Shown: positions 1 through 64,000 of the stretch, piece by piece
Layout of the letters: each line of letters begins with the position of its first letter
Position numbering within the stretch: the stretch's first letter is position 1
Source of the DNA: Levilactobacillus wangkuiensis
GTDB lineage: Bacteria > Bacillota > Bacilli > Lactobacillales > Lactobacillaceae
DNA: 64,000 nt
Reading direction: 5' to 3'
Assembly: GCF_016861605.1 (NCBI RefSeq)
Contig: NZ_BOLM01000004.1
Location: 62,001 to 126,000 of the forward strand
The notes under the pieces: generated by a model
Databases searched by the model: none
Told to the model about the DNA's origin: nothing
Seen by the model: the letters and a program-made list of their open reading frames with translations, nothing else
Position numbers and translations under genes: made by a program

Positions 1-80
1 CCGTGCTGTAAGGCTGGGAAAAGGTCACCCAGTCTAACACCACTATCACAGGGTTCGGTCCCTATCTACCTCCGGCTCCG
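1..80 (-). ncRNA. Structured intergenic element, class C, cut by window edge
   Basis: Only the 5' half is present, read on the minus strand. It starts with GCC GGA GGTAGATAGG (complement of 61-78), then CCTGTGATAGTG and the apical hairpin, and runs off the left edge of the window. It matches the element at 59900-60117 closely, including the unusual CTGTGATA in place of CTGTGTCG. It is the minus-strand partner of the divergent pair with the element at 529-783. Confidence 0.75.
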
Positions 81-528
81 TCAGCGAACCACGGCATCAG
101 TTACCACGGCAACGTTTACTTCTACATTCATTCAGTGGTTGCTGGCAATCCACAAGCCATTTCATGATAGTTTTTCTACCATAAAGATAGACTACATGAT
201 GTCAGTACCTACACAACAACGTATGTACCAGCTAAATCAGCGGTCACGGTTCAAATAAACAGATTAATAACCAACCAATTACCGCAACCACTAGTTCAAC
301 CAGTGAATTCTTTTAAAACGTCACATGGGGTTGAGCCGTCCAGCATGGTCAAAACCACACCGAACCACAACAACCCCATGGTTTGATTATTTAATTGATT
401 AAAACAGTCTCCAAGATGATCAAGGCTGAAACAGCTGAAAACAGCCGCCACATAACCACAACCACCCCAGCAGCCAAGGCCAACAGCCCAGACCAGTTAC
501 CCGCAAATCTACGGGCTAAACCAGTGTG
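81..528. other. AT-richer spacer between two divergent elements
   Basis: No convincing gene is seen in this 448-base stretch; it separates two back-to-back structured elements. It contains an imperfect 57-nt inverted repeat at 324-380 with arms CATGGGGTTG and CAACCCCATG, which may be a core-deleted remnant of the same element family. No clear promoter could be assigned. Confidence 0.5.
324..380. repeat. Possible core-deleted remnant of the structured element
   Basis: Ten-base arms CATGGGGTTG and CAACCCCATG pair perfectly. GAGCCG follows the left arm, as at the foot of full elements. The design resembles the remnant at 36453-36512. Chance cannot be excluded for a single short inverted repeat. 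Confidence 0.3.
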
Positions 529-783
529 AGCCGCAGGGCTGGGAAAACTGGGCCGGTTGCGGGAGTGACCAGAGGCGAGCCAAGGTGACCGGCTGTGTCG
601 ATGGCCTTGGCTGGGGTATTTCCCCAGCCTAGCCCATGGGACAACCTTTGAGACCGCCCTTCGGCTCAAAGTTGAGGTGGAAGCCCGCCCTTTGGCTGGA
701 ACCGGCCCCACAGCAGGGCTCCTTGAGCTCGCCGCCGGGAACGGACGCGACCAGGCCCAGTTTTCACCAGCCCGGAGGCGCTG
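529..783 (+). ncRNA. Structured intergenic element, class A
   Basis: Near-canonical class A copy. The flank GGGCTAAAC (514-522) can pair with GTTTACCC (about 797). Then come AGCC-GCA-GGGCTGGGAAAACTGGGCC and its partner GGCCCAGTTTTCACCAGCCC-GGA-GGC at the 3' end. Inner helices are GGCGAGCCAAGG with CCTTGAGCTCGCC, GCTGTG with CACAGC, the apical GGCTGGGG/CCCCAGCC, CTTTGAG/CTCAAAG, and the GGU-GGA-AG/CU-GGA-ACC hairpin. The 3' end lies 20 nt from the galT stop codon, convergent to galT. Confidence 0.85.
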
Positions 784-802
784 CCCACAACACAAGTTTA
801 CC

Positions 803-2266
803 CTAGATTTGCGCGATAAATGCGTCCAGGGCTGCTTGGCCCTTGGCATCGCGCTTGAAGACGCCGGCGTCTGCCAGCACCCGAGCAAACACATCACCAA
901 TTGCTTGGTGCAAAACAGCCGTAACGTTCTCTGGCGTCACTTTGTTGTTTTGCTTGATGTCATCGGCCCAGGCCTTGTGCATGTCGACCATCTCATTAGG
1001 TTGGTCAAGCAAGTACTTCGTGACTTCCGCCATTTCGTCCTTGAGTCGTGCTGGCAGGATAGCCCGCCCCATGACTTCGATCAACCCAATATTTTCCTTC
1101 TTAATGTGTTGAACATCCTGATGTGGGTGGAAAATGCCGTCAGGATACTTGTCTGACGTTTGGTTGTCTCGCAGGACTAGATCCAAAACGTAGTCGGCAC
1201 CGTCACGGTACGCGATTGGCGTAATCGTGTGGTGGCGCGTATCCCCGGTGTAAGCCCGGACATCGACGGATTCATCAGAGTAACCAATCCAGCTGTTCAG
1301 TACCTTGGTAGCGGCGTTGATCAGCGGTTCTGGCTGACTCCCGGTCAACCGGATATCGGTCATTGGCCAGTTAACGACCCCGGCCTTGACCCCGGCGACA
1401 CCGAGATCAATTTCACGGTCGATGCCAGCCTTCATCATTGGGAAGGTGTGCTTCCCACCTTGGTAGTGGTCATGCGTCAACATGGAACCCCCAACGATTG
1501 GCAAATCGGCGTTACTGCCGACAAAGTAGGTTGGCAGCGTCCGAACGATTTCCAACAGATTGGTAAACGTGTGCTGGTTGATGACCATTGGCCGGTGTTC
1601 CTTAGCCAAGAAGATGGCGTGCTCTGAGAAGTAGGCGTATGGGGAGTACTGGAAGCCCCAGGTTTCGCCGCCCAGCATCATCCGGATGATCCGGTGATTG
1701 CTACGAGCAGGATAGCCTAAACGGCCCAAGTACCCTTCGTTGGTCATGCACAGTTGATCCAGTGGGTAGCTAGTACTCTTCTGGGTCAGGGCTGCGGCGA
1801 TGGCCTTGGGGTCCTTTTCCGGCTTCGACAGGTTGATGGTGATTTCTAATTCACCAGCGGGTGTCTTGGCTGGGAAGACCACATTTTTGGCAATGTTGCG
1901 CGTCTTAATGTAGTTGTTGGCTTGGCTTAACTGGTAGAACCAGTCGGTCGCCTTGCTAGGACTCTCTTGATACCGGTCCCAGAAACCGCGGTTGAGCGCG
2001 GATGGAAGTGGCGTCATGAAGTCCATCAATTGTGATTCCAAGATTTCCTTGGGACTTGGTGAGTCTTCGATTTTACCGTTGGCGATGGCCGTTTCGATCA
2101 TGGCGTTAACCAGGTCGATCGGTTCGTCGGAAGCAGCCGCGCGGGCCACACCGTCACCAATCAAGGCGAAGATGCGGTTCGTCACGTACTGCCGGTCCAG
2201 TTCCGTGTAGGGCGCTGGGGAGGAAACAATGTGATCAATGAACGTTTGAATTGTGTCTTTAGCCAT
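803..2266 (-). CDS. galT: UDP-glucose--hexose-1-phosphate uridylyltransferase (class II GalT)
   Basis: Transfers UMP between UDP-glucose and galactose 1-phosphate, the middle step of the Leloir pathway, in the cytosol. The 487-residue length and the motif GSMLTHDHYQGG fit the Gram-positive class II GalT family, which is longer than and distinct from the E. coli type. The conserved YPARSNHRI and FQYSPYAYFSEHAIFL segments are present. The start codon is two bases after the galE stop and has only a weak Shine-Dalgarno sequence, so translation is probably coupled to galE. The product ends close to a convergent class A element. No defects are seen. Confidence 0.95.
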   Translation of the reverse strand: MAKDTIQTFIDHIVSSPAPYTELDRQYVTNRIFALIGDGVARAAASDEPIDLVNAMIETAIANGKIEDSPSPKEILESQLMDFMTPLPSALNRGFWDRYQESPSKATDWFYQLSQANNYIKTRNIAKNVVFPAKTPAGELEITINLSKPEKDPKAIAAALTQKSTSYPLDQLCMTNEGYLGRLGYPARSNHRIIRMMLGGETWGFQYSPYAYFSEHAIFLAKEHRPMVINQHTFTNLLEIVRTLPTYFVGSNADLPIVGGSMLTHDHYQGGKHTFPMMKAGIDREIDLGVAGVKAGVVNWPMTDIRLTGSQPEPLINAATKVLNSWIGYSDESVDVRAYTGDTRHHTITPIAYRDGADYVLDLVLRDNQTSDKYPDGIFHPHQDVQHIKKENIGLIEVMGRAILPARLKDEMAEVTKYLLDQPNEMVDMHKAWADDIKQNNKVTPENVTAVLHQAIGDVFARVLADAGVFKRDAKGQAALDAFIAQI

Positions 2267-2268
2267 AA

Positions 2269-3270
2269 TTACTTCGTCTCCCGGTCGTTGTAGCCTTGTG
2301 GATGCGTTTGCTTCCAGTTCCAGGCCGTCCGAATGATGTCCTCAACGTTGTCAAATTGGGGCTTCCAGTTCAAGACTTCACGGGCCTTGTCACTAGCCGC
2401 AATCAACGTACTTGGGTCACCGGCACGACGAGGGGCCATCTTAGCAGGAATTTCCTTACCCGTCACCTTACGAGCGGCTTCCAGCATTTCCTTGTTGGAG
2501 AACCCAGTTGAAGAACCGAGGTTAAAGGCATTGCTGTCGTGACCGGCCTTCAGGTATTCCAGGGCTAAAATGTGGGCGTCGGCTAAATCAACGACGTGCA
2601 CGTAGTCCCGAACGTTGGTACCGTCCTTGGTTGGGTAATCGCTACCAAAGATGGACAATTCCTTCCGTTCGCCAGCGGCAACCTGCAAGATGATTGGCAC
2701 CAAGTGGGTTTCTGGATGGTGGTCTTCACCAATGCTACCGTCTTCCTTAGCACCGGCAACGTTGAAGTAGCGTAAAGCCACGAACTTGATGCCGTAAGCC
2801 TTGTCGGACCAGCCCATGATCTTTTCCATCATCAGCTTGCTTTCACCATAAGGATTGGTTGGGATTTGGGGATCCGTTTCCTTGATTGGGATTTGCTTGG
2901 GTTCACCGTAAGTTGCGGCAGTTGAAGAGAAGACGATTCGCTTCACGTTATGCTTGTTCATGACTTCCAGTAAGGAAACCATGCCGGCCGTGTTGTTGTC
3001 AAAGTACTTCAATGGCTTTTCCATGGATTCTGGAACCACGGAGAAGGCGGCGAAGTGAATAACTCCTTCGATGTCTTCCTTATCAAAGACGTCGTTCAGG
3101 AATTTTTGATCCCGCACGTCCCCTTCGTAGAAGCGTGCCTTGCTGTTAACTGCGGCGCGGTGACCCGTAACCAAGTTATCAACTACGGCGACATCGTAAC
3201 CCTTTTCTACTAAACGATCTACGGCGTGGGAGCCGATGTAACCGGCACCACCTAAGACTAAAACTGTCAT
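2269..3270 (-). CDS. galE: UDP-glucose 4-epimerase
   Basis: Interconverts UDP-galactose and UDP-glucose with bound NAD; it regenerates UDP-glucose for the Leloir pathway and supplies UDP-galactose for cell-wall glycans. The 333-residue extended SDR has the N-terminal [11 protein letters not shown] nucleotide-binding turn and the YGESK catalytic Tyr-Lys pair near residue 145. GAGGAGG lies just before the ATG. galT follows directly. A class C structured element (3304-3523) sits immediately upstream in the same orientation, so the galET transcript, if it starts farther upstream, would carry that RNA in its leader. Confidence 0.95.
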
Positions 3271-3303
3271 TGATCAAATTCCTCCTCAATTATGTAGCTT
3301 CGT

Positions 3304-3523
3304 GGTTAACGCCTTTTGCGCCTGCGGTTGTTAGGTATTCCGCTCCTGTGGGGTGTCCCACCGAAGCCTGAGGTGCGGTCTTCAGTGGCGGTTCAAAGCC
3401 TGACCAAGTCCGTCAGTCTTTAAACGCGACCCGTGGTGTAAGCCCGGAAATTCACCGGACTAACGCCACCGACACAGGTGCTCCATACCTAACAACCTCC
3501 GGCTCTGGCAACAACCACTAACC
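3304..3523 (-). ncRNA. Structured intergenic element, class C
   Basis: Read on the minus strand: GCC-GGA-GGTTGTTAGGTAT at the 5' side pairs with ATACCTAACAACC-GCA-GGC at the 3' side, so the GGA and GCA strands of the internal loop are swapped relative to class A. CACCTGTG pairs with CACAGG, and the apical hairpin and the GAAGACCG/CAGGCTTC hairpin follow. An outer GGTTA/TAACC pairing is visible. Its 3' end is about 35 nt from the galE start, co-directional. Confidence 0.85.
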
Positions 3524-3728
3524 TGCACGCACTCTTTCCATTGCCTGCCTTGGTCAGCCGTTAAAGTTGCCTCGTCGTTAACCATAAAGTTTTGGTGACA
3601 TGTGTTTATTTTAAACTTGTTTGTTTTGGGTGTTAAGCTGTTTCGGTTTCTTGGCGGTTGGTAGCCGCAACTATTTCTAGTTTAGGCTCCCCTGCCTCGT
3701 TGCCGAAACGTGGCACTACCGGGCAGCT

Positions 3729-4898
3729 CTACTTTTCTAATTCCTTAGGACCGTCTGCAATTTCTGCGACGTAGAATTCTGCCTTGTGGCCGATGGTGTC
3801 TTCGTAGACCTTACCGACCTTTTCTTCGAAGTCCTTGACGTTGGCCTTCTTGACGATGGCAATGGCACAGCCACCGAAGCCGGCACCGGTCATCCGGGCA
3901 CCTAAGACGCCTGGTTGCTTCCAAGCCGTTTCAACTAACGTGTCGAGTTCCTTACCGGTTACGGCAAAGTCGTAGTGCAAGGAAATGTGAGAGGCGTTGA
4001 CCAAGTGGCCGAAGCTTTCCAAGTCGTTGTCTTGCAATGCCTTGAAGGCCTTCAACGTCCGTTGGTTTTCGAAGACGGCGTGACGGGCCCGCTTGATCAA
4101 GGTTTCATCGTTGATCAGGTAAGCGTTTTGGTCGAATTCATCTTCGGTCAAGTCACCCAACGTCTTGATGTCGAGCTTCGTTTGCAAACGACGAAGGGCT
4201 TCTTCACATTGGGCCCGGCGTTCGTTGTACTTGGAGTCCGTTAACTCACGGCGCTTCTTGGTGTTCATGATGACAACCACGTTATCACCCAAGGCAAGCG
4301 GTGCGTATTCGTAGTCCATGGTGTTGGTGTCCAAGAGAATAGCTTGGTCCTTCTTACCCATGCCGATAGCAAATTGGTCCATGATCCCGGTGTTCAAACC
4401 GAAGTAATCATTTTCAACTTGTTGGCCAACCTTAACCATTTCAACTTCGTCTAACTTCATGCCATAAGCGGCGTGAAGAATTTCACCCATCAACATTTCC
4501 ATTGATGCGGATGAAGATAAGCCGGAAGCATCTGGTAAGTTCCCGTGAACAAAGAGGTCAAAGCCATGGTCGATGGTTAAGTTTTGCTTAGCCAGCTCGA
4601 ACAGCATACCCTTCAGGTAGTTGGCCCAGTTGTCAGCCTTATTAAAGGCAAGGTCGTCCAGTGAGAACGTTAACATCCCAGCGTCTGGCACATTGGCCGA
4701 GTAAACGCGGAATTGCTTGTCATCACGGGCTGAGTAAGCGGCGTAGGTTCCCATGCTGATGGCAGCTGGGAAGACGTGACCACCGTTGAAGTCGGTGTAT
4801 TCACCGATCAAGTTGATTCGGCCGGGGGAGAAGAACACCCGTTGTGGTGCGACATCAAATTTTTCTTGGTATTCAGTTGCTAAGCTGGCGAAATCCAT
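3729..4898 (-). CDS. galK: Galactokinase
   Basis: Phosphorylates alpha-D-galactose at C1 with ATP, the entry step of the Leloir pathway. The 389-residue GHMP kinase has the galactokinase signature (GRINLIGEYTDFNGG, residues about 27-41), the ATP loop GLSSSASMEM near 130, and the C-terminal GARMTGAGFGGC motif. AAGGAG precedes the ATG. It has its own strong promoter (4945-4973) and is separated from galE by about 460 nt that includes a class C element, so it is probably not simply in one operon with galET. A class B element lies just upstream of the promoter. Confidence 0.96.
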   Translation of the reverse strand: MDFASLATEYQEKFDVAPQRVFFSPGRINLIGEYTDFNGGHVFPAAISMGTYAAYSARDDKQFRVYSANVPDAGMLTFSLDDLAFNKADNWANYLKGMLFELAKQNLTIDHGFDLFVHGNLPDASGLSSSASMEMLMGEILHAAYGMKLDEVEMVKVGQQVENDYFGLNTGIMDQFAIGMGKKDQAILLDTNTMDYEYAPLALGDNVVVIMNTKKRRELTDSKYNERRAQCEEALRRLQTKLDIKTLGDLTEDEFDQNAYLINDETLIKRARHAVFENQRTLKAFKALQDNDLESFGHLVNASHISLHYDFAVTGKELDTLVETAWKQPGVLGARMTGAGFGGCAIAIVKKANVKDFEEKVGKVYEDTIGHKAEFYVAEIADGPKELEK

Positions 4899-4944
4899 GG
4901 CTATTAACTCCTTAATAAATTTTTAGTAAAACTTTACTGTAATT

Positions 4945-4973
4945 ATCATAGTCGCTTTTACTGCCAATGTCAA
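4945..4973 (-). promoter_or_regulatory. galK sigma-A promoter with cre-like site upstream
   Basis: On the minus strand TTGACA (4968-4973), a 17-base spacer and TATGAT (4945-4950) make a near-consensus promoter. About 10 nt upstream of the -35 box is GAAAGCGCTTCAT (around 4980-4992). It resembles a CcpA cre half-perfectly but breaks the consensus at the right end. Regulation by CcpA is therefore inferred, not shown. Confidence 0.8.
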
Positions 4974-5019
4974 CGATTTTATGAAGCGCTTTCTTTATTG
5001 CTACATGGTCCTCCATGTA

Positions 5020-5205
5020 GCCTTGCCGGGCGGTCAAAATGAACCGGAACGCTATGGGCGGACACCCGGAGCCAAAGAGCGGTCTCCGGCATGCTTTGAA
5101 CCTCTGAGGACCGAGTTTCAAAGACACCAGTTACCTAACCGGCCAGAACCGCCGCTAAGGTAACTCCCACGGCTGAGTTCATTTTGACCGCCCTCTCGGC
5201 TGATA
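5020..5205 (-). ncRNA. Structured intergenic element, class B
   Basis: Short class on the minus strand. The foot helix is GGGCGGTCAAAATGAAC pairing with GTTCATTTTGACCGCCC. This sequence is quite unlike other class B feet but fully paired, a strong sign of structure conservation. The internal loop is altered (GAGA opposite GGCAA). The GAGTTACC...GGTAACT arm and the CCGGAGACCG/CGG hairpin are present. It lies upstream of the galK promoter rather than in the galK leader. A separate hairpin CTACATGG/CCATGTAG sits at 5001-5020. Confidence 0.8.
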
Positions 5206-5256
5206 TTGTGTCCGCACGTAGCTGCCTCTTTGTTCCTGGTAACAATTTTCTACTAC

Positions 5257-5482
5257 CTGCCTCCGTTCCCGGTGAGCTCAAGATACCCTGCTGTGGGGGC
5301 GGTTCCAGCCTGAGGTACGGGCTTCCACCTCACCTTTGAGCCTGAGATGCAGTCTCAAAGGTTGCCCCATGCTCTAAGTAGAGAAAACCACTCTACTAAG
5401 ACCATCGACACAGCTGGTCACCTTGGCTCACCTCTGGTCACTACTACAACTGGTCTATTTTCACCGGCCCTGCGACTACCAT
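5257..5482 (-). ncRNA. Structured intergenic element, class A, decayed 3' foot
   Basis: Minus strand. The 5' foot (CGCAGGGCCGGTGAAAATAG), GTGACCAGAGGTGAGCCAAGGTGACCAGCTGTG and all head hairpins are intact. GGTGAGCCAAG pairs with CTTGAGCTCACC. The 3' strand of the foot helix is missing or replaced: GGGAACGGAGGC follows directly, apparently after a deletion. It is the minus partner of the divergent pair with 5645-5830. Confidence 0.75.
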
Positions 5483-5644
5483 TGCAGTCCGTAGCAACAA
5501 GATTACTTCACTATTCATTGATCACTTTGATTCTAGAGACACGTAATCCATGCACTAATATTACTGGTATCAATATCAGTCATCAAACAGAATCAGCTAA
5601 ACCAATCGCCTATGCCATTTAACAATCCCAGACAATCTAAGTGG

Positions 5645-5830
5645 GAGCCGGAGGTAGCTGATAGCGAATTCTGTGTCGGTGTTCTTGAAACGAGCGACTT
5701 TCTCGGTTCTAGAACACGGGTCGCGTTGGGAGACTGATGTTATTTTGCAGGCGCCTAATCGCCTGGGCAGACCGCTTCTCAGGCTTGAGGCGGGTCCCAC
5801 CAGGTGAAGCGACCCTAACGACCGCAGGCG
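5645..5830 (+). ncRNA. Structured intergenic element, class C, divergent in sequence
   Basis: Plus strand with GAGCCGGAGG at the 5' end and ACCGCAGGC at the 3' end, the class C arrangement. CTGTGTCG is followed by an apical hairpin with arms GTGTTCT and AGAACAC. The CTTTGAG hairpin is replaced by unrelated sequence, but ACCGCTTCTCAGGCTTGAGGCG retains the third hairpin. The foot helix is weak, so this copy may be decaying. Its 3' end points at the permease terminator. Confidence 0.6.
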
Positions 5831-5870
5831 GGAACGCCCAGCAACTCCCTCCCCCACCGCACACTGGCTA

Positions 5871-5904
5871 AAAGAAAAGCCCTAGGAGATTAATCCCCCA
5901 GGGC
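5871..5904 (-). terminator. Terminator of the GPH permease gene
   Basis: On the minus strand AGCCCTGGGGGATT pairs with CTCCTAGGGCT and is followed by TTTTCTTTT, about 13 nt after the permease stop codon. Confidence 0.85.
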
Positions 5905-5916
5905 TCACATTTAACA

Positions 5917-7362
5917 TTAGTCTTCAGTTGCGGCTTCAGCCTTTTCTTCGGCTTCTTCTTCAACTTTTTCAGTTTCTAGTTTAGATTCCAATTCCTTAAC
6001 GATTTCAGCATGCTTCTTTTCTGACAAGGTTACCTTGAATTGGTAAATCAGGGCAGCCACGACCAGCAAAATCATTGGCATGTAGAAGATGAAGGAATGG
6101 AAGATGAACATCCCGTGAGCGGTAATGTCGCTAGGCTTAGCGTTACCGGTCATGCCGGCATGTACAGCGGCCAGCACAACGATCCCCGTTGAGAAGGCCC
6201 CAGCTAATTTATCAATCAAAGGACGAACAGACAACGTCACGGATTCGTTCCGCGTACCGTTCTTCCATTGCCCGTATTCCACACTGTCGGTGATGGTCAT
6301 CAAGGCAGCTAAGAAAATCATTGGGTATGGGAAGAAGAAGATGGCGTCGGCAATGTACATCATGATGGCACTGCTACCGGCAAGGTTAAACAGAATGTAA
6401 CCAACCAGCATCATGCAGATACCGCCGATGTAAACACCTTTACGCGTAATCTTGGAAACGATGATTGGGAACAGTGGCACGGAGAGAATCCCCAGAATAG
6501 CGGTGACAATCCCGATAACACTGTAAGCAGCGGCGTTCCCGATAACGTAACGGAAGTAGTAAATCAACAGTGAGTTGGTAACCACGTAGCTTAAGGCAAA
6601 CAACAGGTATGAGAAACCTAACCACATCAATTGGTCATTTTCACCAATAACCTTGAAGACATCGCGGAACCGGGTCCGTTCAGTGTTTTCACGAATCAAG
6701 CTGGTAGTTTCCTTAGTCCCAAAGAAGGTTGCCAAGGCACCTAACAGTGAAACTAACCCGATAACCGTTGCAAATCCTAACCAACCGGCACGGGTTTGGG
6801 TACTGCCATGCGTCCCTGAGAATTGTTGTGAGAAGTAGATAACCAATGGGGTAACGACAATGATGACCCCTTGAGAACCCAAGGTAGAACCGAAACGACC
6901 AACCGTCCCGAACTTGTTACGAACCTTGGTATCAACACTCAAAGCAGGTAACATGGACCAGAAGGAAATGTCTTTGAATGAATAGAAGATATCCATGATG
7001 ACGAAGACAATCCCAAAGAGCATGAAGTACAAGGATGAGTTGGAGTCCGCTAACCCAAACAGGCTAGAGAACATCAGGATCAACCCAACGGAACTGACGA
7101 TGGCCCCGGCAAGCAGCCAAGGCTTGAACTTACCCATTTTGGTATCGGTATTATCAACCATCCCACCAATCATGGGGTCAAAAGCAATTTCAATTAAACG
7201 AATAATAACAACCATCGAGGTAACGATTCCGGCTTCAGCAGCGGAACCCTTGCCGACGAACAGGGCACTGGTAACAAAAATGGCAAAATAAGTATTTAGG
7301 GTTGCGTAGAAGGCATCGTGACCGAACGCCCCCAAAGCATATGAGACATATTGCTTAATCAT
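5917..7362 (-). CDS. GPH-family sugar:cation symporter, probable galactose/galactoside permease
   Basis: A 12-helix permease of the glycoside-pentoside-hexuronide family (MFS_2). The N-terminus (MIKQYVSYALGAFGHDAFYA) and the DRNE-rich loop are typical of LacS/GalP-type carriers. It ends after about 480 residues in a Glu/Lys-rich tail and has no C-terminal IIA domain, unlike streptococcal LacS. I start at the ATG at 7362, which has AAAGGTGTG upstream; an in-frame ATG 14 codons earlier lacks good support. The location between galK and pgm genes suggests galactose or lactose uptake. Substrate is inferred from context. Confidence 0.85.
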   Translation of the reverse strand: MIKQYVSYALGAFGHDAFYATLNTYFAIFVTSALFVGKGSAAEAGIVTSMVVIIRLIEIAFDPMIGGMVDNTDTKMGKFKPWLLAGAIVSSVGLILMFSSLFGLADSNSSLYFMLFGIVFVIMDIFYSFKDISFWSMLPALSVDTKVRNKFGTVGRFGSTLGSQGVIIVVTPLVIYFSQQFSGTHGSTQTRAGWLGFATVIGLVSLLGALATFFGTKETTSLIRENTERTRFRDVFKVIGENDQLMWLGFSYLLFALSYVVTNSLLIYYFRYVIGNAAAYSVIGIVTAILGILSVPLFPIIVSKITRKGVYIGGICMMLVGYILFNLAGSSAIMMYIADAIFFFPYPMIFLAALMTITDSVEYGQWKNGTRNESVTLSVRPLIDKLAGAFSTGIVVLAAVHAGMTGNAKPSDITAHGMFIFHSFIFYMPMILLVVAALIYQFKVTLSEKKHAEIVKELESKLETEKVEEEAEEKAEAATED

Positions 7363-7424
7363 TTTCTGTTTCACACCTTTCAACGGGAGAAATGTTGCAG
7401 ACAATTAACGGCGACCACTTAGTC

Positions 7425-7670
7425 TTAGTGGTACCGGTGTTCGATGATCTTGGAAAGAACCTCTTCCCGTTGTTGGGCCTTCGCCATATCGAACTGGGAT
7501 TCTTCCAGCCGGTTAAAGTCTTGGGCCAATAACGTTGCTTCCAGGTAAAGGGTCAGTTGCCGTTTGATGTACAACTTGTTTTCTTCATCTGGATATTGTG
7601 CGTTCCCACCTAATACCGCAGCAGCGAACACTGCTGGGTCCAACGTAATCTTGTCATCCTTCTTAGCCAT
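7425..7670 (-). CDS. Small conserved protein upstream of sugar permease
   Basis: An 81-residue soluble, charged protein starting MAKKDDKITLDP. AGAGGTG lies eight bases before the ATG at 7670. No domain is recognised. It is the first gene of the permease transcription unit, about 60 nt ahead of the permease start, and directly follows a cre-controlled promoter, so it is expected to be co-expressed with sugar uptake. Function unknown. Confidence 0.7.
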   Translation of the reverse strand: MAKKDDKITLDPAVFAAAVLGGNAQYPDEENKLYIKRQLTLYLEATLLAQDFNRLEESQFDMAKAQQREEVLSKIIEHRYH

Positions 7671-7744
7671 TTTGAAACACCTCTGTTTTCTAAAATAAAG
7701 TTTAGCTAAATCTGGTAAAACCTGCGCCAACGGTTTAAGTAAAA

Positions 7745-7759
7745 TGTAAGCGCTTTACA
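7745..7759. promoter_or_regulatory. cre-like CcpA operator at the permease promoter
   Basis: TGTAAGCGCTTTACA is nearly palindromic and matches the cre core, with one extra T in the right half relative to the 14-base consensus. It lies just downstream of the -10 box on the minus strand, where CcpA binding would block transcription of the small gene and permease. Confidence 0.7.
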
Positions 7760-7765
7760 ATCATT

Positions 7766-7794
7766 ATTCTAAGGACATGTCCGGATAAATGCAA
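7766..7794 (-). promoter_or_regulatory. Promoter of the permease transcription unit
   Basis: On the minus strand TTGCAT (7789-7794), 17 bases and TAGAAT (7766-7771). The spacer contains the perfect 10-base palindrome GGACATGTCC, a possible operator for a dedicated regulator that is not in this window. Confidence 0.7.
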
Positions 7795-7842
7795 CCACTT
7801 TCATTGTGTAAAAATATACTAACTATTGACGAACCATGCAAT

Positions 7843-7856
7843 TGTAAGCGATTGCA
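7843..7856. promoter_or_regulatory. Second cre site upstream of the permease promoter
   Basis: TGTAAGCGATTGCA matches the cre consensus TGNAANCGNWNNCA at every fixed position. It lies about 50 bases upstream of the -35 box. Next to it is the perfect palindrome GCAACCGGTTGC (7854-7865), of unknown role. Confidence 0.75.
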
Positions 7857-7865
7857 ACCGGTTGC

Positions 7866-8333
7866 TTTTTCTTGATAAAAAATTTAGTAAAGCACGTAGT
7901 AAATATCATAAATCCCCTGTTTTTCACGAAAACGGCCAATCGACCGTTCTGAAAGTTTGTGAAAATGAACAGACCGAGGCGAAACTGTCGTCAACAACCG
8001 GTTGTCTTTTCCTAAGCCACAGTTCCCCCTCATGACTGCCGGACAAATATCCAAGTCTAAATCACAACCAATGAAAACCAACTGCTGACAATCCAAACAC
8101 CAAGCCTCCTTCCCCAACTACTGACCGAAGAACTGGCCACGACCAATAAATCCCCCAAAAAGAAAAACAGCCTGCGCCGGCCCCCTCACAGAAGGACCAG
8201 TCACAGACTGTTCACGTATAACGTTATTTAAGTTAAGTGGTACCGACCGAGGTCAGTACTACAGTCAATTTCGCAAACACCTTAACATCCTGACAACCAA
8301 CCACCAACACGGAAAGTTAACTAGCTGATCCGT
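7866..8333. other. Non-coding stretch upstream of permease unit
   Basis: No gene is supported. ORFs here have no ribosome binding site and no recognisable product. The stretch ends where the class A element at 8334 begins. Confidence 0.5.
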
Positions 8334-8520
8334 GTCAGTGACCAGAGGCGGGCCAAGGTGACCGGCTGTGTCGATGGACTTGGCTGGGGTTCTTTCCCAG
8401 CCTAGTTCCATGGGACAACCTTTGAGACCGAATCCCAGGCTCAAAGTTGAGGTGGAAGACCGCCCCTCAGTCTGGAACCGGCCCCACAGCAGGGCACCTT
8501 GAGCCCGCCGCCGGGAACGA
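8334..8520 (+). ncRNA. Structured intergenic element, class A, lacking the foot helix
   Basis: Plus strand. It begins at CAGTGACCAGAGGC and ends at GCCGCCGGGAACG. GGCGGGCCAAGGTG pairs with CACCTTGAGCCCGCC, covarying with the GGCGAGCC form seen elsewhere. The outer GCCGCAGG foot is absent on both sides, so the core can exist without it. The 3' end is 12 nt from the pgm stop codon, convergent. The element at 10298-10602 caps the other end of pgm in inverted orientation. Confidence 0.8.
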
Positions 8521-8531
8521 AATCGAATCCG

Positions 8532-10265
8532 CTATTTAACGGAGTCGACGTATTGCTTGAGAGCGGACTCGTACCCTGCCAGCCGCTTTTGTGCCGCGGC
8601 ATCGGTCGTGTCACTGGTCCCGATGTAGAACTTGACCTTAGGTTCGGTCCCTGAAGGCCGGATGCAGATCCAGGTGCCATCGCTCAGCCAGTACTTCAAG
8701 ACGTTAGACTGTGGCAGATCAATCGTGCTGGTCGTGCCATCGGCCTCAGTCTTGGTGCTCGTCGAGAAGTCTTCCACCGTGTCAATCGTACTGTCGGCAA
8801 AGGACTTCGGCGCATTCTCACGGAACTCACTCATCAAGTGGGCCATTTGGTCAGCCCCATCGACGCCAGGGAATTCCTCAAACGTAGTCTTTTCAGCAAA
8901 GTAGCCGTAGGTCGCGTAGAGTTCTTCGATGCCGTCGTAAAGGGTCATCCCCCGCTGCTTGTAGTCGGCAGCGACTTCGGCCAAGAGCACCGTCGATTGG
9001 ATGGCGTCCTTGTCCCGAACGAATGGCTTGATCAGGTAGCCGTAACTTTCCTCAAACCCAAACAGGAAGGTGTGTTCATGCGTCGTTTCGTATTCGTGAA
9101 TCTGTTCGGCGATAAACTTAAAGCCGGTCAGCACGTTCTTCATTTCAACGCCGTAAGCGGCCGCAATCTTGGTGGCCAATTCGGTGGAAACGATGGACTT
9201 CACAACACGACTGTTGGCTGGCAACTGACCCGCTGCTTTGCGGGCTTTTAAAATGTAAGCCAACAAGATCGACGCAATCTGGTTCCCGGATAACAGTTGG
9301 TATTCACCATCTGGTTGGCGCACAGCGGCCCCTAACCGGTCGGCATCGGGGTCGGTGGCGACTAACAGGTCAGCGCCTTCCTTTTTCCCGAGGGCAATCG
9401 CCATATCAAAGGCCTGAGCAAACTCAGGATTAGGAAATGGCACCGTTGGGAATTCAGGGTCGGCAATGGCTTGTTCGGGCACCATGGTGAAGTTTTCAAA
9501 ACCAGCACCACGTAAGGCCCGTTCGCCAATCACCTTACCGGTCCCGTGAAGTGGCGTGTAGATCAACTTCATGGTCTTCCCTACTGAGTGAACCAAATCG
9601 GCGTTGATGGTGACGCTCTCAACGTTTTTCAGGTAAGGTTGGTCAACGTTTTCACCGATGATCTGCAAGGTCTTAGCGGCCCGCAGTTCTTGTTCGTCGG
9701 CCACGGCAATCGCAAAGACATCCTTGGCGGAACGCACGAAATCGGTGATCATGTCAGAGGCCTTGGGTGGCATTTGCCCACCGTCTGGGCCGTAGATTTT
9801 AAACCCGTTGTATTGCTTAGGGTTGTGGCTGGCCGTGATCATGATGCCCATGGCCGTGTTTAAATGCCGCACCGCAAAGGACAGTTCGGGCGTGGGCCGC
9901 ATGTCATCGAAGACAAAGCTAGGAATGTGGTGTGCACCCAAGACGTGAGCGGCCTCGTGGGCAAACTCACGGGAGTGGTAACGGGAATCAAAACTGATGG
10001 CGACCCCGCGTTGCTTAGTGGCGTCATCCAGAGTGTCCAGGTAACGGGCCACCCCTTCGGTAGCTTGACGAACGGTGTAAACGTTCATCTGACCGATACC
10101 AGGTCCCATCACGCCCCGCATCCCCGCGGTCCCAAAGCTCATGGGCGCCGTGAATGCGGCTTTCTTAGCGGCGTCATCAGTAGCGATGGCGTCCAGTTCA
10201 TGCTTAATGTAAGGGATCATCGTTTGCTGTTGTTGCCAAACTTGATAATTATCTTGCCAACTCAT
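8532..10265 (-). CDS. pgcA: Alpha-phosphoglucomutase / phosphomannomutase family
   Basis: Interconverts glucose 1-phosphate and glucose 6-phosphate, linking the Leloir pathway to glycolysis and to UDP-glucose synthesis. The roughly 577-residue length is that of the Firmicute PgcA type. Motifs: active-site serine loop TASHNPKQYNG, metal loop DPDADR, sugar-binding GFEESYG, and phosphate-binding RPSGTEPK near the C-terminus. The ATG at 10265 has AAGGAGAG upstream. The gene is flanked by two inward-pointing structured elements; the upstream one lies inside the presumed leader. Confidence 0.93.
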   Translation of the reverse strand: MSWQDNYQVWQQQQTMIPYIKHELDAIATDDAAKKAAFTAPMSFGTAGMRGVMGPGIGQMNVYTVRQATEGVARYLDTLDDATKQRGVAISFDSRYHSREFAHEAAHVLGAHHIPSFVFDDMRPTPELSFAVRHLNTAMGIMITASHNPKQYNGFKIYGPDGGQMPPKASDMITDFVRSAKDVFAIAVADEQELRAAKTLQIIGENVDQPYLKNVESVTINADLVHSVGKTMKLIYTPLHGTGKVIGERALRGAGFENFTMVPEQAIADPEFPTVPFPNPEFAQAFDMAIALGKKEGADLLVATDPDADRLGAAVRQPDGEYQLLSGNQIASILLAYILKARKAAGQLPANSRVVKSIVSTELATKIAAAYGVEMKNVLTGFKFIAEQIHEYETTHEHTFLFGFEESYGYLIKPFVRDKDAIQSTVLLAEVAADYKQRGMTLYDGIEELYATYGYFAEKTTFEEFPGVDGADQMAHLMSEFRENAPKSFADSTIDTVEDFSTSTKTEADGTTSTIDLPQSNVLKYWLSDGTWICIRPSGTEPKVKFYIGTSDTTDAAAQKRLAGYESALKQYVDSVK

Positions 10266-10297
10266 GTTCAAATCTCTCCTTATGTTTTCTTGCACTT

Positions 10298-10602
10298 GGG
10301 TTAAACTTTGTCGTTGTCATGGTCTCCGGGATGGTGAAAACTGGGCCGTGACGGTCGCTGTCCGTTCCCGGCGGCGGGTTCAAAACGCCCTGCTGTGGGG
10401 TCGGTTCCAGCCTGAGAAGCGGGCTTCTACCTCGACTTTGAGCCACAGAGCGGTCTCAAAGGTCGTCCCATGGACTAAACTGAGAAAACCACTCAGTTAA
10501 GACCATCGACACAGCTGTGCATTTTGCCCCGCCTCTGGTCACTAACATCCACCAAGCCAGGCCATTTTTCACCATCCCTGCGGCTGATACGCGTTTAACC
10601 CG
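10298..10602 (-). ncRNA. Structured intergenic element, class A, with complete outer helix
   Basis: Minus strand. Outer arms are GGGTTAAAC on both strands (10299-10307 and 10592-10600), a perfect pairing. The foot helix is GGGATGGTGAAAAATGGCC with GGCCCAGTTTTCACCATCC, i.e. GGGATGG/CCATCC replaces GGGCTGG/CCAGCCC: a compensatory change. The apical hairpin is AACTGAG/CTCAGTT. The 3' end is about 30 nt from the pgm start, co-directional. Confidence 0.85.
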
Positions 10603-10829
10603 CAGCAATGTGTCTTATCTATTCAATGTGTCTATTCTATTCACTCATGGGCTAATTAGTCCATGGTATTTAAACTGGTTTTAGCTAATGGATAACCGTA
10701 ATAAAAACTACAATCATCCCCTAGCTTTCACCAGCATGGATTACTCTCTAAATATATCATCAAATCCAAATATCCAACTTAATCATGTCCCGACTAACGC
10801 AAAAAGTTAATCGGACAGTCACAACAACA
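10603..10829. other. AT-rich spacer between divergent elements
   Basis: No gene seen. The inverted repeat CATGGGCTAATTAGTCCATG (about 10646-10665) is a possible promoter-region hairpin or operator between the two divergent elements. Confidence 0.4.
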
Positions 10830-10917
10830 GCACAACCACACCCAACAAGAATGTAGCCACACCACCGTCACCAACGAATCCTACTAATACTAGCGTCAGT
10901 AACTTGCGCTAACTTTA

Positions 10918-11035
10918 CCCGGAGGTGAACAGGTGCGGATGCCTGTGTCGAGGTTCTTAGGTCGAGCGGTTTCCTCGGCCTTAGAACTAGGGACGCCTTG
11001 AAGACTCACGGTTTGGGTGAGGCTCCAGAGCAATC
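10918..11035 (+). repeat. 3'-truncated copy of the element in tandem with the next one
   Basis: Plus strand. It carries CCTGTGTCGAGGTTCTTAGG, the apical hairpin and the GACTCAC hairpin, then stops before the third hairpin and the closing strands. Its upstream flank (about 10830-10915) is nearly the same as the flank of the complete copy at 11138 (11050-11137). This makes it a tandem segmental duplication. Confidence 0.75.
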
Positions 11036-11137
11036 AACAACTGTCTCTCGTCACAACCACATCCAACAAGAACGCAGCCACACCACCGTCACCCACGAAT
11101 CCTACGAATACAACCGTAAGTCAGGTGACGCTGTGTG

Positions 11138-11320
11138 AGCTGAAGGCGGCTAGGCACGGATGCCTGTGTCGAGGTTCTTAGGTCGGGCGAATTTCCCGGC
11201 CTTAGAACCTGGGACGTCTTGGAGACTCACGGTCTAGGTGAGGCTCCAAGCGCCTCGGAAGACCGCACTATGGCTTCCGGGGTCGCCCCACAGGCAGGAG
11301 TACCTAGCCGCCGAAGCGGC
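11138..11320 (+). ncRNA. Structured intergenic element, class D
   Basis: Plus strand. The foot is GAAG-GCGGCTAGG pairing with CCTAGCCGC-CGAAG: a GAAG/GAAG internal loop instead of GCA/GGA. Then GCCTGTG pairs with CACAGGC, followed by the apical GGTTCTTAGG arm, GAGACTCAC/GTGAGGCTC and CGGAAGACCG/CGGCTTCCG hairpins. The 3' end is 17 nt from the galM stop codon, convergent. Confidence 0.82.
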
Positions 11321-11336
11321 AAATCACAGCGCAAAC

Positions 11337-12359
11337 CTACTTACGCGTGTATTGGTAGCTGATGAAGTGGGTGACAGGTTGGTTGGCTGGCAGGATGACG
11401 TCGCCGAAGCCGTCATGGTGAATCGCATCCGGCAAAGTCTGCGCTTCCATCGCCAAGGCATTGTAGTCCCGGTCATCGGCCCGTTTAGCATCGGTTGGAT
11501 TAGCCGTGAAGACGACCAAGGCGTTCCGGTCGGAGTAAACTTCGACCTCACGGTGGCCAGCAGCGTCACCGACCGTAGCGATTGGCGTGTCCTTGCTAGG
11601 TTCAACGACAAAGGCATCGTCGTATTCGACTTGACCCGTCTGGTGTAATTGGTCCAAGCCGTCCTTGATGGTCCGAGGCTTACTAAAGTCGTAGCCGGTA
11701 CCAGCCGTTTTGCTCATTTCACCGGTTGGAATCTTTTCGCCGTTTAAGACCAGGCGCTTGTCCCCGCTCAACTTCAACCATTGATCGTCCAAACTGTGTT
11801 GATCGTCGGTCACGTTAAAGTAGGTGTGGACCGTTGGGTTGAACAACGTGGCGGCGTCACTCTTGGCATCAAAGGTGATGTCCAGGCGGTTTTCTTCCGT
11901 CAACGTGTAGGTAATGGTCGTGTTCATGGTGCCGGGGTATTTGTCGTCGGCTTCCGTGGACGTATGAGTCAGGACAACGCTGGCCGTGTCGGCCGTTTCC
12001 GTCGTCGTGGCATCCCAGTTGGCAAAGGTAAAGCCGTGGGGACCACCGTGACTAGCGTTGGGCTTTTCATTTTGGTCGAGGTGGATTGTCTTGCCATCGA
12101 GGTCAAATTGGGCCCCGGCGATACGACCGGCGACCCGGCCTAAGGCTTGGCATAGGTAGTAAGGGTTGTGATCGTAACCCTTTAAGTCGGGCAGGTTCAC
12201 AATCAAGTTGTGCTTCTGGCCGTCTTCGACCACGCTAAATTCCTGTAAGGTCGCGCCCCAAGTCAGGATGGCCACGCGGGTCCCTTGTTGGTTCGTGAGT
12301 AAGTATTTCGTAACAGCTTGTTCATGCAATGTTCCAGCTGAGCTCTTCGTAATCTTCAT
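11337..12359 (-). CDS. galM: Aldose 1-epimerase (galactose mutarotase)
   Basis: Interconverts the alpha and beta anomers of galactose so that galactokinase receives its alpha substrate. The 340-residue beta-sandwich protein has the histidine motif NPTVHTYFN near residue 175 and a conserved NASHGGPHG segment near 100. TGGAGGTG precedes the ATG. A cre site overlaps the promoter region (12382-12395), so it should share carbon-catabolite control with the permease unit. It is separated from the other gal genes by the pgm gene and several structured elements. Confidence 0.93.
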   Translation of the reverse strand: MKITKSSAGTLHEQAVTKYLLTNQQGTRVAILTWGATLQEFSVVEDGQKHNLIVNLPDLKGYDHNPYYLCQALGRVAGRIAGAQFDLDGKTIHLDQNEKPNASHGGPHGFTFANWDATTTETADTASVVLTHTSTEADDKYPGTMNTTITYTLTEENRLDITFDAKSDAATLFNPTVHTYFNVTDDQHSLDDQWLKLSGDKRLVLNGEKIPTGEMSKTAGTGYDFSKPRTIKDGLDQLHQTGQVEYDDAFVVEPSKDTPIATVGDAAGHREVEVYSDRNALVVFTANPTDAKRADDRDYNALAMEAQTLPDAIHHDGFGDVILPANQPVTHFISYQYTRK

Positions 12360-12381
12360 AATAAATTAGCACCTCCATAAA

Positions 12382-12395
12382 AGAATCCGTTTTCA
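12382..12395. promoter_or_regulatory. cre site upstream of galM
   Basis: On the minus strand TGAAAACGGATTCT matches TGNAANCGNWNNCA at all fixed positions except the last base. It lies about 25 nt upstream of the galM start codon, where CcpA would act as a roadblock or promoter blocker. Confidence 0.7.
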
Positions 12396-12613
12396 TTGTA
12401 CTCTAACCGGGCGGTAAGTACCAATTTATTTACTAAAATTTTCTAGAACTTTTACTAATAGCCATGTAATTCAGGAATCCACTTTATTCCCAATAGGCAT
12501 GACGGATATTCAATAATCATAAAGTTTCACTGGACTTATCAAATGATTATTCGCTATACTGGCCTCAATCGTTCAGAACTACACAATTTGTGCTTGATAA
12601 GGAGGAAATATTT

Positions 12614-13735
12614 ATGCCAGCTACAACTGCTGCCGCTGAGAAACTGTTACTACAAATGGTCGACGACTACACCCAACGGGAAATTAGTCCCTACGACATG
12701 TCCATGGACGCTGCTCAGGACTTCCCAAAAGGCTTCGTCGATAAGCTCACCAAGACCGGTTTCTTAGGCATTATGCTACCCCAAGAATTCGGTGGTGCCG
12801 GCTTCGGCCCCGAGGTTACGGCCACGGTGCTGAACCACATTGCCCGGGGGAACGCCAGCACGGCTGTCACCCTTGAAGGCCATTTCAAAACGATTGACCA
12901 AATCCTAAAATACGGGACGCCCGCCTTACAACAGGCGCTGCTCCCCACCGCTAACGACCGCATCTTCGCCTTTTCCATGACCGAAGCCTCCGGGGGATCG
13001 AACCCCATGGGCATCAGTTCCACGGCCACTCGTGAAGGTGATCACTGGGTCATCAACGGCGATAAAATCATGATTACTAACGGTGGCTTGGCCCAGGTCT
13101 ACTGTGTGCTGGTCAAGACCGCTCCGACTGAATTATCCGTCTTCGTGGTCGATCAGGACATGCCCGGCTTTTCATTTGGGAAGCGCGAAGACTTCATCGG
13201 CCTGCGCGGTACCCCCGTTGGTGAAATCGTCATGGACCACATCGTTGTCGACAACGACCATCTGCTGGGCAAGCTCGGCGACGGTGGGGTCATCGGTGAC
13301 TCTGCCCACGATGACGCCCGGATCCTGATGGGCGCCGTGCTGACCGGCATCATGGAACACGAATTGAAAATTTCCACCGACTACGCCAAGGAACGCAAGG
13401 CCGGCAATACGCCGCTGACCGAGCTGCAAGTCACCCACCGTAAAGTCGCCGATATCGCGATGCGTAAGGAAACCACGAAGCTCCTGTACCAACGGGCCGC
13501 GCAATTAAAGGCTGCGGGCCAACCGTACAGCGAGGAAGCCGCGATGGCCAAGGCCCACGGTTCCCGGGCCGCCGTGAGCGCCGGTGACGACGCCCTACAA
13601 ATCTTAGCGGGCTACGGCTACAGTCGTGAATACCCCGTGGAACACCTGATTCGCGACGCCCGGGCCATGGAAATTGCCGAAGGGACCGTCGAGAAGATGC
13701 GTTCCGCCATTGCCAAAGCTGAATTTACGAAATAG
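12614..13735 (+). CDS. Acyl-CoA dehydrogenase
   Basis: FAD enzyme family that oxidises an acyl-CoA to the 2,3-enoyl-CoA (or the reverse) and passes electrons to ETF. The 373-residue protein has the central FAD motif TEASGGSNPMG near residue 120, the C-terminal GYGYSREYPVEHLIRDAR segment, and a Glu in AEGTVE at the position of the catalytic base of short-chain enzymes. The ATG at 12614 follows GGAGG; an in-frame GTG eight codons earlier lies before that site. It is followed at once by etfB and etfA. Acyl-CoA dehydrogenases are uncommon in lactobacilli and no CoA ligase or beta-oxidation gene is nearby, so the substrate is unknown. Confidence 0.9.
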   Translation: MPATTAAAEKLLLQMVDDYTQREISPYDMSMDAAQDFPKGFVDKLTKTGFLGIMLPQEFGGAGFGPEVTATVLNHIARGNASTAVTLEGHFKTIDQILKYGTPALQQALLPTANDRIFAFSMTEASGGSNPMGISSTATREGDHWVINGDKIMITNGGLAQVYCVLVKTAPTELSVFVVDQDMPGFSFGKREDFIGLRGTPVGEIVMDHIVVDNDHLLGKLGDGGVIGDSAHDDARILMGAVLTGIMEHELKISTDYAKERKAGNTPLTELQVTHRKVADIAMRKETTKLLYQRAAQLKAAGQPYSEEAAMAKAHGSRAAVSAGDDALQILAGYGYSREYPVEHLIRDARAMEIAEGTVEKMRSAIAKAEFTK

Positions 13736-13745
13736 GAGGTTCCCC

Positions 13746-14537
13746 ATGAAAATTGTGGTTTGTCTCAAACAAGTCCCAGAAACCAACGACGTGACCATCG
13801 ACCCCGTCACCCATAATCTGGATCGGCGTGGATTGGCCGGCGTCATGAATCCATTTGATAAGAACGCGATTGAACTCGCCTTAAACTTAAAGGACAGTCG
13901 CGACGATGTTCAAGTCGTCCTCCTCACCATGGGGCCCGACGACTACGCTGAATCCCTGCGTGAAGGCATGGCCATGGGCGCCGATGAAGGGGTCCTCCTG
14001 TCCGACCGGGCCTTTGCTGGGGCCGATACCCTGGCGACCGGCTACGTCTTGGCCCAGGCCGTGAAGAAGATTGGCGACGCCGACCTGATTTTATTTGGTC
14101 GCCAAGCCGTCGATGCCGATACCGGCCAGGTTGGCCCCATCGTTGCCGAATTCTTACACCAACCGCAAATCACCTACGCCGCCAACTTACGGCTGAGCGG
14201 CGCCAATGAGGTCACGGCCGAACGCCTGCTAGAAGATACCAAGCAGACGCTGGTCGCCCAACTTCCCGCCGTCGTCAGTGTCCGTAGCGAGCTGAACACG
14301 CCGCGCTACCCCACGCCCCGCAACATTCAATTGAGCTTTAACAAGCCGTTGACCACTTGGCATCACGACGACCTCGACCTGGACGATTCCCGTTTGGGCC
14401 AGGCCGGTTCACCGACCATCGTGACCAAGGTCTACGCGCCAGAACCCGTTAAACGGGCACTCACCCCGCTGACCGGGACGCCGAACGAGGCTGCCAGCCA
14501 ATTGATCACCGCGCTGAAGCAACGTCAATTAATCTAA
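13746..14537 (+). CDS. etfB: Electron transfer flavoprotein beta subunit
   Basis: Small subunit of the ETF heterodimer that accepts electrons from acyl-CoA dehydrogenase. Starts MKIVVCLKQVPETNDVTID and has the NPFDKNAIELAL and DADTGQVGP segments typical of EtfB. GGAGG precedes the ATG at 13746, ten bases after the dehydrogenase stop. About 263 residues, normal length. Whether this ETF passes electrons onward to a membrane quinone or works in reverse with NADH cannot be seen; no ETF-quinone oxidoreductase is in the window. Confidence 0.92.
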   Translation: MKIVVCLKQVPETNDVTIDPVTHNLDRRGLAGVMNPFDKNAIELALNLKDSRDDVQVVLLTMGPDDYAESLREGMAMGADEGVLLSDRAFAGADTLATGYVLAQAVKKIGDADLILFGRQAVDADTGQVGPIVAEFLHQPQITYAANLRLSGANEVTAERLLEDTKQTLVAQLPAVVSVRSELNTPRYPTPRNIQLSFNKPLTTWHHDDLDLDDSRLGQAGSPTIVTKVYAPEPVKRALTPLTGTPNEAASQLITALKQRQLI

Positions 14538-14550
14538 GGAGGAAGCTGCT

Positions 14551-15516
14551 ATGTCAAAACCAGAATTATGGGTCATCGCGGAACGCCGCTTAGATCATAT
14601 TGAACCCACGACCCAACAACTCATTACCAAGGCCAAGGGATTAGCCGGCGACCAATTTAGTGTCGTGGCTATCTTGCTGGAAGCCACCAATGATCATTTG
14701 GAAAATGAACTCACCGCTTACGGGCCCGACGAGATCCGCGTTGTCAGAGACGACCGGTTCCCCACGGCGACCGACGCGGAACACGCCGACGCCCTGCAAC
14801 AGCTGGTCACCGCTTACCAGCCCAACTCGATTCTATTTGGCGCCACGATTACGGGCCGCTCAATTGCCCCCCGGCTACAGGCCAAGCTCCAAACCGGCCT
14901 GACCGCCGACTGCCTGGACCTGCGCTTCGATGACGACACCCTCGTTGCCACCAAGCCATCCTACGGCGATAACATCATGTGCGAAATCATTTGTCCCGAC
15001 CACCGGCCACAAATGGCAACGGTCCGGCCCAACACCTTCGTGGCAGCGCCCGCAACCGGTGACGCAACTGTCACTACGGCCACGGTGACCTTCCACCCCG
15101 TTGACCGCCTGCAAGTGAAAGCCGCCACCCCAGTGGTCAACACGGCCACAACCGTCGGCGATGCCAGTCGCGTCGTCGCGTTAGGTCGTGGCGCCGCTAG
15201 TTCAGCTACCATCGACAGTGCCACCAAGCTCGCCGAAAAGCTCGGCGGTCGCATCGGCGTTTCCCGGCCATTAACGGACCAGGACCGCTTCACCCACGAC
15301 GACCAAATCGGTCAAAGCGGCAACACGATTCACCCAGAACTGATTATTAACTTCGGAATCAGTGGTGCCGTGCAATACCTCGTGGGGATGCAAGATTCCC
15401 AGACAATCGTCGCCGTCAACGCGGACGAAAATGCCCCTATCTTTGACGTGGCTGATTATGGTTACGTCGGGGACGCCCAAGCCTTTATGACGGCGCTGCT
15501 GGCGCAATTCAACTAA
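14551..15516 (+). CDS. etfA: Electron transfer flavoprotein alpha subunit
   Basis: Large ETF subunit that carries FAD in its C-terminal domain. The C-terminal half shows the expected GRGAAS...LGGRIGVSRPL, GQSGNTIHPELIINFGISGA and DYGYVGD motifs. 321 residues, AAGGAGG before the ATG, 13 nt after etfB. Together with the two genes before it this forms a compact three-gene operon ending at the terminator at 15517-15562. Confidence 0.93.
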   Translation: MSKPELWVIAERRLDHIEPTTQQLITKAKGLAGDQFSVVAILLEATNDHLENELTAYGPDEIRVVRDDRFPTATDAEHADALQQLVTAYQPNSILFGATITGRSIAPRLQAKLQTGLTADCLDLRFDDDTLVATKPSYGDNIMCEIICPDHRPQMATVRPNTFVAAPATGDATVTTATVTFHPVDRLQVKAATPVVNTATTVGDASRVVALGRGAASSATIDSATKLAEKLGGRIGVSRPLTDQDRFTHDDQIGQSGNTIHPELIINFGISGAVQYLVGMQDSQTIVAVNADENAPIFDVADYGYVGDAQAFMTALLAQFN

Positions 15517-15562
15517 AAATTTGAACACCAGCCCGCCTGCGGCTTCGATTGCTGGTCAATTT
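15517..15562 (+). terminator. Terminator of the etf operon
   Basis: AAAAATT and ACCAGC arms pair with GCTGGT and AATTTTT directly after the etfA stop codon. Confidence 0.65.
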
Positions 15563-15606
15563 TTCGTTGAAGCATCTGTCTAATCTCATTTCGATAACTC
15601 CTTGGA

Positions 15607-15655
15607 ACTTAAAAATCGTGTCACACCATTTAACGGTGTGACACGATTTTTAAGT
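15607..15655. terminator. Perfect 21-bp inverted repeat, bidirectional terminator
   Basis: Arms at 15607-15627 and 15635-15655 are perfectly complementary around a 7-nt loop. The AAAAATCGTGTCACACC strand gives a T-rich end in both directions. It lies between etfA (plus) and the PEP-carboxykinase-like gene (minus). The perfect pairing is longer than a terminator needs. Confidence 0.7.
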
Positions 15656-15745
15656 ACGGTCCTTTTAGTTAACGTTAATGACAGATTGACTTGCGGTAAA
15701 GAGCTTCCTCAAACCACAAACCTAGTGAACATGATAGCTCAATAT

Positions 15746-15930
15746 CAGTGACCAGAGGCGGATCAAAGCGACCGGCTGTGTCGCTGACCTTGGCTGGAGT
15801 CGTTTTCCAGCCTAGTTCGCGGGACGACTTTTGAGACCGGTCTTTGGCTCAAAATCGAGGTGTAAGCCCGATTCTTAGGCTGGAACCGACCCCATAGCAG
15901 GGCGCTTTGAATCCGCCGGCGGGAACGGAC
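15746..15930 (+). ncRNA. Structured intergenic element, class A, lacking the foot helix
   Basis: Plus strand, from CAGTGACCAGAGGC to GCCGGCGGGAACGG. GGCGGATCAAAGCG pairs with CGCTTTGAATCCGCC, a covarying version of the class A inner helix. The apical hairpin is GGCTGGAGTC.../CCAGCC. Its 3' end is about 16 nt from the stop of the convergent gene at 15947. The same gene has a co-directional element at its start (17705-17919). Confidence 0.8.
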
Positions 15931-15946
15931 CTTATCGCCAAACTGG

Positions 15947-17665
15947 TTACATCTTCAATAAGACCTGCAACAGTTCGCGAGCGGACTCGTTCAGCTTGTC
16001 TTGGGACTTGTCGTTACCCAGGTGGGTGAAGATTTCACCGACGTAGACATCGTCCGTGAACAAGCGGTCAAAGACAGCGTCGATCACTGGCTTAGTGGCG
16101 GCTTGTTCTTGAACGGGGCCAAATGGGTTGGCGAAGAAGGTCGTACTCATCCCCACTTCATCGGTAGTACCAAGCGCCTTACGCTTCCCGGCAACGAAGG
16201 TCGCCTTGGCAGACTCCTGGTCTTCGAACCGGTGAATCCCGATGGCGTCACCGTAGTTGTTGGCGTAGACCCACATATCAATTTCATGGTGGGCAACGAC
16301 GCGTGGCCAGGTGTTGGCTGGGATGATAACCCGCGCGTTCTTTTGTTCAGGGTTCATGTAAACCCCACGGTCCATGTTGTTGAAGGCCACTTCACTACTC
16401 AAATCATCAAGACGGACAAAGGCCCCCGTCTCAGTCCCTTGGGCGTACAGTTTCCCGTCGGCCAAGGTAAAGCTTCCCATGTCGTCGAAAATCGTTTCGA
16501 TGTTCACAATTTCCTCGTCGGCCACATTTTGCAGCGCTTCGATGGATTCGGACTTGCCGGCACCGGAGTCCCCGAAGAAGACCACCGTCTTAGTTTTCCC
16601 ATTGGCAAAGGTAATCTTGACCATCGAGCCGTGGATTGGCAGCTTCTTTTCCGCAATCATGTGGAGGTTATGCAGCGTCAGGCACATCTTCTTCATGTAG
16701 CCAAAGTACGTGGTCTGGTCGTTGTAAGGTACTTGCCCCACGTAGATGCCATTGGCTTCGTCATAGAAGTAATGACCGTTCTCAGGCTGTTCGTCACTGG
16801 CAACCCCCGGCGTCCCAAATAACAGGACCAAGTCGGGCTTCTTGCCGGCGATTTCCTTGCTGTCAGCCAGTTGGAACAGGTTGGCTAAGGCAATTCCGGA
16901 GGCTAAATAGTCACGGTGGAAGTAGATGTAGGCCAGGCTCTCCCCAATTTTAGCGGGGTAGCAGAACCAGTCGTCCTCGGTCCCCTTGAAGTTTTCCAGC
17001 GGGTTGACCTTGGTCGCGGTAAATAGGCCCTTACGCTTGTTGCTCTTGGTGTGAAGCATCATTGGTGGCCGCAACATCAAGCGACTAATGAACCGAATGT
17101 CAGCTAACTTTTCGTAGCCAGCGGGTTCGGGCCACTGGACCTGTTCCAGTAAGACGCAGGCACTTGATCCGGCGCTAATTTGCCGATAAACGTGGTTAGC
17201 GTGACCCTGAAGTTTTTCTTCAATCGTCCGGTAGAGGCGAATAACTAAGTCGTTAAAATGTTGGTCGATCGTCATAAATTCACTGGTGACCACGTCGTTT
17301 TGACGCACGGTCATCGTGGCGACCCGCAAGTACGTCCGGTAGTAAGAGTACAGGTCTTCAATGCTGGCCAAGATTTCGGCTGGCTTGAATTGACTGTAGG
17401 CGTCCGGATGATCGGTCAGAATGGCCTTGACCGTATTCAAATACGTCTCGGGTGAGACCAAGTTGAAAGTGGCGGTTGGGTCAGCATCCAACGGCACCTT
17501 GTCCCGTTGTTCATCCAAGAATAGCCGAACAAAACTGGCCAGTTCCTGGCTGTTCACTAAATCAAAAATACTGGTAATAAAGCGGGCGTTATAGTTGAGA
17601 ACCGCCACGCTCCGGTCTGGATTGGCATAAAAGGCTGCCAAATCAATCGGTTCTGGTGTTAGCAT
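15947..17665 (-). CDS. PEP-carboxykinase-like P-loop protein
   Basis: A 572-residue cytosolic protein with a clear Walker A loop, FFGDSGAGKSES near residue 365, and a following acidic stretch (IFDDMGSF) that could bind metal. This type of protein is usually annotated in lactobacilli as ATP-dependent PEP carboxykinase (pckA), but the loop differs from the GLSGTGKTTL form of classical PckA and resembles HprK/PckA-like kinases. I therefore keep the name tentative. AAAGGGG precedes the ATG. It is bracketed by two inward-pointing structured elements. Confidence 0.7.
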   Translation of the reverse strand: MLTPEPIDLAAFYANPDRSVAVLNYNARFITSIFDLVNSQELASFVRLFLDEQRDKVPLDADPTATFNLVSPETYLNTVKAILTDHPDAYSQFKPAEILASIEDLYSYYRTYLRVATMTVRQNDVVTSEFMTIDQHFNDLVIRLYRTIEEKLQGHANHVYRQISAGSSACVLLEQVQWPEPAGYEKLADIRFISRLMLRPPMMLHTKSNKRKGLFTATKVNPLENFKGTEDDWFCYPAKIGESLAYIYFHRDYLASGIALANLFQLADSKEIAGKKPDLVLLFGTPGVASDEQPENGHYFYDEANGIYVGQVPYNDQTTYFGYMKKMCLTLHNLHMIAEKKLPIHGSMVKITFANGKTKTVVFFGDSGAGKSESIEALQNVADEEIVNIETIFDDMGSFTLADGKLYAQGTETGAFVRLDDLSSEVAFNNMDRGVYMNPEQKNARVIIPANTWPRVVAHHEIDMWVYANNYGDAIGIHRFEDQESAKATFVAGKRKALGTTDEVGMSTTFFANPFGPVQEQAATKPVIDAVFDRLFTDDVYVGEIFTHLGNDKSQDKLNESARELLQVLLKM

Positions 17666-17704
17666 GCAAAAACCCCTTTCAAATATATGTAACCTAATCT
17701 TTAT

Positions 17705-17919
17705 GGGTTGAACCAGCCCTATTGCGCCTTACCGGTTGGAAAAAATGGACCGGAACGCGGTGGGGAGGACGCCTGAAGCCTGAGGTACGGTCTTCAGACT
17801 TGCAGTGTGAAACACGGGGGAATGCAATTCCCAAAATCACCATTTCCTGAGGTTCCCCTCAGGAAATCCCACGGCTGAGTCTATTTTTTCCAACCTCACG
17901 GCTCACACTGGTTCAACCC
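17705..17919 (-). ncRNA. Structured intergenic element, class B, perfect 12-bp outer helix
   Basis: Minus strand. Outer arms GGGTTGAACCAG and CTGGTTCAACCC pair perfectly. Other copies have GGGTTAAACC with GGTTTAACCC, so this is a compensated base-pair change. The foot helix GGTTGGAAAAAATAGAC pairs with GTCCATTTTTTCCAACC; the loop is GTGA opposite GGTAA. The arm CCTGAGG/CCTCAGG and the CTGAAGACCG/CAGGCTTCAG hairpin follow. The 3' end is 40 nt from the downstream gene start, co-directional. Confidence 0.85.
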
Positions 17920-18116
17920 TTTTGTCTGGCTTGTTGTTGCTTAAATAAGCTTACTTGGTTAATTTGATGACTGGTTGTTTGGGTACTTGGTTATTTCAAA
18001 ACCAATCTAATCATCCCAAGGCAATCCATTAACACAAATAATCACTTCACGACTTATATACGACTAATTTCTAAAATTTCCAATGGCCAGACAGATACCA
18101 TTGGGATTCGCCAACC

Positions 18117-18300
18117 TTAGCTGAAGGCGGGGAGACTCGGAGTTCTATGTCGGGGCTGTTGGTCGGCGGTCTTCCGGCCTTACAGCCCGGGACGACTTTG
18201 AACTCGGGTGACTTCCCCGAGTTCAAAGCGAGGTGAAAGACCGCTTCTCAGGCTTTCACCGGTCCCCATAGAAACGGAGAGTCTCCCCGCCGAAGCGGTC
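18117..18300 (+). ncRNA. Structured intergenic element, class D
   Basis: Plus strand. CTGAAG-GCGGGGAGACTC pairs perfectly with GAGTCTCCCCGC-CGAAG. GTTCTATG pairs with CATAGAAAC where other classes have CTGTG/CACAG. The third hairpin is GGTGAAAG-A-CCG...CTTTCACC, fully Watson-Crick, where class A has a GGA/GGA internal loop. TTTGAACTCGGG/CCCGAGTTCAAA is the second hairpin. The 3' end points at the lysR stop about 70 nt away. Confidence 0.85.
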
Positions 18301-18373
18301 CAGTTTGCGAGTCCCAGAAAGGTATCTTAATAGGTAATTCTAGCCTAAATTGGGGCCCGTGGGAAGTGACTTC

Positions 18374-19258
18374 TCAGTCCGCCGCCGATTTAAATAATTG
18401 AAACAACTGACGCAACGTGTCGTGCTGGGGATTATCCGCGCGATACATGGCGTAGATCACCCGTAAGTCCTCGGGCACGTTGACGGGAATTTTCACCAAA
18501 TTAAAGGCCTCTAAGTACAGCGTATCCGCCACCAGGCCGACCGCTAGCGACGATTGGACCATCCCCGCAATGGAAATTTCATCGGGGTAGTCCGCCTTGA
18601 CCGTGAGCTGGTCGATAACCCCCTGTCGTTTGAGCGTTCGCCGAACCTTTTGGCCAATCAATAGCTCTGGTGTATAGGTCAACACGTCGTAGCCAACAAG
18701 GTCGCTCAGTTCCAACTGCTCGCGCCCGGCCAACGGATGGTCTGGGCTCACCACAACAATGAACGCCTGCTTCAGTAGCGGTTGGTACAGGACCCCCGTC
18801 TCGCGACTGTCCGTGGCGGCAATGCCCAGATCATATTGTTTCGCCGCCAACCCCGTCTGAATTTTCTCGGTGGGCACGCTATGGAGTTCAAAGCTGATTT
18901 GCTTGGTGTGCGCCTGTTCAAACTGATGCAAGACCTTCGGCAAGTAGGTGCCGATCACCGTGGGAATACAGCCGACCCGAATCGTGACGGGCCGTGTGGC
19001 AGTAGCTGCCTGGATGGTCGCCACCCCATCGTCCAAAGTTTGCAGGCTCTTTTGAACCACCTGTAAGAGCTGACTACCTGTGTGAGTCAACACAATGTGA
19101 CGTCCCTGCTTCGCAAAGAGCGTCAGGTCCAATTCGTCTTCCAGCTTGTGAATGGCGTTGGTCAAGCTCGGCTGACTAACGTGCAACTCCCGGGCAGCCT
19201 GCGTATAGTTCTCCAACCGGCCAACGCATTCGAAGTAACGTAACTGATTTAAATTCAT
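18374..19258 (-). CDS. LysR-family transcriptional regulator
   Basis: 294 residues: an N-terminal winged helix (MNLNQLRYFECVGRLENYTQ with SQPSLTNAIHKLEDELDLTLF) and a C-terminal periplasmic-binding-like effector domain. GGAGGCGCC precedes the ATG. It is transcribed away from the MFS, AroE-like and SDR genes, the usual LysR layout, so it probably controls them in response to their substrate or product. A LysR-type box lies 31 nt upstream of its start. Confidence 0.9.
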   Translation of the reverse strand: MNLNQLRYFECVGRLENYTQAARELHVSQPSLTNAIHKLEDELDLTLFAKQGRHIVLTHTGSQLLQVVQKSLQTLDDGVATIQAATATRPVTIRVGCIPTVIGTYLPKVLHQFEQAHTKQISFELHSVPTEKIQTGLAAKQYDLGIAATDSRETGVLYQPLLKQAFIVVVSPDHPLAGREQLELSDLVGYDVLTYTPELLIGQKVRRTLKRQGVIDQLTVKADYPDEISIAGMVQSSLAVGLVADTLYLEAFNLVKIPVNVPEDLRVIYAMYRADNPQHDTLRQLFQLFKSAAD

Positions 19259-19288
19259 AGGCGCCTCCTGTTCTATGGTTCACAATCT

Positions 19289-19303
19289 ATAGTCGCTGAC
19301 TAT
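19289..19303. promoter_or_regulatory. LysR-type operator
   Basis: ATAGTCGCTGACTAT has six-base inverted arms with a three-base spacer and fits the ATAG-N7-CTAT form of LysR boxes. It is in the lysR promoter region, as expected for autoregulation and divergent control. Confidence 0.6.
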
Positions 19304-19362
19304 CAATCCCCGACCAATCGGTATTGGTATTTTCTCCTCCTACACCTTAACATAAAGGGCGT

Positions 19363-19376
19363 AGAAAACGTTTTCT
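19363..19376. promoter_or_regulatory. cre-like palindrome
   Basis: AGAAAACGTTTTCT is a perfect 14-base palindrome that matches the cre core (GAAAACGTTTTC) but has A and T at the outer positions. It may place the shikimate-type cluster under CcpA. Confidence 0.5.
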
Positions 19377-19510
19377 AATTCGAACTTATTCCCATTCATC
19401 CCCACATTTATAATCCCGTCAGGCTCACACAGTTTTTAAAATCAAAGACACCCCCAACTCATAATAAAAGGTCACCTTAAACGGGCGACCAAACTTATGG
19501 CTTGTGACAG

Positions 19511-19700
19511 TGTCAGCCGCAGGAAGATTGAAAATGGGTCCAGCCGTGGGAATGCGCTTAGCCGCGACCTTTGCGGGTTAGCGCATTGGTGTCTTTGAAA
19601 CTCGCTCCCCAGAGGTTCAAAGCATCCCAGAGACCGCCCTTTGGCTCTGGGTGTCCGCCCACAGCGTTCCAATCCCATTTTCAATCTTCCGGAGGCGCTG
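19511..19700 (+). ncRNA. Structured intergenic element, class B
   Basis: Plus strand. TGTCAGCC-GCA-GGAAGATTGAAAATGGG pairs with CCCATTTTCAATCTTCC-GGA-GGCGCTGA. GGAAGATTG/CAATCTTCC replaces GGGCTGGTG/CACCAGCCC of other class B copies: many compensated changes. AATGCGCTTAG/TTAGCGCATT, TTTGAA/TTCAAA and CCCAGAGACCG/CGGCTCTGGG hairpins follow. It lies about 55 nt before the MFS start codon, in the likely leader. Confidence 0.85.
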
Positions 19701-19755
19701 AACCCGACAAAGACAACTAAATGTGGCGACATTCTATTTAAGGCGGTGTTTTATT

Positions 19756-20988
19756 ATGGAAGCAACACACACGACGCAAGTATCCGGCCACCGGCGGCTC
19801 ATCTTCACCGCGGCCTTCATCATCATCTTCTGCTGTTCCGCATCCGCAGCGTTTTCCGTTTTCGCCGACACACTGGTTAAAGCAACCAGCGCCACGGCTT
19901 CCCAGGTTGCCCTGACGCTGACCATTTATCAATTTTTCATGGCAGCCTTTGGGATTCTCTCCGGTCGGATTATCGACCACTCTTCACCGAAAAAACTCAT
20001 GTACGTGGGTGGCTTCATCTTCGGCCTCGGCTGGTTCTTAGGGGCCTTCGCCCACAACATCTGGTTCCTGTACTTCTCCATTGGGATTCTCGCCGGTAGT
20101 GGGAACGGGCTGCTCTACAACCCTTCCCTGCTGACCACGCTGAAATGGTTCCCCGAAAAGCGTGGGACCATCTCCGGCTTGCTGCTGGGGGCCGCTTCTC
20201 TCGGGCCGCTGGTCTTAGCGAAGGCTGGGGCTTGGCTCTGTGACACCATGGGCGCCAACGGCTTGATGCCGATTGGAATTGCCTACTTAGCCCTGATTTG
20301 GTTAGTCGGCTGGTTAATGGCATCACCTGAAACGCCGAAGTCCGACGACAACCAACCTGCTCCCGCAACCACTGGGAAGTCGCCTAAAGAAATGATGGGT
20401 TCCTTAAATTTCTGGCTGTTACTCTTACTCTTCGCGATTGCTTGTACAGCCGGCATCATGTTGATTGGGTCCCTGTCCTCTATCGCGCAAATTCAATTAC
20501 AACTGACACCAATCGTTGCCGCTAACTTCGTCGTGGTCAACACCTTAGCCAACTTCTTTGGCCGGATGATCACGGGTCGTGCGGTTGATAAATTAGGAGA
20601 AACCCACACGTTACTGATTATTCTGTGTCTCACGATTATTGGTCTGGCCGGTTTACGCTACGCCGAAAACGTTGCCGTCTTTACCCTGTTCTTGATCATT
20701 CTCGGCGCCTCATTTGGCGGTGTGCTGGTCGTCTTCCCAACCTTAACCGGTAAGACGTTCGGCCAAAAGTTCTCGGGCACCAACTACGGCATCATGTTCT
20801 TCGGTTACGCCATTGGCGCGCTGATTGGCCCACAAATTGCGACGCTGTCCATGAACGCTTCCGCCGGCACCAAGGCCTACTATGGTTCTTATCTGGTTGC
20901 CATTGGCGTGGCTGTCGTGGGGATTCTGATTGACCTGTACCTGATCCACCAAGGCATCGGCAAGCACGTCAACGCCGAAACGACCTAA
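19756..20988 (+). CDS. MFS transporter, oxalate/formate antiporter-like
   Basis: A 410-residue protein with 12 predicted membrane helices and MFS signatures (GRIIDHSSPKK between helices 2 and 3; a duplicate GRAVDKLGE in the second half). It resembles OFA-type carriers of organic acids. AAGGCGG precedes the ATG at 19756. It is next to an AroE-type dehydrogenase, an SDR and a LysR regulator, so a cyclic carboxylic acid such as shikimate or quinate is a reasonable substrate guess. Both gene ends are capped by inward-pointing structured elements. Confidence 0.8.
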   Translation: MEATHTTQVSGHRRLIFTAAFIIIFCCSASAAFSVFADTLVKATSATASQVALTLTIYQFFMAAFGILSGRIIDHSSPKKLMYVGGFIFGLGWFLGAFAHNIWFLYFSIGILAGSGNGLLYNPSLLTTLKWFPEKRGTISGLLLGAASLGPLVLAKAGAWLCDTMGANGLMPIGIAYLALIWLVGWLMASPETPKSDDNQPAPATTGKSPKEMMGSLNFWLLLLLFAIACTAGIMLIGSLSSIAQIQLQLTPIVAANFVVVNTLANFFGRMITGRAVDKLGETHTLLIILCLTIIGLAGLRYAENVAVFTLFLIILGASFGGVLVVFPTLTGKTFGQKFSGTNYGIMFFGYAIGALIGPQIATLSMNASAGTKAYYGSYLVAIGVAVVGILIDLYLIHQGIGKHVNAETT

Positions 20989-21013
20989 ACGCTGGTCATT
21001 GGTTGTCCACCTG

Positions 21014-21197
21014 GCCGCCAACTCCGGGCAGGTGCTCCCACCCTCTGAGGCACGTTCGAAGCCTGTGAAGCGGTCTTCGAACTTAGGTTTAAGCCTCACA
21101 AGAACCGTGAGTCTTAAACCTATCCCCTGCTGTAAGGCCGGAAAGTCACCGGTCTAACACCAGCGACACAGGGTTCCGCACCTGCCCAGAGTTGGCT
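21014..21197 (-). ncRNA. Structured intergenic element, class C-like
   Basis: Minus strand. GCCAACTCTGGGCAGGTGC pairs with GCACCTGCCCGGAGTTGGC, so the usual 3x3 loop is replaced by Watson-Crick pairs in this copy. CCTGTGTCG, an apical CCGG hairpin, TAGGTTTAAG/CTTAAACCTA, and GTTCGAAGACCG/CAGGCTTCGAAC follow. The 3' end is 26 nt from the MFS stop codon, convergent. It pairs divergently with the class B element at 21472. Confidence 0.8.
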
Positions 21198-21471
21198 CAG
21201 ACTAGGCGATACCAATGACAGAGATTAGTCATTTCGCATTAACAATCAACTAGATAGTACAGATTGACGACTAAACTTAATTTACGATTCATCTATTCAG
21301 CATGAAATTGACTTAACAATTACCACAATAATTGAAATAGATTGATGCGCCCGATTGATGTACTTAAACTCATGCAAGCCGCTCAAGCTGTGTAAATTGT
21401 GCGCACACAACCAATCGCATAAACACTATCCAGCATTGATTGAAATTGACTTGTTCCAGTCAAAACAAGGT
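21198..21471. other. AT-rich spacer between divergent elements
   Basis: No gene and no clear promoter pair; several ATTGA and CAATT repeats are visible. It contains GTGTAAATTGTGCGCACAC (about 21389), an imperfect inverted repeat. Confidence 0.4.
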
Positions 21472-21654
21472 TAGCCGCAGGGATGGTGAAAATGAGCTCA
21501 GCCGTGGGAGTTGTCTTAGCGGTTTACCGCTTAGACAACTGATATCTTTGAAACGTGCTCCTCAGCGGTTCAAAGTAAGCTCGGAGACCGCTCTTTGGCT
21601 CCGGGCGTTCGCCCACAGCGTCACGGCTCAGTTTTCACCATCCCGGAGGCGCTG
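21472..21654 (+). ncRNA. Structured intergenic element, class B
   Basis: Plus strand. AGCC-GCA-GGGATGGTGAAAATGAGC pairs with GCTCAGTTTTCACCATCCC-GGA-GGCGCT. The arm GTTGTCTTAGCGG/CCGCTTAGACAAC, the TTTGAA/TTCAAA hairpin and GCTCGGAGACCG/CGGCTCCGGGC follow. It ends 45 nt before the aroE-like start codon, with no room for a separate promoter, so it should be part of that mRNA leader. Confidence 0.85.
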
Positions 21655-21699
21655 ATAAAAACCGTTTAACCCGCTCAAAATCATTTGGAGGTCTCATTT

Positions 21700-22551
21700 A
21701 TGGAAATTGATGGACATACAAAATTAGTTGGCTTGATTGCGCATCCCGCCGGGCACTCCAAGTCCCCCGCCATGCACAACGCAGCCTTTGACCAAGACGA
21801 TATCAACGCGCGCTTCCTCGCCTTTGACGTTGAACCCGACCAGCTCCCCGCTGCGGTCAACGCGTTACGTGCCTTTAAAATGCTGGGGGCCAGCGTCTCC
21901 ATGCCGTTCAAGCAGGCTGTGATTCCCCTGCTGGACCACCTCGACAAAACGGCTGAACTGGTCGGCGCCGTGAACACCGTCGTCAACCACGATGGCGAGC
22001 TCACCGGTTACACGACTGATGGCATTGGCTTTGTGGAGGCCTTAAAGGACGACGGGGTCAGCCTCGCCGGACAAACCATGACGCTGGCAGGCGTCGGTGG
22101 TGCCGGGACGCCCATTGCGATTCAGGCCGCACTTTCTGGACTGAAAACGCTGAACGTCTTTAATATCAACGACCCCTCGGTCAAAAACGCCCAACACATC
22201 GTCAAAATCATCAACGAGCAGACCGACTGCCACGCCACCTTCTATCCCCTAGAGGACCGCGACCAGTTTAAGCAAAGCATCAGTGAGAGCGACGTTTACA
22301 CCGATGCCACTGGCTTGGGGATGGGTAAGCTCGTCGACAAAACGTTGGTAGACGACCCGAGTTGGTTCCATCAAGACATGACGGTCTTCGATACCGTCTA
22401 CGCACCCAGCGTGACGAAACTCATGGGCGTGGCAAACCAGGCCCACGTGGCGCACGTCATCAATGGTCAGGGCATGCTGCTCAACCAAGGTGCCGCAGCC
22501 TTTAAGCTGTGGACCGGACAAAAGATGCCGCTGAAAGACATGTCACTTTAG
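21700..22551 (+). CDS. aroE: Shikimate 5-dehydrogenase-like (AroE family)
   Basis: NADP(H)- or NAD(H)-dependent reduction of 3-dehydroshikimate, or oxidation of shikimate or quinate. The 283-residue protein has the substrate motif HPAGHSKSPAMHN near residue 15, catalytic Lys in SMPFKQAV near 67, GAVNTV, and the TDGIGF and GVGGAGTPI segments. The ATG at 21700 has GGAGG upstream; a TTG five codons earlier overlaps that site. The location with a LysR regulator, carrier and SDR, not with other aromatic biosynthesis genes, suggests a catabolic or electron-sink role. Confidence 0.85.
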   Translation: MEIDGHTKLVGLIAHPAGHSKSPAMHNAAFDQDDINARFLAFDVEPDQLPAAVNALRAFKMLGASVSMPFKQAVIPLLDHLDKTAELVGAVNTVVNHDGELTGYTTDGIGFVEALKDDGVSLAGQTMTLAGVGGAGTPIAIQAALSGLKTLNVFNINDPSVKNAQHIVKIINEQTDCHATFYPLEDRDQFKQSISESDVYTDATGLGMGKLVDKTLVDDPSWFHQDMTVFDTVYAPSVTKLMGVANQAHVAHVINGQGMLLNQGAAAFKLWTGQKMPLKDMSL

Positions 22552-22565
22552 AGGAGGAAATTCAC

Positions 22566-23384
22566 ATGGCAGAATGGTTAGGCTTAGAAGAAAAAGTTTG
22601 CGTCGTCACCGGTGCCGTCGGTGGCATGGGCGCTAAAATTTGTGAGGCGTTGGCCGGGCAACACGCCACGGTTGTCGCCTTGGATATGGACCAAGATAAA
22701 ACGGCTGACCTGATCACCAATCTGATCAACACATACCACATCGCTGGACTGGCGGTCACCTGTGACGTCACCAAGGAAGCCAGCGTCCAGCGCGCCGTTG
22801 ACCAAGTCAAGGACACCTTTGACCACGTTGACGTTGTCATCAACACCGCGGGAATTTTAAAGTTCGACCCGCTGGAAGACCTGGACTACGCCACCTGGAA
22901 ACAAGTGTTGGACGTTAACCTCAACGGCTACTACTTAGTCACCCACGAATTTGGTAAATTAATGATCGAACAGAAACATGGGACCTTCGTTCACATTTCC
23001 ACGGTTGCCAGCGATATTCCCGAAACTTATAGTGGCGCTTACAGTACCAGTAAGGCCGGCGTCAACATGCTGTCGAAGCAGGTCGCCGCTGAATGGGGGA
23101 TGTTCGGCATCCGCAGTAACGTCCTCGAACCCTGCCTGGTCAAGACACCAATGTCGGCAGCCTTCTACGCGGACCCCGAGGTTGAAAAGGGCCGGAAGAC
23201 GTTGACCGCCAGCAAGCGGATCGGAACGACCGACGACATCGCTAACGCCATCCTTTTCCTGGCCAGCGACCGTTCCAGTTACATCAACGCCGCCGGCCTC
23301 GCCATCGATGGCGGCTTCAGCGTCATGATGCAGAATCAGATCCCCAAGCCCGGTGGCCGCCGCGGCTTTGCGGAGACTCACTAA
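22566..23384 (+). CDS. Short-chain dehydrogenase/reductase
   Basis: A 272-residue classical SDR: TGAVGGMG nucleotide loop near residue 18, INTAG motif near 98, and catalytic YSTSK near 158, with a C-terminal ASDRSSYINAAGLAIDGG. GAGGAGG precedes the ATG and the gene starts 14 nt after the AroE-type stop, so the two are co-translated. Together they may run consecutive redox steps on shikimate- or quinate-type compounds. The exact substrate is not known. Confidence 0.85.
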   Translation: MAEWLGLEEKVCVVTGAVGGMGAKICEALAGQHATVVALDMDQDKTADLITNLINTYHIAGLAVTCDVTKEASVQRAVDQVKDTFDHVDVVINTAGILKFDPLEDLDYATWKQVLDVNLNGYYLVTHEFGKLMIEQKHGTFVHISTVASDIPETYSGAYSTSKAGVNMLSKQVAAEWGMFGIRSNVLEPCLVKTPMSAAFYADPEVEKGRKTLTASKRIGTTDDIANAILFLASDRSSYINAAGLAIDGGFSVMMQNQIPKPGGRRGFAETH

Positions 23385-23396
23385 TCTTTAGCTAGA

Positions 23397-23446
23397 CTAA
23401 AAGCACCGTTTCATTTCCCAAATATTGGGAGACAAAACGGTGCTTT
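23397..23446 (+). terminator. Terminator, left copy of a duplicated segment
   Basis: AAAGCACCGTTT pairs with AAACGGTGCTTT, with an inner CCCAAT/ATTGGG stem. A nearly identical copy is at 26942-26990. Both are followed by the same sequence into the end of an SMR gene. Confidence 0.8.
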
Positions 23447-23466
23447 CTCTGTTTTAATTTAATGGA

Positions 23467-23706
23467 TTAATGACTCGAGGTCCGTGAACGTAAGCGCTGG
23501 ACCCGCGGACTGCTCGCCTTGACGGGTTGATTTAACAAAATCACGCCAATAATAATGGCCATAAACCCCACCACTTTAAATCCGGTCAAGACCTCACCAA
23601 ACGCCCAGACGCCAATCAGGCCAGTAATGGCCGTGCCGACGCCAGCCCACATGGCATACGTCACCCCTAATGGATGCTTTTGCATGGCGAGTGTCACCAA
23701 AATCAA
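23467..23706 (-). pseudogene. Truncated hybrid SMR multidrug-transporter gene
   Basis: The 79-residue remnant is a fusion. Its first part (ILVTLAMQKHPLGVTYAMWAG) matches the middle of the SMR gene at 27411-27719. The rest (VGTAITGLIGVWAFGEVLTG to the end RLRSRTSSH) matches the C-terminal half of the SMR gene at 27012-27395. Homologous recombination at the shared AMWAG/AVWAG-VGTA stretch of the two adjacent pump genes would give exactly this product. The N-terminal membrane helix and start region are missing, so it is not expected to work. Confidence 0.85.
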
Positions 23707-23752
23707 TAAACTAAAGTACCCTTGGGTAATACATTAATACCAATTATTAGTT

Positions 23753-23781
23753 TTGCACAATTGAGTGAAATAGGGTATTCT
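23753..23781 (+). promoter_or_regulatory. Promoter of the first secreted-protein gene
   Basis: TTGCAC, 17 bases, TATTCT. The same promoter with TATGCT precedes the paralogue (25377-25405). Here the start codon is about 190 nt downstream, instead of about 45 nt, because extra sequence lies between. Confidence 0.7.
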
Positions 23782-23974
23782 AGCCTCAAGCTCGTAATGA
23801 AACCATACTGGAGGAGAATGAATTATAGAACGGCTGACCACTGTTCGTTACTTTAGAATATTTCCAATAAAGTAATGGAATTGATTTGTCCACCACGAAG
23901 GTACACATACGGACTATATATTTTCATGTACCGCGTGCCGCACATACTACTAATCAGATTAAGGGGAATGAATC

Positions 23975-24742
23975 ATGAAGAAGATACTTGTTAGTTCATT
24001 ATTACTGGGAGCCGTAATCGGCGGAATGACCGGTTTAAGCTCAGCAAAAGCTCATGTGTCATCATACAAGGTTTCCAAACTAAATAGTATGCAACCCACC
24101 TCTTACTACGCCAAGAGCTCCAAAAGTGGCTATCTATGGAATAAGGCTCACACTAAACGTCAACATAATTTGAAAAATTATCCCAAAACAACCTGGTATG
24201 CTACTGGCAAATACACCATGAAATCTGCTAAAAACAGTGGTATTTACCTGCAAGTCGCAAATGGAAGTGGTAAGGCCAAAGGCTATGTCTGGACCGGATA
24301 CATGAAGAAAGGCGTTAATCCTGCCTACCCTCAAGGCACTATTGTAGGACCTACTGGGGTGTCCATGAGCACTTTCAATGTCGATAAGAAATTAAATCAA
24401 CAACTATTAAGTTTATTCCCAGGGAGCATCCAAGACAAGACACTACAAAAGCTCGCAAACCTGAACTACATTTATCACAATATTAGTGACGGATTTTACG
24501 ACTATGGCAATCTCATGCTTGGTGATGACATTGATAGCGAAATTGGTTTAAGTAGTCGCACCTTAATTAAAGATAAAAGCACTGATTTTAAGACATTTGA
24601 ACAGAACCAAATCATTGCAATCTTAAAAGAACGAGGTAAGACCGTTTCGGATTTCAAAAATTACCGCATTGGAGCATATGCTTTTCCAAAGCACAGCAAA
24701 TACTACGGCGAATTCTCAATTGTCATCTTGCCTCCTAAATAA
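23975..24742 (+). CDS. Secreted lactobacillar protein with SH3/GW-like domain
   Basis: 255 residues with a signal peptide (MKKILVSSLLLGAVIGGM, probable cleavage after AKA near residue 27). It then has an SH3/GW-like region of about 80 residues (YLWNKAHTKRQHNLKNYP, TWYATGKY, YVWTGYMKKG) as seen in many lactobacillar surface proteins, and a unique C-terminal part. It is likely a loosely wall-bound exported protein. The paralogue at 25450 is close to identical in the first 140 residues and diverges in the C-terminal region. Lower GC than its surroundings. AAGGGGAATG precedes the start. Confidence 0.75.
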   Translation: MKKILVSSLLLGAVIGGMTGLSSAKAHVSSYKVSKLNSMQPTSYYAKSSKSGYLWNKAHTKRQHNLKNYPKTTWYATGKYTMKSAKNSGIYLQVANGSGKAKGYVWTGYMKKGVNPAYPQGTIVGPTGVSMSTFNVDKKLNQQLLSLFPGSIQDKTLQKLANLNYIYHNISDGFYDYGNLMLGDDIDSEIGLSSRTLIKDKSTDFKTFEQNQIIAILKERGKTVSDFKNYRIGAYAFPKHSKYYGEFSIVILPPK

Positions 24743-24781
24743 CAAAACGGGTTTGGGGCAAAAGTTCTTAGATCTCAATTA

Positions 24782-24826
24782 AAAATTGGTCCTAGAAATC
24801 TATCTGTGATTTCTAGGACCAATTTT
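24782..24826 (+). terminator. Strong terminator after the first secreted-protein gene
   Basis: AAAATTGGTCCTAGAAAT pairs perfectly with ATTTCTAGGACCAATTTT. Confidence 0.9.
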
Positions 24827-24830
24827 CTAT

Positions 24831-25376
24831 AACGACCTGTTTTCCGGTCTCTTAATCCCATTAATATTAATTATCCGAGCAAATTCTTATCAATTCTAAA
24901 GGGCTAATGATAATTAGATCCATCGTTACGACATCTATTAAAGTTACATACAGTTGATTCAAGGGCCCTCTCTTCCTTTCTTGGCTACTCAAAATAATTA
25001 GCAGGTCTAGTTTAATTATTTTGAAGTTATTATTCTCTGCTAGGGTCAATCAGCCTCAATTCATCACTATAATCTAAGCAGTACTTGACGCAACATTCAT
25101 TTAAAAACGACGATTCTGAGCAATCGTTAACTCTCATTGCCGGCCATCATTCGTATTTTGCACCGACTTCGTTACCGCTCCTAACTCATCAAGTCAGCGC
25201 AAAATATACGCGTTCGTGCGTGGACAATCTCGCAATACGTCTTCTAAATACCTCTTTACACCTAATTTCATAATGGCCCTCCCCTAAAACGATAAAAATA
25301 TTGTTCACGCACAGGCGCACAGACACTACTCGAAACAGTATATTGATGGCAAACTCGTGTCTACCCAATATCAGTT
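24831..25376. other. AT-rich non-coding stretch
   Basis: No gene supported. A 60-residue minus-strand ORF at 24867-25049 has no good start site and no recognisable product. Near 25150-25215, CGTATTTTGC and GCGCAAAATATACG form an imperfect inverted repeat. The sequence is out of keeping with the GC-rich surroundings and is probably acquired DNA. Confidence 0.4.
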
Positions 25377-25405
25377 TTGCACAATCGACTGAAATAAGGT
25401 ATGCT
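25377..25405 (+). promoter_or_regulatory. Promoter of the second secreted-protein gene
   Basis: TTGCAC, 17 bases, TATGCT, in a stretch homologous to the promoter at 23753. Confidence 0.75.
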
Positions 25406-25449
25406 GTTTTCGGAGTCAGAACATTTAATAAAACAAAGGGGTTTGACGC

Positions 25450-26220
25450 ATGAAAAAATTACTTTTTAATTTGTTACTGGTAGGTGCCATAATCGGGGGA
25501 ATGGCCAGCTTAAACTTAGCAAGCGCTCACGCATCAACATACAAAGTTTCTAAGCTGAAGACCATGTCACCTACTTCATATTACGCAAAAAGAGCAAAAA
25601 ACGGCTACCTATGGAATAAGACGCACACGAAGCGACAACATAATCTAAAGAACTATCCCAAAACCACTTGGTATGCCACCGGAAAGTATGCTATGAAATC
25701 CCCTAAAAATAGTGGTACTTACCTGCAAGTTACAAATGGTAGTGGTAAAGCAAAAGGGTATGTCTGGACTGGTTACATGAAGAAAGGTGTCAATCCAGCT
25801 AACCCACAAGGTACGATTACCGATCCATTTGGGGCCTCAATGAGCACCTATAACGTGGATGACAAATTAAATCAGCAGTTGATTAGTCTATTCCCCGGGT
25901 CGGTGCCAGATAAGGCACTGCAAGCAGCCGCAAATTTTTTCTTCATGTATATTGGTGGCCAAGGTGACAACTATACGAGTGTTATTGAAAAAGCGGTCGG
26001 CTGGGAAAATGAACCGTCAGTAACCCGATTCGTTCCTAGCGTCTCTCTAAAGAAGTCTGACAATTTCATTGTTTTAGAGAAGTCTCAGTTGAAAGATCGT
26101 CTGTCCAAACAAAATAAAAGATTTACAGACTTCAAAGGCTATCGCATTGGTGCTTACGCGTTTCCTAAACATAGTAAAAATTATGGTACGTCAATGATCC
26201 TCTTAATGCCTTCAATCTAG
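25450..26220 (+). CDS. Secreted lactobacillar protein with SH3/GW-like domain, paralogue
   Basis: 256 residues with a signal peptide (MKKLLFNLLLVGAIIGGM; cleavage after SAHA near residue 29) and the same SH3/GW-like first half as the protein at 23975. The C-terminal third differs (GGQGDNYTSVIEKAVGWENE) but ends with the same YRIGAYAFPKHSK motif. The pattern, conserved wall-binding half and variable middle with conserved tail, suggests divergence after duplication in which one segment is under different selection. Function unknown. Confidence 0.75.
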   Translation: MKKLLFNLLLVGAIIGGMASLNLASAHASTYKVSKLKTMSPTSYYAKRAKNGYLWNKTHTKRQHNLKNYPKTTWYATGKYAMKSPKNSGTYLQVTNGSGKAKGYVWTGYMKKGVNPANPQGTITDPFGASMSTYNVDDKLNQQLISLFPGSVPDKALQAAANFFFMYIGGQGDNYTSVIEKAVGWENEPSVTRFVPSVSLKKSDNFIVLEKSQLKDRLSKQNKRFTDFKGYRIGAYAFPKHSKNYGTSMILLMPSI

Positions 26221-26279
26221 CTACAAAATGCCGCGAACCAAGATTTATGGTTCTATGACGCAGCAAACGTTAAAGGAAG

Positions 26280-26815
26280 AATCCAAATGAGTCGGCCCTT
26301 AAAACTATTGGCTAAAATGTTTATGCTTGAACAGGAAATGGCAACACTTCTCCCCGCGTTCTAGAGAGTGCCGGCGACGTGATCAATTGCGAGGTCTCCT
26401 TAATAAATTCTGAAGATGAATTGATCAAGCAGATGAGTTGCCTAAAAACCAGCTTGGCAAAGTAATTACCTATGCGTAAAATCAGCGAGCCACATTGAAT
26501 GAAATTATTGAACATGGTGAGTTTGATCTCAGTAAAAACGCCGCCGAACGCAACACGAAGAGTCTAGTGATTGGACAAAAAACTGACTGTTCAGCACTAG
26601 TCCAGCTAGAGCAAAAGCTACAACCGTTTGGATGACATTAATTGAATCGGCCAAAGCAAGTGGTGTTAATCCACGAGATTACATCCTTTATCTTTGAGAA
26701 AACATTCCCCAACTGCCGGCATTCGCAAAAGAATCTGAACTAGCAACTTATTTACCATGGAATTTTACACAGCGACCGGTTGACCACTGCGAATTAAACG
26801 CAACAGCTGCCTAAA
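26280..26815 (+). pseudogene. Decayed IS66-family transposase remnant
   Basis: In broken frames the stretch encodes the IS66 TnpC C-terminus. LGKVITYA-stop-NQRATLNEIIEHGEF is followed by the hallmark DLSKNAAERNTKSLVIGQK, a frameshift, then LFSTSPARAKATTVWMTLIE and PRDYILYL-stop-ENIPQLP. Several stops and at least one frameshift rule out function. No terminal inverted repeats or other IS66 genes were recognised. It lies next to the duplicated SMR segment. Confidence 0.8.
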
Positions 26816-26941
26816 GTATGGAAATAAAATGGCGTGTCCTCAAAACTATCTTATTTTTAGCTTGTAATTCAACACGGTCAGTTATTAGGCGCTTACTGAA
26901 AATCGTATCGTACCTTTGATCTTCTATATAGATTTACAATC

Positions 26942-26990
26942 TAAAAGCACCGTTTCATCCCCCAAATATTGGGAGACGAGACGGTGCTTT
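26942..26990 (-). terminator. Terminator, right copy of a duplicated segment
   Basis: AAAGCACCGT pairs with ACGGTGCTTT; inner CCCAAT/ATTGGG. It ends the SMR gene pair on the minus strand. Near-identical to 23397-23446. Confidence 0.8.
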
Positions 26991-27011
26991 CTCTGTTTTA
27001 ATTTAATTTAA

Positions 27012-27395
27012 TTAATGACTCGAGGTCCGTGAACGTAAGCGCTGGACCCACGGATTAACTGGCCGCGGACTGCTCGCCTTGACGGGTTGATTTAATAAAA
27101 CAACGCCAATGATAATGGCAATAAACCCCACCACTTTAAATCCGGTCAAGACTTCACCAAACGCCCAGACGCCAATTAGGCCAGTAATGGCTGTACCGAC
27201 ACCAGCCCAGACCGCATAGCCCACACTGAGGGGGAGCTGCCGTAAGGCTAACGAGAAACTAAAGATTGCTAGTCCGTAGAGGAACATCCCCGCAATCCCA
27301 ATCCACCGATGAGTGAACCCATCTGAGAATTTCAACAAGCTTGTCCCGACAATTTCGACACCGATGGCGAATACCAACTGTAACCATGCCCGCAT
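27012..27395 (-). CDS. SMR-family multidrug efflux protein, subunit 2
   Basis: 127 residues, four membrane helices, with the SMR features of a glutamate in helix 1 (GVEIVGTSLLKFSDGF) and the YAVWAGVGTA helix-3 motif. It has a basic C-terminal extension (PVKASSPRPVNPWVQRLRSR) beyond the usual length of about 105. It follows the partner gene at 27411 by 15 nt, so the two probably form a heterodimeric drug/cation:proton antiporter. Its 3' half also exists in the hybrid remnant at 23467. Confidence 0.88.
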   Translation of the reverse strand: MRAWLQLVFAIGVEIVGTSLLKFSDGFTHRWIGIAGMFLYGLAIFSFSLALRQLPLSVGYAVWAGVGTAITGLIGVWAFGEVLTGFKVVGFIAIIIGVVLLNQPVKASSPRPVNPWVQRLRSRTSSH

Positions 27396-27410
27396 CGTGC
27401 AGACCCCCTT

Positions 27411-27719
27411 TTAGCTATTTAATAGAATCACGCCAACAACAATGGCCAATAAGCCACTAATCCGGCTGAGACTGAGCCGTTCCCGGTACACTACAACGGC
27501 CAAAATAACCGTCGCCACTGTGCCGAGACCTGCCCACATGGCATACGTCACCCCTAATGGAAGCTTTTGCATGGCGAGTGTCACCAAAATCAATGAACTA
27601 AAGTACCCCACTAACACCATGATCGAGGGGATTAAATTCCGAAACCCGTTTGCTTGCTTCAAGAAAAAGCTGCCAACAACTTCCATAAAAATACCACCGA
27701 ACAATAATACGTATGCCAT
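27411..27719 (-). CDS. SMR-family multidrug efflux protein, subunit 1
   Basis: 102 residues from the ATG at 27719, which has AGGTGATAG upstream. Four membrane helices, helix-1 glutamate in GIFMEVVGSFFLKQA and YAMWAGLGTV in helix 3. First gene of the paired SMR operon. Paired SMR proteins usually work as heterodimers with opposite membrane topology. Confidence 0.88.
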   Translation of the reverse strand: MAYVLLFGGIFMEVVGSFFLKQANGFRNLIPSIMVLVGYFSSLILVTLAMQKLPLGVTYAMWAGLGTVATVILAVVVYRERLSLSRISGLLAIVVGVILLNS

Positions 27720-28001
27720 ATCTATCACCTCGCTAAAATTTTCGCTGTGGTCCTATTCTAAAGAAAATTTAAGCAAAAGGCAATCAAAAGATACGCCTGG
27801 CTGATTACAGTTTTGTGACAAACAGATAGCGGTATCTAGCCATTTAGCCGAATACCGTTTCGTCAGCTTAAATTCGCGAATAGCCACTCGAAGATTGGCC
27901 TAGGCCATCCACCATTTTGCCGTCATCGCTAACCAAAGTCTCCTAGACTAACCTCGCCAGATGGCGTACAGTAATCCCAATACCTATTTAGGAGGCTTCC
28001 C

Positions 28002-28445
28002 ATGGACGTTGAAACTTTTTGGCAGCACTTCAAAGCTGCCCACCCCGAAATTACCACGACTCACCACGATACCTATGCCTTTGGCGCAACCGACGAATCC
28101 GCTGACCTGCTGGCGCACCTAATTAAAATTGGTCAGAAGACCGCCACGACTTCGGCGCTCGACCTCTATGAAGCCGACGAGCCGCTCCCCTTTGTGGGCG
28201 AGTACAACATCATTTTAGACGCCCACGACCAACCCGTTTGCATCACGCAGACCAAGGTCACCGAGGTCGTGCCCTTTGACCAAGTCACCCAAGAGCACGC
28301 CTACCACGAGGGTGAAGACGACCGCACGCTGACCACGTGGCGGCGGGAACACCGTGCCTTCTTCACCGCTGCCTACCACGAGATGGGCCGCACCTTTAAT
28401 GAACAGATTCCCTGCTTCTGCGAAGTCTTTGAACGCGTGGATTAG
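28002..28445 (+). CDS. ASCH domain protein
   Basis: 147 residues. The sequence layout (FWQHFKAAHP, GATDESADLLAHLIKIGQKTATTSAL, PFVGEYNIILD, C-terminal W-R-EH-F and EVFERVD) is that of the ASCH family, a small PUA-like beta-barrel thought to bind RNA or act as an amidohydrolase on modified nucleosides. AGGAGG lies before the ATG. Monocistronic with the terminator at 28453-28500. Confidence 0.85.
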   Translation: MDVETFWQHFKAAHPEITTTHHDTYAFGATDESADLLAHLIKIGQKTATTSALDLYEADEPLPFVGEYNIILDAHDQPVCITQTKVTEVVPFDQVTQEHAYHEGEDDRTLTTWRREHRAFFTAAYHEMGRTFNEQIPCFCEVFERVD

Positions 28446-28452
28446 GACATGA

Positions 28453-28500
28453 GAAAAGGAGTCGCCTCGCACGAACTGTGTGGGACGACTCCTCTTTTAT
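28453..28500. terminator. Bidirectional terminator between ASCH and MFS genes
   Basis: AAAAGGAGTCG pairs with CGACTCCTCTTTT, serving both convergent genes. Confidence 0.85.
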
Positions 28501-28508
28501 GTCAAAAA

Positions 28509-29927
28509 TTAAGCAACGGCCTTAGACTTCCGACCGTCACGCAACATGGCTGCGAAGATCCAACCGACCACGGCGACCGCCAGGAAGGTGGCGAAGACCG
28601 CATGATAGCCGGCAAGGTTCGCCGCCACGTGACCCGCCGTCTTCAAATGACTGGCCGTAACGGTGGCAAGAATCAAGGTAGCCACGGCAACCCCGGTCGA
28701 CCCCAGAATCTGCCGCACGGTGGTAATGACCGCCGTCCCGTGAGAGATCAACTGGTCAGGCAGGGAGTTGGCCCCCAACGTGACCGCGGGCATCATGACG
28801 AAGGCGTTGCCCCCTTCAATCAGGGTGGCCGTTAAGATCATCGCCAGCAGCGACTGTTGGCCACCGACCAGCGTCAACCACAGCCAGCCCAGCACGATCA
28901 TGCTCATCCCAGTCAGCATCGTGGCCTTAAAGCCAATTTTATCCGCCAATTTCCCCGTAACGGGGTTTAGCAGGCTCAACACAACGGCCCCCGGGACCAG
29001 CGCCATCCCCGAAGCAAACGGCGAGATGCCCAGCACTTCTTGGTAGTACAGTGGAAAGACAATCGTGACCACGATCAAAGCGATGTAAGATGCCCCGGTC
29101 AAGAGCACGGCCAGGTCAAAATTAACCGTCTTCAGCACCCGTAAATCCAGGAGCGGTGCGTCGACATGAAATTGCCGGTAAACGAAGTAGGCCACCGCCA
29201 GTAAGCTGATGACCAGCAGCGCGCCCATGGCCGTCCAGTTGACCGCCGTCTTGCCAATTTGGTTAACGACGTACAGGATACCAATGAAGCCGACACTGCT
29301 CAGCACGGACCAGTAGTCCAGCTTGGCCTTGTGTTGCGGCATGACGTCCTTGATGGTTTTCAACGCGACCAGGAACACAATCGTGATGATGACCATGAAG
29401 ACCACGAACAGCCCCTGCCAGGTGGTGTAGCGCAACACGATGCCGGAGATGATTGGGCCAACCGCTAACGCTGACCCCATGACCAATCCGGCGAAGCCCA
29501 TGACACCGCCCCGCTGAGCTTCCGGCGTGATCCGCAACATGACCGTCTGGTACGACGGGAACATGATGCCGACCGCCATGGCCTCCATCACCCGGCCCAG
29601 CATCATCAACGGAAAGCTGGTTGCCAAATAAATGATGAACGTCCCGACGTCAAATAGTGCCAGCACGCTGACAAATAAGACCGGAAAGCGGATGTTATTT
29701 AACAGCCACGGGCTGACGGGCATCATGACCACCATCACCAGCATGAAGCCGGTCGTGAGCCATTGGACCGTGGACGCCGGCACGTTGAAGTATTTCATCA
29801 ACGTGGGGTACGCCGTGGACAGTGACGACTGGCTGATGGACATGGTGAAGGTCCCCGCCAGCAGCGTCCAGATAAATGCTAAATGGCTGTACGCTCTTCC
29901 CTGTAAATCGATTGCCTTTTCCTGCAC
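28509..29927 (-). CDS. MFS drug transporter, DHA2 (EmrB/QacA) family
   Basis: About 472 residues with 14 predicted helices; contains the motif-C-like GPIISG and the first-helix segment LLAGTFTMSISQSSLSTAYP typical of DHA2 exporters. I prefer the GTG at 29927, eight bases after AGGAG; the GTG three codons earlier overlaps that site. Likely exports toxic organic compounds. Monocistronic. Confidence 0.85.
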   Translation of the reverse strand: MQEKAIDLQGRAYSHLAFIWTLLAGTFTMSISQSSLSTAYPTLMKYFNVPASTVQWLTTGFMLVMVVMMPVSPWLLNNIRFPVLFVSVLALFDVGTFIIYLATSFPLMMLGRVMEAMAVGIMFPSYQTVMLRITPEAQRGGVMGFAGLVMGSALAVGPIISGIVLRYTTWQGLFVVFMVIITIVFLVALKTIKDVMPQHKAKLDYWSVLSSVGFIGILYVVNQIGKTAVNWTAMGALLVISLLAVAYFVYRQFHVDAPLLDLRVLKTVNFDLAVLLTGASYIALIVVTIVFPLYYQEVLGISPFASGMALVPGAVVLSLLNPVTGKLADKIGFKATMLTGMSMIVLGWLWLTLVGGQQSLLAMILTATLIEGGNAFVMMPAVTLGANSLPDQLISHGTAVITTVRQILGSTGVAVATLILATVTASHLKTAGHVAANLAGYHAVFATFLAVAVVGWIFAAMLRDGRKSKAVA

Positions 29928-30115
29928 TTCTCTCACTCCTCTTGCTACTTTAGAAACATTATTAACTGACTTCTATCCTAGTCCTTTTCCCGCGCGCTGT
30001 AAACCAAACCCGCGACCCTTGTTGAACGAAGTTACTTATTGGGTAATTTTTGGTACAATGGGATTATTAAACGGGATGACCCGTTGCGGACTACGCAAAG
30101 AATTGAGGGCAAATA

Positions 30116-30289
30116 ATGGACTTAGTAGCATATTTAACCGATGAAATTGATTTTCTAACGGAACAAATGAACCGGGCTAAGGATGAAAAGGACAACGCCA
30201 TGAACTTCTTGTGCGATGCCCGAATCACCGAAGCCAAACGCATCTTGGAACAGGTCAACACTGGTAAGATTACCAGCTTGAAGGCCTAG
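30116..30289 (+). CDS. Small conserved helical protein
   Basis: 57 residues, MDLVAYLTDEIDFLTEQMNR at the start, highly charged and probably a single long helix or hairpin. GAGGG precedes the ATG, and a promoter-like TTACTT, 16 bases, TACAAT is at 30032-30059. It is closed by a perfect terminator ten bases after the stop codon. Good codon use and clean signals support a real gene. No function recognised. Confidence 0.75.
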   Translation: MDLVAYLTDEIDFLTEQMNRAKDEKDNAMNFLCDARITEAKRILEQVNTGKITSLKA

Positions 30290-30298
30290 TTGCCGTAA

Positions 30299-30329
30299 CC
30301 GGACACGCCCCGCGTCCGGTTTTTCTTTT
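30299..30329 (+). terminator. Terminator of the 57-residue gene
   Basis: CCGGACAC and GCGTCCGG followed by TTTTTCTTTT. Confidence 0.9.
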
Positions 30330-30340
30330 GGTTTCTTTTT

Positions 30341-30603
30341 TGCGCGATGCTAGGTTGCGGAAACCCGGTTTCCACCTGCGGCGGGTCAGTCCCGTTCCCG
30401 GCGGCGGGCTCAAACTGCCCTGCTATGGGGCCGGTTCCAGCCAAAGTTCTGGCTTCCACCTCAACTTTGAGCCTGAGAAGCGGTCTCAAAGATTGTCCCG
30501 TGGGCTAGGCTGGAAAAGAACTCCAGCCAAGGCCACCGACACAGCTGGTCAGTTTGGCCCACCTCTGGTCACTCACAATTGCGCACCCATTTTCAACCGC
30601 GCT
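30341..30603 (-). ncRNA. Structured intergenic element, class A
   Basis: Minus strand: GTGACCAGAGGTGGGCC, CAGCTGTGTCG, apical GGCTGGAG/CTCCAGCC extended by CCTTGG, and the head hairpins are all present. The foot (GCGC, GGTTG, AAA pairings) is weaker than usual. The 3' end is about 12 nt beyond the terminator of the convergent 57-residue gene. Minus partner of the divergent pair with the array at 30944-31533. Confidence 0.78.
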
Positions 30604-30943
30604 TACCACCTCATCCCCCTCACATAAGTCCATCACGATAAATGACTTATCGTCGACACCTTATTGCGGATCAATAATTAAACAACTGATACCTTTGGAC
30701 CGTAAATTCCGAGTCACCGGGACTGCCCGCCTCCGGTTCCAACAGATTGTCCGCTGACCTAGCATGTGCTAAAAGATTTGGTCGTTGACAGTTTGATTGG
30801 CTGTGAGGCAGCGTTGTCTACCATTACCGCTAACGCCGACAATTCAAAGCTCCCAATCCCAATCTATGGTCATCACATTGGCAACCATACCGACCGTGGT
30901 AAAAATTTGATTGCCAACACATTATTACGGATTAACTGCAAAA

Positions 30944-31068
30944 TTAGTCGGAGGGCTGGGAAAACTGGGCTGGTTGTGGGAGTGACCAGAGGCGGCCAAG
31001 GTGCCCGACTGTGTCGATGGTCTTAGCTGGAGTTCTTTCCCAGCATAGTTCCATGGGACCAACCTTTC
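30944..31068 (+). repeat. 3'-truncated element, unit 1 of a tandem array
   Basis: Has the class A 5' foot (GGGCTGGGAAAACTGGGC), GTGACCAGAGGC, CTGTGTCGATGG and the apical hairpin, then breaks off after CCATGGGACCAACCTTT into CACACCAGCTCATCAC. The upstream flank, TGGTAAAAAT...TTGCCAAC and ACGGATTAACTGCAAA, is repeated before units 2 and 3. Confidence 0.8.
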
Positions 31069-31167
31069 ACACCAGCTCATCACCCCACGCGGTCATCACA
31101 TCGGCAACCATCACCGACCGTGGTAAAAATCTGGTTGCCAACTCATTGTTACGGATTAACTGCAAAG

Positions 31168-31252
31168 TTAGCCGCAGGGCTGGGAAAACTGGGCCGGTCG
31201 TGGAAGTGACCAGAGGCGCGCCAAGGTGCCCGGCTGTGTCGATGGTCTTAGC
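31168..31252 (+). repeat. 3'-truncated element, unit 2 of a tandem array
   Basis: Class A 5' foot and GTGACCAGAGGC through CTGTGTCGATGGTCTTAGC, then GCTCATGAG and the same CTTCACACCAGCTCATCAC junction as unit 1. The shared junction shows that the array grew by duplication of a larger unit. Confidence 0.8.
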
Positions 31253-31354
31253 GCTCATGAGATAACCCTTCACACCAGCTCATCACATTGACAACCCCAC
31301 CGACAGCAATAAAAATCTGATTGCCACCTCATTGTTACGGCTTAACTGCCACGT

Positions 31355-31533
31355 TAGCCGCAGGGCTGGTGAAAATGGGCTCAGCCATGGGAGTTGCCTT
31401 AGCGGGTCCCCCGCTTAGGCAACTGCTATCTTTGAGACGTGCTCTTCGGCTCAAAGTAAGTCCGAAGACCGCACCTCAGGCTTCGGACGTGCGCCCACAG
31501 CGTCACGGCCCATTTTCACCAGCCCGGAGGCGA
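31355..31533 (+). ncRNA. Structured intergenic element, class B, complete last unit of the array
   Basis: Plus strand. AGCC-GCA-GGGCTGGTGAAAATGGGC pairs with GCCCATTTTCACCAGCCC-GGA-GGC; then GTTGCCTTAGCGGG/CCCGCTTAGGCAAC, CTTTGAG/CTCAAAG and GTCCGAAGACCG/CGG hairpins. Although the two truncated units before it are class A, this one is class B. A promoter-like TACATT lies between it and map. Confidence 0.85.
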
Positions 31534-31652
31534 TGACAAAGACAAATAAAACCGTACCAAACCAATTTCAAAAAGATTTTAACCGCATAATTCGCTGAAA
31601 AGGTGAAATTGGTGTACATTAGAAGTAGATACAAATTTTAGGAGGTAACACG

Positions 31653-32447
31653 TTGATAACCATTAAATCAGACCGTGAAATTGAGAAAATGGCCGAATCC
31701 GGTGCCGTTTTAGCTGGTGTCCACAAGGGCTTACGGGACATCATTAAGCCAGGTATTTCTAGCTGGGAAATTGAACGTTTTGCCAACAAGTACATTGAAG
31801 AACATGGGGCCAAGCCTTCCGAAAAGGGCTTTGAAGGCTACAAGTATGCCACCTGTGTCAGTGTGAACGATGAAGTCGCCCACGCCATCCCCCGCAAGGA
31901 ATTGTTGCTTAAGGAAGGCGACATCGTGGCCGTTGACATGACCGTCAACCTGGACGGCTTTGAAAGTGACTCTTGCTGGACTTACGCTGTCGGCAAAATC
32001 AGTCCTGAAGCCCAACACCTGATGGACGTCACCAAGAAGTCCCTCTACTTGGGTATCGACCAAGCCGTTGTCGGCAACCGGATCGGTGACATTGGTCACG
32101 CCATCCAAGCCTACACGGAAGGCCAAGAACACATGGGCGACGTCCGTGAATTGATTGGCCATGGGATTCAACCAACCATGCACGAACAACCAAACGTCCC
32201 TAACTACGGGGAAGCTGGCAAGGGCCTGCGGTTACGTGCCGGCATGACCATCACCATCGAACCCATGATCAACTTGGGCACCTGGGAAATTGCCACGCGC
32301 CAAACGGCTGACAAGTCATGGGACTACTACGTCACGGCTGACGGTTCCCTGTCCGCCCAATACGAACACACCTTGGTCATCACTGACGACGGTCCTAAGA
32401 TCTTAACGTCACAAGACGACGCCATCGACGAAAAGTACCGGCTCTAA
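31653..32447 (+). CDS. map: Methionine aminopeptidase, type I
   Basis: Removes the N-terminal methionine from nascent proteins. The 264-residue protein shows all five metal ligands in order: two Asp in VDMTVNLDGFESDSCW, His in ELIGHGIQPTMHE, Glu in TIEPMIN and Glu in YEHTLVIT. It starts with TTG at 31653, seven bases after AGGAGG. It is a monocistronic gene with its own terminator. Confidence 0.96.
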   Translation: MITIKSDREIEKMAESGAVLAGVHKGLRDIIKPGISSWEIERFANKYIEEHGAKPSEKGFEGYKYATCVSVNDEVAHAIPRKELLLKEGDIVAVDMTVNLDGFESDSCWTYAVGKISPEAQHLMDVTKKSLYLGIDQAVVGNRIGDIGHAIQAYTEGQEHMGDVRELIGHGIQPTMHEQPNVPNYGEAGKGLRLRAGMTITIEPMINLGTWEIATRQTADKSWDYYVTADGSLSAQYEHTLVITDDGPKILTSQDDAIDEKYRL

Positions 32448-32477
32448 TCAGCTAGTCTTGATCGATTAAGCTAAAAA

Positions 32478-32514
32478 ATGAGAGTGAGGATTGGTTTCCT
32501 CACTCTTTTGTTTT
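32478..32514 (+). terminator. map terminator
   Basis: AGAGTGAGGA pairs with TCCTCACTCT, followed by TTTGTTTT. Confidence 0.88.
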
Positions 32515-32684
32515 ACACTAAGGTCATTGGTAAGTGTAGAACAAATATAGGATTATTAAGGACTCAATTGAAGGATTGACGTTATGAAGACGTTTGGCCT
32601 GCTCGCTCAGCTCACGTAGACAAATAAGCTACCACAAGCCAGGCGAAACCCAAGACCAATCGGATAAATAATCATCCACGTCAC

Positions 32685-32977
32685 GGGTCAAACCAGTGTC
32701 AGCCGCAGGGCTGGGAAAACTGGGCCGGTCGTGGAAGTGACCAGAGGCGTGCCAAGGTGACCGGCTGTGTCGATGGCCTTGGCTGGAGTTCTTTTCCAGC
32801 CTAGCCCATGGGACAACCTTTGAGACCGCCCCTCAGGCTCAAAGTTGAGGTGGAAGCCCGCCCTTTGGCTGGAACCGGCCCCACAGCAGGGCTCCTTGAG
32901 CTCGCCGCCGGGAACGGACGCGACCAGGCCCAGTTTTCACCAGCCCGGAGGCGCTGACAAAGACAATTGTTTAACCC
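32685..32977 (+). ncRNA. Structured intergenic element, class A, complete
   Basis: Near-identical to the copy at 529-783 over its 3' half. The outer arms GGGTCAAAC and GTTTAACCC pair with one mismatch; TGTCAGCC/GGCGCTGACA, the GCA/GGA loop and the full foot are present. The element ends only about 30 nt before the methyltransferase start codon, leaving no space for a promoter, so it should be transcribed as that gene's leader. Confidence 0.88.
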
Positions 32978-33007
32978 AAGTAAATATTAATTAGGAGGTT
33001 GGCTTGT

Positions 33008-33727
33008 ATGGCTTTAACCAATCAGACACCCGAAGACCAGGTGCAAGACATTTTCAACCGCATCGCCCCACAGTACGACCAAATGAACAGCGTGATCAGT
33101 CTGGGAACCCACCGCATCTGGCGGCAACAGGTGATGAACGCCATGACGCTGCGGCCCGGCGACTTTGCGCTCGACCTCTGTTGTGGCACGGGCGACTGGA
33201 CCCTGTCCTTGGCGCAAGCCGTGGGTCCCGCCGGCCAGGTCGTGGGCTTAGACTTTAGCGACGTCATGCTGCAAGAGGCCAGCCGCAAGGTCCGCGCGGC
33301 CCACCTGAGCGACCGCATCACGCTGCGTCAGGGAGATGCCATGCACCTGCCCTACCCGGGCAACAGCTTCAACGTGGTCACGATTGGCTTTGGCCTGCGC
33401 AACGTGCCGGACGCCAACCAAGTCCTCCGGGAAATGGCGCGCGTCGTCAAGCCCGGCGGCCAAGTCGTTTGCCTGGAAACGTCGCAACCCACTAATCCGG
33501 TGATTCATGCCGGCTGGCAGCTGTACTTTGGCCACGTGGTCCCGTTGATGGGCCGTTTTGCCCATCATTATCAGGCCTACAACTACCTGCAACGCTCGAC
33601 ACACAAATTCGTCACGGTGACGGAATTGGCCACCATGTTTCGTACGGCCGGCCTCCAACGAGTCCACTACCACCAGTTCAATCTGGGCGCGGCGGCAGTC
33701 CATTTGGGCACAAAGCCTTACCGTTAA
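33008..33727 (+). CDS. menG: Demethylmenaquinone/ubiquinone methyltransferase-like (UbiE/MenG)
   Basis: SAM-dependent C-methylation of demethylmenaquinone in menaquinone synthesis. The 239-residue Rossmann methyltransferase has motif I DLCCGTGDWTL near 59, and the family signatures GFGLRNVPD and VVKPGGQVVCLETSQP. AGGAGG precedes the ATG at 33008. No other menaquinone genes are in the window; many lactobacilli keep this gene alone or use it with exogenous quinone precursors, so its in vivo substrate is uncertain. Confidence 0.88.
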   Translation: MALTNQTPEDQVQDIFNRIAPQYDQMNSVISLGTHRIWRQQVMNAMTLRPGDFALDLCCGTGDWTLSLAQAVGPAGQVVGLDFSDVMLQEASRKVRAAHLSDRITLRQGDAMHLPYPGNSFNVVTIGFGLRNVPDANQVLREMARVVKPGGQVVCLETSQPTNPVIHAGWQLYFGHVVPLMGRFAHHYQAYNYLQRSTHKFVTVTELATMFRTAGLQRVHYHQFNLGAAAVHLGTKPYR

Positions 33728-33737
33728 AATAGTCACA

Positions 33738-33787
33738 AAAATAAGGTATTCCCATTAGCGTTGAAATAATGGGAATACCTTATTTGT
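33738..33787. terminator. Bidirectional terminator
   Basis: AAATAAGGTATTCCCATT pairs with AATGGGAATACCTTATTT between convergent genes. Confidence 0.9.
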
Positions 33788-33819
33788 TTTACTGCCTAAG
33801 CGTTCGCGGTAAAAATAAT

Positions 33820-34668
33820 CTAGATATCAAATTTCGCAATCAGCTTTAAGAGTTTCTCGTTACTGTTTAACCGGGCAAAGGCCGCGGCATCTTGCAAGTC
33901 CTGCTTGATGGCCGCCACATCCCCGTCCTGGGCTCGCGCATTGATGGCGCGTTGGTACAGAATACGAGCCAGGTAGTAGGTCACGTGATACCGGGCGCAG
34001 ACCTGAACGCCGTAATTTAAGAGCTCATCGCTGGCCTTGAGGTCCCCCGTTTGGCCGTAGAACTGGCCCGTGTAGTAAATGATGTTCAGGGACCGCCAAA
34101 TGTTGTGATTGTTTTTAAAGGTCAGGTTGTGAATCTCGCTGGCCACCTTGTTGAAGTAGAATTCGGCGCGCGTCGTGTCGCCATCCTGATCGTAGGCCAC
34201 GCCCATCCCGGTGTACGCCAACAGCGAGTACATCGAGTGGTGACCCTCGTCAAAGCGGTTTAAAATTTGTGAGAAATCATACAGTGCGTCTGCGATACTC
34301 CCGCCGTTGAGAGCCGTCACGTAGCCGCGGATAAAGTAAAAGCGCATTTGAAAGTTGAGGGTGCCGCTGGCTGGGTCGCCCAACTTGGCCAGGCTCTCCT
34401 GGGCAGCATCGTATTCCCCGACCAACAACTGAAATTCCGCCTGTTCCAACGCTTGGGAACGGACAGAGTCTTCATCGTGATTGAGCGGGAAGAGGTCATT
34501 TAACGTCAGCTCGAGCCGGTCACAGAGTTGAAGCAAAATCTTGAGTGACGGCACCTTGCCGTTGCGTTCGAACTTACTGAGCGTGGCTTGGGTACAGATG
34601 CCCTGCGCCAGCTGGTCCTGGGAAAGGTGGAGCCGTTTACGCGTTTCGATAAATATATCAATATTCAT
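33820..34668 (-). CDS. XRE-family regulator with C-terminal TPR domain (Rgg/PlcR type)
   Basis: About 282 residues: an N-terminal helix-turn-helix (LHLSQDQLAQGICTQATLSK, residues about 12-31) and a C-terminal helical repeat region as in RRNPP peptide-responsive regulators. AAGGGATG precedes the ATG at 34668. No small peptide gene is recognised next to it, so it may answer to a peptide encoded elsewhere or have lost peptide control. Confidence 0.82.
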   Translation of the reverse strand: MNIDIFIETRKRLHLSQDQLAQGICTQATLSKFERNGKVPSLKILLQLCDRLELTLNDLFPLNHDEDSVRSQALEQAEFQLLVGEYDAAQESLAKLGDPASGTLNFQMRFYFIRGYVTALNGGSIADALYDFSQILNRFDEGHHSMYSLLAYTGMGVAYDQDGDTTRAEFYFNKVASEIHNLTFKNNHNIWRSLNIIYYTGQFYGQTGDLKASDELLNYGVQVCARYHVTYYLARILYQRAINARAQDGDVAAIKQDLQDAAAFARLNSNEKLLKLIAKFDI

Positions 34669-34727
34669 TACTTGTGCCATCCCTTAAAACGTTATGGACC
34701 TATTATAACAACAAATGGCCCTAACGC

Positions 34728-35357
34728 CTAGCTCTGCCAGCCATGATTTTCGCGATCCCAATCCCGTTTGCGACTGCCGGAAACAAAGGGATTCCCCGCC
34801 ACGATGTAGCGCAGGGGCCGGTCGTGCCAGCTCCCATCGCTGACGCCGACCCGCGACGTGGCGGTCACATGGCGCGGCTGGCGGGTAATGGTCGGGGTAA
34901 TGGTTAAATTATTGGCGCCCAACATCGTGCGGTTCAGGTCCTTGGATTGCAGGCCCAACGCCGCCGTCAGCTTGCCCGGACCATTGGTCACATCTGGGAT
35001 CGGCTTGTCGCGGTGTTGCTGCATCAGGTCCAGCCCCTGGTGGGGTTCGATGCCCCGAATCAGGATTCCTTGCGGCGTGCCGGCCGCCTGAGTCGCCACG
35101 TCCAGCATGTAGTAGCCCCGCAGAATGTAAATGTAAATAGTTCCCGGCGCATCATACAACGCTGCGTTAGCCGCCGTGTAGCGGCCATTAAACGCATGTG
35201 CGGCCGTGTCCTGTTCCCCGAGATAGGCCTCGGCTTCAACAATCCAGCCGCTCATGGTGCCCGCCGGCGTTTGATAAATTAATTCATGGCCCAGTAACTC
35301 TTGGGCAATCTGGGCCGTGGGCCGCCCCGTATAGAAGTCGCCTAACGAATCTGTCAT
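34728..35357 (-). CDS. mpg: DNA-3-methyladenine glycosylase (AAG/MPG family)
   Basis: Excises alkylated purines in base-excision repair. The 209-residue protein has the MPG signatures RPTAQIAQELLGHELIY, IVEAEAYLG with the catalytic Glu, DTAAHAFNGR, and GPGKLTAALG. The ATG at 35357 follows GGGAGGCGAG; an earlier in-frame ATG lacks one. Divergent from the DUF488 gene, which starts 57 bases away, so the promoters must overlap. Confidence 0.92.
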   Translation of the reverse strand: MTDSLGDFYTGRPTAQIAQELLGHELIYQTPAGTMSGWIVEAEAYLGEQDTAAHAFNGRYTAANAALYDAPGTIYIYILRGYYMLDVATQAAGTPQGILIRGIEPHQGLDLMQQHRDKPIPDVTNGPGKLTAALGLQSKDLNRTMLGANNLTITPTITRQPRHVTATSRVGVSDGSWHDRPLRYIVAGNPFVSGSRKRDWDRENHGWQS

Positions 35358-35413
35358 GACTTTTCTCGCCTCCCTTTCGCTATGGTAGAATTGACGCATG
35401 GAGATGGTCAAAT

Positions 35414-35806
35414 ATGGCAATTAAATTGGAACGGATTTACACCAAGCCCGCTGACTTAGCCGGCTACCGGATGCTGGTCGATCGACTCTGGCCCCGCGGC
35501 ATTTCAAAGGTCAACGCCCAACTCGCGTCCTGGGAAAAGGAAATGGGTCCGTCGACCGAGCTGCGCAAATGGTTCAACCACGAGCCGGAAAAGTTCCCGG
35601 TCTTTCAGGAAAAATACCTCGCGGAACTCGAAGCCAACGCCGCGTTACCTGATTTTCTAGACCTCGTTGCCAGCCAACTGGCCACGCAGGACGTGATTTT
35701 CCTGTACGGCGCCAAGGACGAAACGCACAACCAGGCCGTCATTCTCAAGGCCTTCGTGCTTAAGCGTCTGGCTGACCGAGTGCCTGCAGCACGGCTGGCA
35801 GACTAA
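35414..35806 (+). CDS. DUF488 family protein
   Basis: 130 residues with the DUF488 core LVDRLWPRGISK near residue 22 and FLYGAKDETHNQAVIL near the C-terminus. The biochemical role of the family is not established. Its 3' end overlaps the convergent pgmB-like gene by 47 bases, so the last about 15 codons of both genes are read from the same DNA on opposite strands. Confidence 0.88.
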   Translation: MAIKLERIYTKPADLAGYRMLVDRLWPRGISKVNAQLASWEKEMGPSTELRKWFNHEPEKFPVFQEKYLAELEANAALPDFLDLVASQLATQDVIFLYGAKDETHNQAVILKAFVLKRLADRVPAARLAD

Positions 35807-36431
35807 GCGCCGCCGTGCTGGGGAGTTGGGCATCAGCGCCGGGTAACGGATCGGCATTGATTGCCACCGTCAAGCATCCCGCCCGCTTGGCCGACTGCAC
35901 CCCGGTCACGGTGTCTTCGAACGCGACACAGGCTGTGGCCGGTAGATTCAACAACTGAGCCGCTGCCAAATACACGTCGGGGGCCGGCTTGCTGGCCTTG
36001 AGACTGCCCGCCGGGACAATGTGCTTAAAGATATGAGTTAACTGAAGTCGTTCGATTTCGGCCGGCGCGTTGGTCGACGCTGAGGCCAAGGCCAGTGGAT
36101 ACCCAGCCGCGACGAGTTCATTGAGAAACGCCGTGACCCCAGGCAACCGATTGGCTGGCGTCATGGCCGCCACGTACTGCCGGTATAGGTCGTTTTCGTG
36201 ATCCGTAATCGTCTGCATTTCCGCCGGCGTGAACGCGCCTTGCCGGTTGGCCGAAGCCAGAATCGTTTGCAGGGAACCCAGGCGACTCATGCCGGGCAAC
36301 ACCTCGGCCAAGTTGGTCGTCCACGGAATGTCCAGTTCAGCCGCAATGGCCTGCCAGGACGCCAAATGATACTGCCAAGAATCGGCAATCACGCCGTGGA
36401 GGTCGAAAAGAAATCCTTGAATTTTCGCCAT
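35760..36431 (-). CDS. HAD phosphatase / beta-phosphoglucomutase-like
   Basis: 223-residue HAD-family protein with a helical cap. Motif I reads FLFDLHGVIAD: the nucleophile Asp is present but the second Asp of the DxD pair, the general acid/base in beta-phosphoglucomutase, is His. Motif II LALASAST, Lys in KASKPAPDVYL and motif III FEDTVTGVQSA are intact. The overall resemblance is to PgmB, but the Asp-to-His change makes mutase activity doubtful. The start at 36431 lies just downstream of a possible element remnant (36453-36512). Confidence 0.8.
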   Translation of the reverse strand: MAKIQGFLFDLHGVIADSWQYHLASWQAIAAELDIPWTTNLAEVLPGMSRLGSLQTILASANRQGAFTPAEMQTITDHENDLYRQYVAAMTPANRLPGVTAFLNELVAAGYPLALASASTNAPAEIERLQLTHIFKHIVPAGSLKASKPAPDVYLAAAQLLNLPATACVAFEDTVTGVQSAKRAGCLTVAINADPLPGADAQLPSTAALSLPAVLQALGQPDA

Positions 36432-36452
36432 GCTCGTTCCCCCTATTTAGCC

Positions 36453-36512
36453 AAGTGGTTGGACGTTGCTGGCGCCTTACCGGGCGGCTCTGATACGTTC
36501 AACCACACTTTT
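36453..36512 (-). repeat. Core-deleted remnant of the structured element
   Basis: AAGTGGTTG and CAACCAC form terminal arms, with GAGCC and GGCGCC-type foot sequences (CGCCTTACCGGGCGGCTC) joined directly between them. The GCGCCTTACCGG string is identical to the 3' foot of the class B element at 17705. All of the branched head is gone. It sits about 20 nt upstream of the HAD gene. Confidence 0.5.
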
Positions 36513-36629
36513 GGTCTTTGATTTAACCTTTAAGATATTTCAATTATACACCATCACTTCACTCTTATTCCTTGGCAATTGCCGTGACAGTGACATGATT
36601 TAACTGTCCATTTAGACAGTCATAAAATC

Positions 36630-36680
36630 AATAGAGACGTAGACCTATCATTCACGATAGTCATCTACGTCTCTATTTAA
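36630..36680. terminator. Long inverted repeat, bidirectional terminator
   Basis: AATAGAGACGTAGA pairs perfectly with TCTACGTCTCTATT, with an inner CTATC/GATAG stem. Confidence 0.8.
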
Positions 36681-36741
36681 TTGCTAAACCAAAAGAAGGT
36701 CAGCCACCAAATAGCAGCCAACCTTCATCGATTTGTTTAAA

Positions 36742-37200
36742 CTAACGAATGACAATCACCGACACATCGGCCTTCTTCGTCAACCGCAACCCAATGGCAC
36801 CGGGCTTACCGTGACTAGCAAAGTCCACGTCGGCACCGGAGACGATTAGGTCTGGCTGAAAGTCCGGCACGATTTTTTGCAAGATCACGTCGTCCACGTC
36901 GCCGCCTTCAGCGATGATGGCCCGAACTTCTTCGACACCAAAGGCCGTGGCCTTCTTGGCGTACTCCTGAACAACGCGACGCAAGTGTTCACGCTTTTCG
37001 TTCAGCTTATCCGGCATCAAAGATTCATAAATACTAATGTCATTACTTTCCAGAACGGAAGCAATTCCCAGGTGAGCACCGTAGTCCTTCGCCATGGTCA
37101 TCGCAAACCGAAACGCCCGACTGGTCGATGGACGATCATCCTCATCGATCGTAATCAAAATGCGTCGGAAAAACAGCGGATCATTACTTTCATCTGCCAT
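36742..37200 (-). CDS. Universal stress protein
   Basis: 152-residue UspA-fold protein (RRILITIDEDDRPSTSRAFRFA at the start; VSGADVD...GKPGAIGLRLTKKADVSVIVI at the end). The G-x2-G-x9-G-S/T ATP motif is only partly kept, so ATP binding is uncertain. Typical of stress-induced cytosolic proteins in lactobacilli. Confidence 0.88.
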   Translation of the reverse strand: MADESNDPLFFRRILITIDEDDRPSTSRAFRFAMTMAKDYGAHLGIASVLESNDISIYESLMPDKLNEKREHLRRVVQEYAKKATAFGVEEVRAIIAEGGDVDDVILQKIVPDFQPDLIVSGADVDFASHGKPGAIGLRLTKKADVSVIVIR

Positions 37201-37357
37201 AATCAGTTAATTCCCTCCAATGAATGATTCGGCCCCCATTGTATCATATCTAGCAATGAAACTGGGACTTAATCTTTTCATTTAATATCAGATTCGTGTG
37301 GTGGTGTTACTGAAACCGGTCCTCGTTGGTTCTATCGGTGGTCCACCTAAAGACGAT

Positions 37358-37387
37358 AAAAGGCCAGGACACCAGGTCCCAGCCTCA
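37358..37387 (-). terminator. Terminator-like repeat, left copy
   Basis: AAAAGGCCAGGACACCAGG with GTCCCAGCCT. An almost identical copy is at 39425-39455; the two flank the low-GC lipoprotein region. Confidence 0.6.
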
Positions 37388-37395
37388 TACTTTTT

Positions 37396-37530
37396 CTAAT
37401 CAAAATCTGCTATAGGGAATGAACTTAAGTCCTTAGGCATTTTTGTGGAAAATTTCACCTTTCCATTACGATAGACTGTAGCCGTACCATCGTCCCCCAT
37501 AGTCATAACCTGAGCAAACTTCCTGTTTCT
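37396..37530 (-). pseudogene. Fragment of a second GW-lipoprotein gene
   Basis: Read on the minus strand this stretch ends TATVYRNGKVKFSTKMPKDL...FPIADFD-stop, clearly homologous to the C-terminus of the neighbouring lipoprotein (ATIWIYRSGKVRFNTHMPKD...YPLSDFK). It lacks the rest of the gene. It is probably what is left of a tandem duplicate. Confidence 0.75.
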
Positions 37531-37620
37531 TTTAGACCTTGTCTCCTCAGACTAAAGACCTCCACTCCTTGCTAGTGACTAAGCATTTGGCGTCCTTTAC
37601 AATCTGCCTGAATCAGGTTC

Positions 37621-38850
37621 TTACTTAAAATCAGATAGAGGATAACTCGCAACGTCTTTCGGCATATGTGTGTTGAATCTAACCTTTCCACTCCGATAGA
37701 TCCAGATAGTAGCTTGACTATCAGTCCCATACGTTCGTACCCGAACCATTTTCTTACTCTTTTGCTTATAAAAATGCACGGTTGACCACGATTGCTCATC
37801 AAAATCATGTGAAACGGTAAAATGTGTGCGTAACTTTTTCTTACTGGTAATCTTCTTCCAAGGTTTACGCCAATACTCATAGGTCTGCGCTCTAACTGCT
37901 TTCCCATTCTTAAAATTAAACACAATGGGCCGATTATCCATTCCTATTGTTAGAATACGCAAAGTATGGCGTTTCTTGTTACGAATTTGATAAACACGTT
38001 GCGATAATGCCGTACTATCATTCACATCAACTCGTGTGCCCGTCGATTTTTTACTCTGCTTTTTCATCACCATTTTTTCGTGACCTTTGGGGTTAAGAAA
38101 TTGCTTACCAGGATCACGATAATACCCAGCAACTAAAGTTTTTGATGACTTGTAGACCCACCCCAAAGAGCGCTTGGCAGTCTCCAAATAAACATAATGG
38201 TTCCCCTTGTATGTGACTAACTCTTTCGTCGCATACAATTGAGTTGATACTAATCGGTCAAATACGTGGGAAACATAAGTATAGTGCTTTGTATTAGCTG
38301 GCGCAGACCAAATCCGATGAGCATAGGGATTACCAACGTAATACGGTTGCTTTTGTGAGTAAGTCCATTCAGATTTTACCGTTGAAAATTGCTTGAGGCC
38401 ATCGGCTTTAACAACACCGAAATCATTATCACTGATATAATCTGCAGAACCTTCTGGACTTTTAGCATTTTCAAAACCATTTGCCGCATAGCTAAACACA
38501 CGAAAGTACGTTCCAGTAGTCGTAACATACTTTTTTGTTGCCCCAAAAATACTTCCCCGAGCTGTTACATTATCAGAAATAATACCGTCCTTAGAACCAT
38601 AATCTTTCAGATTATAATAAAAGACCGTCTTTTTATTTGCTACTTTGTATGCAATATCTGGATTCATCTTCTCAGTTGAGAGAATCTTCCCAGCTAATGA
38701 TGGCTTTGATGTGGAACTAGCTTTTGACAGGCTAGTCTTAATTTTCGAAGATGAGGAAGCTTTTGCCCTCTGCGATGATTGGGCTGTACAGCCCACTTCA
38801 ACTATACCTATGAAAATGCATAAAAGAACAACAAACCTCTCTTTGAACAC
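37621..38850 (-). CDS. Surface lipoprotein with GW-like domain
   Basis: 409 residues. A lipobox VEVGC at residues 17-21 after a short hydrophobic signal indicates lipid anchoring outside the membrane. A Ser/Lys-rich linker follows, then a region with GW-type repeats (YVYLETAKRSLGWVYKSS), and a C-terminal domain of unknown function. Starts with GTG at 38850, nine bases after GGGGG. GC is visibly lower than in the neighbours, which suggests acquisition. A C-terminal fragment of a paralogue lies just downstream. Confidence 0.75.
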   Translation of the reverse strand: MFKERFVVLLCIFIGIVEVGCTAQSSQRAKASSSSKIKTSLSKASSTSKPSLAGKILSTEKMNPDIAYKVANKKTVFYYNLKDYGSKDGIISDNVTARGSIFGATKKYVTTTGTYFRVFSYAANGFENAKSPEGSADYISDNDFGVVKADGLKQFSTVKSEWTYSQKQPYYVGNPYAHRIWSAPANTKHYTYVSHVFDRLVSTQLYATKELVTYKGNHYVYLETAKRSLGWVYKSSKTLVAGYYRDPGKQFLNPKGHEKMVMKKQSKKSTGTRVDVNDSTALSQRVYQIRNKKRHTLRILTIGMDNRPIVFNFKNGKAVRAQTYEYWRKPWKKITSKKKLRTHFTVSHDFDEQSWSTVHFYKQKSKKMVRVRTYGTDSQATIWIYRSGKVRFNTHMPKDVASYPLSDFK

Positions 38851-39424
38851 AGTATTATTCCCCCATAACTAATTCTTTCAACCGACCTAATACTTTCTGC
38901 CTGACCGTTCATAATCAAGGATTCATCATCCTGATAACAGACTGTAGTTTAGCAGTTCTGTACATTTTTTTAACTGAAGTAATCTCCGATCCTTCAGTGC
39001 CACATGATCCCTTCCGTATGCATGCTAGCAATCTACTTCACCTTTTAATCTTTTCACTTCATACGATAACTTGCATAGGTTCAGTAAAAAATGCTTGTAG
39101 CAGAATCCACATGATTTTTCTCACGGTTTCCTTCAGATGTTGCACAGCCAAACTGTTACTCAGTTCACAAATAGATGCTCATCATCTCAAAAAAACAACA
39201 CGGACAGCGCTATGATTAATCTTTCATTGTATAAAAACCATATTGAAAGCAGTGAATTAATACGTTTATAATACTGCACCTCCCATGAACCAATTGCAAG
39301 CTAATATGACAAAGCATTTTAAAAGTTGACTATTCTAACTATCAATTTTCATGGAACACATCTACTGTTCAATCAGTACGAGTGAAACAGCCTTTAACTG
39401 AGGATTGACCTAGTACGCTGCACA
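38851..39424. other. AT-rich stretch upstream of the lipoprotein gene
   Basis: No gene supported. The ORF at 38997-39215 has no ribosome binding site or known product. The promoter of the lipoprotein should be here but I could not choose one. Confidence 0.4.
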
Positions 39425-39455
39425 AAAAAGGCCAGGACACCAAGTCCCAGCCTCA
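39425..39455 (-). terminator. Terminator-like repeat, right copy
   Basis: AAAAAGGCCAGGACACCAAG with GTCCCAGCCT; see 37358-37387. Confidence 0.6.
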
Positions 39456-39528
39456 CGATACAAATTCAATTAATTTTAATTCAGTCCACCCGACTAATAA
39501 TCACTCACCGACCAGCGACCCAAACTAG

Positions 39529-39787
39529 TGTCAGCCGCAGGGCTGGGAAAACTGGGCCGGTCGTGGTAGTGACCAGAGACGAGCCAAGGTGCCCGGCTGT
39601 GTCGATGGGCTAGGCTGGGGTATTTCCCCAGCCTAGCCCATGGGACAACCTTTGAGACCGCTTTTCAGGCTCAAAGTTGAGGTGGAAGCCCGCTTCACAG
39701 GCTGGAACCGACCCCACAGCAGGGCGCCTTGAGCTCGGCGGCGGGAACGGACACGACCAGGCCCAGTTTTCACCAGCCCAGAGGCAA
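39529..39787 (+). ncRNA. Structured intergenic element, class A
   Basis: Plus strand. The apical hairpin is perfect: ATGGGCTAGGCTGGGG pairs with CCCCAGCCTAGCCCAT around TATTT. Other copies have ATGGCCTTGGCTGGGG there, so both strands vary in step. The foot is GGGCTGGGAAAACTGGGCC with GGCCCAGTTTTCACCAGCCC. The 3' end is nine bases from the stop of the BCCT gene, convergent. Together with 42424-42612 it brackets BCCT and maa. Confidence 0.88.
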
Positions 39788-39795
39788 TCAAAAAA

Positions 39796-41409
39796 CTAGT
39801 TAGCGTGGTCTGGTGATAAGATCATTGGGCCGCGGACGGCGCGTGGTAATTCAACCGTAATCCGACGAACAACAACGGGTTGTGGCACCACCACAGGGGC
39901 GACCTTAGGCTTAGCTGCCAGCATATGCCAAATGGAATGCAGCAGCAGGATGCAGACAAACATCAGTGGGAAACCGGCAATCGTTGACACGGTTTGCACG
40001 GTCTTGAAGCCCCCGACCATCACAATCCCGAAGGAGAAGATGATGAAGACAACCACCCAGATCATCCGGTTCCAGCGACTAGGTTCCTGCCCGTCATCCA
40101 AGTGTAAACTCGTGAAGGATGACACGATGAAGGCGGACGACGAAATCGTCGTGGCCAAGAAGATAAAGCAGGAAATACAGTACAATGCCAGAATGATCAT
40201 CTTAAATGGCAACGTCGCAATCACCGTGGCAACCACGGCGGCTTGACCCTGTGTGTTTAAGATGTGGACCAAGTTAACGGCCCCGGTCTGTTGGAGCCAC
40301 AAGGAGTATCCACCAAAGATGGCGTAGAAACTCATGCACCCCAAGGCCCCGTAGGTTAACATGCCGACTAAGACCTGACGAATCGTCCGACCCTTAGAAA
40401 TCCGGGCAATGAACAGCCCCATGACGGGCATGTAAGACAACCACCAACCCCAGTAGAAAATGGTTTCCTGCTGAGCAGTGGCGTCCCCACCATTAGGTAA
40501 CGTGTTGGTCGACATCGCGATAAACTTTTGCGCCATCAACCCAATACTGTTGGTTTCAGAATTTAAAATGTAAACCGTTGGTCCGATAATTAAAATAATG
40601 GCTAAGAGACCCAGCGCCGTCCAGATGTGGGCGGAACTTAACCGGTTGATTCCACCGTTTAACCCGTGGAATACCGTGACGGCAAATAAAATAAACAGGA
40701 TAATGAAGAGCTCAATTTTTAGCATCAAGTTGTCTTGAACACCTGTAAGCCGGCTCAAAACTTTGGAAATAATCGGAATTTCCATCCCGACGGATGATCC
40801 GATCCCACCCATGATTCCAAAGACGACCAGGAAGTCAACGATGTGGCGAGCCACAATCTTGCCCTTACTGTCTCCTTGCAAACTGGTGATAGCGGCACTG
40901 ACCCGTTGGACCTTGCCGTGCTTCACGTACAACACGTAAGCAATCGCAATCGTGGCCGGCGCGAACATCATCCACGCCATTGGCCCCCAGTTGAATTGCC
41001 CCATCATGTGCGCTGCGCTGTAGGCGTTGCTCGAGAATGGCTTGAAACCAAACGCCGGGTGCTGCAGGTAGCGCAATGGATCAACGATGGACAGCATCAA
41101 GATACTGGCATCAATCGCCGTTGCGAAGACCATGCTCCCCCACTGGAAGTTGCTGTAGTGGGGCTTGTCTTCAGGGTCACCTAATTTCACCTTACCAAAC
41201 TTACCAAATGCCAAATACATAAAAAATAAAAAGTTGACCACGTACACCATCATATAAGCCCATGACATGCGAGTATCAATCCAATTCAAGATTGAGCTAA
41301 GGGTAGCCTGTAACTGGCCACCACCTAAAATAAATAGCAATGACGCGAGAATAAATAAAACGATGGTTGGTACGAATACTAACTTATCAATATTTTTACG
41401 CGCTAAAAT
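39796..41409 (-). CDS. BCCT-family betaine/carnitine/choline transporter
   Basis: About 537 residues with 12 membrane helices; imports a trimethylammonium compound, normally for osmoprotection. The conserved protein continues upstream of the first TTG at 41340: ARKNIDKLVFVPTIVLFILAS is in frame and typical of BCCT N-termini. In that extension the only possible start after the in-frame stop (TGA at 41422-41424 region) is ATT at 41409, seven bases after GGAGG. So the gene either uses a rare ATT start or has lost its ATG. The helix-8 tryptophan region lies in GLFIARISKGRTIRQ, the expected BCCT motif. Confidence 0.85.
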   Translation of the reverse strand: MLARKNIDKLVFVPTIVLFILASLLFILGGGQLQATLSSILNWIDTRMSWAYMMVYVVNFLFFMYLAFGKFGKVKLGDPEDKPHYSNFQWGSMVFATAIDASILMLSIVDPLRYLQHPAFGFKPFSSNAYSAAHMMGQFNWGPMAWMMFAPATIAIAYVLYVKHGKVQRVSAAITSLQGDSKGKIVARHIVDFLVVFGIMGGIGSSVGMEIPIISKVLSRLTGVQDNLMLKIELFIILFILFAVTVFHGLNGGINRLSSAHIWTALGLLAIILIIGPTVYILNSETNSIGLMAQKFIAMSTNTLPNGGDATAQQETIFYWGWWLSYMPVMGLFIARISKGRTIRQVLVGMLTYGALGCMSFYAIFGGYSLWLQQTGAVNLVHILNTQGQAAVVATVIATLPFKMIILALYCISCFIFLATTISSSAFIVSSFTSLHLDDGQEPSRWNRMIWVVVFIIFSFGIVMVGGFKTVQTVSTIAGFPLMFVCILLLHSIWHMLAAKPKVAPVVVPQPVVVRRITVELPRAVRGPMILSPDHAN

Positions 41410-41718
41410 AAATAATCCTCCTCATTTGTTTCCTGCGAGCCAAGCTCCCAGCGGATGGTGCCTCAATTAGATTGTACGAAAAAAGCGCGGTTCCAGGGTC
41501 GTTATCCGAGCTACCTGTACAGCGCGCTACCGTTGAATACAAATTGCTTTCGAAAATCTTCTTAAAGCGATATCCAAAGTCTATTATACGCGGTCGAATT
41601 AATTAGTAAAATCTTGCTGGACGATAAGTTTTTTCTGCGGCAAATAAACCGGTTACATGCCACGTCATGTTAGGAATCTAAGAATTTGATTAGAATTTCT
41701 AGATTTCTGAAAATGGCC
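41410..41718. other. Intergenic stretch between BCCT and maa
   Basis: About 300 nt holding the BCCT ribosome binding site and presumably its promoter; no gene is seen. Confidence 0.5.
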
Positions 41719-42327
41719 TTACTTTTGCAACTTATCGGGCCATTCTTGCAAAGCCTTGGCATTACCAGTTTCACTGTTGTCAATTTCCTTGATGACGCGG
41801 GCAGGGTTGCCGGCAATCACCACGTTATCCCCGAAGGATTTGGTGACCACGGAACCGGCGCCCACGACCACGTTGTCCCCCAACGTCACGCCGGGCAGAA
41901 TCGTAACCCGGCCACCGAGCCAGGCGTTATCGCCAATGGTAATCGGCGCACCCATTTCAACATCGTGGGTCCGCGCCATCGCGTTCAACGGGTGAACCGG
42001 CGTGTAGAGCCCAATGTTGGGGCCAAAATAACAGTTGCGGCCGATTGTGATGGGACAGGTGTCCAGGAAAGTCATGTCGTAGTTGCCGTAGAAGTGGTCG
42101 CCGATGTGAATGTTCCAGCCATAGTCAAACGTAAAGCTGGCCTCAACAAAGAAGTCATCCCCGGTGTCGCTGATCAATTGCTTGTAAGCGGCATTGCGCT
42201 GCTGATTGTCTGGTAATTGGTTCGCCGCCTGCAAGGTCTTGCGGGCTAGTACTCGACGGTCGATCAGTTCCTTATCAAATTGGTCATAGGGTTGTCCCGC
42301 CGTCATTTTTTCGCGTTCAGTTGCCAT
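41719..42327 (-). CDS. maa: Maltose/galactoside O-acetyltransferase family
   Basis: 202-residue left-handed beta-helix acetyltransferase (Maa/LacA/NodL family) that transfers acetyl from acetyl-CoA to a sugar hydroxyl. N-terminal Mac domain (EREKMTAGQPYDQFDKELI) followed by hexapeptide repeats (FGPNIGLYTPVHPL, APITIGDNAWLGGRV, GVTLGDNVVVGAGS) and the catalytic His in TPVHP. Upstream lies a class C structured element in the same orientation. Confidence 0.92.
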   Translation of the reverse strand: MATEREKMTAGQPYDQFDKELIDRRVLARKTLQAANQLPDNQQRNAAYKQLISDTGDDFFVEASFTFDYGWNIHIGDHFYGNYDMTFLDTCPITIGRNCYFGPNIGLYTPVHPLNAMARTHDVEMGAPITIGDNAWLGGRVTILPGVTLGDNVVVGAGSVVTKSFGDNVVIAGNPARVIKEIDNSETGNAKALQEWPDKLQK

Positions 42328-42423
42328 AATTCAAATCACTCCTCTGTTTCCATGATAACACTCTGCTTCTTTTGGTGTTTTGGGTTCGAGGCATGAGGGT
42401 CAAGGTCAAAAGCAGTGCAGAGG

Positions 42424-42612
42424 CGTTCCGCCTGCGGCTGGCAGGGACCAGTACGCCTCTGGGGCACGGGGCAAGCCAAAGAGCGGTCTTGCCCCTCGCT
42501 GGGAGCCTCGCAACCCCCGAGTCCCCCAGACGTCCCGTGCCCTAGGCTGAGAAAGAACCTCAGCCAATGCCACCGACACAGGCGGTGGTCCCTGCCAGCC
42601 TCCGACTCCACA
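42424..42612 (-). ncRNA. Structured intergenic element, class C
   Basis: Minus strand: GGA-GGCTGGCAGGGACCA pairs with TGGTCCCTGCCAGCC-GCA. CGCCTGTGTCGG, the apical GGCTGAGG/CCTCAGCC and GGGGCAAGACCG/CGG-CTTGCCCC hairpins follow. The foot sequence is unique among the copies and perfectly paired. The 3' end is about 100 nt from the maa start codon. Confidence 0.85.
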
Positions 42613-42879
42613 GGTTGTGCTCTGATGTTGACTTGGGTTGAGACCTTCGAAGCGGCGTGTGGTGGGCTCGGCCGCTATTGGCGCACCGAGTCGACGTAAG
42701 TGGTAACAAAATGTGATGTCAATTTCATCATTGGTCTCTGCCCAATCCATTACAGAAATGATGTAAACAAAAAGGTCGCCCACCAGCGTTAACTGCTAGA
42801 CTACCAACAAGACATATACAATTTCAAGTAATAACTGCCGCATCCACGCGACACACCACACCCAGGAACTAACGCGTCG
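42613..42879. other. Spacer between divergent elements
   Basis: No gene. Its right part (about 42770-42879) is the flank that is repeated before the second plus-strand element (42970-43078). Confidence 0.5.
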
Positions 42880-42962
42880 CGGGTTAAACCAGTGTCAGCC
42901 GCAGGGCTGGGAAAACTGGGCCAGTCGTGGCAGTGACCAGAGGCGAGCCAAGGCGACCAGTC
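42880..42962 (+). repeat. 3'-truncated element, unit 1 of a tandem pair
   Basis: GGGTTAAACC, AGTGTCAGCC-GCA-GGGCTGGGAAAACTGGGCC, GTGACCAGAGGCGAGCCAAGG, then a stop at GCGACCAGTC. The next unit's flank begins at once (GTCCACCAG...TTAACTG.TAGAC). Confidence 0.8.
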
Positions 42963-43078
42963 TTATTTAAAAGGCCGTCCACCAGTATTAACTGATAGAC
43001 GACCAACAAATACATCTAAAATTTCAAGTAATGACTGTCACATCCACGGCACACCACACTTAGGAACTAACGCGTAGC

Positions 43079-43245
43079 GGGCTAAACCAGTGTCAGCCGC
43101 AGGGCTGGTGAAAATGGGCTAAGCCGTGGGAGTTGCCTTAGCGGGTCTCCCGCTTAGGCAACTGCTATCTTTGAGACTCGGTCCATGAGGCTCCAGACGT
43201 GCGCCCACAGCGTCACGGCCCATTTTCACCAGCCCGGAGGCGCTG
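43079..43245 (+). ncRNA. Structured intergenic element, class B, head hairpins fused
   Basis: Plus strand. The class B foot (GGGCTGGTGAAAATGGGC with GCCCATTTTCACCAGCCC) and GTTGCCTTAGCGGG/CCCGCTTAGGCAAC arm are intact. CTTTGAGACTCGG...GAGGCTCCAGACG shows that the second and third hairpins have collapsed into one by deletion. The 3' end is about 33 nt from the stop of the VOC gene, convergent. Confidence 0.82.
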
Positions 43246-43277
43246 TAAAACACACAGTTTACTCAGCTCAGTACGCG

Positions 43278-43748
43278 TTATTCCGCAGTGTCAGTAGGTG
43301 TGGAAGAGACGGGCATGTCTTGTTCGCTGAGAATCCAAGTAATCCCGTAAGCATCCACAATCTGCCCCATCTTGCCACCCAACGATTGTTTGGCAAACGG
43401 ACTGATGACCTTAACATCAGACTTCACCAATCGCTGGTACAGCGCATCCAACGCTTTCACACTGGCACTGTCGTCCTCGTTGACCGCTAACATTAGCGAA
43501 ATCAATGTGGACGATGTTGGTTGCCCCATTAACGCATCGGCACATTGAATATCTAACCCCATGATTTGAAAGCCACCGCGCATCGTCATTTTTTCCAGGT
43601 CGACCGCTGGATCTAGGCCGAACCGTTCTGCTTCCGCCACCGTTGGACTGACCCGGTAGGCATTGGTTGCGCCGAATACACTCTGATAATACGCAATGGC
43701 GTCTTTGGCATTTTCAAACTCCAAGTATGGAATTAATTTTGCTTGCAT
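43278..43748 (-). CDS. VOC/PhnB-like glyoxalase-fold protein
   Basis: 156 residues from the ATG at 43748. Contains the PhnB-like repeats (KLIPYLEFENAKDAIAYYQSVFGA; later GGKMGQIVDAYGITWIL). This family has the glyoxalase fold but usually no known enzyme activity. The start choice is uncertain because the ribosome binding site is weak. Confidence 0.8.
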   Translation of the reverse strand: MQAKLIPYLEFENAKDAIAYYQSVFGATNAYRVSPTVAEAERFGLDPAVDLEKMTMRGGFQIMGLDIQCADALMGQPTSSTLISLMLAVNEDDSASVKALDALYQRLVKSDVKVISPFAKQSLGGKMGQIVDAYGITWILSEQDMPVSSTPTDTAE

Positions 43749-43865
43749 CGTCGGTACCCCATTCAATACTAAATTTTTGGTAAATCCAGACTAGTCCCTG
43801 AATTCTCGGGTCCTAGTTCCCCCAATTAGATAACCCGCACAAACTTTCTAGGTCTCATTATACCC

Positions 43866-44792
43866 TTAATTATCTCCAAACGGTAGGTTCCGCAAACTTT
43901 CAGCAATGTCCGCCACCGATTGTGCCGTCGTCTGGTGGGACTGTGTGGTCGCACTAGACTGTGCTGACGTTGGCTTGGCTGCCGGTGTCGGTGTCGGTTT
44001 GGCCACTACTGGTTTAGATTTCGTGACTGGTTGCGTCTTGGTCACCACTTCATGCCGGTGCGTGACCGGTTGTTGCTCGGCATCACGCCGCATGCCATCC
44101 ATCGTTTCGTTTAATAAATGATCGACGAACACGTTCCCCTGGTTAGTCGCGTGGCCCTTGGTCCAGCGATAGTTGAGATTGCTAAATTGTGGCAACAGGC
44201 GATCCACGTCTTGCCAGAGTTCCGCGTTGACCAGTGGTCCGGCACTACGCTTCCAGCCGCGGCGTTTCCACCCGGCGAGCCAGCCCTTGTTGACGGCATT
44301 TAAAACGTACTGAGAATCCAGCACAAATAGGATGCTTTCAGTCGTTTGACCTAGGTCGACCAGCTTCTGCAGGGCGTTACGAAAGGCCATGATTTCCATT
44401 CGGTTGTTGGTCGCGCCAAATTCACCGGCGGAACCGGTCTCGATGGCATCGGGTAATTCGATGCGGTAGGCCCAGGCCGCCTTGTCAGCGTCCTTCACGT
44501 GCCCGCCAGCGACGTTCCCGGTGTTTCGCGAGCCACCATCGGTATAGACCGTGATTGTGGCTGACACGGGCGCTGAAGCCGATTTAGGCGTGGCTGTTCG
44601 GCGCGTTTTGGCTGCGCGATGGGCTGGCGTGTTCACTGCGCTGCCCTGCATAAAGGCCTTGGCCTCAGCCTCGGTGGTAAAACTTTTGTACTGTGCGCCA
44701 GAAAACCCATTAACTTGTTTCTGCGTTTCCGGCCACGTGCGGTAGATGCCCGGCTGCTTGCCGCGTCTGACCGCATAGTATTTTTGTGCCAA
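43866..44792 (-). CDS. rnhA: Ribonuclease HI with N-terminal viroplasmin-like domain
   Basis: Cleaves RNA in RNA:DNA hybrids. Residues about 1-50 are a caulimovirus-viroplasmin hybrid-binding domain (QKYYAVRRGKQPGIYRTW). After a Thr/Pro-rich linker comes the RNase H fold with all catalytic acids: TDGGS, NRMEIM, LDSQY and GNVFVDHL. A second low-complexity Pro/Thr/Gln tail follows. I start at TTG 44792, six bases after GGGG, rather than at GTG 44804. Confidence 0.9.
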   Translation of the reverse strand: MAQKYYAVRRGKQPGIYRTWPETQKQVNGFSGAQYKSFTTEAEAKAFMQGSAVNTPAHRAAKTRRTATPKSASAPVSATITVYTDGGSRNTGNVAGGHVKDADKAAWAYRIELPDAIETGSAGEFGATNNRMEIMAFRNALQKLVDLGQTTESILFVLDSQYVLNAVNKGWLAGWKRRGWKRSAGPLVNAELWQDVDRLLPQFSNLNYRWTKGHATNQGNVFVDHLLNETMDGMRRDAEQQPVTHRHEVVTKTQPVTKSKPVVAKPTPTPAAKPTSAQSSATTQSHQTTAQSVADIAESLRNLPFGDN

Positions 44793-45066
44793 ATGTATCC
44801 CCACTTTCGAACTAATTCTTAGCTAGTTTACCATACTTTTTCCCATGGCTATTGAAATCCGCTATTACCAAATTTATGGACACGTCACCATCAGCCACCC
44901 CTCACCTAAAACTTTTTTGCGTAAATCTTAATAATCCGGAAAAACTCGTGAATTTAGAGCGTAAATTGTTTTCATAACTTTTAGATTATGCTAATCTAGA
45001 AGGTGTGAAACAATGACCGGAGAACGACCATTTTACAATGTTTTTACTATTTTGAGGGGGTTTTTC

Positions 45067-45537
45067 ATGAAGAATCCGATCCGTGCGACCATCATAACCG
45101 TCGACCAAGCTCGTGCCATGCTGAAGGACCAGCGTGAACAGCGCGATGAACGTTTTCCGCAACTAGCAGTCTCCGGTCAATACATCTTACCAGACTATCG
45201 GTTAACCCGTAAGCGGGAAGCCTTTAAGATTCGGCGCCACACATTTTTGAAGAAGCATTTCCGCTCCTACGTGGCGTTCGACTCCGACAACGGCCAGACC
45301 CTGTGGATTCACAACTTCCCCAGCCTGTCCGAGGCCTGCTTCTGGTTAAACACCGGCTTAAAGCCTGGCGACACCGACTCGACCAGTTCCTATCAGGAAT
45401 GGAAGACCGAACACACTGCTGAAATTGAGGTTCTGAAGGAACAACTCAGAACCCAACACCACGAAAAGAAAAAGCCCGTTGCGGCGCCGAAACCAGCGAC
45501 CGTAACCGTCAAAAAGACCAAGCACGTCAAGAAATAA
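45067..45537 (+). CDS. Hypothetical basic protein
   Basis: 156 residues, soluble, with a Lys/Pro-rich C-terminal tail (KKKPVAAPKPATVTVKKTKH). GAGGGGG precedes the ATG at 45067; a longer reading frame begins at 45013 but without support. No domain recognised. The tail suggests nucleic-acid or wall binding, but this is a guess. Confidence 0.7.
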   Translation: MKNPIRATIITVDQARAMLKDQREQRDERFPQLAVSGQYILPDYRLTRKREAFKIRRHTFLKKHFRSYVAFDSDNGQTLWIHNFPSLSEACFWLNTGLKPGDTDSTSSYQEWKTEHTAEIEVLKEQLRTQHHEKKKPVAAPKPATVTVKKTKHVKK

Positions 45538-45551
45538 ACGCGCCTGGCAAT

Positions 45552-45592
45552 CAAAACGTCATCCCTGGCAATCGCTAGGGATGACGTTTTTG
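45552..45592 (+). terminator. Terminator of the basic-protein gene
   Basis: AAAACGTCATCCCT pairs with AGGGATGACGTTTT, followed by TGTTT. A second hairpin with GACCCG/CGGGTC arms is at 45608-45651. Confidence 0.85.
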
Positions 45593-45777
45593 TTTACCCA
45601 AAATTAAAAGACCCGCTCCCCCCAACCAAGATGGCTGAGGGGAACGGGTCTCGTTGCATTTATTAGGTTAATCATTCGTAAGACGCAACGCTGACTACCC
45701 GGCAGATAGTTCCACTAGCCAATAATAGACAAGCACACCAGCGAAGACCGGTCCCCACAAGTCCACGGACTAAACCA

Positions 45778-46036
45778 GTGTCAGCCACAGGGCTGGGAAA
45801 ACTGGACCAGTCGTGGGAGTGACCAGAGGTGAGCCAAGGTGCCCGGCTGTGTCGATGGTCTTAGCTGAGCGATTTCCTCAGCTTAGCCCATGGGACAACC
45901 TTTGAGACCGCACTTTGGCTCAAAGTTGAGGTGGAAGACCGCTCTTCGGCTGGAACCGGCCCCACAGCAGGGCTCCTTGAGCTCGCCGCCGGGAACGGAC
46001 GCGACCAGGCCCATTTTCACCAACCCGGAGGCGTTG
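45778..46036 (+). ncRNA. Structured intergenic element, class A
   Basis: Plus strand. The foot loop reads ACA (AGCCACAGG) opposite GGA. The apical hairpin changes to AGCTGAGCGATTTCCTCAGCT, with both strands altered. The inner helix is GGTGAGCCAAGG with CCTTGAGCTCGCC. The 3' end is 15 nt from the codA stop, convergent. The minus-strand element at 48587 caps the other side of the codA-DUF-thiD group. Confidence 0.85.
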
Positions 46037-46050
46037 TACCAACACCTAGT

Positions 46051-47286
46051 TTAGAGATCTAAGTGAACTTGCTTAGGGTCGGTCTTGACGATGATCTTGC
46101 CGTGGTGGATGGAGTAAAGCACCTCCGACCGCTGGTTCAAAGCGTTATAGAAGTTATCATTGTTCATCACAACCAAGTTCGCTGGCTTGCCGACTTCGAT
46201 ACCGTAGTGGTCGGTCACGTGCATGGCCTTGGCCCCATGGGTCGTCACGAATTGGTAAGAATTCATGATGTCGTCGTAACCCATCATTTGCGTGACGTGA
46301 ATCCCCATGTGCAGGGAATCCAGCATGTTGCCATCACCCATTGGGTACCAAGGATCCTTGATGTCATCTTCACCGAAGGCCACGTTGACGCCGGCTTCGT
46401 TCAATTCCTTAACCCGGGTTAAGCCACGACGCTTGGGATACGTGTCAAATCGACCGCCCAAGTGGGTGTTGATCAATGGGTTAGAAATCATGTTGATGTG
46501 TGACATTTGTAAGAGACGCATTAATTTGTAAGCATACGCGTTGTTGTAAGACCCCATGGCCGTGGTGTGACTGGCCGTTACTTGGTCACCCAAGCCGGTT
46601 TCGAGGGCTAAGGTCGCCAACGTTTCCAATCCACGGGAAGCGGGGTCGTCGATTTCGTCACAGTGGGCGTCGACTAACTTGCCGTACTTTTGCGCCAGTT
46701 CAACGGCGAAGTGTAGGGATTCGACGCTGTATTCACGGGTGAATTCGAAATGAGGAATGGCCCCAATGACGTCAACGCCTAATTTAGCGGACTGCTCCAT
46801 CAATTCCTTACCATGAGGGAATGAAAGAATCCCCTCTTGAGGGAAGGCAACCAATTGGAGTTCGATGAAGTCTTTGACCTCGTCGCGCACTTCAATCAGG
46901 GCCTTCAAAGCGGTCAGGCTAGGGTCGGTGACGTCCACGTGGGAACGCACGAACTGAATCCCGTTGGCAGCTTGCCGTTCCAAAGCCTGGCGAGAACGGG
47001 TCTTGACGTCTTCAATGCTCAACGTCTTCTTGCGTTCTGACCAGATACGAATCCCATCGAAGAGGGTCCCGGATTGGTTCCATTCGGGGTCTCCCGCCGT
47101 CATCGTACTGTCCAAATGGACGTGTGGATCAACGAATGGTGGTAAGACCAATTTACCCTTGGCATCAATCACCTGTTCATTATCTTTTGGTTCTAAATGG
47201 TCAGCGATGGCGGTAAACTTCCCGTCCTCGATGCGAATATCTTGTGGCTGCTTTGCGTTTTCGATGTGCCCTTGTTGAATTAACAT
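46051..47286 (-). CDS. codA: Cytosine deaminase-type amidohydrolase
   Basis: Hydrolyses cytosine to uracil and ammonia in pyrimidine salvage, or acts on a related ring. The 411-residue metal-dependent hydrolase has DPHVHLDSTM (metal HxH), HFEFT, DAHCDE, ASHTTAM and the catalytic Asp in FGEDDIKDPWYPMG, the full CodA signature. No cytosine permease gene is next to it. It starts just after the small membrane protein gene at 47315-47611. Confidence 0.9.
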   Translation of the reverse strand: MLIQQGHIENAKQPQDIRIEDGKFTAIADHLEPKDNEQVIDAKGKLVLPPFVDPHVHLDSTMTAGDPEWNQSGTLFDGIRIWSERKKTLSIEDVKTRSRQALERQAANGIQFVRSHVDVTDPSLTALKALIEVRDEVKDFIELQLVAFPQEGILSFPHGKELMEQSAKLGVDVIGAIPHFEFTREYSVESLHFAVELAQKYGKLVDAHCDEIDDPASRGLETLATLALETGLGDQVTASHTTAMGSYNNAYAYKLMRLLQMSHINMISNPLINTHLGGRFDTYPKRRGLTRVKELNEAGVNVAFGEDDIKDPWYPMGDGNMLDSLHMGIHVTQMMGYDDIMNSYQFVTTHGAKAMHVTDHYGIEVGKPANLVVMNNDNFYNALNQRSEVLYSIHHGKIIVKTDPKQVHLDL

Positions 47287-47314
47287 GCGCGTTAACCTGC
47301 CTCCTAAATTTCGA

Positions 47315-47611
47315 TTAATAAAATCCCGGAATGGTCAAGCCCAACGCTAACAAGGAACCGTCCGTGACGATACCCGCAATAACGGCAATAATTGCCACCG
47401 TCGCCGGTATCAGTGCCCATCGTGGCCCCCGTCGTGCCGAGTGAACCAACCCATACAAGCTTATCACAGTTAGTCCCAATCCGAGCGTTAAAGTCAGTGG
47501 TTCGTTGGGAATTACCAAATAAAGCTGGTCAAAGGCCCCGGCAATGGCCACCCAACTCGCCACCGCCCCGATGAAACTCCATTCTAAAACCAGTCGCGCT
47601 CCGAATGTCAT
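47315..47611 (-). CDS. Small membrane protein, DUF2568/YrdB-like
   Basis: 98 residues with three or four hydrophobic helices (LVLEWSFIGAVASWVAIAGA, LTLTLGLGLTVISLYGLVHS, ALIPATVAIIAVIAGIV). GGGGG lies before the ATG at 47611. Assignment to DUF2568 is from overall look and size. 28 nt before codA, so probably co-transcribed. Confidence 0.65.
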   Translation of the reverse strand: MTFGARLVLEWSFIGAVASWVAIAGAFDQLYLVIPNEPLTLTLGLGLTVISLYGLVHSARRGPRWALIPATVAIIAVIAGIVTDGSLLALGLTIPGFY

Positions 47612-47729
47612 GCGCCCCATCCCCCTTTTGCTTGTTGCTAAACTATCTGTGGTGTTTAGTAGCAATTTTTCTACATTCTATGCTATCCTAAATCTAATCA
47701 ATTTATGAAAACGGAGGTCTGATTACATT

Positions 47730-48545
47730 ATGCTAAATTCTTATCCCCAAGCTCTCACCATCGCCGGGTCCGATAGCGATGGTAGCGCCGGCATGCAGGC
47801 TGATCTGCACACCTTCTTCGCCCGCAACGTTTATGGTGCGTCCGTCATCACCGCCTGTGTGGCGGGAAATTCTTACGGTATCCACGCGAGCGTGCCGATG
47901 CCAACAGATTTTATTGATCAAGAGTTCGCTGACCTAGCTGACGACTACCACATTCGTGCCGCCAAGACGGGGATGCTCGCCGATTCCGAACTGATCGAAG
48001 ATGTGGTCAAGAATTATCAGGCCGCCGATTTTGGCCCCTTAGTGGTCGACCCCGTCATCATGACGAAGCACGGTAACCAGTTGTTAGAGGAAAGTGCCTT
48101 TAACACCCTGCGGACAAAATTAATTCCACTGGCAACCGTCCTGACACCAAACTTTTACGAAGTCCAAAAAATTGCGGAAATGACCATCAACAGCGATGCC
48201 GACATGATTGCCGCCGCGCAGAAGATGCAGGCCATGGGTGCCAAAAACGTGGTCGCCAAGGGCAGTCACGCCGACACTAACCAGCAAGCCGTCCGTGACT
48301 ACGTGCTCCTCGAGTCCGGCGAAGGCTTCTGGCTCAGCGAACCCTACCACGAAACGGACCGGGTCAACGGCACCGGTGATTCACTATCCGCCTGCATCAC
48401 GGCCGAGTTGGCCAAGGGCACGCCGATGAAGACCGCCATTGCCATTGCCAAGCAGTTCGTGAACACCGCCATTGGGAGTCCGATTGAGGTGGGGCACAAG
48501 TTCGGTCCCATCAACCACTGGGCCGCCCAGCAACGCGAATACTAA
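47730..48545 (+). CDS. thiD: Hydroxymethylpyrimidine/phosphomethylpyrimidine kinase or pyridoxal kinase
   Basis: 271-residue ribokinase-fold kinase of the ThiD/PdxK family. It has IAGSDSDGSAGMQADLHTF at the start (canonical GSDSxGGAG), VVDPVIMTKHG in the middle and the anion-hole NGTGDSLSACITA near residue 212. Phosphorylates the thiamine pyrimidine or pyridoxal; sequence alone does not separate the two. GGAGGTC precedes the ATG. Its terminator is at 48553-48582. Confidence 0.88.
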   Translation: MLNSYPQALTIAGSDSDGSAGMQADLHTFFARNVYGASVITACVAGNSYGIHASVPMPTDFIDQEFADLADDYHIRAAKTGMLADSELIEDVVKNYQAADFGPLVVDPVIMTKHGNQLLEESAFNTLRTKLIPLATVLTPNFYEVQKIAEMTINSDADMIAAAQKMQAMGAKNVVAKGSHADTNQQAVRDYVLLESGEGFWLSEPYHETDRVNGTGDSLSACITAELAKGTPMKTAIAIAKQFVNTAIGSPIEVGHKFGPINHWAAQQREY

Positions 48546-48552
48546 TTGGTTC

Positions 48553-48582
48553 CAAGCCCAGCTATTTCGGCTGGGCTTTTTT
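48553..48582 (+). terminator. thiD terminator
   Basis: AAGCCCAGC pairs with GCTGGGCTT, then TTTTTGTTT. Confidence 0.92.
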
Positions 48583-48586
48583 GTTT

Positions 48587-48838
48587 ACTCCGGCGACAGT
48601 GAAAATGACTCGTGGTCCTGTCCGTTCCCGAGGGCGGATTCAAGACGCTCTGCTGTGGGGACCGGCGCCAGCCTGAGGGGGCGGTCTGGCGCCTCGCCTT
48701 GAAACCTCGCAAAGGACCGCGAGTTTCCAAGGTCGTCCCGTGCTCTAAACTGAGAAAAACACTCAGTTAAGACCACCGACACAGCTGTCCGTTTTGATCC
48801 GCCTCTGGTCACTCACAACGACCATGACATCTTCACGG
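48587..48838 (-). ncRNA. Structured intergenic element, class A
   Basis: Minus strand. GTGACCAGAGGCGGATC, ACAGCTGTGTCGGTGG, apical AACTGAG/CTCAGTT, GGAAAC.../...TTTCC and GGCGCCAGACCG/CAGGCTGGCGCC hairpins. The last one shows GGCGCC in place of GGUGGAAG. The foot has GTGAAGATG with CATTTTCAC. The 3' end lies directly behind the thiD terminator. Confidence 0.78.
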
Positions 48839-48957
48839 TCGTGGAGCCAAACATTAGCCGCCAAATATGTGGTTGTCACAAATGTATCCGCTTTGCTTAG
48901 TATTTTTTTATTGTAGTAACAATGCGACAATGTTAAATTCAAAAACAAGCCACCGGT

Positions 48958-49184
48958 ATTGGTTTAACCAATGTCAGTGGAGCTGGAGGCTGGTGGGGTG
49001 GCGAGGCCTGTGTCGGTGATGTTGGCTGGGGTCCTTTCTCAGCCTACATCACGGATGACCTTTGAGACTTGTGTTTTTCAAGGCTCAAAGGCAAGATACA
49101 AGACCGCTTCTCAGGCTTGTATCGGTCCCCTCAGGCGCTGCCACCCCACCAGCCGCAAGCGCAACGAATTCAACGGCTAAACCA
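48958..49184 (+). ncRNA. Structured intergenic element, class C
   Basis: Plus strand. Outer TTGGTTTA/TAAACCAA arms; GGA-GGCTGGTGGGGTGGC pairs with GCCACCCCACCAGCC-GCA. AGGCCTGTGTCGG, an apical hairpin TGATGTTGGCTG/CAGCCTACATCA, CCTTTGAG/CTCAAAGG and GATACAAGACCG/CAGGCTTGTATC follow. The last arm is fully Watson-Crick. Its 3' flank reaches the stop codon of the 59-residue gene. Confidence 0.85.
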
Positions 49185-49185
49185 A

Positions 49186-49365
49186 TTACCACCGGTCGGG
49201 GCGCCAGGTGCGGCCGTCTACCTCGCCGCGCAGCTGGTCACTTCGCCGTTCCTGCTCGCGCACCAATTCGGCTAACGCCAGCCAAAACGCCCGGTCGGTG
49301 AACTTCCCCTGCTGTTCAGCTAATTTATCAATTTGAAGTTGAAGCCATTGTGCATGTTCAGTCAT
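49186..49365 (-). CDS. Small protein coupled to quinone reductase
   Basis: 59 residues, MTEHAQWLQLQIDKLAEQQG at the start, charged and probably helical. Its ATG overlaps the end of the reductase gene (ATGACTGA), so translation is coupled. No known domain. The overlap and absence of stops favour a real gene. Confidence 0.7.
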   Translation of the reverse strand: MTEHAQWLQLQIDKLAEQQGKFTDRAFWLALAELVREQERRSDQLRGEVDGRTWRPDRW

Positions 49366-50053
49366 CTTCCTGCTCCTTAATCAGCGACAAGGTGTCCGCC
49401 AATGCGTCGATATCATCTTTTTGTTGGGCAAATTCGGCTTCGATCAACCGCCCCGTCGCCTGTTGTTCCGGTGGCAATTGCTTGATCATTTCTGGCAAAC
49501 GTTCGGCAAACCAGGTTTGACGGTCGCCCAAACTATCGGGCTGTTCCTGCGTCAGGTAGCGCTGGTAGTCCACCACTAATTGAAGTTTTTCGGGTTCTTC
49601 AAGGTAGGCAAACTGGTGAATGGCAAAGATGGGCAGCCAGGTCATTTTGGCCCGTTCGGCAACTGCGGCCAGCGGCGCCAAGGCTGCGTCCAACGTGATT
49701 TGCTCGGCACCGCCCCGTTGAAAGGCCTTGCCCGGCATCCCAGTGGTCACCACGATACCCAATTCCTTATCGGCCAAGGGATAGCGGTGGTCGCCATACA
49801 CGAACGTCCGGGTCAACACGGTGTCCTCCCACTGCTTGAGTCCTGCGGGGGCCGCGTACCAATACAAAGGAAATTGTAAAATGATGCGGTCGGCGTGACG
49901 CAATTGGTCCTGTTCCTTTGCCACGTCTAAGGTTGGTTGGCTTTCAATATGCTCCCAAATAATGTCTTCATTCGCCGGCAGACTGGCCTTCAAAAATTGT
50001 TGGCTGGTCGAATCCGCTAGGTGGGGATGGGAGACTAACACAAGGGTCGTCAT
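49358..50053 (-). CDS. NAD(P)H:quinone oxidoreductase, flavodoxin fold (MdaB/KefF-like)
   Basis: 231-residue FMN/FAD flavoprotein: TTLVLVSHPHLADSTSQQFL at the start, FPLYWYAAPAGLKQWEDTVL near 80 and the VTTGMPGKAFQRGG loop near 115, all typical of the NQO1/MdaB type. Reduces quinones by two electrons and may protect against oxidative stress. Its last codons overlap the 59-residue gene. Confidence 0.85.
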   Translation of the reverse strand: MTTLVLVSHPHLADSTSQQFLKASLPANEDIIWEHIESQPTLDVAKEQDQLRHADRIILQFPLYWYAAPAGLKQWEDTVLTRTFVYGDHRYPLADKELGIVVTTGMPGKAFQRGGAEQITLDAALAPLAAVAERAKMTWLPIFAIHQFAYLEEPEKLQLVVDYQRYLTQEQPDSLGDRQTWFAERLPEMIKQLPPEQQATGRLIEAEFAQQKDDIDALADTLSLIKEQEDD

Positions 50054-50229
50054 GGCCTCAGCTCCTTTTCTATTTTCTCTAGAACTACTGTATCACAAAA
50101 TAGTGAAACGACTGAAACCAACGCCCGGTTAGTTTGGCTATTTTTGTGAAACCGTTTACAAAAATAATAAACTCCTGTATAATTGCTCGCTGATCAAATG
50201 ATTAACTTAATTCAAGGAGGAACACACAT

Positions 50230-50991
50230 ATGGCAATTCAGTGGGACGTACAGGGTAAGAGCGTCATCATCACCGGTGGTGCGGGCGGTATCGGCCTCGG
50301 CATGGCGACGGCCTTTGTTAAAGCGGGCGCACAGGTTTTAATCGTCGACGTGAACGACGAACATCTTCAAGCCGCCGCGGAAAAATTAGCCGCCTTCGGC
50401 ACGATTGAAACGCTTAACGTGGACATTTCTACATACGAGAACGACCAGAAGATCATTGAAACGGCACTCGCAAAATTTGGCAAGCTAGACGTTTTAATCA
50501 ACAACGCCCACGCTTCCCGGCAGAAGCCGTTTGACCAGCTGACTGACGAGGACTTTGCGTTGTCCTTCAACACCAGTTTCAACCCAACGCGGCATTTGAT
50601 GCAATTGGCCCATGAATCCCTAAAGGCCACGCAGGGTTGCGTCATCAATTTTGCCTCCGGTGCCGGTATCCGTGGCCAACAAACGCAGGCGGCCTACGCT
50701 GCGGCTAAGGAAGCCATCCGGGGATTGACCCGCGTCGTTGCCCATGAATGGGCCCCCGATGGCATTCGCCTGAACATCATTTCCCCCATCGCTGAAACCG
50801 AGGGCGTCAAGCAGTGGCACCAGGCTGCACCGGAACAATACGACCACTTGGTCAACAGCATTCCGCTGCATCGCCTGGGTGACCCCGAACAAGACATCGG
50901 TTCCGTCGCCCTCTTCCTCGCCAGCAGCGCCAGCGCCTACATGACCGGCCAAACGCTGATGGTCGACGGTGGCGATATTCAAATGTACTAA
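50230..50991 (+). CDS. Short-chain dehydrogenase/reductase
   Basis: 253-residue classical SDR with TGGAGGIGLGMA near residue 15, NNAHAS near 90, catalytic YAAAK near 157 and a C-terminal SAYMTGQTLMVDGG. AAGGAGG precedes the ATG. Monocistronic; substrate not known. A promoter-like TTTACA...TATAAT (about 50155-50182) lies upstream. Confidence 0.85.
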   Translation: MAIQWDVQGKSVIITGGAGGIGLGMATAFVKAGAQVLIVDVNDEHLQAAAEKLAAFGTIETLNVDISTYENDQKIIETALAKFGKLDVLINNAHASRQKPFDQLTDEDFALSFNTSFNPTRHLMQLAHESLKATQGCVINFASGAGIRGQQTQAAYAAAKEAIRGLTRVVAHEWAPDGIRLNIISPIAETEGVKQWHQAAPEQYDHLVNSIPLHRLGDPEQDIGSVALFLASSASAYMTGQTLMVDGGDIQMY

Positions 50992-51134
50992 ATAATTGCT
51001 GTTCAACTTAATATGAAGCCGTCACGCTGGAGTGTTTTCTGTGTGGCGGCTTTTTGAGTCGTATCCTTAGATTAAGAATAAGCAAACTACATGACTTGAA
51101 AACACCACAATTACCTGCCGAACAAGCATAAGAA

Positions 51135-51300
51135 CGTCGAAAATGCGTGGCAACTGTCAGTGACCAGAGGCGAGCCAAGGTAGCCAGCTGTGTCGGAAGA
51201 CCGCCCCTCAGGCTGGAGCTGTTCCCCACAGCAGGCTGCCTTGAGCTCACCGCCGGGAACGAAAATCGACCGCACCCATTTTCGGCCAAAAGAAAAACGC
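51135..51300 (+). ncRNA. Structured intergenic element, class A, two hairpins deleted
   Basis: Plus strand. GTCGAAAATGCGTGG pairs with CACCCATTTTCGGC at the foot. GTGACCAGAGGCGAGCCAAGGTAGC pairs with GCTGCCTTGAGCTCACC, and GCTGTG with CACAGC. CTGTGTCG is joined straight to GAAGACCG...CAGGCTGG: the apical and CTTTGAG hairpins are cleanly missing. The 3' end points at the 49-residue gene stop, about 30 nt away. Confidence 0.8.
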
Positions 51301-51329
51301 CTAGCTGGAACACTAGACGTTACCCAAAA

Positions 51330-51479
51330 TTAACTTAACCGACGATTTGAATCGTCATGGAATTTGTCACGAGTTGCCAGATGCTTGCTCTTCTTACGGA
51401 AAGCATTCCGGTTATTCAGATACAACTGACTAACCCCGGCAATTAAAATGATCATGATAATAATAGCTACTGCATGCAT
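51330..51479 (-). CDS. Small single-pass membrane protein
   Basis: 49 residues: one N-terminal hydrophobic helix (AVAIIIMIILIAGVSQLYL) and a basic cytoplasmic tail (NAFRKKSKHLATRDKFHDDS). GGGGGG precedes the ATG. No homologous family recognised; size and topology fit a small membrane regulator or assembly factor. Confidence 0.65.
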   Translation of the reverse strand: MHAVAIIIMIILIAGVSQLYLNNRNAFRKKSKHLATRDKFHDDSNRRLS

Positions 51480-51587
51480 CAGAATTCCCCCCGTCAACAT
51501 TAGGTTACAAATATATTATCCTAATGTTACAGGAAGATTGCAAGTTGTATGGACCAGTCGTTACAAATTCTTGATAATTTTAGCGAT

Positions 51588-51905
51588 TTACTTACTTTCT
51601 GACTGACTCTTTGCGCTACTTGATGATTTCTGTTCGGACTCTTTTTTCTCGGATTCCTTTTTCTCTTTGTGCTTCTTCTGAACCTTACGCACCTGATCCG
51701 AAATCTGGGTTGACGGATTGACCGTCTTTTTCCCGGACAAATTAGACACTGGGTAGGCAATGAAGAGAACCACGGCAGAGATAATTAAGTAACGAATATT
51801 TTTCTTGCGGTCGCCGAGCGCTTGTGTAATTTGGAAGAAATAATAGATAAGTAAAATAGCCGCGAAAAAGACAATAGCCTCGGCAACGATATGAACGACA
51901 CCCAA
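51588..51905 (-). CDS. Small membrane protein with charged tail
   Basis: 105 residues: two membrane helices (VAEAIVFFAAILLIYYFFQI and NIRYLIISAVVLFIAYPV) and a highly charged Lys/Glu/Ser C-terminal coil. It starts with TTG at 51905, six bases after AGGAGGG. No known family. Confidence 0.7.
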   Translation of the reverse strand: MGVVHIVAEAIVFFAAILLIYYFFQITQALGDRKKNIRYLIISAVVLFIAYPVSNLSGKKTVNPSTQISDQVRKVQKKHKEKKESEKKESEQKSSSSAKSQSESK

Positions 51906-51983
51906 GGGAAACCCTCCTTCTGTGATTTAGCCTAACTTTACTGGAACGACCGGTCTCTGTCAACTAACGGCGCAGAACAGTGA

Positions 51984-52012
51984 TTGACACGGCTACGTTG
52001 CTTCTCTATAAT
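51984..52012 (+). promoter_or_regulatory. tRNA-Arg promoter
   Basis: Perfect consensus TTGACA, 17 bases, TATAAT, ending 21 bases before the tRNA. Confidence 0.92.
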
Positions 52013-52032
52013 TAAGGAGTTATTGGGATTTT

Positions 52033-52106
52033 GTCGCAATAGCTCAGCTGGATAGAGCAACGGTCTTCTAAACCGTAGGTCGAGGGTTCGAATCTCTCTT
52101 GCGACA
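52033..52106 (+). tRNA. tRNA-Arg (anticodon TCT)
   Basis: Acceptor GTCGCAA pairs with TTGCGAC, followed by the discriminator A. The anticodon arm is ACGGT-CTTCTAA-ACCGT (anticodon TCT, reads AGA/AGG) and the T arm contains GGTTCGAAT. The 3' CCA is not encoded. Single tRNA with a strong promoter and terminator at 52127-52157. Confidence 0.97.
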
Positions 52107-52126
52107 TCACAATTAAATGGGTTATC

Positions 52127-52157
52127 AAAAAGGTTGGGACCAGGTCCCAACCTTTTT
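52127..52157 (+). terminator. tRNA-Arg terminator
   Basis: AAAGGTTGGGACC pairs with GGTCCCAACCTTT, then TTCGT. Also usable by the minus-strand cytochrome b5-like gene. Confidence 0.9.
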
Positions 52158-52172
52158 CGTATCCATAACGAT

Positions 52173-52415
52173 TTAGTCTTCGTACTTGCCAACAACGGGT
52201 AAGTTCTTCAAAACCTTACGACCGTGAGGCGACTTGCCATCGATCACGCTGGTCAGTTCTTGACCGGCCAAGTTACCGTGGTGCTTGCCACCGGTCCAGG
52301 CTTCGACGCCACTGACATCGTACACGACGCCCGCAATCGCCACGTAGGCTGGTTGGCCATCTTGACCGTTAAACTTCGCTAATTCTGCTTGATTGAAAAC
52401 TTTTTCTTCACTCAC
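52173..52415 (-). CDS. Cytochrome b5-like heme/steroid-binding domain protein
   Basis: About 80 residues, almost only a cytochrome b5-like domain (FNQAELAKFNGQDGQPAYVA, VYDVSGVEAWTGGKHHGN). HPGG of classical b5 is changed to TGGKHHG; the His could still serve as an axial ligand. The GTG at 52415 is preferred over the GTG at 52424. The role of such small proteins in Firmicutes is unknown. Confidence 0.8.
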   Translation of the reverse strand: MSEEKVFNQAELAKFNGQDGQPAYVAIAGVVYDVSGVEAWTGGKHHGNLAGQELTSVIDGKSPHGRKVLKNLPVVGKYED

Positions 52416-52526
52416 ACAACTCACCGCCTAATAGATTTAGCCTTATCGTAAACTGAGTTGGCAAACAATACAAGTAATTCGCTTGTCAGGTGATAACCTT
52501 TGCGTAAATTTCAAAAATTTGGACGC

Positions 52527-52560
52527 AAAAAAACCACTAACCGAAGTCAGTGGTTTTTTA
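52527..52560 (-). terminator. csp terminator
   Basis: AAAAAACCACTGAC with GTTAGTGGTTTTTT on the minus strand. Confidence 0.88.
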
Positions 52561-52586
52561 CTAAGCACGATTTAGGCTAATGTAAA

Positions 52587-52790
52587 TTAGTCAACTACCG
52601 TAACGTTAGCAGCTTGTGGGCCACGGTCGCCTTGTTCTACATCAAGGGATACGTGTTGGCCTTCTTCAAGAGTCTTGAAGCCTTCGCTGTTGATAGCGGA
52701 GAAGTGAACGAAAACGTCTGAGCCGTTTTCCAAAGTGATGAAGCCGTAACCTTTATCAGCGTTGAACCATTTAACAGTACCTTGTTCCAT
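52587..52790 (-). CDS. csp: Cold-shock protein, CspA family
   Basis: 67-residue single-stranded nucleic-acid-binding OB fold with RNP1 KGYGFI and RNP2 VFVHF, an RNA chaperone. The ATG at 52790 is the family start; GGAGG lies ten bases ahead. A long leader of at least 100 nt, as usual for csp genes, is expected upstream. Confidence 0.95.
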
Positions 52791-52977
52791 AAGAATGAAA
52801 CCTCCATGCGCATAGCGCAATAATATTTGCATTTGAAAGCTGGGGTAAAAAGGAGCCATTCTTATAAGAACGTCGAGCCTTTACTTCCGAACCATAAATA
52901 CATTAGTCATAGAATAACAGGTATTCCCGAGAATAGCAAATGCAAAGTGTCGAAATCGGCAAACTTTTTAGCGACCC

Positions 52978-53592
52978 CTATAAAGCATTCACTGTTAACC
53001 ATGTTTGTGCCGCAAGCACCTCATGCGGCGTCAGCTGGTGAGTTCCGCCCGTTATTTCCATCGTCGTTTCCGCCTGAATCTCGTCAAAACTTTTTAAAAC
53101 TTTTTTTACCGTGGCGACCGTTACCAGCGGATCATGTTCCCCCGCCGACAGCCAAGCCCGATAACCGGGTCGCTGAACTGGCAACGCCACTGGTAACTGC
53201 AACGGATGGAAGAGCAACGCCGCCTGCCCCGGAATTTGCCCCGTTAGGACCCCGTAGGCAGCCATGGCCGCACCATTTGAATAACCGACCACCACCAGCC
53301 GCTCAGCGTCCCAGCGGTGCTCCTGGCAGACCTGCTGGACCTGCTCGCCCAACCAGTTGGCCTCTTCAGCGATTTGCGCCGGGTTCACGGGTCCCGCCGC
53401 CGTTTGCGAATAATATTGCCGTTGCGCGCCAACACCCTGCCGGCCCGCAATCGTGATCAATGGACTCTGCGGGGCCAAACGCCGACCAAACGTCAACATT
53501 TCCTGATTCGTCCCGCCAGTTCCCTGCAAGAGCAGGAGTGGGGCTGCCGTATTGGCGCCGGGCATCGTTTCAATTAAATCCGTTTCCGTCAT
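52978..53592 (-). CDS. Carboxylesterase / phospholipase, alpha-beta hydrolase
   Basis: 204 residues. Nucleophile elbow GYSNGAAMA near residue 98, Asp in AGEHDPLVT and His in GGTHQLTPHE complete the triad expected for the carboxylesterase/YpfH family. It probably hydrolyses short acyl or aryl esters. It begins 12 nt after the gene at 53604, as part of a two-gene unit. Confidence 0.85.
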   Translation of the reverse strand: MTETDLIETMPGANTAAPLLLLQGTGGTNQEMLTFGRRLAPQSPLITIAGRQGVGAQRQYYSQTAAGPVNPAQIAEEANWLGEQVQQVCQEHRWDAERLVVVGYSNGAAMAAYGVLTGQIPGQAALLFHPLQLPVALPVQRPGYRAWLSAGEHDPLVTVATVKKVLKSFDEIQAETTMEITGGTHQLTPHEVLAAQTWLTVNAL

Positions 53593-53603
53593 CGGTCAGC
53601 CTC

Positions 53604-53924
53604 CTAACGTTGGACGATGATTTCAATCTGGCCCTTCTGGGGCGCAAAATTCAAGCCTTCACACGTTTCCGTTAAGATTTTGCCGTATTCGCTCAGCACG
53701 TCCACGGGTAACGGCGTGTGCGTTCGTAAGTGTTCAATTAACTCATCGGCTGATTCTAAATCTGCCAGCGTGACAAACAGTAAGGCGTTATTGATCAAGT
53801 CATGCAACAAATCGGTTAATAAGCCATTTGGCTTGCCAACTTTATCGGTGATGACGACCTGGTTGCTTTCTACTTCCTGGTGATTTACCGAAATATGCTT
53901 CAATACATCAAAAATCGTTTGCAT
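53604..53924 (-). CDS. Hypothetical protein
   Basis: 106 residues, soluble, mixed alpha/beta composition (MQTIFDVLKHISVNHQEVES at the start, FAPQKGQIEIIVQ at the end). No family recognised. It is just upstream of the esterase gene, and the two are likely co-expressed. Confidence 0.65.
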   Translation of the reverse strand: MQTIFDVLKHISVNHQEVESNQVVITDKVGKPNGLLTDLLHDLINNALLFVTLADLESADELIEHLRTHTPLPVDVLSEYGKILTETCEGLNFAPQKGQIEIIVQR

Positions 53925-54012
53925 GCCCAGTCACTCCTTCGTAGGTTATTCCCCAAAACGACAGTCTTTTTCTAATTAACTCGATGATACTGCAATTTCG
54001 CCCGCACGGAAA

Positions 54013-55152
54013 CTAATTCTTGGGAAATGCCTGTGGATGGCCCTGATTTTGGTAGCGCGTCATGATTTTTTCCTGCACCTTGGGCAGTGGTAAGGCCCGA
54101 ATCTCGGCTGCCGGCACCCATTTACCAGGGTAAAAAGTCAGTGATGGCGTCGTCGCTAGTTCCGCGACCAGTAGCTTCACCTGCCAGCGTTGGTGGGTGT
54201 AGGTGTGACTGACGGGCTGCCCGCTGACTGCCGTGAGGCCGATGGGGAGCTGATAGTCCGTTGAAAATTGTTGCTCCAATGCCGCAATGTCCGTCTCTAA
54301 CGTGGGCACATCCACCGGCACGGCCTCGCGGAGCTCTGCCTGAATCACCAACGGAAACGTCCAGTAGCCCGTCAACATTTGGTTAGCATCCCGCTGAACC
54401 ATCAGGTACCCCGCGGGCGAATGGACAATCAGACCATAATACGGCATCAATTTTGGCCGCGGCGCCTTGGTCTTCACTGGAAATTCGTCCACCCGGTCTT
54501 CCTGGTAAGCGGCGTCAAACTCACGGACCGGCGAATGGGCCGGATCAGAATTTTTCGCCGTCATATAGCTGGAGCCTAGGTCCATGATGGCTTGGTTAAA
54601 AGCGCCCGGCCGCTTCGGATCAACGATGGGCTGAATCACCTGTTCAAAAATTTTCCGTGTCTGCGGCTTGGCGATATCATCGTCAATCAGTAACAGCCGT
54701 GAAAAAACGCGAAAGGCATTGCCATCGACCGCCGGAACCACTTCACCAAACGCAATACTGGCGATGGCGCCGGCCGTGTAGGGGCCGATGCCGACTAAAT
54801 CAGCCAGACCAGCCGCGGTCCGGGGCCACTCCCCGTGATAGTCGTTGACCAACTGCTGTGCCGCGCGTTGTAGATTCCGCGCCCGCGAATAGTACCCAAG
54901 TCCCTGCCAGGCCTTCAAGAGGTCCGCTTGTTCGGCATTGGCCAACGCCGTGACCGTGGGAAAGGTCGCCATAAAATTCTCGTAATACGGAATCACCGTA
55001 TTGACCTGCGTCTGTTGCAACATGATCTCACTGACCCAAACGTGATAGGGCTCGTGGTCCCGCCGCCACGGCAGATCCCGCCCCTCTTGATCATACCAAG
55101 CCAACAACGTCCGGCGAAAATCCCGGATGGTGGCTGCCGACCATTTTTCCAT
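54013..55152 (-). CDS. mutY: A/G-specific adenine glycosylase, iron-sulfur-free form
   Basis: Removes adenine mispaired with 8-oxoguanine. The catalytic part has EIMLQQTQV (catalytic Glu), the helix-hairpin-helix GIGPYTAGAIASI, and the catalytic Asp in AVDGNAFRV. A C-terminal NUDIX-like domain (VQRDANQMLTGYW) recognises oxoG. The four cysteines that hold the [4Fe-4S] cluster in most MutY proteins are absent: that region reads GSSYMTAKNSDPAHSPVREF. Clusterless MutY is known from lactic acid bacteria. Confidence 0.93.
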   Translation of the reverse strand: MEKWSAATIRDFRRTLLAWYDQEGRDLPWRRDHEPYHVWVSEIMLQQTQVNTVIPYYENFMATFPTVTALANAEQADLLKAWQGLGYYSRARNLQRAAQQLVNDYHGEWPRTAAGLADLVGIGPYTAGAIASIAFGEVVPAVDGNAFRVFSRLLLIDDDIAKPQTRKIFEQVIQPIVDPKRPGAFNQAIMDLGSSYMTAKNSDPAHSPVREFDAAYQEDRVDEFPVKTKAPRPKLMPYYGLIVHSPAGYLMVQRDANQMLTGYWTFPLVIQAELREAVPVDVPTLETDIAALEQQFSTDYQLPIGLTAVSGQPVSHTYTHQRWQVKLLVAELATTPSLTFYPGKWVPAAEIRALPLPKVQEKIMTRYQNQGHPQAFPKN

Positions 55153-55474
55153 CAGCTGACCCCTTCTTTCGTTCTAATTTACGAAACCTTTTTCCTATTC
55201 TAGCGAATTCGCCCACCCGGAACAAGTAAAGCTTGACGTCCCCCCACGACTCCCCTATCATCAGTGAGGAATGACAACATAGGTAGAAACACCGACAAGG
55301 TTGACTGCCTAGTGGAGCAATGATTGTTGATTATTAGTCAGTTGTTGGGTAAGGCTTGATTGCCAAGTTAAATCACAACTCAGAACAATTAATTGATCTA
55401 TCAATTCAACTGACTACACCTAACTCAATTAAACAAGTTTTAGACATTAGGATAACAAACACACAAAACTGAAC
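55153..55474. other. Intergenic stretch between mutY and the next element
   Basis: No gene seen. It holds the mutY promoter region and the AT-rich flank of the class B element at 55475. Confidence 0.4.
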
Positions 55475-55689
55475 GGGTTAAACCCGTGTCAGCCGCAGGG
55501 CTGGTGAAAATGGGCTCAGCCGTGGGAGTTGCCTTAGCGGGTCCCCCGCTTAGGCAACTGCTATCTTTGAGACGTGAACTTCGGCTCAAAGTAAGTCTGG
55601 AGACCGCCCTTCGGCTCCAGACGTGCGCCCACAGCCCCACGGCCCATTTTCACCAGCCCGGAGGCGCATGACAAAGACCGGTTTAACCC
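55475..55689 (+). ncRNA. Structured intergenic element, class B, with perfect 10-bp outer helix
   Basis: Plus strand, textbook copy. GGGTTAAACC pairs with GGTTTAACCC; TGTCAGCC-GCA-GGGCTGGTGAAAATGGGC pairs with GCCCATTTTCACCAGCCC-GGA-GGC...TGACA. Then GTTGCCTTAGCGGG/CCCGCTTAGGCAAC, CTTTGAG/CTCAAAG and GTCTGGAGACCG/CGGCTCCAGAC hairpins. It ends 30 nt before the oppA-like start, so it should lie in that mRNA leader. Confidence 0.9.
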
Positions 55690-55719
55690 AAGAGACTATG
55701 ACATAACGGAGTGGTAAAC

Positions 55720-57372
55720 GTGAAACGTTGGCGATTCTTTCTAATATTAATCCTATGTACCAGCTTAGCCGGCTGCCAGATGGCCAAGGAAACGCATACG
55801 ACCAGTGACAGCAAGGGCGTCATGACCCGCAAACAGGTCGTCACCCTGGCCACCTCACGGCCCCTGACGACGCTGGATACCGACAAGCTTACCCAATTTG
55901 GGCGGCTGAACAACACCATTGAAGGCCTCTATTCAACGACTGGCGAGGGCCAAGCTGAACTGGCACTGGCTAAAAAGGTCAAGGTGACCAATCATAAGAA
56001 GACCTACACCTTTACCCTCTGGCGCGATTCCCACTGGAGCAACGGTGACCTTATCACGGCCCACGACTTCGTTTATTCCTGGCAACGGGCCCTGTCCCCC
56101 ACGACCAAGGCGCCGAACGCCGACCTCTTTGTCGGGATGCAAAACGCGCGCCAAATTCTCGATGGCAAGTTGCCCGCGACTAAACTGGGCGTGAGCGCAC
56201 CGAGTCGTTTCACATTAGTCGTCCATCTGGATCACCCCATGGCGGAGCTGCCACAACGACTGACGTTCCCCCTGTTTGGCCCGCAAAATGAGCGTACCGC
56301 CATTAAGTATGGCAACAAGTACGCGACTAAGCCACAGTACCAAGTCTACGCCGGTCCGTTCATGGTCGCCAGCAAGGGCAACACCGCCCAGCACTGGCAC
56401 ATGATTCCCAACCCGCATTACTGGGACCGCGAGCACGTCTACCTCCAGCGCATCAACGTGGATGTTTACCATAGCAACGCCAAGATGTGGACGGATTACC
56501 GCAAGGGCACGCTCGATGAGGTCCGCTTGCTGGGCAAGGCCAACATTAAATCGTTTGAAAAACAGGCCGCCTACACCGCGCGACCGTACTCGAAAATGGT
56601 GCTGTTAAACTATCGTCAGGCCGGACCGAAATCGACGGTCAATCAATTACTCCGCCAACGAATCGCCCGGTTAGCTATTTCTCACGCCATCGATCGACAG
56701 AAACTGGGCACCGCCTCTTATGGCAGCACCTCGCTTCCCGCCCAGGGTATCGTCCCCGCCGGTCTGAGTCGCGGCCAACGAGGCACGTCAGATTTCGCGG
56801 CCACCCAACCGCAACAGCAAACACTGAAATTGAATTTACCATTGGCTAAAAAGCTCTGGCAGACGGCCAAGAAACGGGCTGGTGTCAAACACCTCACGCT
56901 GACCCTGAGCTACCTGGACGCCACCTACAGCTACAAGATTGCCCACACGTTGCAGCAACAGCTGACCGCAGCCTTGCCGGGCCTGACGATTCGGTTGGTG
57001 CCCCGTGAATGGTCCGTCGACGAACTCCCGGAACCGACCAGCACTGATTTAACGTTGACGACCCAGCACGCGCAGTACGCCGACCCGCTGTCGATGTTGG
57101 CGCTCTTTACCAGCACCAGCATGGCCAACACGGGGAAATGGTCGAACACCACGTACGACCAGCTGATTGCCCAGGCCAGCACGGCGCCCGCCTTTAACAG
57201 TACGCGCTGGAAAACCCTGCTCAAGGCAGACGGTGTGTTGATGAAGTCCCAAGGCGTCACGCCCCTCTTTCAACCAGCCAGCACCTACCTCGTCAACCCC
57301 AAGCTCAACGGGGTGCAGTACAATACGGTTGGCACGCAATCCAACTTTAAGGGTGCTTACTTCGTGAAGTAA
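55720..57372 (+). CDS. Peptide ABC transporter substrate-binding lipoprotein (OppA family)
   Basis: About 550 residues, SBP_bac_5 family, binding oligopeptides outside the membrane. The signal sequence ends in a lipobox (SLAGC near residue 20). The conserved FTLWRDSHWSNGDLITAHDFVYSW segment is present. The GTG at 55720 has GGAG eight bases ahead. No permease or ATPase genes follow, so this is an orphan binding protein that must use a transporter encoded elsewhere. Confidence 0.9.
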   Translation: MKRWRFFLILILCTSLAGCQMAKETHTTSDSKGVMTRKQVVTLATSRPLTTLDTDKLTQFGRLNNTIEGLYSTTGEGQAELALAKKVKVTNHKKTYTFTLWRDSHWSNGDLITAHDFVYSWQRALSPTTKAPNADLFVGMQNARQILDGKLPATKLGVSAPSRFTLVVHLDHPMAELPQRLTFPLFGPQNERTAIKYGNKYATKPQYQVYAGPFMVASKGNTAQHWHMIPNPHYWDREHVYLQRINVDVYHSNAKMWTDYRKGTLDEVRLLGKANIKSFEKQAAYTARPYSKMVLLNYRQAGPKSTVNQLLRQRIARLAISHAIDRQKLGTASYGSTSLPAQGIVPAGLSRGQRGTSDFAATQPQQQTLKLNLPLAKKLWQTAKKRAGVKHLTLTLSYLDATYSYKIAHTLQQQLTAALPGLTIRLVPREWSVDELPEPTSTDLTLTTQHAQYADPLSMLALFTSTSMANTGKWSNTTYDQLIAQASTAPAFNSTRWKTLLKADGVLMKSQGVTPLFQPASTYLVNPKLNGVQYNTVGTQSNFKGAYFVK

Positions 57373-57392
57373 TTGACTCAATACTAGTTGTC

Positions 57393-57453
57393 AAAAAAAG
57401 ATATGATACACCTGAGGCTTGCGTTATGCTCCCAGGTGCATCATATCTTTTTT
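57393..57453. terminator. Terminator between oppA-like and fic genes
   Basis: AAAGATATGATACACCTG pairs with CAGGTGCATCATATCTTT (one mismatch), then TTTT. Bidirectional. Confidence 0.88.
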
Positions 57454-57478
57454 GCCGCTAATATTGGCCTGTCGTCCG

Positions 57479-58321
57479 TTAGTCATTATCTTTATCCTGC
57501 AAAAATTTCTCGAACCGCGGATCAACGTCATTCTTAGCGTCTTCCTGATTTTTTTCATTGAGTTCAAGAATACTGATTCGCTGCGCCAACGTTTTGCGTA
57601 CGTAATCACTGATTAAGATTTCAAATGGTTGTAGATTGCCACTTTCACGAGAAGCGGCCAAATCTTCCATGTAGATGGTCCGTGCTTCTTTATCCGGTTG
57701 AACATTGATGACCGGGTAACCGGCTTGAGTCAACGCCATATTCATCAACAAACGTGCCGTTCGCCCGTTACCATCAGCAAAGGGATGAATTGAAACGAAC
57801 CTTTGATGCAAATCAGCAGCGAACTGAACCGGATGTAGGGTCTTCTGCTCCGTGTGCGCCCAGTCAATCAACTGGTCCATTTGCGGGGCAATATCAAATG
57901 GCGCGACATAGGGCTTGTCTTCGCTGCCAAACGGCCATGCCGCTAAAATTCGGTAGACTCCCGCGTTTGCCTTGTCATTAGTCGTTTGCAGGGTCACGAT
58001 GCGATTTAGTGTGCGAATCAAGGTGGAGCTTAACGGCGTCTGTTGACTAGCTAGTTCCATCATGTATTCGTAAGCTTCATTCAGATCTAACGTTTCGAGG
58101 ACATCTTTAACGGGAACGCCATGGATGGTCATGCCTGTATTCAGAATTGAGGCAGTTTCATAGCGAGTTAATGTGTTTCCTTCAATGGCATTAGATGACC
58201 AGACATGTTCGATACGGACACGCTGATCCAATTCTTTAACTTGCTCAACTGATAAGGGCCGAAAAGTATCCATTTTTGCTTTAAGTTCGCTAATTTCTGC
58301 AAGTTTTTCTTCGATTGGCAT
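57479..58321 (-). CDS. Fic/DOC family protein, class II (N-terminal inhibitory helix)
   Basis: AMP-transferase or related nucleotidyl transferase. The 280-residue protein has the active-site motif HPFADGNGRTARLL near residue 195. It also has an N-terminal SSNAIEGN sequence near 50 that fits the (S/T)xxxE(G/N) inhibitory motif, which blocks ATP binding until relieved. The ATG at 58321 follows AAGGAG. No antitoxin partner is needed in this class. The target is unknown. Confidence 0.88.
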   Translation of the reverse strand: MPIEEKLAEISELKAKMDTFRPLSVEQVKELDQRVRIEHVWSSNAIEGNTLTRYETASILNTGMTIHGVPVKDVLETLDLNEAYEYMMELASQQTPLSSTLIRTLNRIVTLQTTNDKANAGVYRILAAWPFGSEDKPYVAPFDIAPQMDQLIDWAHTEQKTLHPVQFAADLHQRFVSIHPFADGNGRTARLLMNMALTQAGYPVINVQPDKEARTIYMEDLAASRESGNLQPFEILISDYVRKTLAQRISILELNEKNQEDAKNDVDPRFEKFLQDKDND

Positions 58322-58483
58322 TAGAATTTCAACTCCTTTTGGCAAATTATATTGCCACTATTATAGCAAATAAGACGACCGAAACGTTATCGGTCGTCTT
58401 AAAGTCTAGTCAAATTATCGGAACAAACGACTTAGTAAACGGGCAGGTAAGCTGCGAGTTGTCACCAACTTAATTCGCTACGA

Positions 58484-58798
58484 TTAACTCGGCAGTTTAG
58501 CCATGGCAACTTGTACCAGATCTTCACTGACAAATTCACTAGTCAGCCGCTGCATTGGCGTGTAGTCGTGCCGCTCCTTGTAGGCGACCGGATAGGCAGC
58601 GACCACCGCCACCTTCAAGTGATTTTCGGTCAGAAAAATTTGACCGGTCCCCTTGTACTTGCCCTTGCTGTGGCGGCCGGTGCGCCAGGAATGGAGCTTG
58701 AAATCGCCATCCGGTTCACGTTTGATTTCGTACTCGCCGGAGGCATTGGCCTGCACGGGCACTCCGACGTACTGGTTCACGTCGTACTTGGCCTTCAT
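58484..58798 (-). CDS. Hypothetical protein coupled to lplA
   Basis: 104 residues, basic, rich in beta-strands by composition (MKAKYDVNQYVGVPVQANAS). Its ATG overlaps the lplA stop (ATGA), so translation is coupled. No domain recognised. A role in lipoyl metabolism is only guilt by association. Confidence 0.65.
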   Translation of the reverse strand: MKAKYDVNQYVGVPVQANASGEYEIKREPDGDFKLHSWRTGRHSKGKYKGTGQIFLTENHLKVAVVAAYPVAYKERHDYTPMQRLTSEFVSEDLVQVAMAKLPS

Positions 58799-59835
58799 CG
58801 CGCCGCCTCCTCAGTGAATACCTGAACAAGTGGCGCAATGGCATCCGCGCCCAACACGGCCGCCACATCTGGCTGCGTCAATACGGCTTCGACTGCGGCT
58901 GGTGTGGCGTCGATACCGGTCAGCTGTTCCGAAATGGCGTGTAGTTGTGCAGGCGTACCGATTGCGCCAAATAACATAGCCGTCCGCAATTTGCCAGCAT
59001 GGCGGGTGAAGTTGACGTGCAACTCACCGTTGACGACCGTCAGCTTATGATATTCCCGGAAACCAGGATTGGCGCCGTAGTTCCAGGCATCCGTATCATA
59101 CTTTTCGGTCAGCCGTTGATCGATCACGGCCCAGTCCTTGTCGCTCAAGTGATACGTTTCGATTTGATCTAAGCTATCGACTTCAAAAATGTGGCAGAGT
59201 AAGGCTTCCTTGAACGCTTGAATATCCAAGTCCCGGTATTCTGGGGCCAGGTACTGCCGCAGGTTGGTAATCGCCACCCGGTTGGAATCGACGCCGCGGT
59301 GAGGCCGATCGCTGGCTGGCAAAAGGGAGGCGTGGGCCGCATCCACGTTCAGGTCGTACATAATGGTCCCGCCGGCCGCGTAGCCTTCCCCATTTTTAAA
59401 CATGGTCATGCCAGAAAATTTCTTACCGTCGACCGTCAAGGCACTCTTGTTGCTGATGCCCAGGTCGGCCACACCCATCGCCTTGAGCGCCCGCAAAACG
59501 GGTTCGGCAAAGACCGTGTAGTCCCCAAATTTCGACCCATCTTGCGGATCACCATTAATGATGTGCTCGAAAATCAGGTTGCGTTCATCATGGTAAACGG
59601 CCCCACCACCAGACGTTCGCCGCACCAGTTGCACGTGGTTCTGTTCTAAATAGTGGAAATCAACCTCGGCCCCCACCGTTTGGTTAATGCCAACGATGAC
59701 GGCCGGTTGGTTGACGTACATCATCAGGCCGTGGCCGGGTAATTTTAAATCGTTGACTAAGTAGTTGTCGATGGATTGATTGACGATGGCATCGGTCACG
59801 ACTTGGCCGTTGCGATTGGTATCGATTAAAAACAT
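58795..59835 (-). CDS. lplA: Lipoate-protein ligase A
   Basis: Attaches free lipoate to a lysine of lipoyl domains through lipoyl-AMP. The 346-residue two-domain protein has RRTSGGGAVYHDE near residue 75 and the lysine segment GKKFSGMTMF near 135; the C-terminal accessory domain is present. The ATG at 59835 follows GGGAGCG. The GcvH-like gene at 60695 lies on the opposite side of two structured elements and is a likely substrate. A class C element lies in its leader. Confidence 0.9.
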   Translation of the reverse strand: MFLIDTNRNGQVVTDAIVNQSIDNYLVNDLKLPGHGLMMYVNQPAVIVGINQTVGAEVDFHYLEQNHVQLVRRTSGGGAVYHDERNLIFEHIINGDPQDGSKFGDYTVFAEPVLRALKAMGVADLGISNKSALTVDGKKFSGMTMFKNGEGYAAGGTIMYDLNVDAAHASLLPASDRPHRGVDSNRVAITNLRQYLAPEYRDLDIQAFKEALLCHIFEVDSLDQIETYHLSDKDWAVIDQRLTEKYDTDAWNYGANPGFREYHKLTVVNGELHVNFTRHAGKLRTAMLFGAIGTPAQLHAISEQLTGIDATPAAVEAVLTQPDVAAVLGADAIAPLVQVFTEEAAR

Positions 59836-59899
59836 TTCAGGTAACGCTCCCTTCAGGTAAGTGTTGTGCAAGTTGGTGTCTGCGGCTGACAGGATTCCG

Positions 59900-60117
59900 C
59901 CTTGGGTTTCTGATTCCGCCTGCGGTCGTTAGGTATCTTCACCCTATGGGACCCGTCTGAAGCCTAAGAACCGGTCTTCAGACTCGGTTGGGGGCCTTGC
60001 AAAATCACAAGTCCCCCAACACGGTCCGTGCTGTAAGGCTGGGAAAAAACGCCCAGTCTAACATCACTATCACAGGGTTCGACACCTAACGACCTCCGGC
60101 TCCACCAGAAATCCAAG
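59900..60117 (-). ncRNA. Structured intergenic element, class C
   Basis: Minus strand. Outer TTGGATTTCTG/CAGAAACCCAA pairing (with one G-U), then GCC-GGA-GGTCGTTAGGTGT with ATACCTAACGACC-GCA-GGC. CCTGTGATAGTG and the apical GACTGGGCG/CCCAGCC arm follow, then the GTCTGAAGACCG/CTTCAGAC hairpin. The 3' end is about 65 nt from the lplA start, co-directional. Divergent partner of the class A copy at 60287. Confidence 0.85.
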
Positions 60118-60286
60118 TCTCCGTCGGCCTAAACACCAACGGCAACAACACACCGTTCTGTTCATCTTATTATTTTTGTTTACAATTTCTAGCGGTCTTA
60201 ATTGTTACCGAGACACGTCAATTCACTAAACAACGCCTCACTAACAATTATTCAATCAGTCGCTCGTGTCCGGGCTAAACCAGTGC

Positions 60287-60555
60287 TAGCCGCAGGGCTG
60301 GTGAAAATGGACCCACGTGGTCAGTGTCAGTGACCAGAGGCGGGCCAAAGTGACCAGCTGTGTCGATGGCCTTAGTAGCGCGGCTTTCGCTACTTAGCCC
60401 ATGGGACAACCTTTGAGACCGATCTTTGGCTCAAAGTTGAGGTGAAAGCCCGCCTTTTGGCTGGAACCGGCCCCACAGCAGGGCACTTTGAGACCGCCGC
60501 CGGGAACGACCAGTACCGCGTCACGGCCCATTTTTCACCAGCCCAGAGGCGCGGT
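60287..60555 (+). ncRNA. Structured intergenic element, class A, with a class B-like foot
   Basis: Plus strand. The foot GGGCTGGTGAAAATGG (class B type) pairs with CCATTTTTCACCAGCCC, but the body has GTGACCAGAGGCGGGCCAAAGTG paired with CACTTTGAGACCGCC, the class A form. The apical hairpin is TAGTAGCG/CGCTACTTA. It looks like a recombinant between two classes. It lies upstream of the GcvH-like promoter. Confidence 0.85.
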
Positions 60556-60630
60556 TCACAGCGTTCAGCCAAGCGAGCACTGATTGAAATTATTTTTAGT
60601 GTAGCATGCACCCTCAGCGTGAGCAAGTTA

Positions 60631-60660
60631 TTGTCAGCGGTTACAAGCAAAGGGTATACT
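60631..60660 (+). promoter_or_regulatory. Promoter of the GcvH-like gene
   Basis: TTGTCA, 18 bases, TATACT. It lies between the structured element and the gene, so here the element is not part of the mRNA started at this promoter. Confidence 0.7.
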
Positions 60661-60694
60661 AGAAATTAACAACGACATTAGGGAGGAATTTACG

Positions 60695-61078
60695 ATGACT
60701 GAACACCCACAATCTTTTTGGCAACGACTAATGAACTGGTTCCGCGGAAATAAAACCCCTGCCGCACCAGAAATTACCGTCAAGGATGGCGTTTGGCTGG
60801 AACAACGTGACCAAGGTCACTACCGGATGGGACTTTCCAGTGACGCCCTCGAACAAATCGGTGACATTAGTTTCGCCGACCTACCCATTCTGGCCGATGA
60901 CGTGTTGGCCGCTGGCGATGATATTTTGGAAGTTGAAAGCGACAAGGCCGTCGAAAACTTCAAGACGCCATTCGCCGGGACGGTCGTTAAGGTCAATGAA
61001 GACTTAGTTGGCGACCCTGCCACTATGAATAAGAACAAGCAAGCCGACAACTGGGTATTGGATTTACAGGTTGCCTAA
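60695..61078 (+). CDS. Glycine cleavage H-like lipoyl-carrier protein (GcvH-L)
   Basis: 127 residues with a lipoyl domain. EVESDKAVENFKTPFAGTV carries the lipoyl lysine near residue 84. The N-terminal 30 residues form a basic amphipathic extension. No glycine-cleavage P or T genes are nearby, which fits the GcvH-L group of Firmicutes, associated elsewhere with LplA, macrodomain and sirtuin genes in lipoyl-dependent ADP-ribosylation. Only the lplA partner is seen here. GGGAGG precedes the ATG. Confidence 0.88.
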   Translation: MTEHPQSFWQRLMNWFRGNKTPAAPEITVKDGVWLEQRDQGHYRMGLSSDALEQIGDISFADLPILADDVLAAGDDILEVESDKAVENFKTPFAGTVVKVNEDLVGDPATMNKNKQADNWVLDLQVA

Positions 61079-61122
61079 GCGATATTAAAAAATGGAAGCC
61101 CACACTGGACTTCCATTTTTGT

Positions 61123-62106
61123 TTACCACTTGTATTGAACCGGGTTCTTAATATATTTGTTGTAAACGTCACGCACAATGGCCATTTGGTCAGCGGTAAA
61201 GGCTGGCAAATCAGCGGCGGCAACGTTGCGGGTGATTTGTTCTGGCTTGGAAGCACCCGGAATCACCGTGCTAACGGCATCGGCCATCAAAATGTAACGT
61301 AAGGCTAATGGTGCCAACGCCTGGTCTAACCCTAACCGTTCGTGCAATTCGTTGGCGGCCTTGACCCCCGTGGCGTAGTCCACTCCGGAGAAGGTCTCGC
61401 CTTGGTCGAAGGCTTCACCGTGCCGGTTAAAGTTCCGGTGGTCCGCCTTGCCAAAGGTCGTGTCCAGCGTGTATTTCCCGCTCAACAGGCCACTAGCCAA
61501 CGGCACCCGGGCGATGATGCCGACGTTCTTGGCCTGGGCCATCTTGAAGAAATTATCGGCTGGCCGTAAGCGGAACATGTTGTAGATGATTTCCACGGCA
61601 GAGATGTCGTAGTCCAAGGCCTTCATGGCTTCTTCGACCCGCTCGACGGAAACCCCATAGTTCTTGATTTTACCGGCCTTTTTCAGTTGGTCGAGTGTGA
61701 AGAAGACTTCGGGTTCGTAGTAGACGGGTGTTGGTGGGCAGTGCAACAGCACGTTGTCCAGCGCATCGACGTCTAAATTAGTCAGGCTCTCTTCCACAAA
61801 TTTAGTAATATTGGCTGCGGTGTACCCACTAGCCACGTGTGGATCAAGCTTCCGGCCGACCTTGGTCGAAACGAACACCTTGTCCTGCTTACCCTTGATA
61901 AACTTGGCGAGCGCGCGTTCACTCTGGCCATCCTGATAAATATCAGCGGTGTCAAAGAAGTTCACCCCCGCATCATAGGCCGCGGCCAACGTATTTTGCG
62001 CATCTGCCTCATCGAAGGGGTCGCCCCACTTTGACCCCAATTGCCAAGTCCCCAAGGAAACTTCGCTAACGTTAAAGTTAGTTTTACCAAATTGACGATA
62101 CTTCAC
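61123..62106 (-). CDS. Aldo/keto reductase
   Basis: 327-residue TIM-barrel NAD(P)H oxidoreductase of the AKR family: GTWQLG, FFDTADIYQDGQSE (catalytic Asp and Tyr), FVSTKVG (Lys) and LLHCPP (His) in order. I start at GTG 62106, after AGGGA; the reading frame is open further upstream to 62181 but that part is unlike the family. Substrate unknown. Confidence 0.88.
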   Translation of the reverse strand: MKYRQFGKTNFNVSEVSLGTWQLGSKWGDPFDEADAQNTLAAAYDAGVNFFDTADIYQDGQSERALAKFIKGKQDKVFVSTKVGRKLDPHVASGYTAANITKFVEESLTNLDVDALDNVLLHCPPTPVYYEPEVFFTLDQLKKAGKIKNYGVSVERVEEAMKALDYDISAVEIIYNMFRLRPADNFFKMAQAKNVGIIARVPLASGLLSGKYTLDTTFGKADHRNFNRHGEAFDQGETFSGVDYATGVKAANELHERLGLDQALAPLALRYILMADAVSTVIPGASKPEQITRNVAAADLPAFTADQMAIVRDVYNKYIKNPVQYKW

Positions 62107-62313
62107 CGTAATCCCTGCTTTCTGCGCCAGTCTTGCCGGCGCCATCCCCTTTATTTTGCCGTTTTGTTTGGGGAGCGTCAATAACTAACTCCTACCAGAT
62201 GAACAAAATATTTACCATTTCCAATAAAAAGGACTACCATGAAAATTGAAGCCGGTGGTACCCATGCCAGTAACAGATCCGCTGACCCCAAATTTTTTTT
62301 GGAGGTAATGGTT

Positions 62314-62529
62314 ATGGCTGTTGTAGAAAAGACTGCATTATTGGATAAAGAAATGAGTGAAGTATTCGACTGGTCCGACAAGAAGTTACCTGTTCGTGAC
62401 GCTCTCTGGGATCACTTCATGGAATCCAATGGTCACAACACCGATGAAACTGAAGCTTCGATGAAGGAAATCGACGCTAAGTCCGACGATGAAGTTCGTT
62501 CTTACGTGGAAGATAACCTTAAGAAGTAA
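62314..62529 (+). CDS. Small acidic conserved protein
   Basis: 71 residues, highly acidic and helical (MAVVEKTALLDKEMSEVFDW at the start, VRSYVEDNLKK at the end). TTGGAGG precedes the ATG by eight bases. The frame continues upstream to 62239 but without a start signal. No domain known. Terminator at 62547-62582. Confidence 0.75.
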   Translation: MAVVEKTALLDKEMSEVFDWSDKKLPVRDALWDHFMESNGHNTDETEASMKEIDAKSDDEVRSYVEDNLKK

Positions 62530-62546
62530 CCGGCTGTCTCAACCTA

Positions 62547-62582
62547 AAAATAACCTCGCCCTTGTGGTGGGGTTATTTTTCT
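62547..62582 (+). terminator. Terminator of the acidic-protein gene
   Basis: AAATAACC pairs with GGTTATTT, with a G/C-rich inner part, then TTTCTTT. Confidence 0.75.
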
Positions 62583-62609
62583 TTGGCTAAAATTAATCTG
62601 CCCGAATGC

Positions 62610-62651
62610 AAAAAGGCCCCTCAGATACATAACGTATCTAAGGAGCCCTTG
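62610..62651 (-). terminator. Terminator of the histidine phosphatase gene
   Basis: On the minus strand AGGGCTCCTTAGATAC pairs with GTATCTGAGGGGCCTT, followed by TTTGC. Confidence 0.82.
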
Positions 62652-62665
62652 TTTGGATTTTAAAG

Positions 62666-63289
62666 TTAGTTAAACTGCGCCGTTACCCCATAAGTCCGGA
62701 GATAACGCCGACCCGTCGCCGGATCAATTTCCATTCGGGTCACACTGGTGTTGGCCGGTTCTGGCAACGCCGTCGTTGCGGGTGCGTTCAGCATCAACAG
62801 CGCCGTTGCCTTGATAGTTAGCCCGTGGCTCACCACCAGAATGTGGTCATCCGGATGGTCAACCACTTCTTCGGCCAACCACTGACCCACGCGACGTTGA
62901 ATGTCGCGGTAGGTCTCCCCACCGGCTGCGACCAGCACATCCGGCAAGGCTTCACCCGTCAGTGGGTCGAAGTCGGCGGGTTGCCGTTCCTGTAAGACCC
63001 GGAAGTTTTCCCCCGTCCACCGGCCGTAATCGGCCTCCATCAGCCGATCATCGAACTGCGGTAAGACGTCTAGCTTCGCCGTTAAGGCCGCTGTCGTTTG
63101 CCGGGTCCGATGTAAGGGACTGCTGACTAACTGGTCGTAGTGACTCCCCTGAAGCCACTGAGCGAGGCGCTCGGCCTGCTGTAAACCATTCACGGTTAAA
63201 TGCGTGACCGCCGTATCCAATTGTCCTTGCATGATCTGGTCAACGTTGGCTTGCGTTTGACCATGACGCACCCAATCAAAGGTCGTCAT
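62666..63289 (-). CDS. Histidine phosphatase family protein (phosphoglycerate mutase-like)
   Basis: 207 residues with the phosphohistidine motif VRHGQTQANVDQIMQG at residues about 7-22 and the second His in VVSHGLTIKA near 150, plus the catalytic Glu in MEADYGRWTGE. This is a broad family; the substrate is open. The gene begins 11 nt after the EamA transporter gene, so they are likely one operon. Confidence 0.88.
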   Translation of the reverse strand: MTTFDWVRHGQTQANVDQIMQGQLDTAVTHLTVNGLQQAERLAQWLQGSHYDQLVSSPLHRTRQTTAALTAKLDVLPQFDDRLMEADYGRWTGENFRVLQERQPADFDPLTGEALPDVLVAAGGETYRDIQRRVGQWLAEEVVDHPDDHILVVSHGLTIKATALLMLNAPATTALPEPANTSVTRMEIDPATGRRYLRTYGVTAQFN

Positions 63290-63300
63290 TTTCTCACTTC

Positions 63301-64000
63301 CTAATTTTCTCTCTCAAATTGCGTCTCAATCTTTCGTCGGCCCTGTTGCAGCAGGTAAATCGCCACAATCACTAGGACGGAACCAATGACTTCCGCAATC
63401 GTAATTTTTAAACTCAGGAAAATAATCGATAAAATAAACGTCACCACTGGTTGCGTCGCGTCAACGATACTAATCACATCGGACGGCGCAAAGTGAGTAC
63501 TATACAGAATTAATGAGAATGGCAAAATCGTTCCCACAATAATCACCGTAGCCATTGACCCAATTAGCGTGCCGGTGATTGGTGGCATGTTCAGAAATAC
63601 CGGATGGTACAGATTGAAGAAAATTCCGGCAATAAACGTTCCCCAGCCTAACACAGTAATCGGTGCATGACCATAGTCGCGTACCAATGGCCGCGGTAAA
63701 ACCACGTAACAAGCCGCCGTGATCCCGGAACCAATCCCCCATAACAGGGAGTTAACGGGAATAGCCAATTGCGTGATGTCCCCTCGGGTAATCGCCAGGA
63801 AAACCCCGACTAATGCGACTGCAAAGGCAATCAGGTCACTGCGCAGTGGTCGTTCGTGCTTGAACAACAGGCTCCCCAACACAATAAATAAGGGACTCAG
63901 GTACTGCAAGATTGTGGCCGCGGCCGCATTCCCCGACTGCACGGCAATATAAAAGGTCAGGAGGTTGGCGCCTAACCCAATCAAGGCGTAGGCCAAAAGC
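63301..64000 (-). CDS. EamA/DMT-family transporter, 5' end beyond the window
   Basis: At least 231 residues with eight or more hydrophobic helices and the two EamA repeats (ATILQYLSPLFIVLGSLLFKHERP; later FAPSDVISIVDATQPVVTFILSIIFL). Full-length members have about 300 residues and ten helices. The reading frame is open to the right edge, so the start codon lies outside the window and the ATG at 63996 is probably internal. Exports or imports an unknown metabolite. Confidence 0.82.
   Translation of the reverse strand, partial: LLAYALIGLGANLLTFYIAVQSGNAAAATILQYLSPLFIVLGSLLFKHERPLRSDLIAFAVALVGVFLAITRGDITQLAIPVNSLLWGIGSGITAACYVVLPRPLVRDYGHAPITVLGWGTFIAGIFFNLYHPVFLNMPPITGTLIGSMATVIIVGTILPFSLILYSTHFAPSDVISIVDATQPVVTFILSIIFLSLKITIAEVIGSVLVIVAIYLLQQGRRKIETQFEREN

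Follow-up and report, generated by a model that had tools for sequence, protein, structure and literature searches.

How does a repeat array come to hold two truncated copies of one class and then, next to a gene, a complete copy of another? The original prediction for one such array in a food bacterium of the genus Levilactobacillus was directional growth, in which new elements of a different class are placed at the gene-proximal end while older ones decay. We followed this up in a window of 64,000 nucleotides (G000:C4:62001-126000), that is, the whole stretch of DNA analysed, which belongs to a source genome of 3.14 Mb in 56 contigs (G000), and we compared it with two relatives, L. lanxiensis 13B17 (G015) and L. 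mulengensis 112-3 (G017). Orthologues of the protein encoded downstream of the array put the source genome in this genus, close to these two species. Positions without a contig name are those of the window.

The array lies on the plus strand upstream of an open reading frame with a TTG start (31653-32447), which from its translation, its orthologues and our knowledge of the family we take to be map, encoding methionine aminopeptidase. From 5' to 3' it consists of a flank and a 3'-truncated class A element, twice, and then a flank and a complete class B element. The first flank copy (30865-30942) found exactly three matches in a search of the whole genome, all of them at this array (147, 108 and 73 bits) and far beyond chance, with E-values of 1e-36 to 2e-14. 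The truncated element of unit 1 (30939-31067; profile match 13-147 over 30939-31074) retains the tip of an internal hairpin at 31028-31048, as placed by alignment, and runs through a 16-nt junction (31068-31083; repeat family D9) into the second flank copy (31084-31162; genome match from 31091), which is 91% identical to the first. Unit 2 (31163-31270; profile match 13-104 over 31163-31259) is also of class A and is followed by a junction of the same sequence (31271-31286) and by the third flank copy (31287-31347; genome match 31280-31349), 83% identical to the first. Unit 3 (31348-31551) is the complete class B copy, with inverted-repeat ends at 31357-31380 and 31508-31531. The flank is therefore present three times, before 30943, 31167 and 31353, and the original prediction was right in its coordinates, its unit count, its single junction behind both truncated units, and its assignment of unit 3 to a complete class B copy and of units 1 and 2 to the 5' part of class A. 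It had also let the truncated units stop at different points, which the alignments do not bear out: both end at one common position, which the consensus fold of class A puts in the first arm of its second internal hairpin, and unit 2 seemed shorter because the 21-nt tip of the first internal hairpin is absent from it. To judge from the consensus, the flank closes with ~16 nt that resemble a decayed version of the 5' end of the element itself.

A repeat-rich short-read draft in so many contigs might be suspected of having created the array in assembly. Arrays with related junctions are found in the assemblies of the two other species, however, and with 9% and 17% divergence of the second and third flank copies from the first, and a deletion in unit 2, the array cannot consist of misplaced identical copies; an artefact is hardly credible. 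Around the array, a complete class A copy stands downstream of map (32684-32970, plus strand) and a related, class A-like element lies upstream in the opposite orientation (30349-30596, minus strand), both recognized by profile match. The window holds a second array with a duplicated flank on the plus strand (42880-43261), in which a truncated class A copy (42880-42960) precedes a complete class B copy (43078-43261). Other repeats of the window are of different kinds. Two 300-nt stretches that are 75% alike (23951-24250 and 25426-25725) lie at the starts of the open reading frames 23975-24742 and 25450-26220, which are probably a gene pair; a direct repeat of 156 nt with 92% identity (23503-23658 and 27063-27218) has 3.5 kb between its copies; and an A+T-rich inverted repeat of 27 nt with a 9-nt loop (33731-33793), directly behind the open reading frame 32999-33727, is possibly a terminator.

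The two classes are interspersed repeats of 188-261 nt, class A being about 261 nt long and class B about 188 nt. In 1.22 Mb (39% of the source genome) there are 127 complete copies, 46 of class A and 81 of class B, drawn from 265 profile matches of at least 25 bits; whole-genome searches scored the best 40 of 367 class A and the best 40 of 269 class B candidates. In the consensus fold of both classes the paired ends form a stem around three hairpins. Compensatory changes, in which both bases are altered and still pair, occur at 20 of 82 pairs in class A (27 of 30 fetched copies) and at 7 of 60 pairs in class B (29 of 30 copies). Class B finds matches at E 1e-3 in 27 of the 35 genomes of the genus and at E 1e-6 in 10 of the 251 genomes of the family, nine of them Levilactobacillus and one a weak match elsewhere. 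Some copies match the class A core alone (profile about 84-206), such as 42457-42586 on the minus strand and 49008-49134 on the plus strand; a number of these oppose the orientation of a complete copy in whose intergenic space they lie, and they are perhaps a third class. At the gathering score, the Rfam families found in the window were cspA and one tRNA only, with none for the repeat element; the match to the cspA thermoregulator family lies at 52527-53021 on the minus strand (96.5 bits). The array found no match in the plasmid collection, and the matches listed in the open literature include no description of the repeat family or of class exchange at fixed sites.

The same locus in the two relatives bears directly on directional growth, since the orthologous region holds two units in both L. 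mulengensis and L. lanxiensis. Compared pairwise, the first unit of L. mulengensis agrees with unit 1 of the source genome at 10 of the first 15 diagnostic columns and then with unit 2 at all, over a stretch that includes the 21-nt deletion and the next junction. When only substitutions are counted, in a joint alignment of seven units and with the columns of this unit taken from 46 on, it agrees with unit 1 at 8 of 12 columns and then with unit 2 at 10 of 10. On these columns, the first unit of L. mulengensis is a clear hybrid of units 1 and 2, and its second unit corresponds to unit 3 (31 of 33 columns against unit 2). In L. lanxiensis, the flank of the second unit agrees in its front part with unit 2 at 7 of 9 substitution columns and in its rear part with unit 3 at 3 of 4, so that this unit, on weaker evidence, is probably a hybrid of units 2 and 3. 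The first unit of L. lanxiensis is mixed, its front following unit 2 at 9 of 12 columns and its rear unit 1 at 7 of 9, and it keeps the unit-1 hairpin; its two-unit array could therefore be an older state, and the states of unit 1 common to the source genome and L. mulengensis may be later changes. The gene-proximal copy is of class B in all three species, though the body in L. lanxiensis ranks only sixth among the matches there. The simplest reading is probably a three-unit ancestor that lost units through recombination between them. An unequal crossover between two different two-unit alleles is a possible alternative and likewise involves no addition at one end. Given the hybrid unit of L. 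mulengensis and the two-unit arrays of the relatives, directional growth is not supported at this locus.

Arrays of this shape recur in the genome. A 3'-truncated copy on the same strand lies within 250 bp upstream of 18 of the 127 complete copies, at a spacing of 35 to 133 nt in these 18 arrays, and a 5'-truncated copy lies downstream of none of the 127. Two complete copies have a same-strand neighbour downstream, in one case complete and in the other 3'-truncated. Among the 19 neighbour pairs of the source genome, in one of which the upstream copy is nearly complete, 10 are A-B, 5 A-A, 4 B-B and none B-A; in 200 kb of each relative there are 14 A-B and 3 A-A pairs, some of which represent the same sites. 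A further 24 loci on other contigs, taken from 60 fetched, high-scoring and not randomly chosen copies, gave nine arrays, seven ending in class B and two in class A, with one weak upstream copy (20 bits). Because upstream neighbours in both samples together are mostly of class A (24 A to 4 B) and complete copies mostly of class B (46 A to 81 B; Fisher p 1.6e-6), class A looks like a former occupant. Duplication of the 5' flank is plain in 9 of the 19 source-genome pairs, weak in 4 and undetected in 6; for 17 pairs of the two relatives the numbers are 8, 1 and 8. This neighbour-pair test replaced a blunter one with 100-nt flank windows, in which 12 of the 127 copies exceeded 99% of the null upstream and 1 of 127 downstream.

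Does this recurrence indicate that arrays grow from the gene-proximal end after all? The unit order that led to the original prediction does recur, and the constant order, together with the truncated copies of class A and the complete copies of class B, is what additions at that end with outward decay of older units would give. Outer copies also tend to be slightly more diverged than inner ones, being lower in 12 and higher in 5 of the 19 pairs of the source genome (p 0.07) and lower in 12 and higher in 3 of 17 pairs of the relatives; among our results, this one leans most towards directional growth. Growth by addition itself is not supported. The hybrid unit in L. mulengensis and the gene-proximal class B copy in three species stand against it, and so does an array on another contig (L030, G000:C28 about 7195-7888) whose four units alternate, the first being like the third and the second like the fourth, as block duplication makes. 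The second unit of this array has a class B-like 5' end joined to a class A interior. Furthermore, when 41.8 kb upstream of complete copies were searched for further decayed units, with 15.2 kb of recognized copies masked, two weak matches emerged, one per strand, and class differences occur at array-free sites too. We therefore think it very unlikely that the arrays grew by directional addition.

The polarity of the arrays needs an explanation of its own. If duplication were symmetric, the space available on the 3' side would by itself lead one to expect about 7 mirror arrays per 18; 0 were found (P = 0.003), so that a plain symmetric duplication process is incomplete. The one-sided arrangement could arise if selection favours a complete copy beside the gene, or if the element itself gives break repair a direction. 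Complete copies have a marked polarity relative to genes, with gene calls taken from codon usage rather than from curated annotation. Among 125 of the 127 complete copies (the other two being without a gene on one side), the 3' end is closer to a gene than the 5' end in 117, at a median distance of 22 versus 465 nt, and a gene lies within 30 nt on the 3' side in 67 and on the 5' side in none. The median distance on the 3' side is 67-104 nt where the gene start faces the element and 9-11 nt where the gene end does. The proximity thus holds at gene starts and gene ends alike, which is not what a simple leader or trailer RNA would look like. Of the complete copies, 83 of 127 run against the majority gene strand of their contig, as do 14 of 19 arrays; these proportions look alike when compared by eye, and replication orientation as the cause of the polarity is unsupported.

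What happens to the class of an element over time can be followed at orthologous sites. Where both flanks could be anchored, a complete copy stands at the orthologous site in 43 of 48 cases from the source genome to L. lanxiensis, 25 of 28 from the source genome to L. mulengensis and 36 of 39 from L. lanxiensis to L. mulengensis, and the aligned, element-masked DNA between the species has a mean identity of 93%. The A/B class differs within 17 of 44, 6 of 26 and 9 of 36 unordered pairs, respectively, and 9 of these 17, 1 of these 6 and 6 of these 9 differing pairs have no array in either species. Of 16 such pairs, 14 could be anchored and aligned; they come from 10 sites, and random A/B pairs served as the control. 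The 20 nt before the core are 0.86-0.89 identical in same-site pairs versus 0.50-0.63 in random ones, and the inside ends 0.99 versus 0.88 (5') and 0.99 versus 0.85 (3'). The 3' flank is moderately alike (0.51-0.66 versus 0.27-0.53), the outermost 5' end block shows no difference (0.95 versus 0.96), and the body is no more similar than in random pairs. Unusual paired end bases are kept across a class difference at C4:38788 (A in the source genome, B in L. mulengensis) and at C4:29370 (A in the source genome, B in L. lanxiensis). One class B body of L. lanxiensis recurs with 98% identity at two other sites, at distances of 60 and 104 kb; of these three sites, two are of class A in the source genome, one of them with its interior deleted. 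It thus appears that a site can receive a copy of another site's body in place of its own and keep its ends. The source of a new body may be conversion within the genome or exchange with other strains, both of which fit. At one site (G000:C4:148639-148848) a minus-strand class B copy in the source genome corresponds to plus-strand class A copies in the two relatives, with an extra minus-strand class A fragment in L. lanxiensis, an apparent change of orientation.

One might instead suppose that array and class change are products of a single event: a class A resident suffers a break, for whose repair a class B copy from elsewhere serves as template; the 3' side is restored by way of the shared end, synthesis at the 5' end continues beyond the element and copies the flank, and the product is joined to the broken class A copy, so that the array is the scar of a replacement. 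This would explain the polarity, namely a copied 5' flank and residents truncated at the 3' end, and it would explain why flank copies can be very similar in arrays that are already A-B; such arrays hint that a single event may both duplicate the unit and change the class. It also fits C4:49591, where two species have class A and the third has a truncated class A copy followed by class B. Against it speaks the site downstream of map, where L. lanxiensis has a truncated A and a B and L. mulengensis a truncated A and an A, with the same truncation; here the class has therefore changed without a new duplication. Array-free class differences are common in two of the three species pairs, moreover, and the repair would leave its own one-sidedness unexplained. 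The association between arrays and class differences is inconsistent, with a p of 0.018 in one species pair and of 0.11 and 0.70 in the others, which counts against the single event and at the same time keeps it as a rival; overall, we consider it unlikely, if less so than directional growth.

The account that we regard as probable is an old tandem array of an element with its own upstream flank, shaped by duplication, unequal recombination and conversion of bodies through the ends. A tandem duplication with its left end in the flank and its right end inside a class A element would, as a first step, produce a 3'-truncated copy followed by a complete copy. Unequal homologous recombination between units would then gain and lose units, a step that the comparison of the three species supports. 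Finally, recombination through the inverted-repeat ends would swap the body of the complete copy for that of another class and leave the flanks and outer ends in place, for which other sites provide support and which we infer for the array upstream of map. Truncated copies would keep the former class because, having lost the 3' end, they take no part in the exchange, and the complete copy would stay against the gene because the topology of the duplication leaves it there. The tendency of outer copies to be more diverged is unlike what simultaneous duplication predicts and counts against this account, as do the missing mirror arrays, the pairs in which no flank duplication was seen, the A-B arrays with very similar flanks, the mixed first unit of L. 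lanxiensis, the inconsistent association of arrays with class differences and the outermost 5' block that is no more alike than in random pairs. As to the joints themselves, the element interior and the upstream flank share short similarity at two, and the other listed cases of 13 are unclear.

Taken further, the sites would be standing docks at gene boundaries, whose outer ends persist across species while bodies of at least two classes are exchanged from elsewhere in the genome; truncated copies would be fossils of the previous occupant, and a succession from A to B could be read in one genome. We offer this wider idea tentatively, as one that has a real chance of being correct but that we would not yet back.

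It remains to place these elements among known ones. Classes A and B share their inverted ends, and a short body enclosed by such ends is typical of MITEs; a mobile class B element could have landed next to a class A copy already present, duplicating a long stretch of target as it inserted. The high copy number and the intergenic location would suit such an insertion. The spacing of 35 to 133 nt, however, is unlike a fixed target duplication, outer-end variants at exchanged sites can go with the site and not with the class, and three apparent empty sites turned out to be one larger deletion, one pair of joined end stubs and one ambiguous case with short edge repeats. In the second of these, in L. 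lanxiensis (G015:C2 about 418090), nothing separates the two end repeats, as though the body between them had dropped out. A search for the Y1 (RAYT-type) transposase family, PF01797, gave no match in the source genome, and 23 of the 35 genomes of the genus have one. Insertion of the MITE type is in our judgment highly improbable. As described in PMC10969869, MITEs resemble our elements in being short, with inverted ends, many copies and known truncated copies; here, in contrast, no clear target duplication or clean insertion was seen, and bodies are exchanged within standing ends.

The closest elements we know to have been described are the BOX repeats of Streptococcus pneumoniae. According to PMC3049150, these are likewise small, intergenic, high-copy and modular, with inverted ends paired in a tight fold and tandem internal units of varying number; to account for changes of length, that work lists slipped mispairing and unequal crossover along with other mechanisms. 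The likeness is one of description, and the two also differ: in our arrays the tandem unit is a locus-specific flank with a truncated element rather than the internal boxB module of the boxA-boxB-boxC pattern. A second difference is that here the classes differ at fixed sites.

The high-copy intergenic palindromes known as REP, BIME and REPIN elements stand close to stop codons. Our elements share with these, which are the subject of PMC2817692, PMC3116915 and PMC3733652, the high copy number, the intergenic location and the palindromic form. They differ in having 188-261 nt and three internal hairpins, compared with palindromes of 20-40 nt in REP. Mobilization of the REPIN/RAYT type was rejected, the source genome being without a Y1 match and the elements being too long for a 20-40 nt palindrome. 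CRISPR and integron arrays grow directionally, and the array upstream of map resembles them in being ordered, with a complete unit at one end. Unlike them, it shows no sign of one-end addition: its units are irregular and decaying, and the changes seen among these elements take the form of recombination between units, block duplication and body exchange. Addition at one fixed end in the manner of CRISPR is not what the unit hybrids and the alternation in L030 reveal.

The array upstream of map is in itself ordinary, and what would interest a specialist is that bodies appear to be swapped while the ends persist. Caution is called for before directional growth is inferred from a tandem array that has a complete copy at one end; such an array is not proof of direction because any duplication ending inside the element gives the same picture. 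If bodies are indeed exchanged within standing ends, a new repeat type can spread without new insertions. Counts of insertions and losses between species would then miss much of the turnover, and the truncated copies of the arrays would be a direct record of succession.
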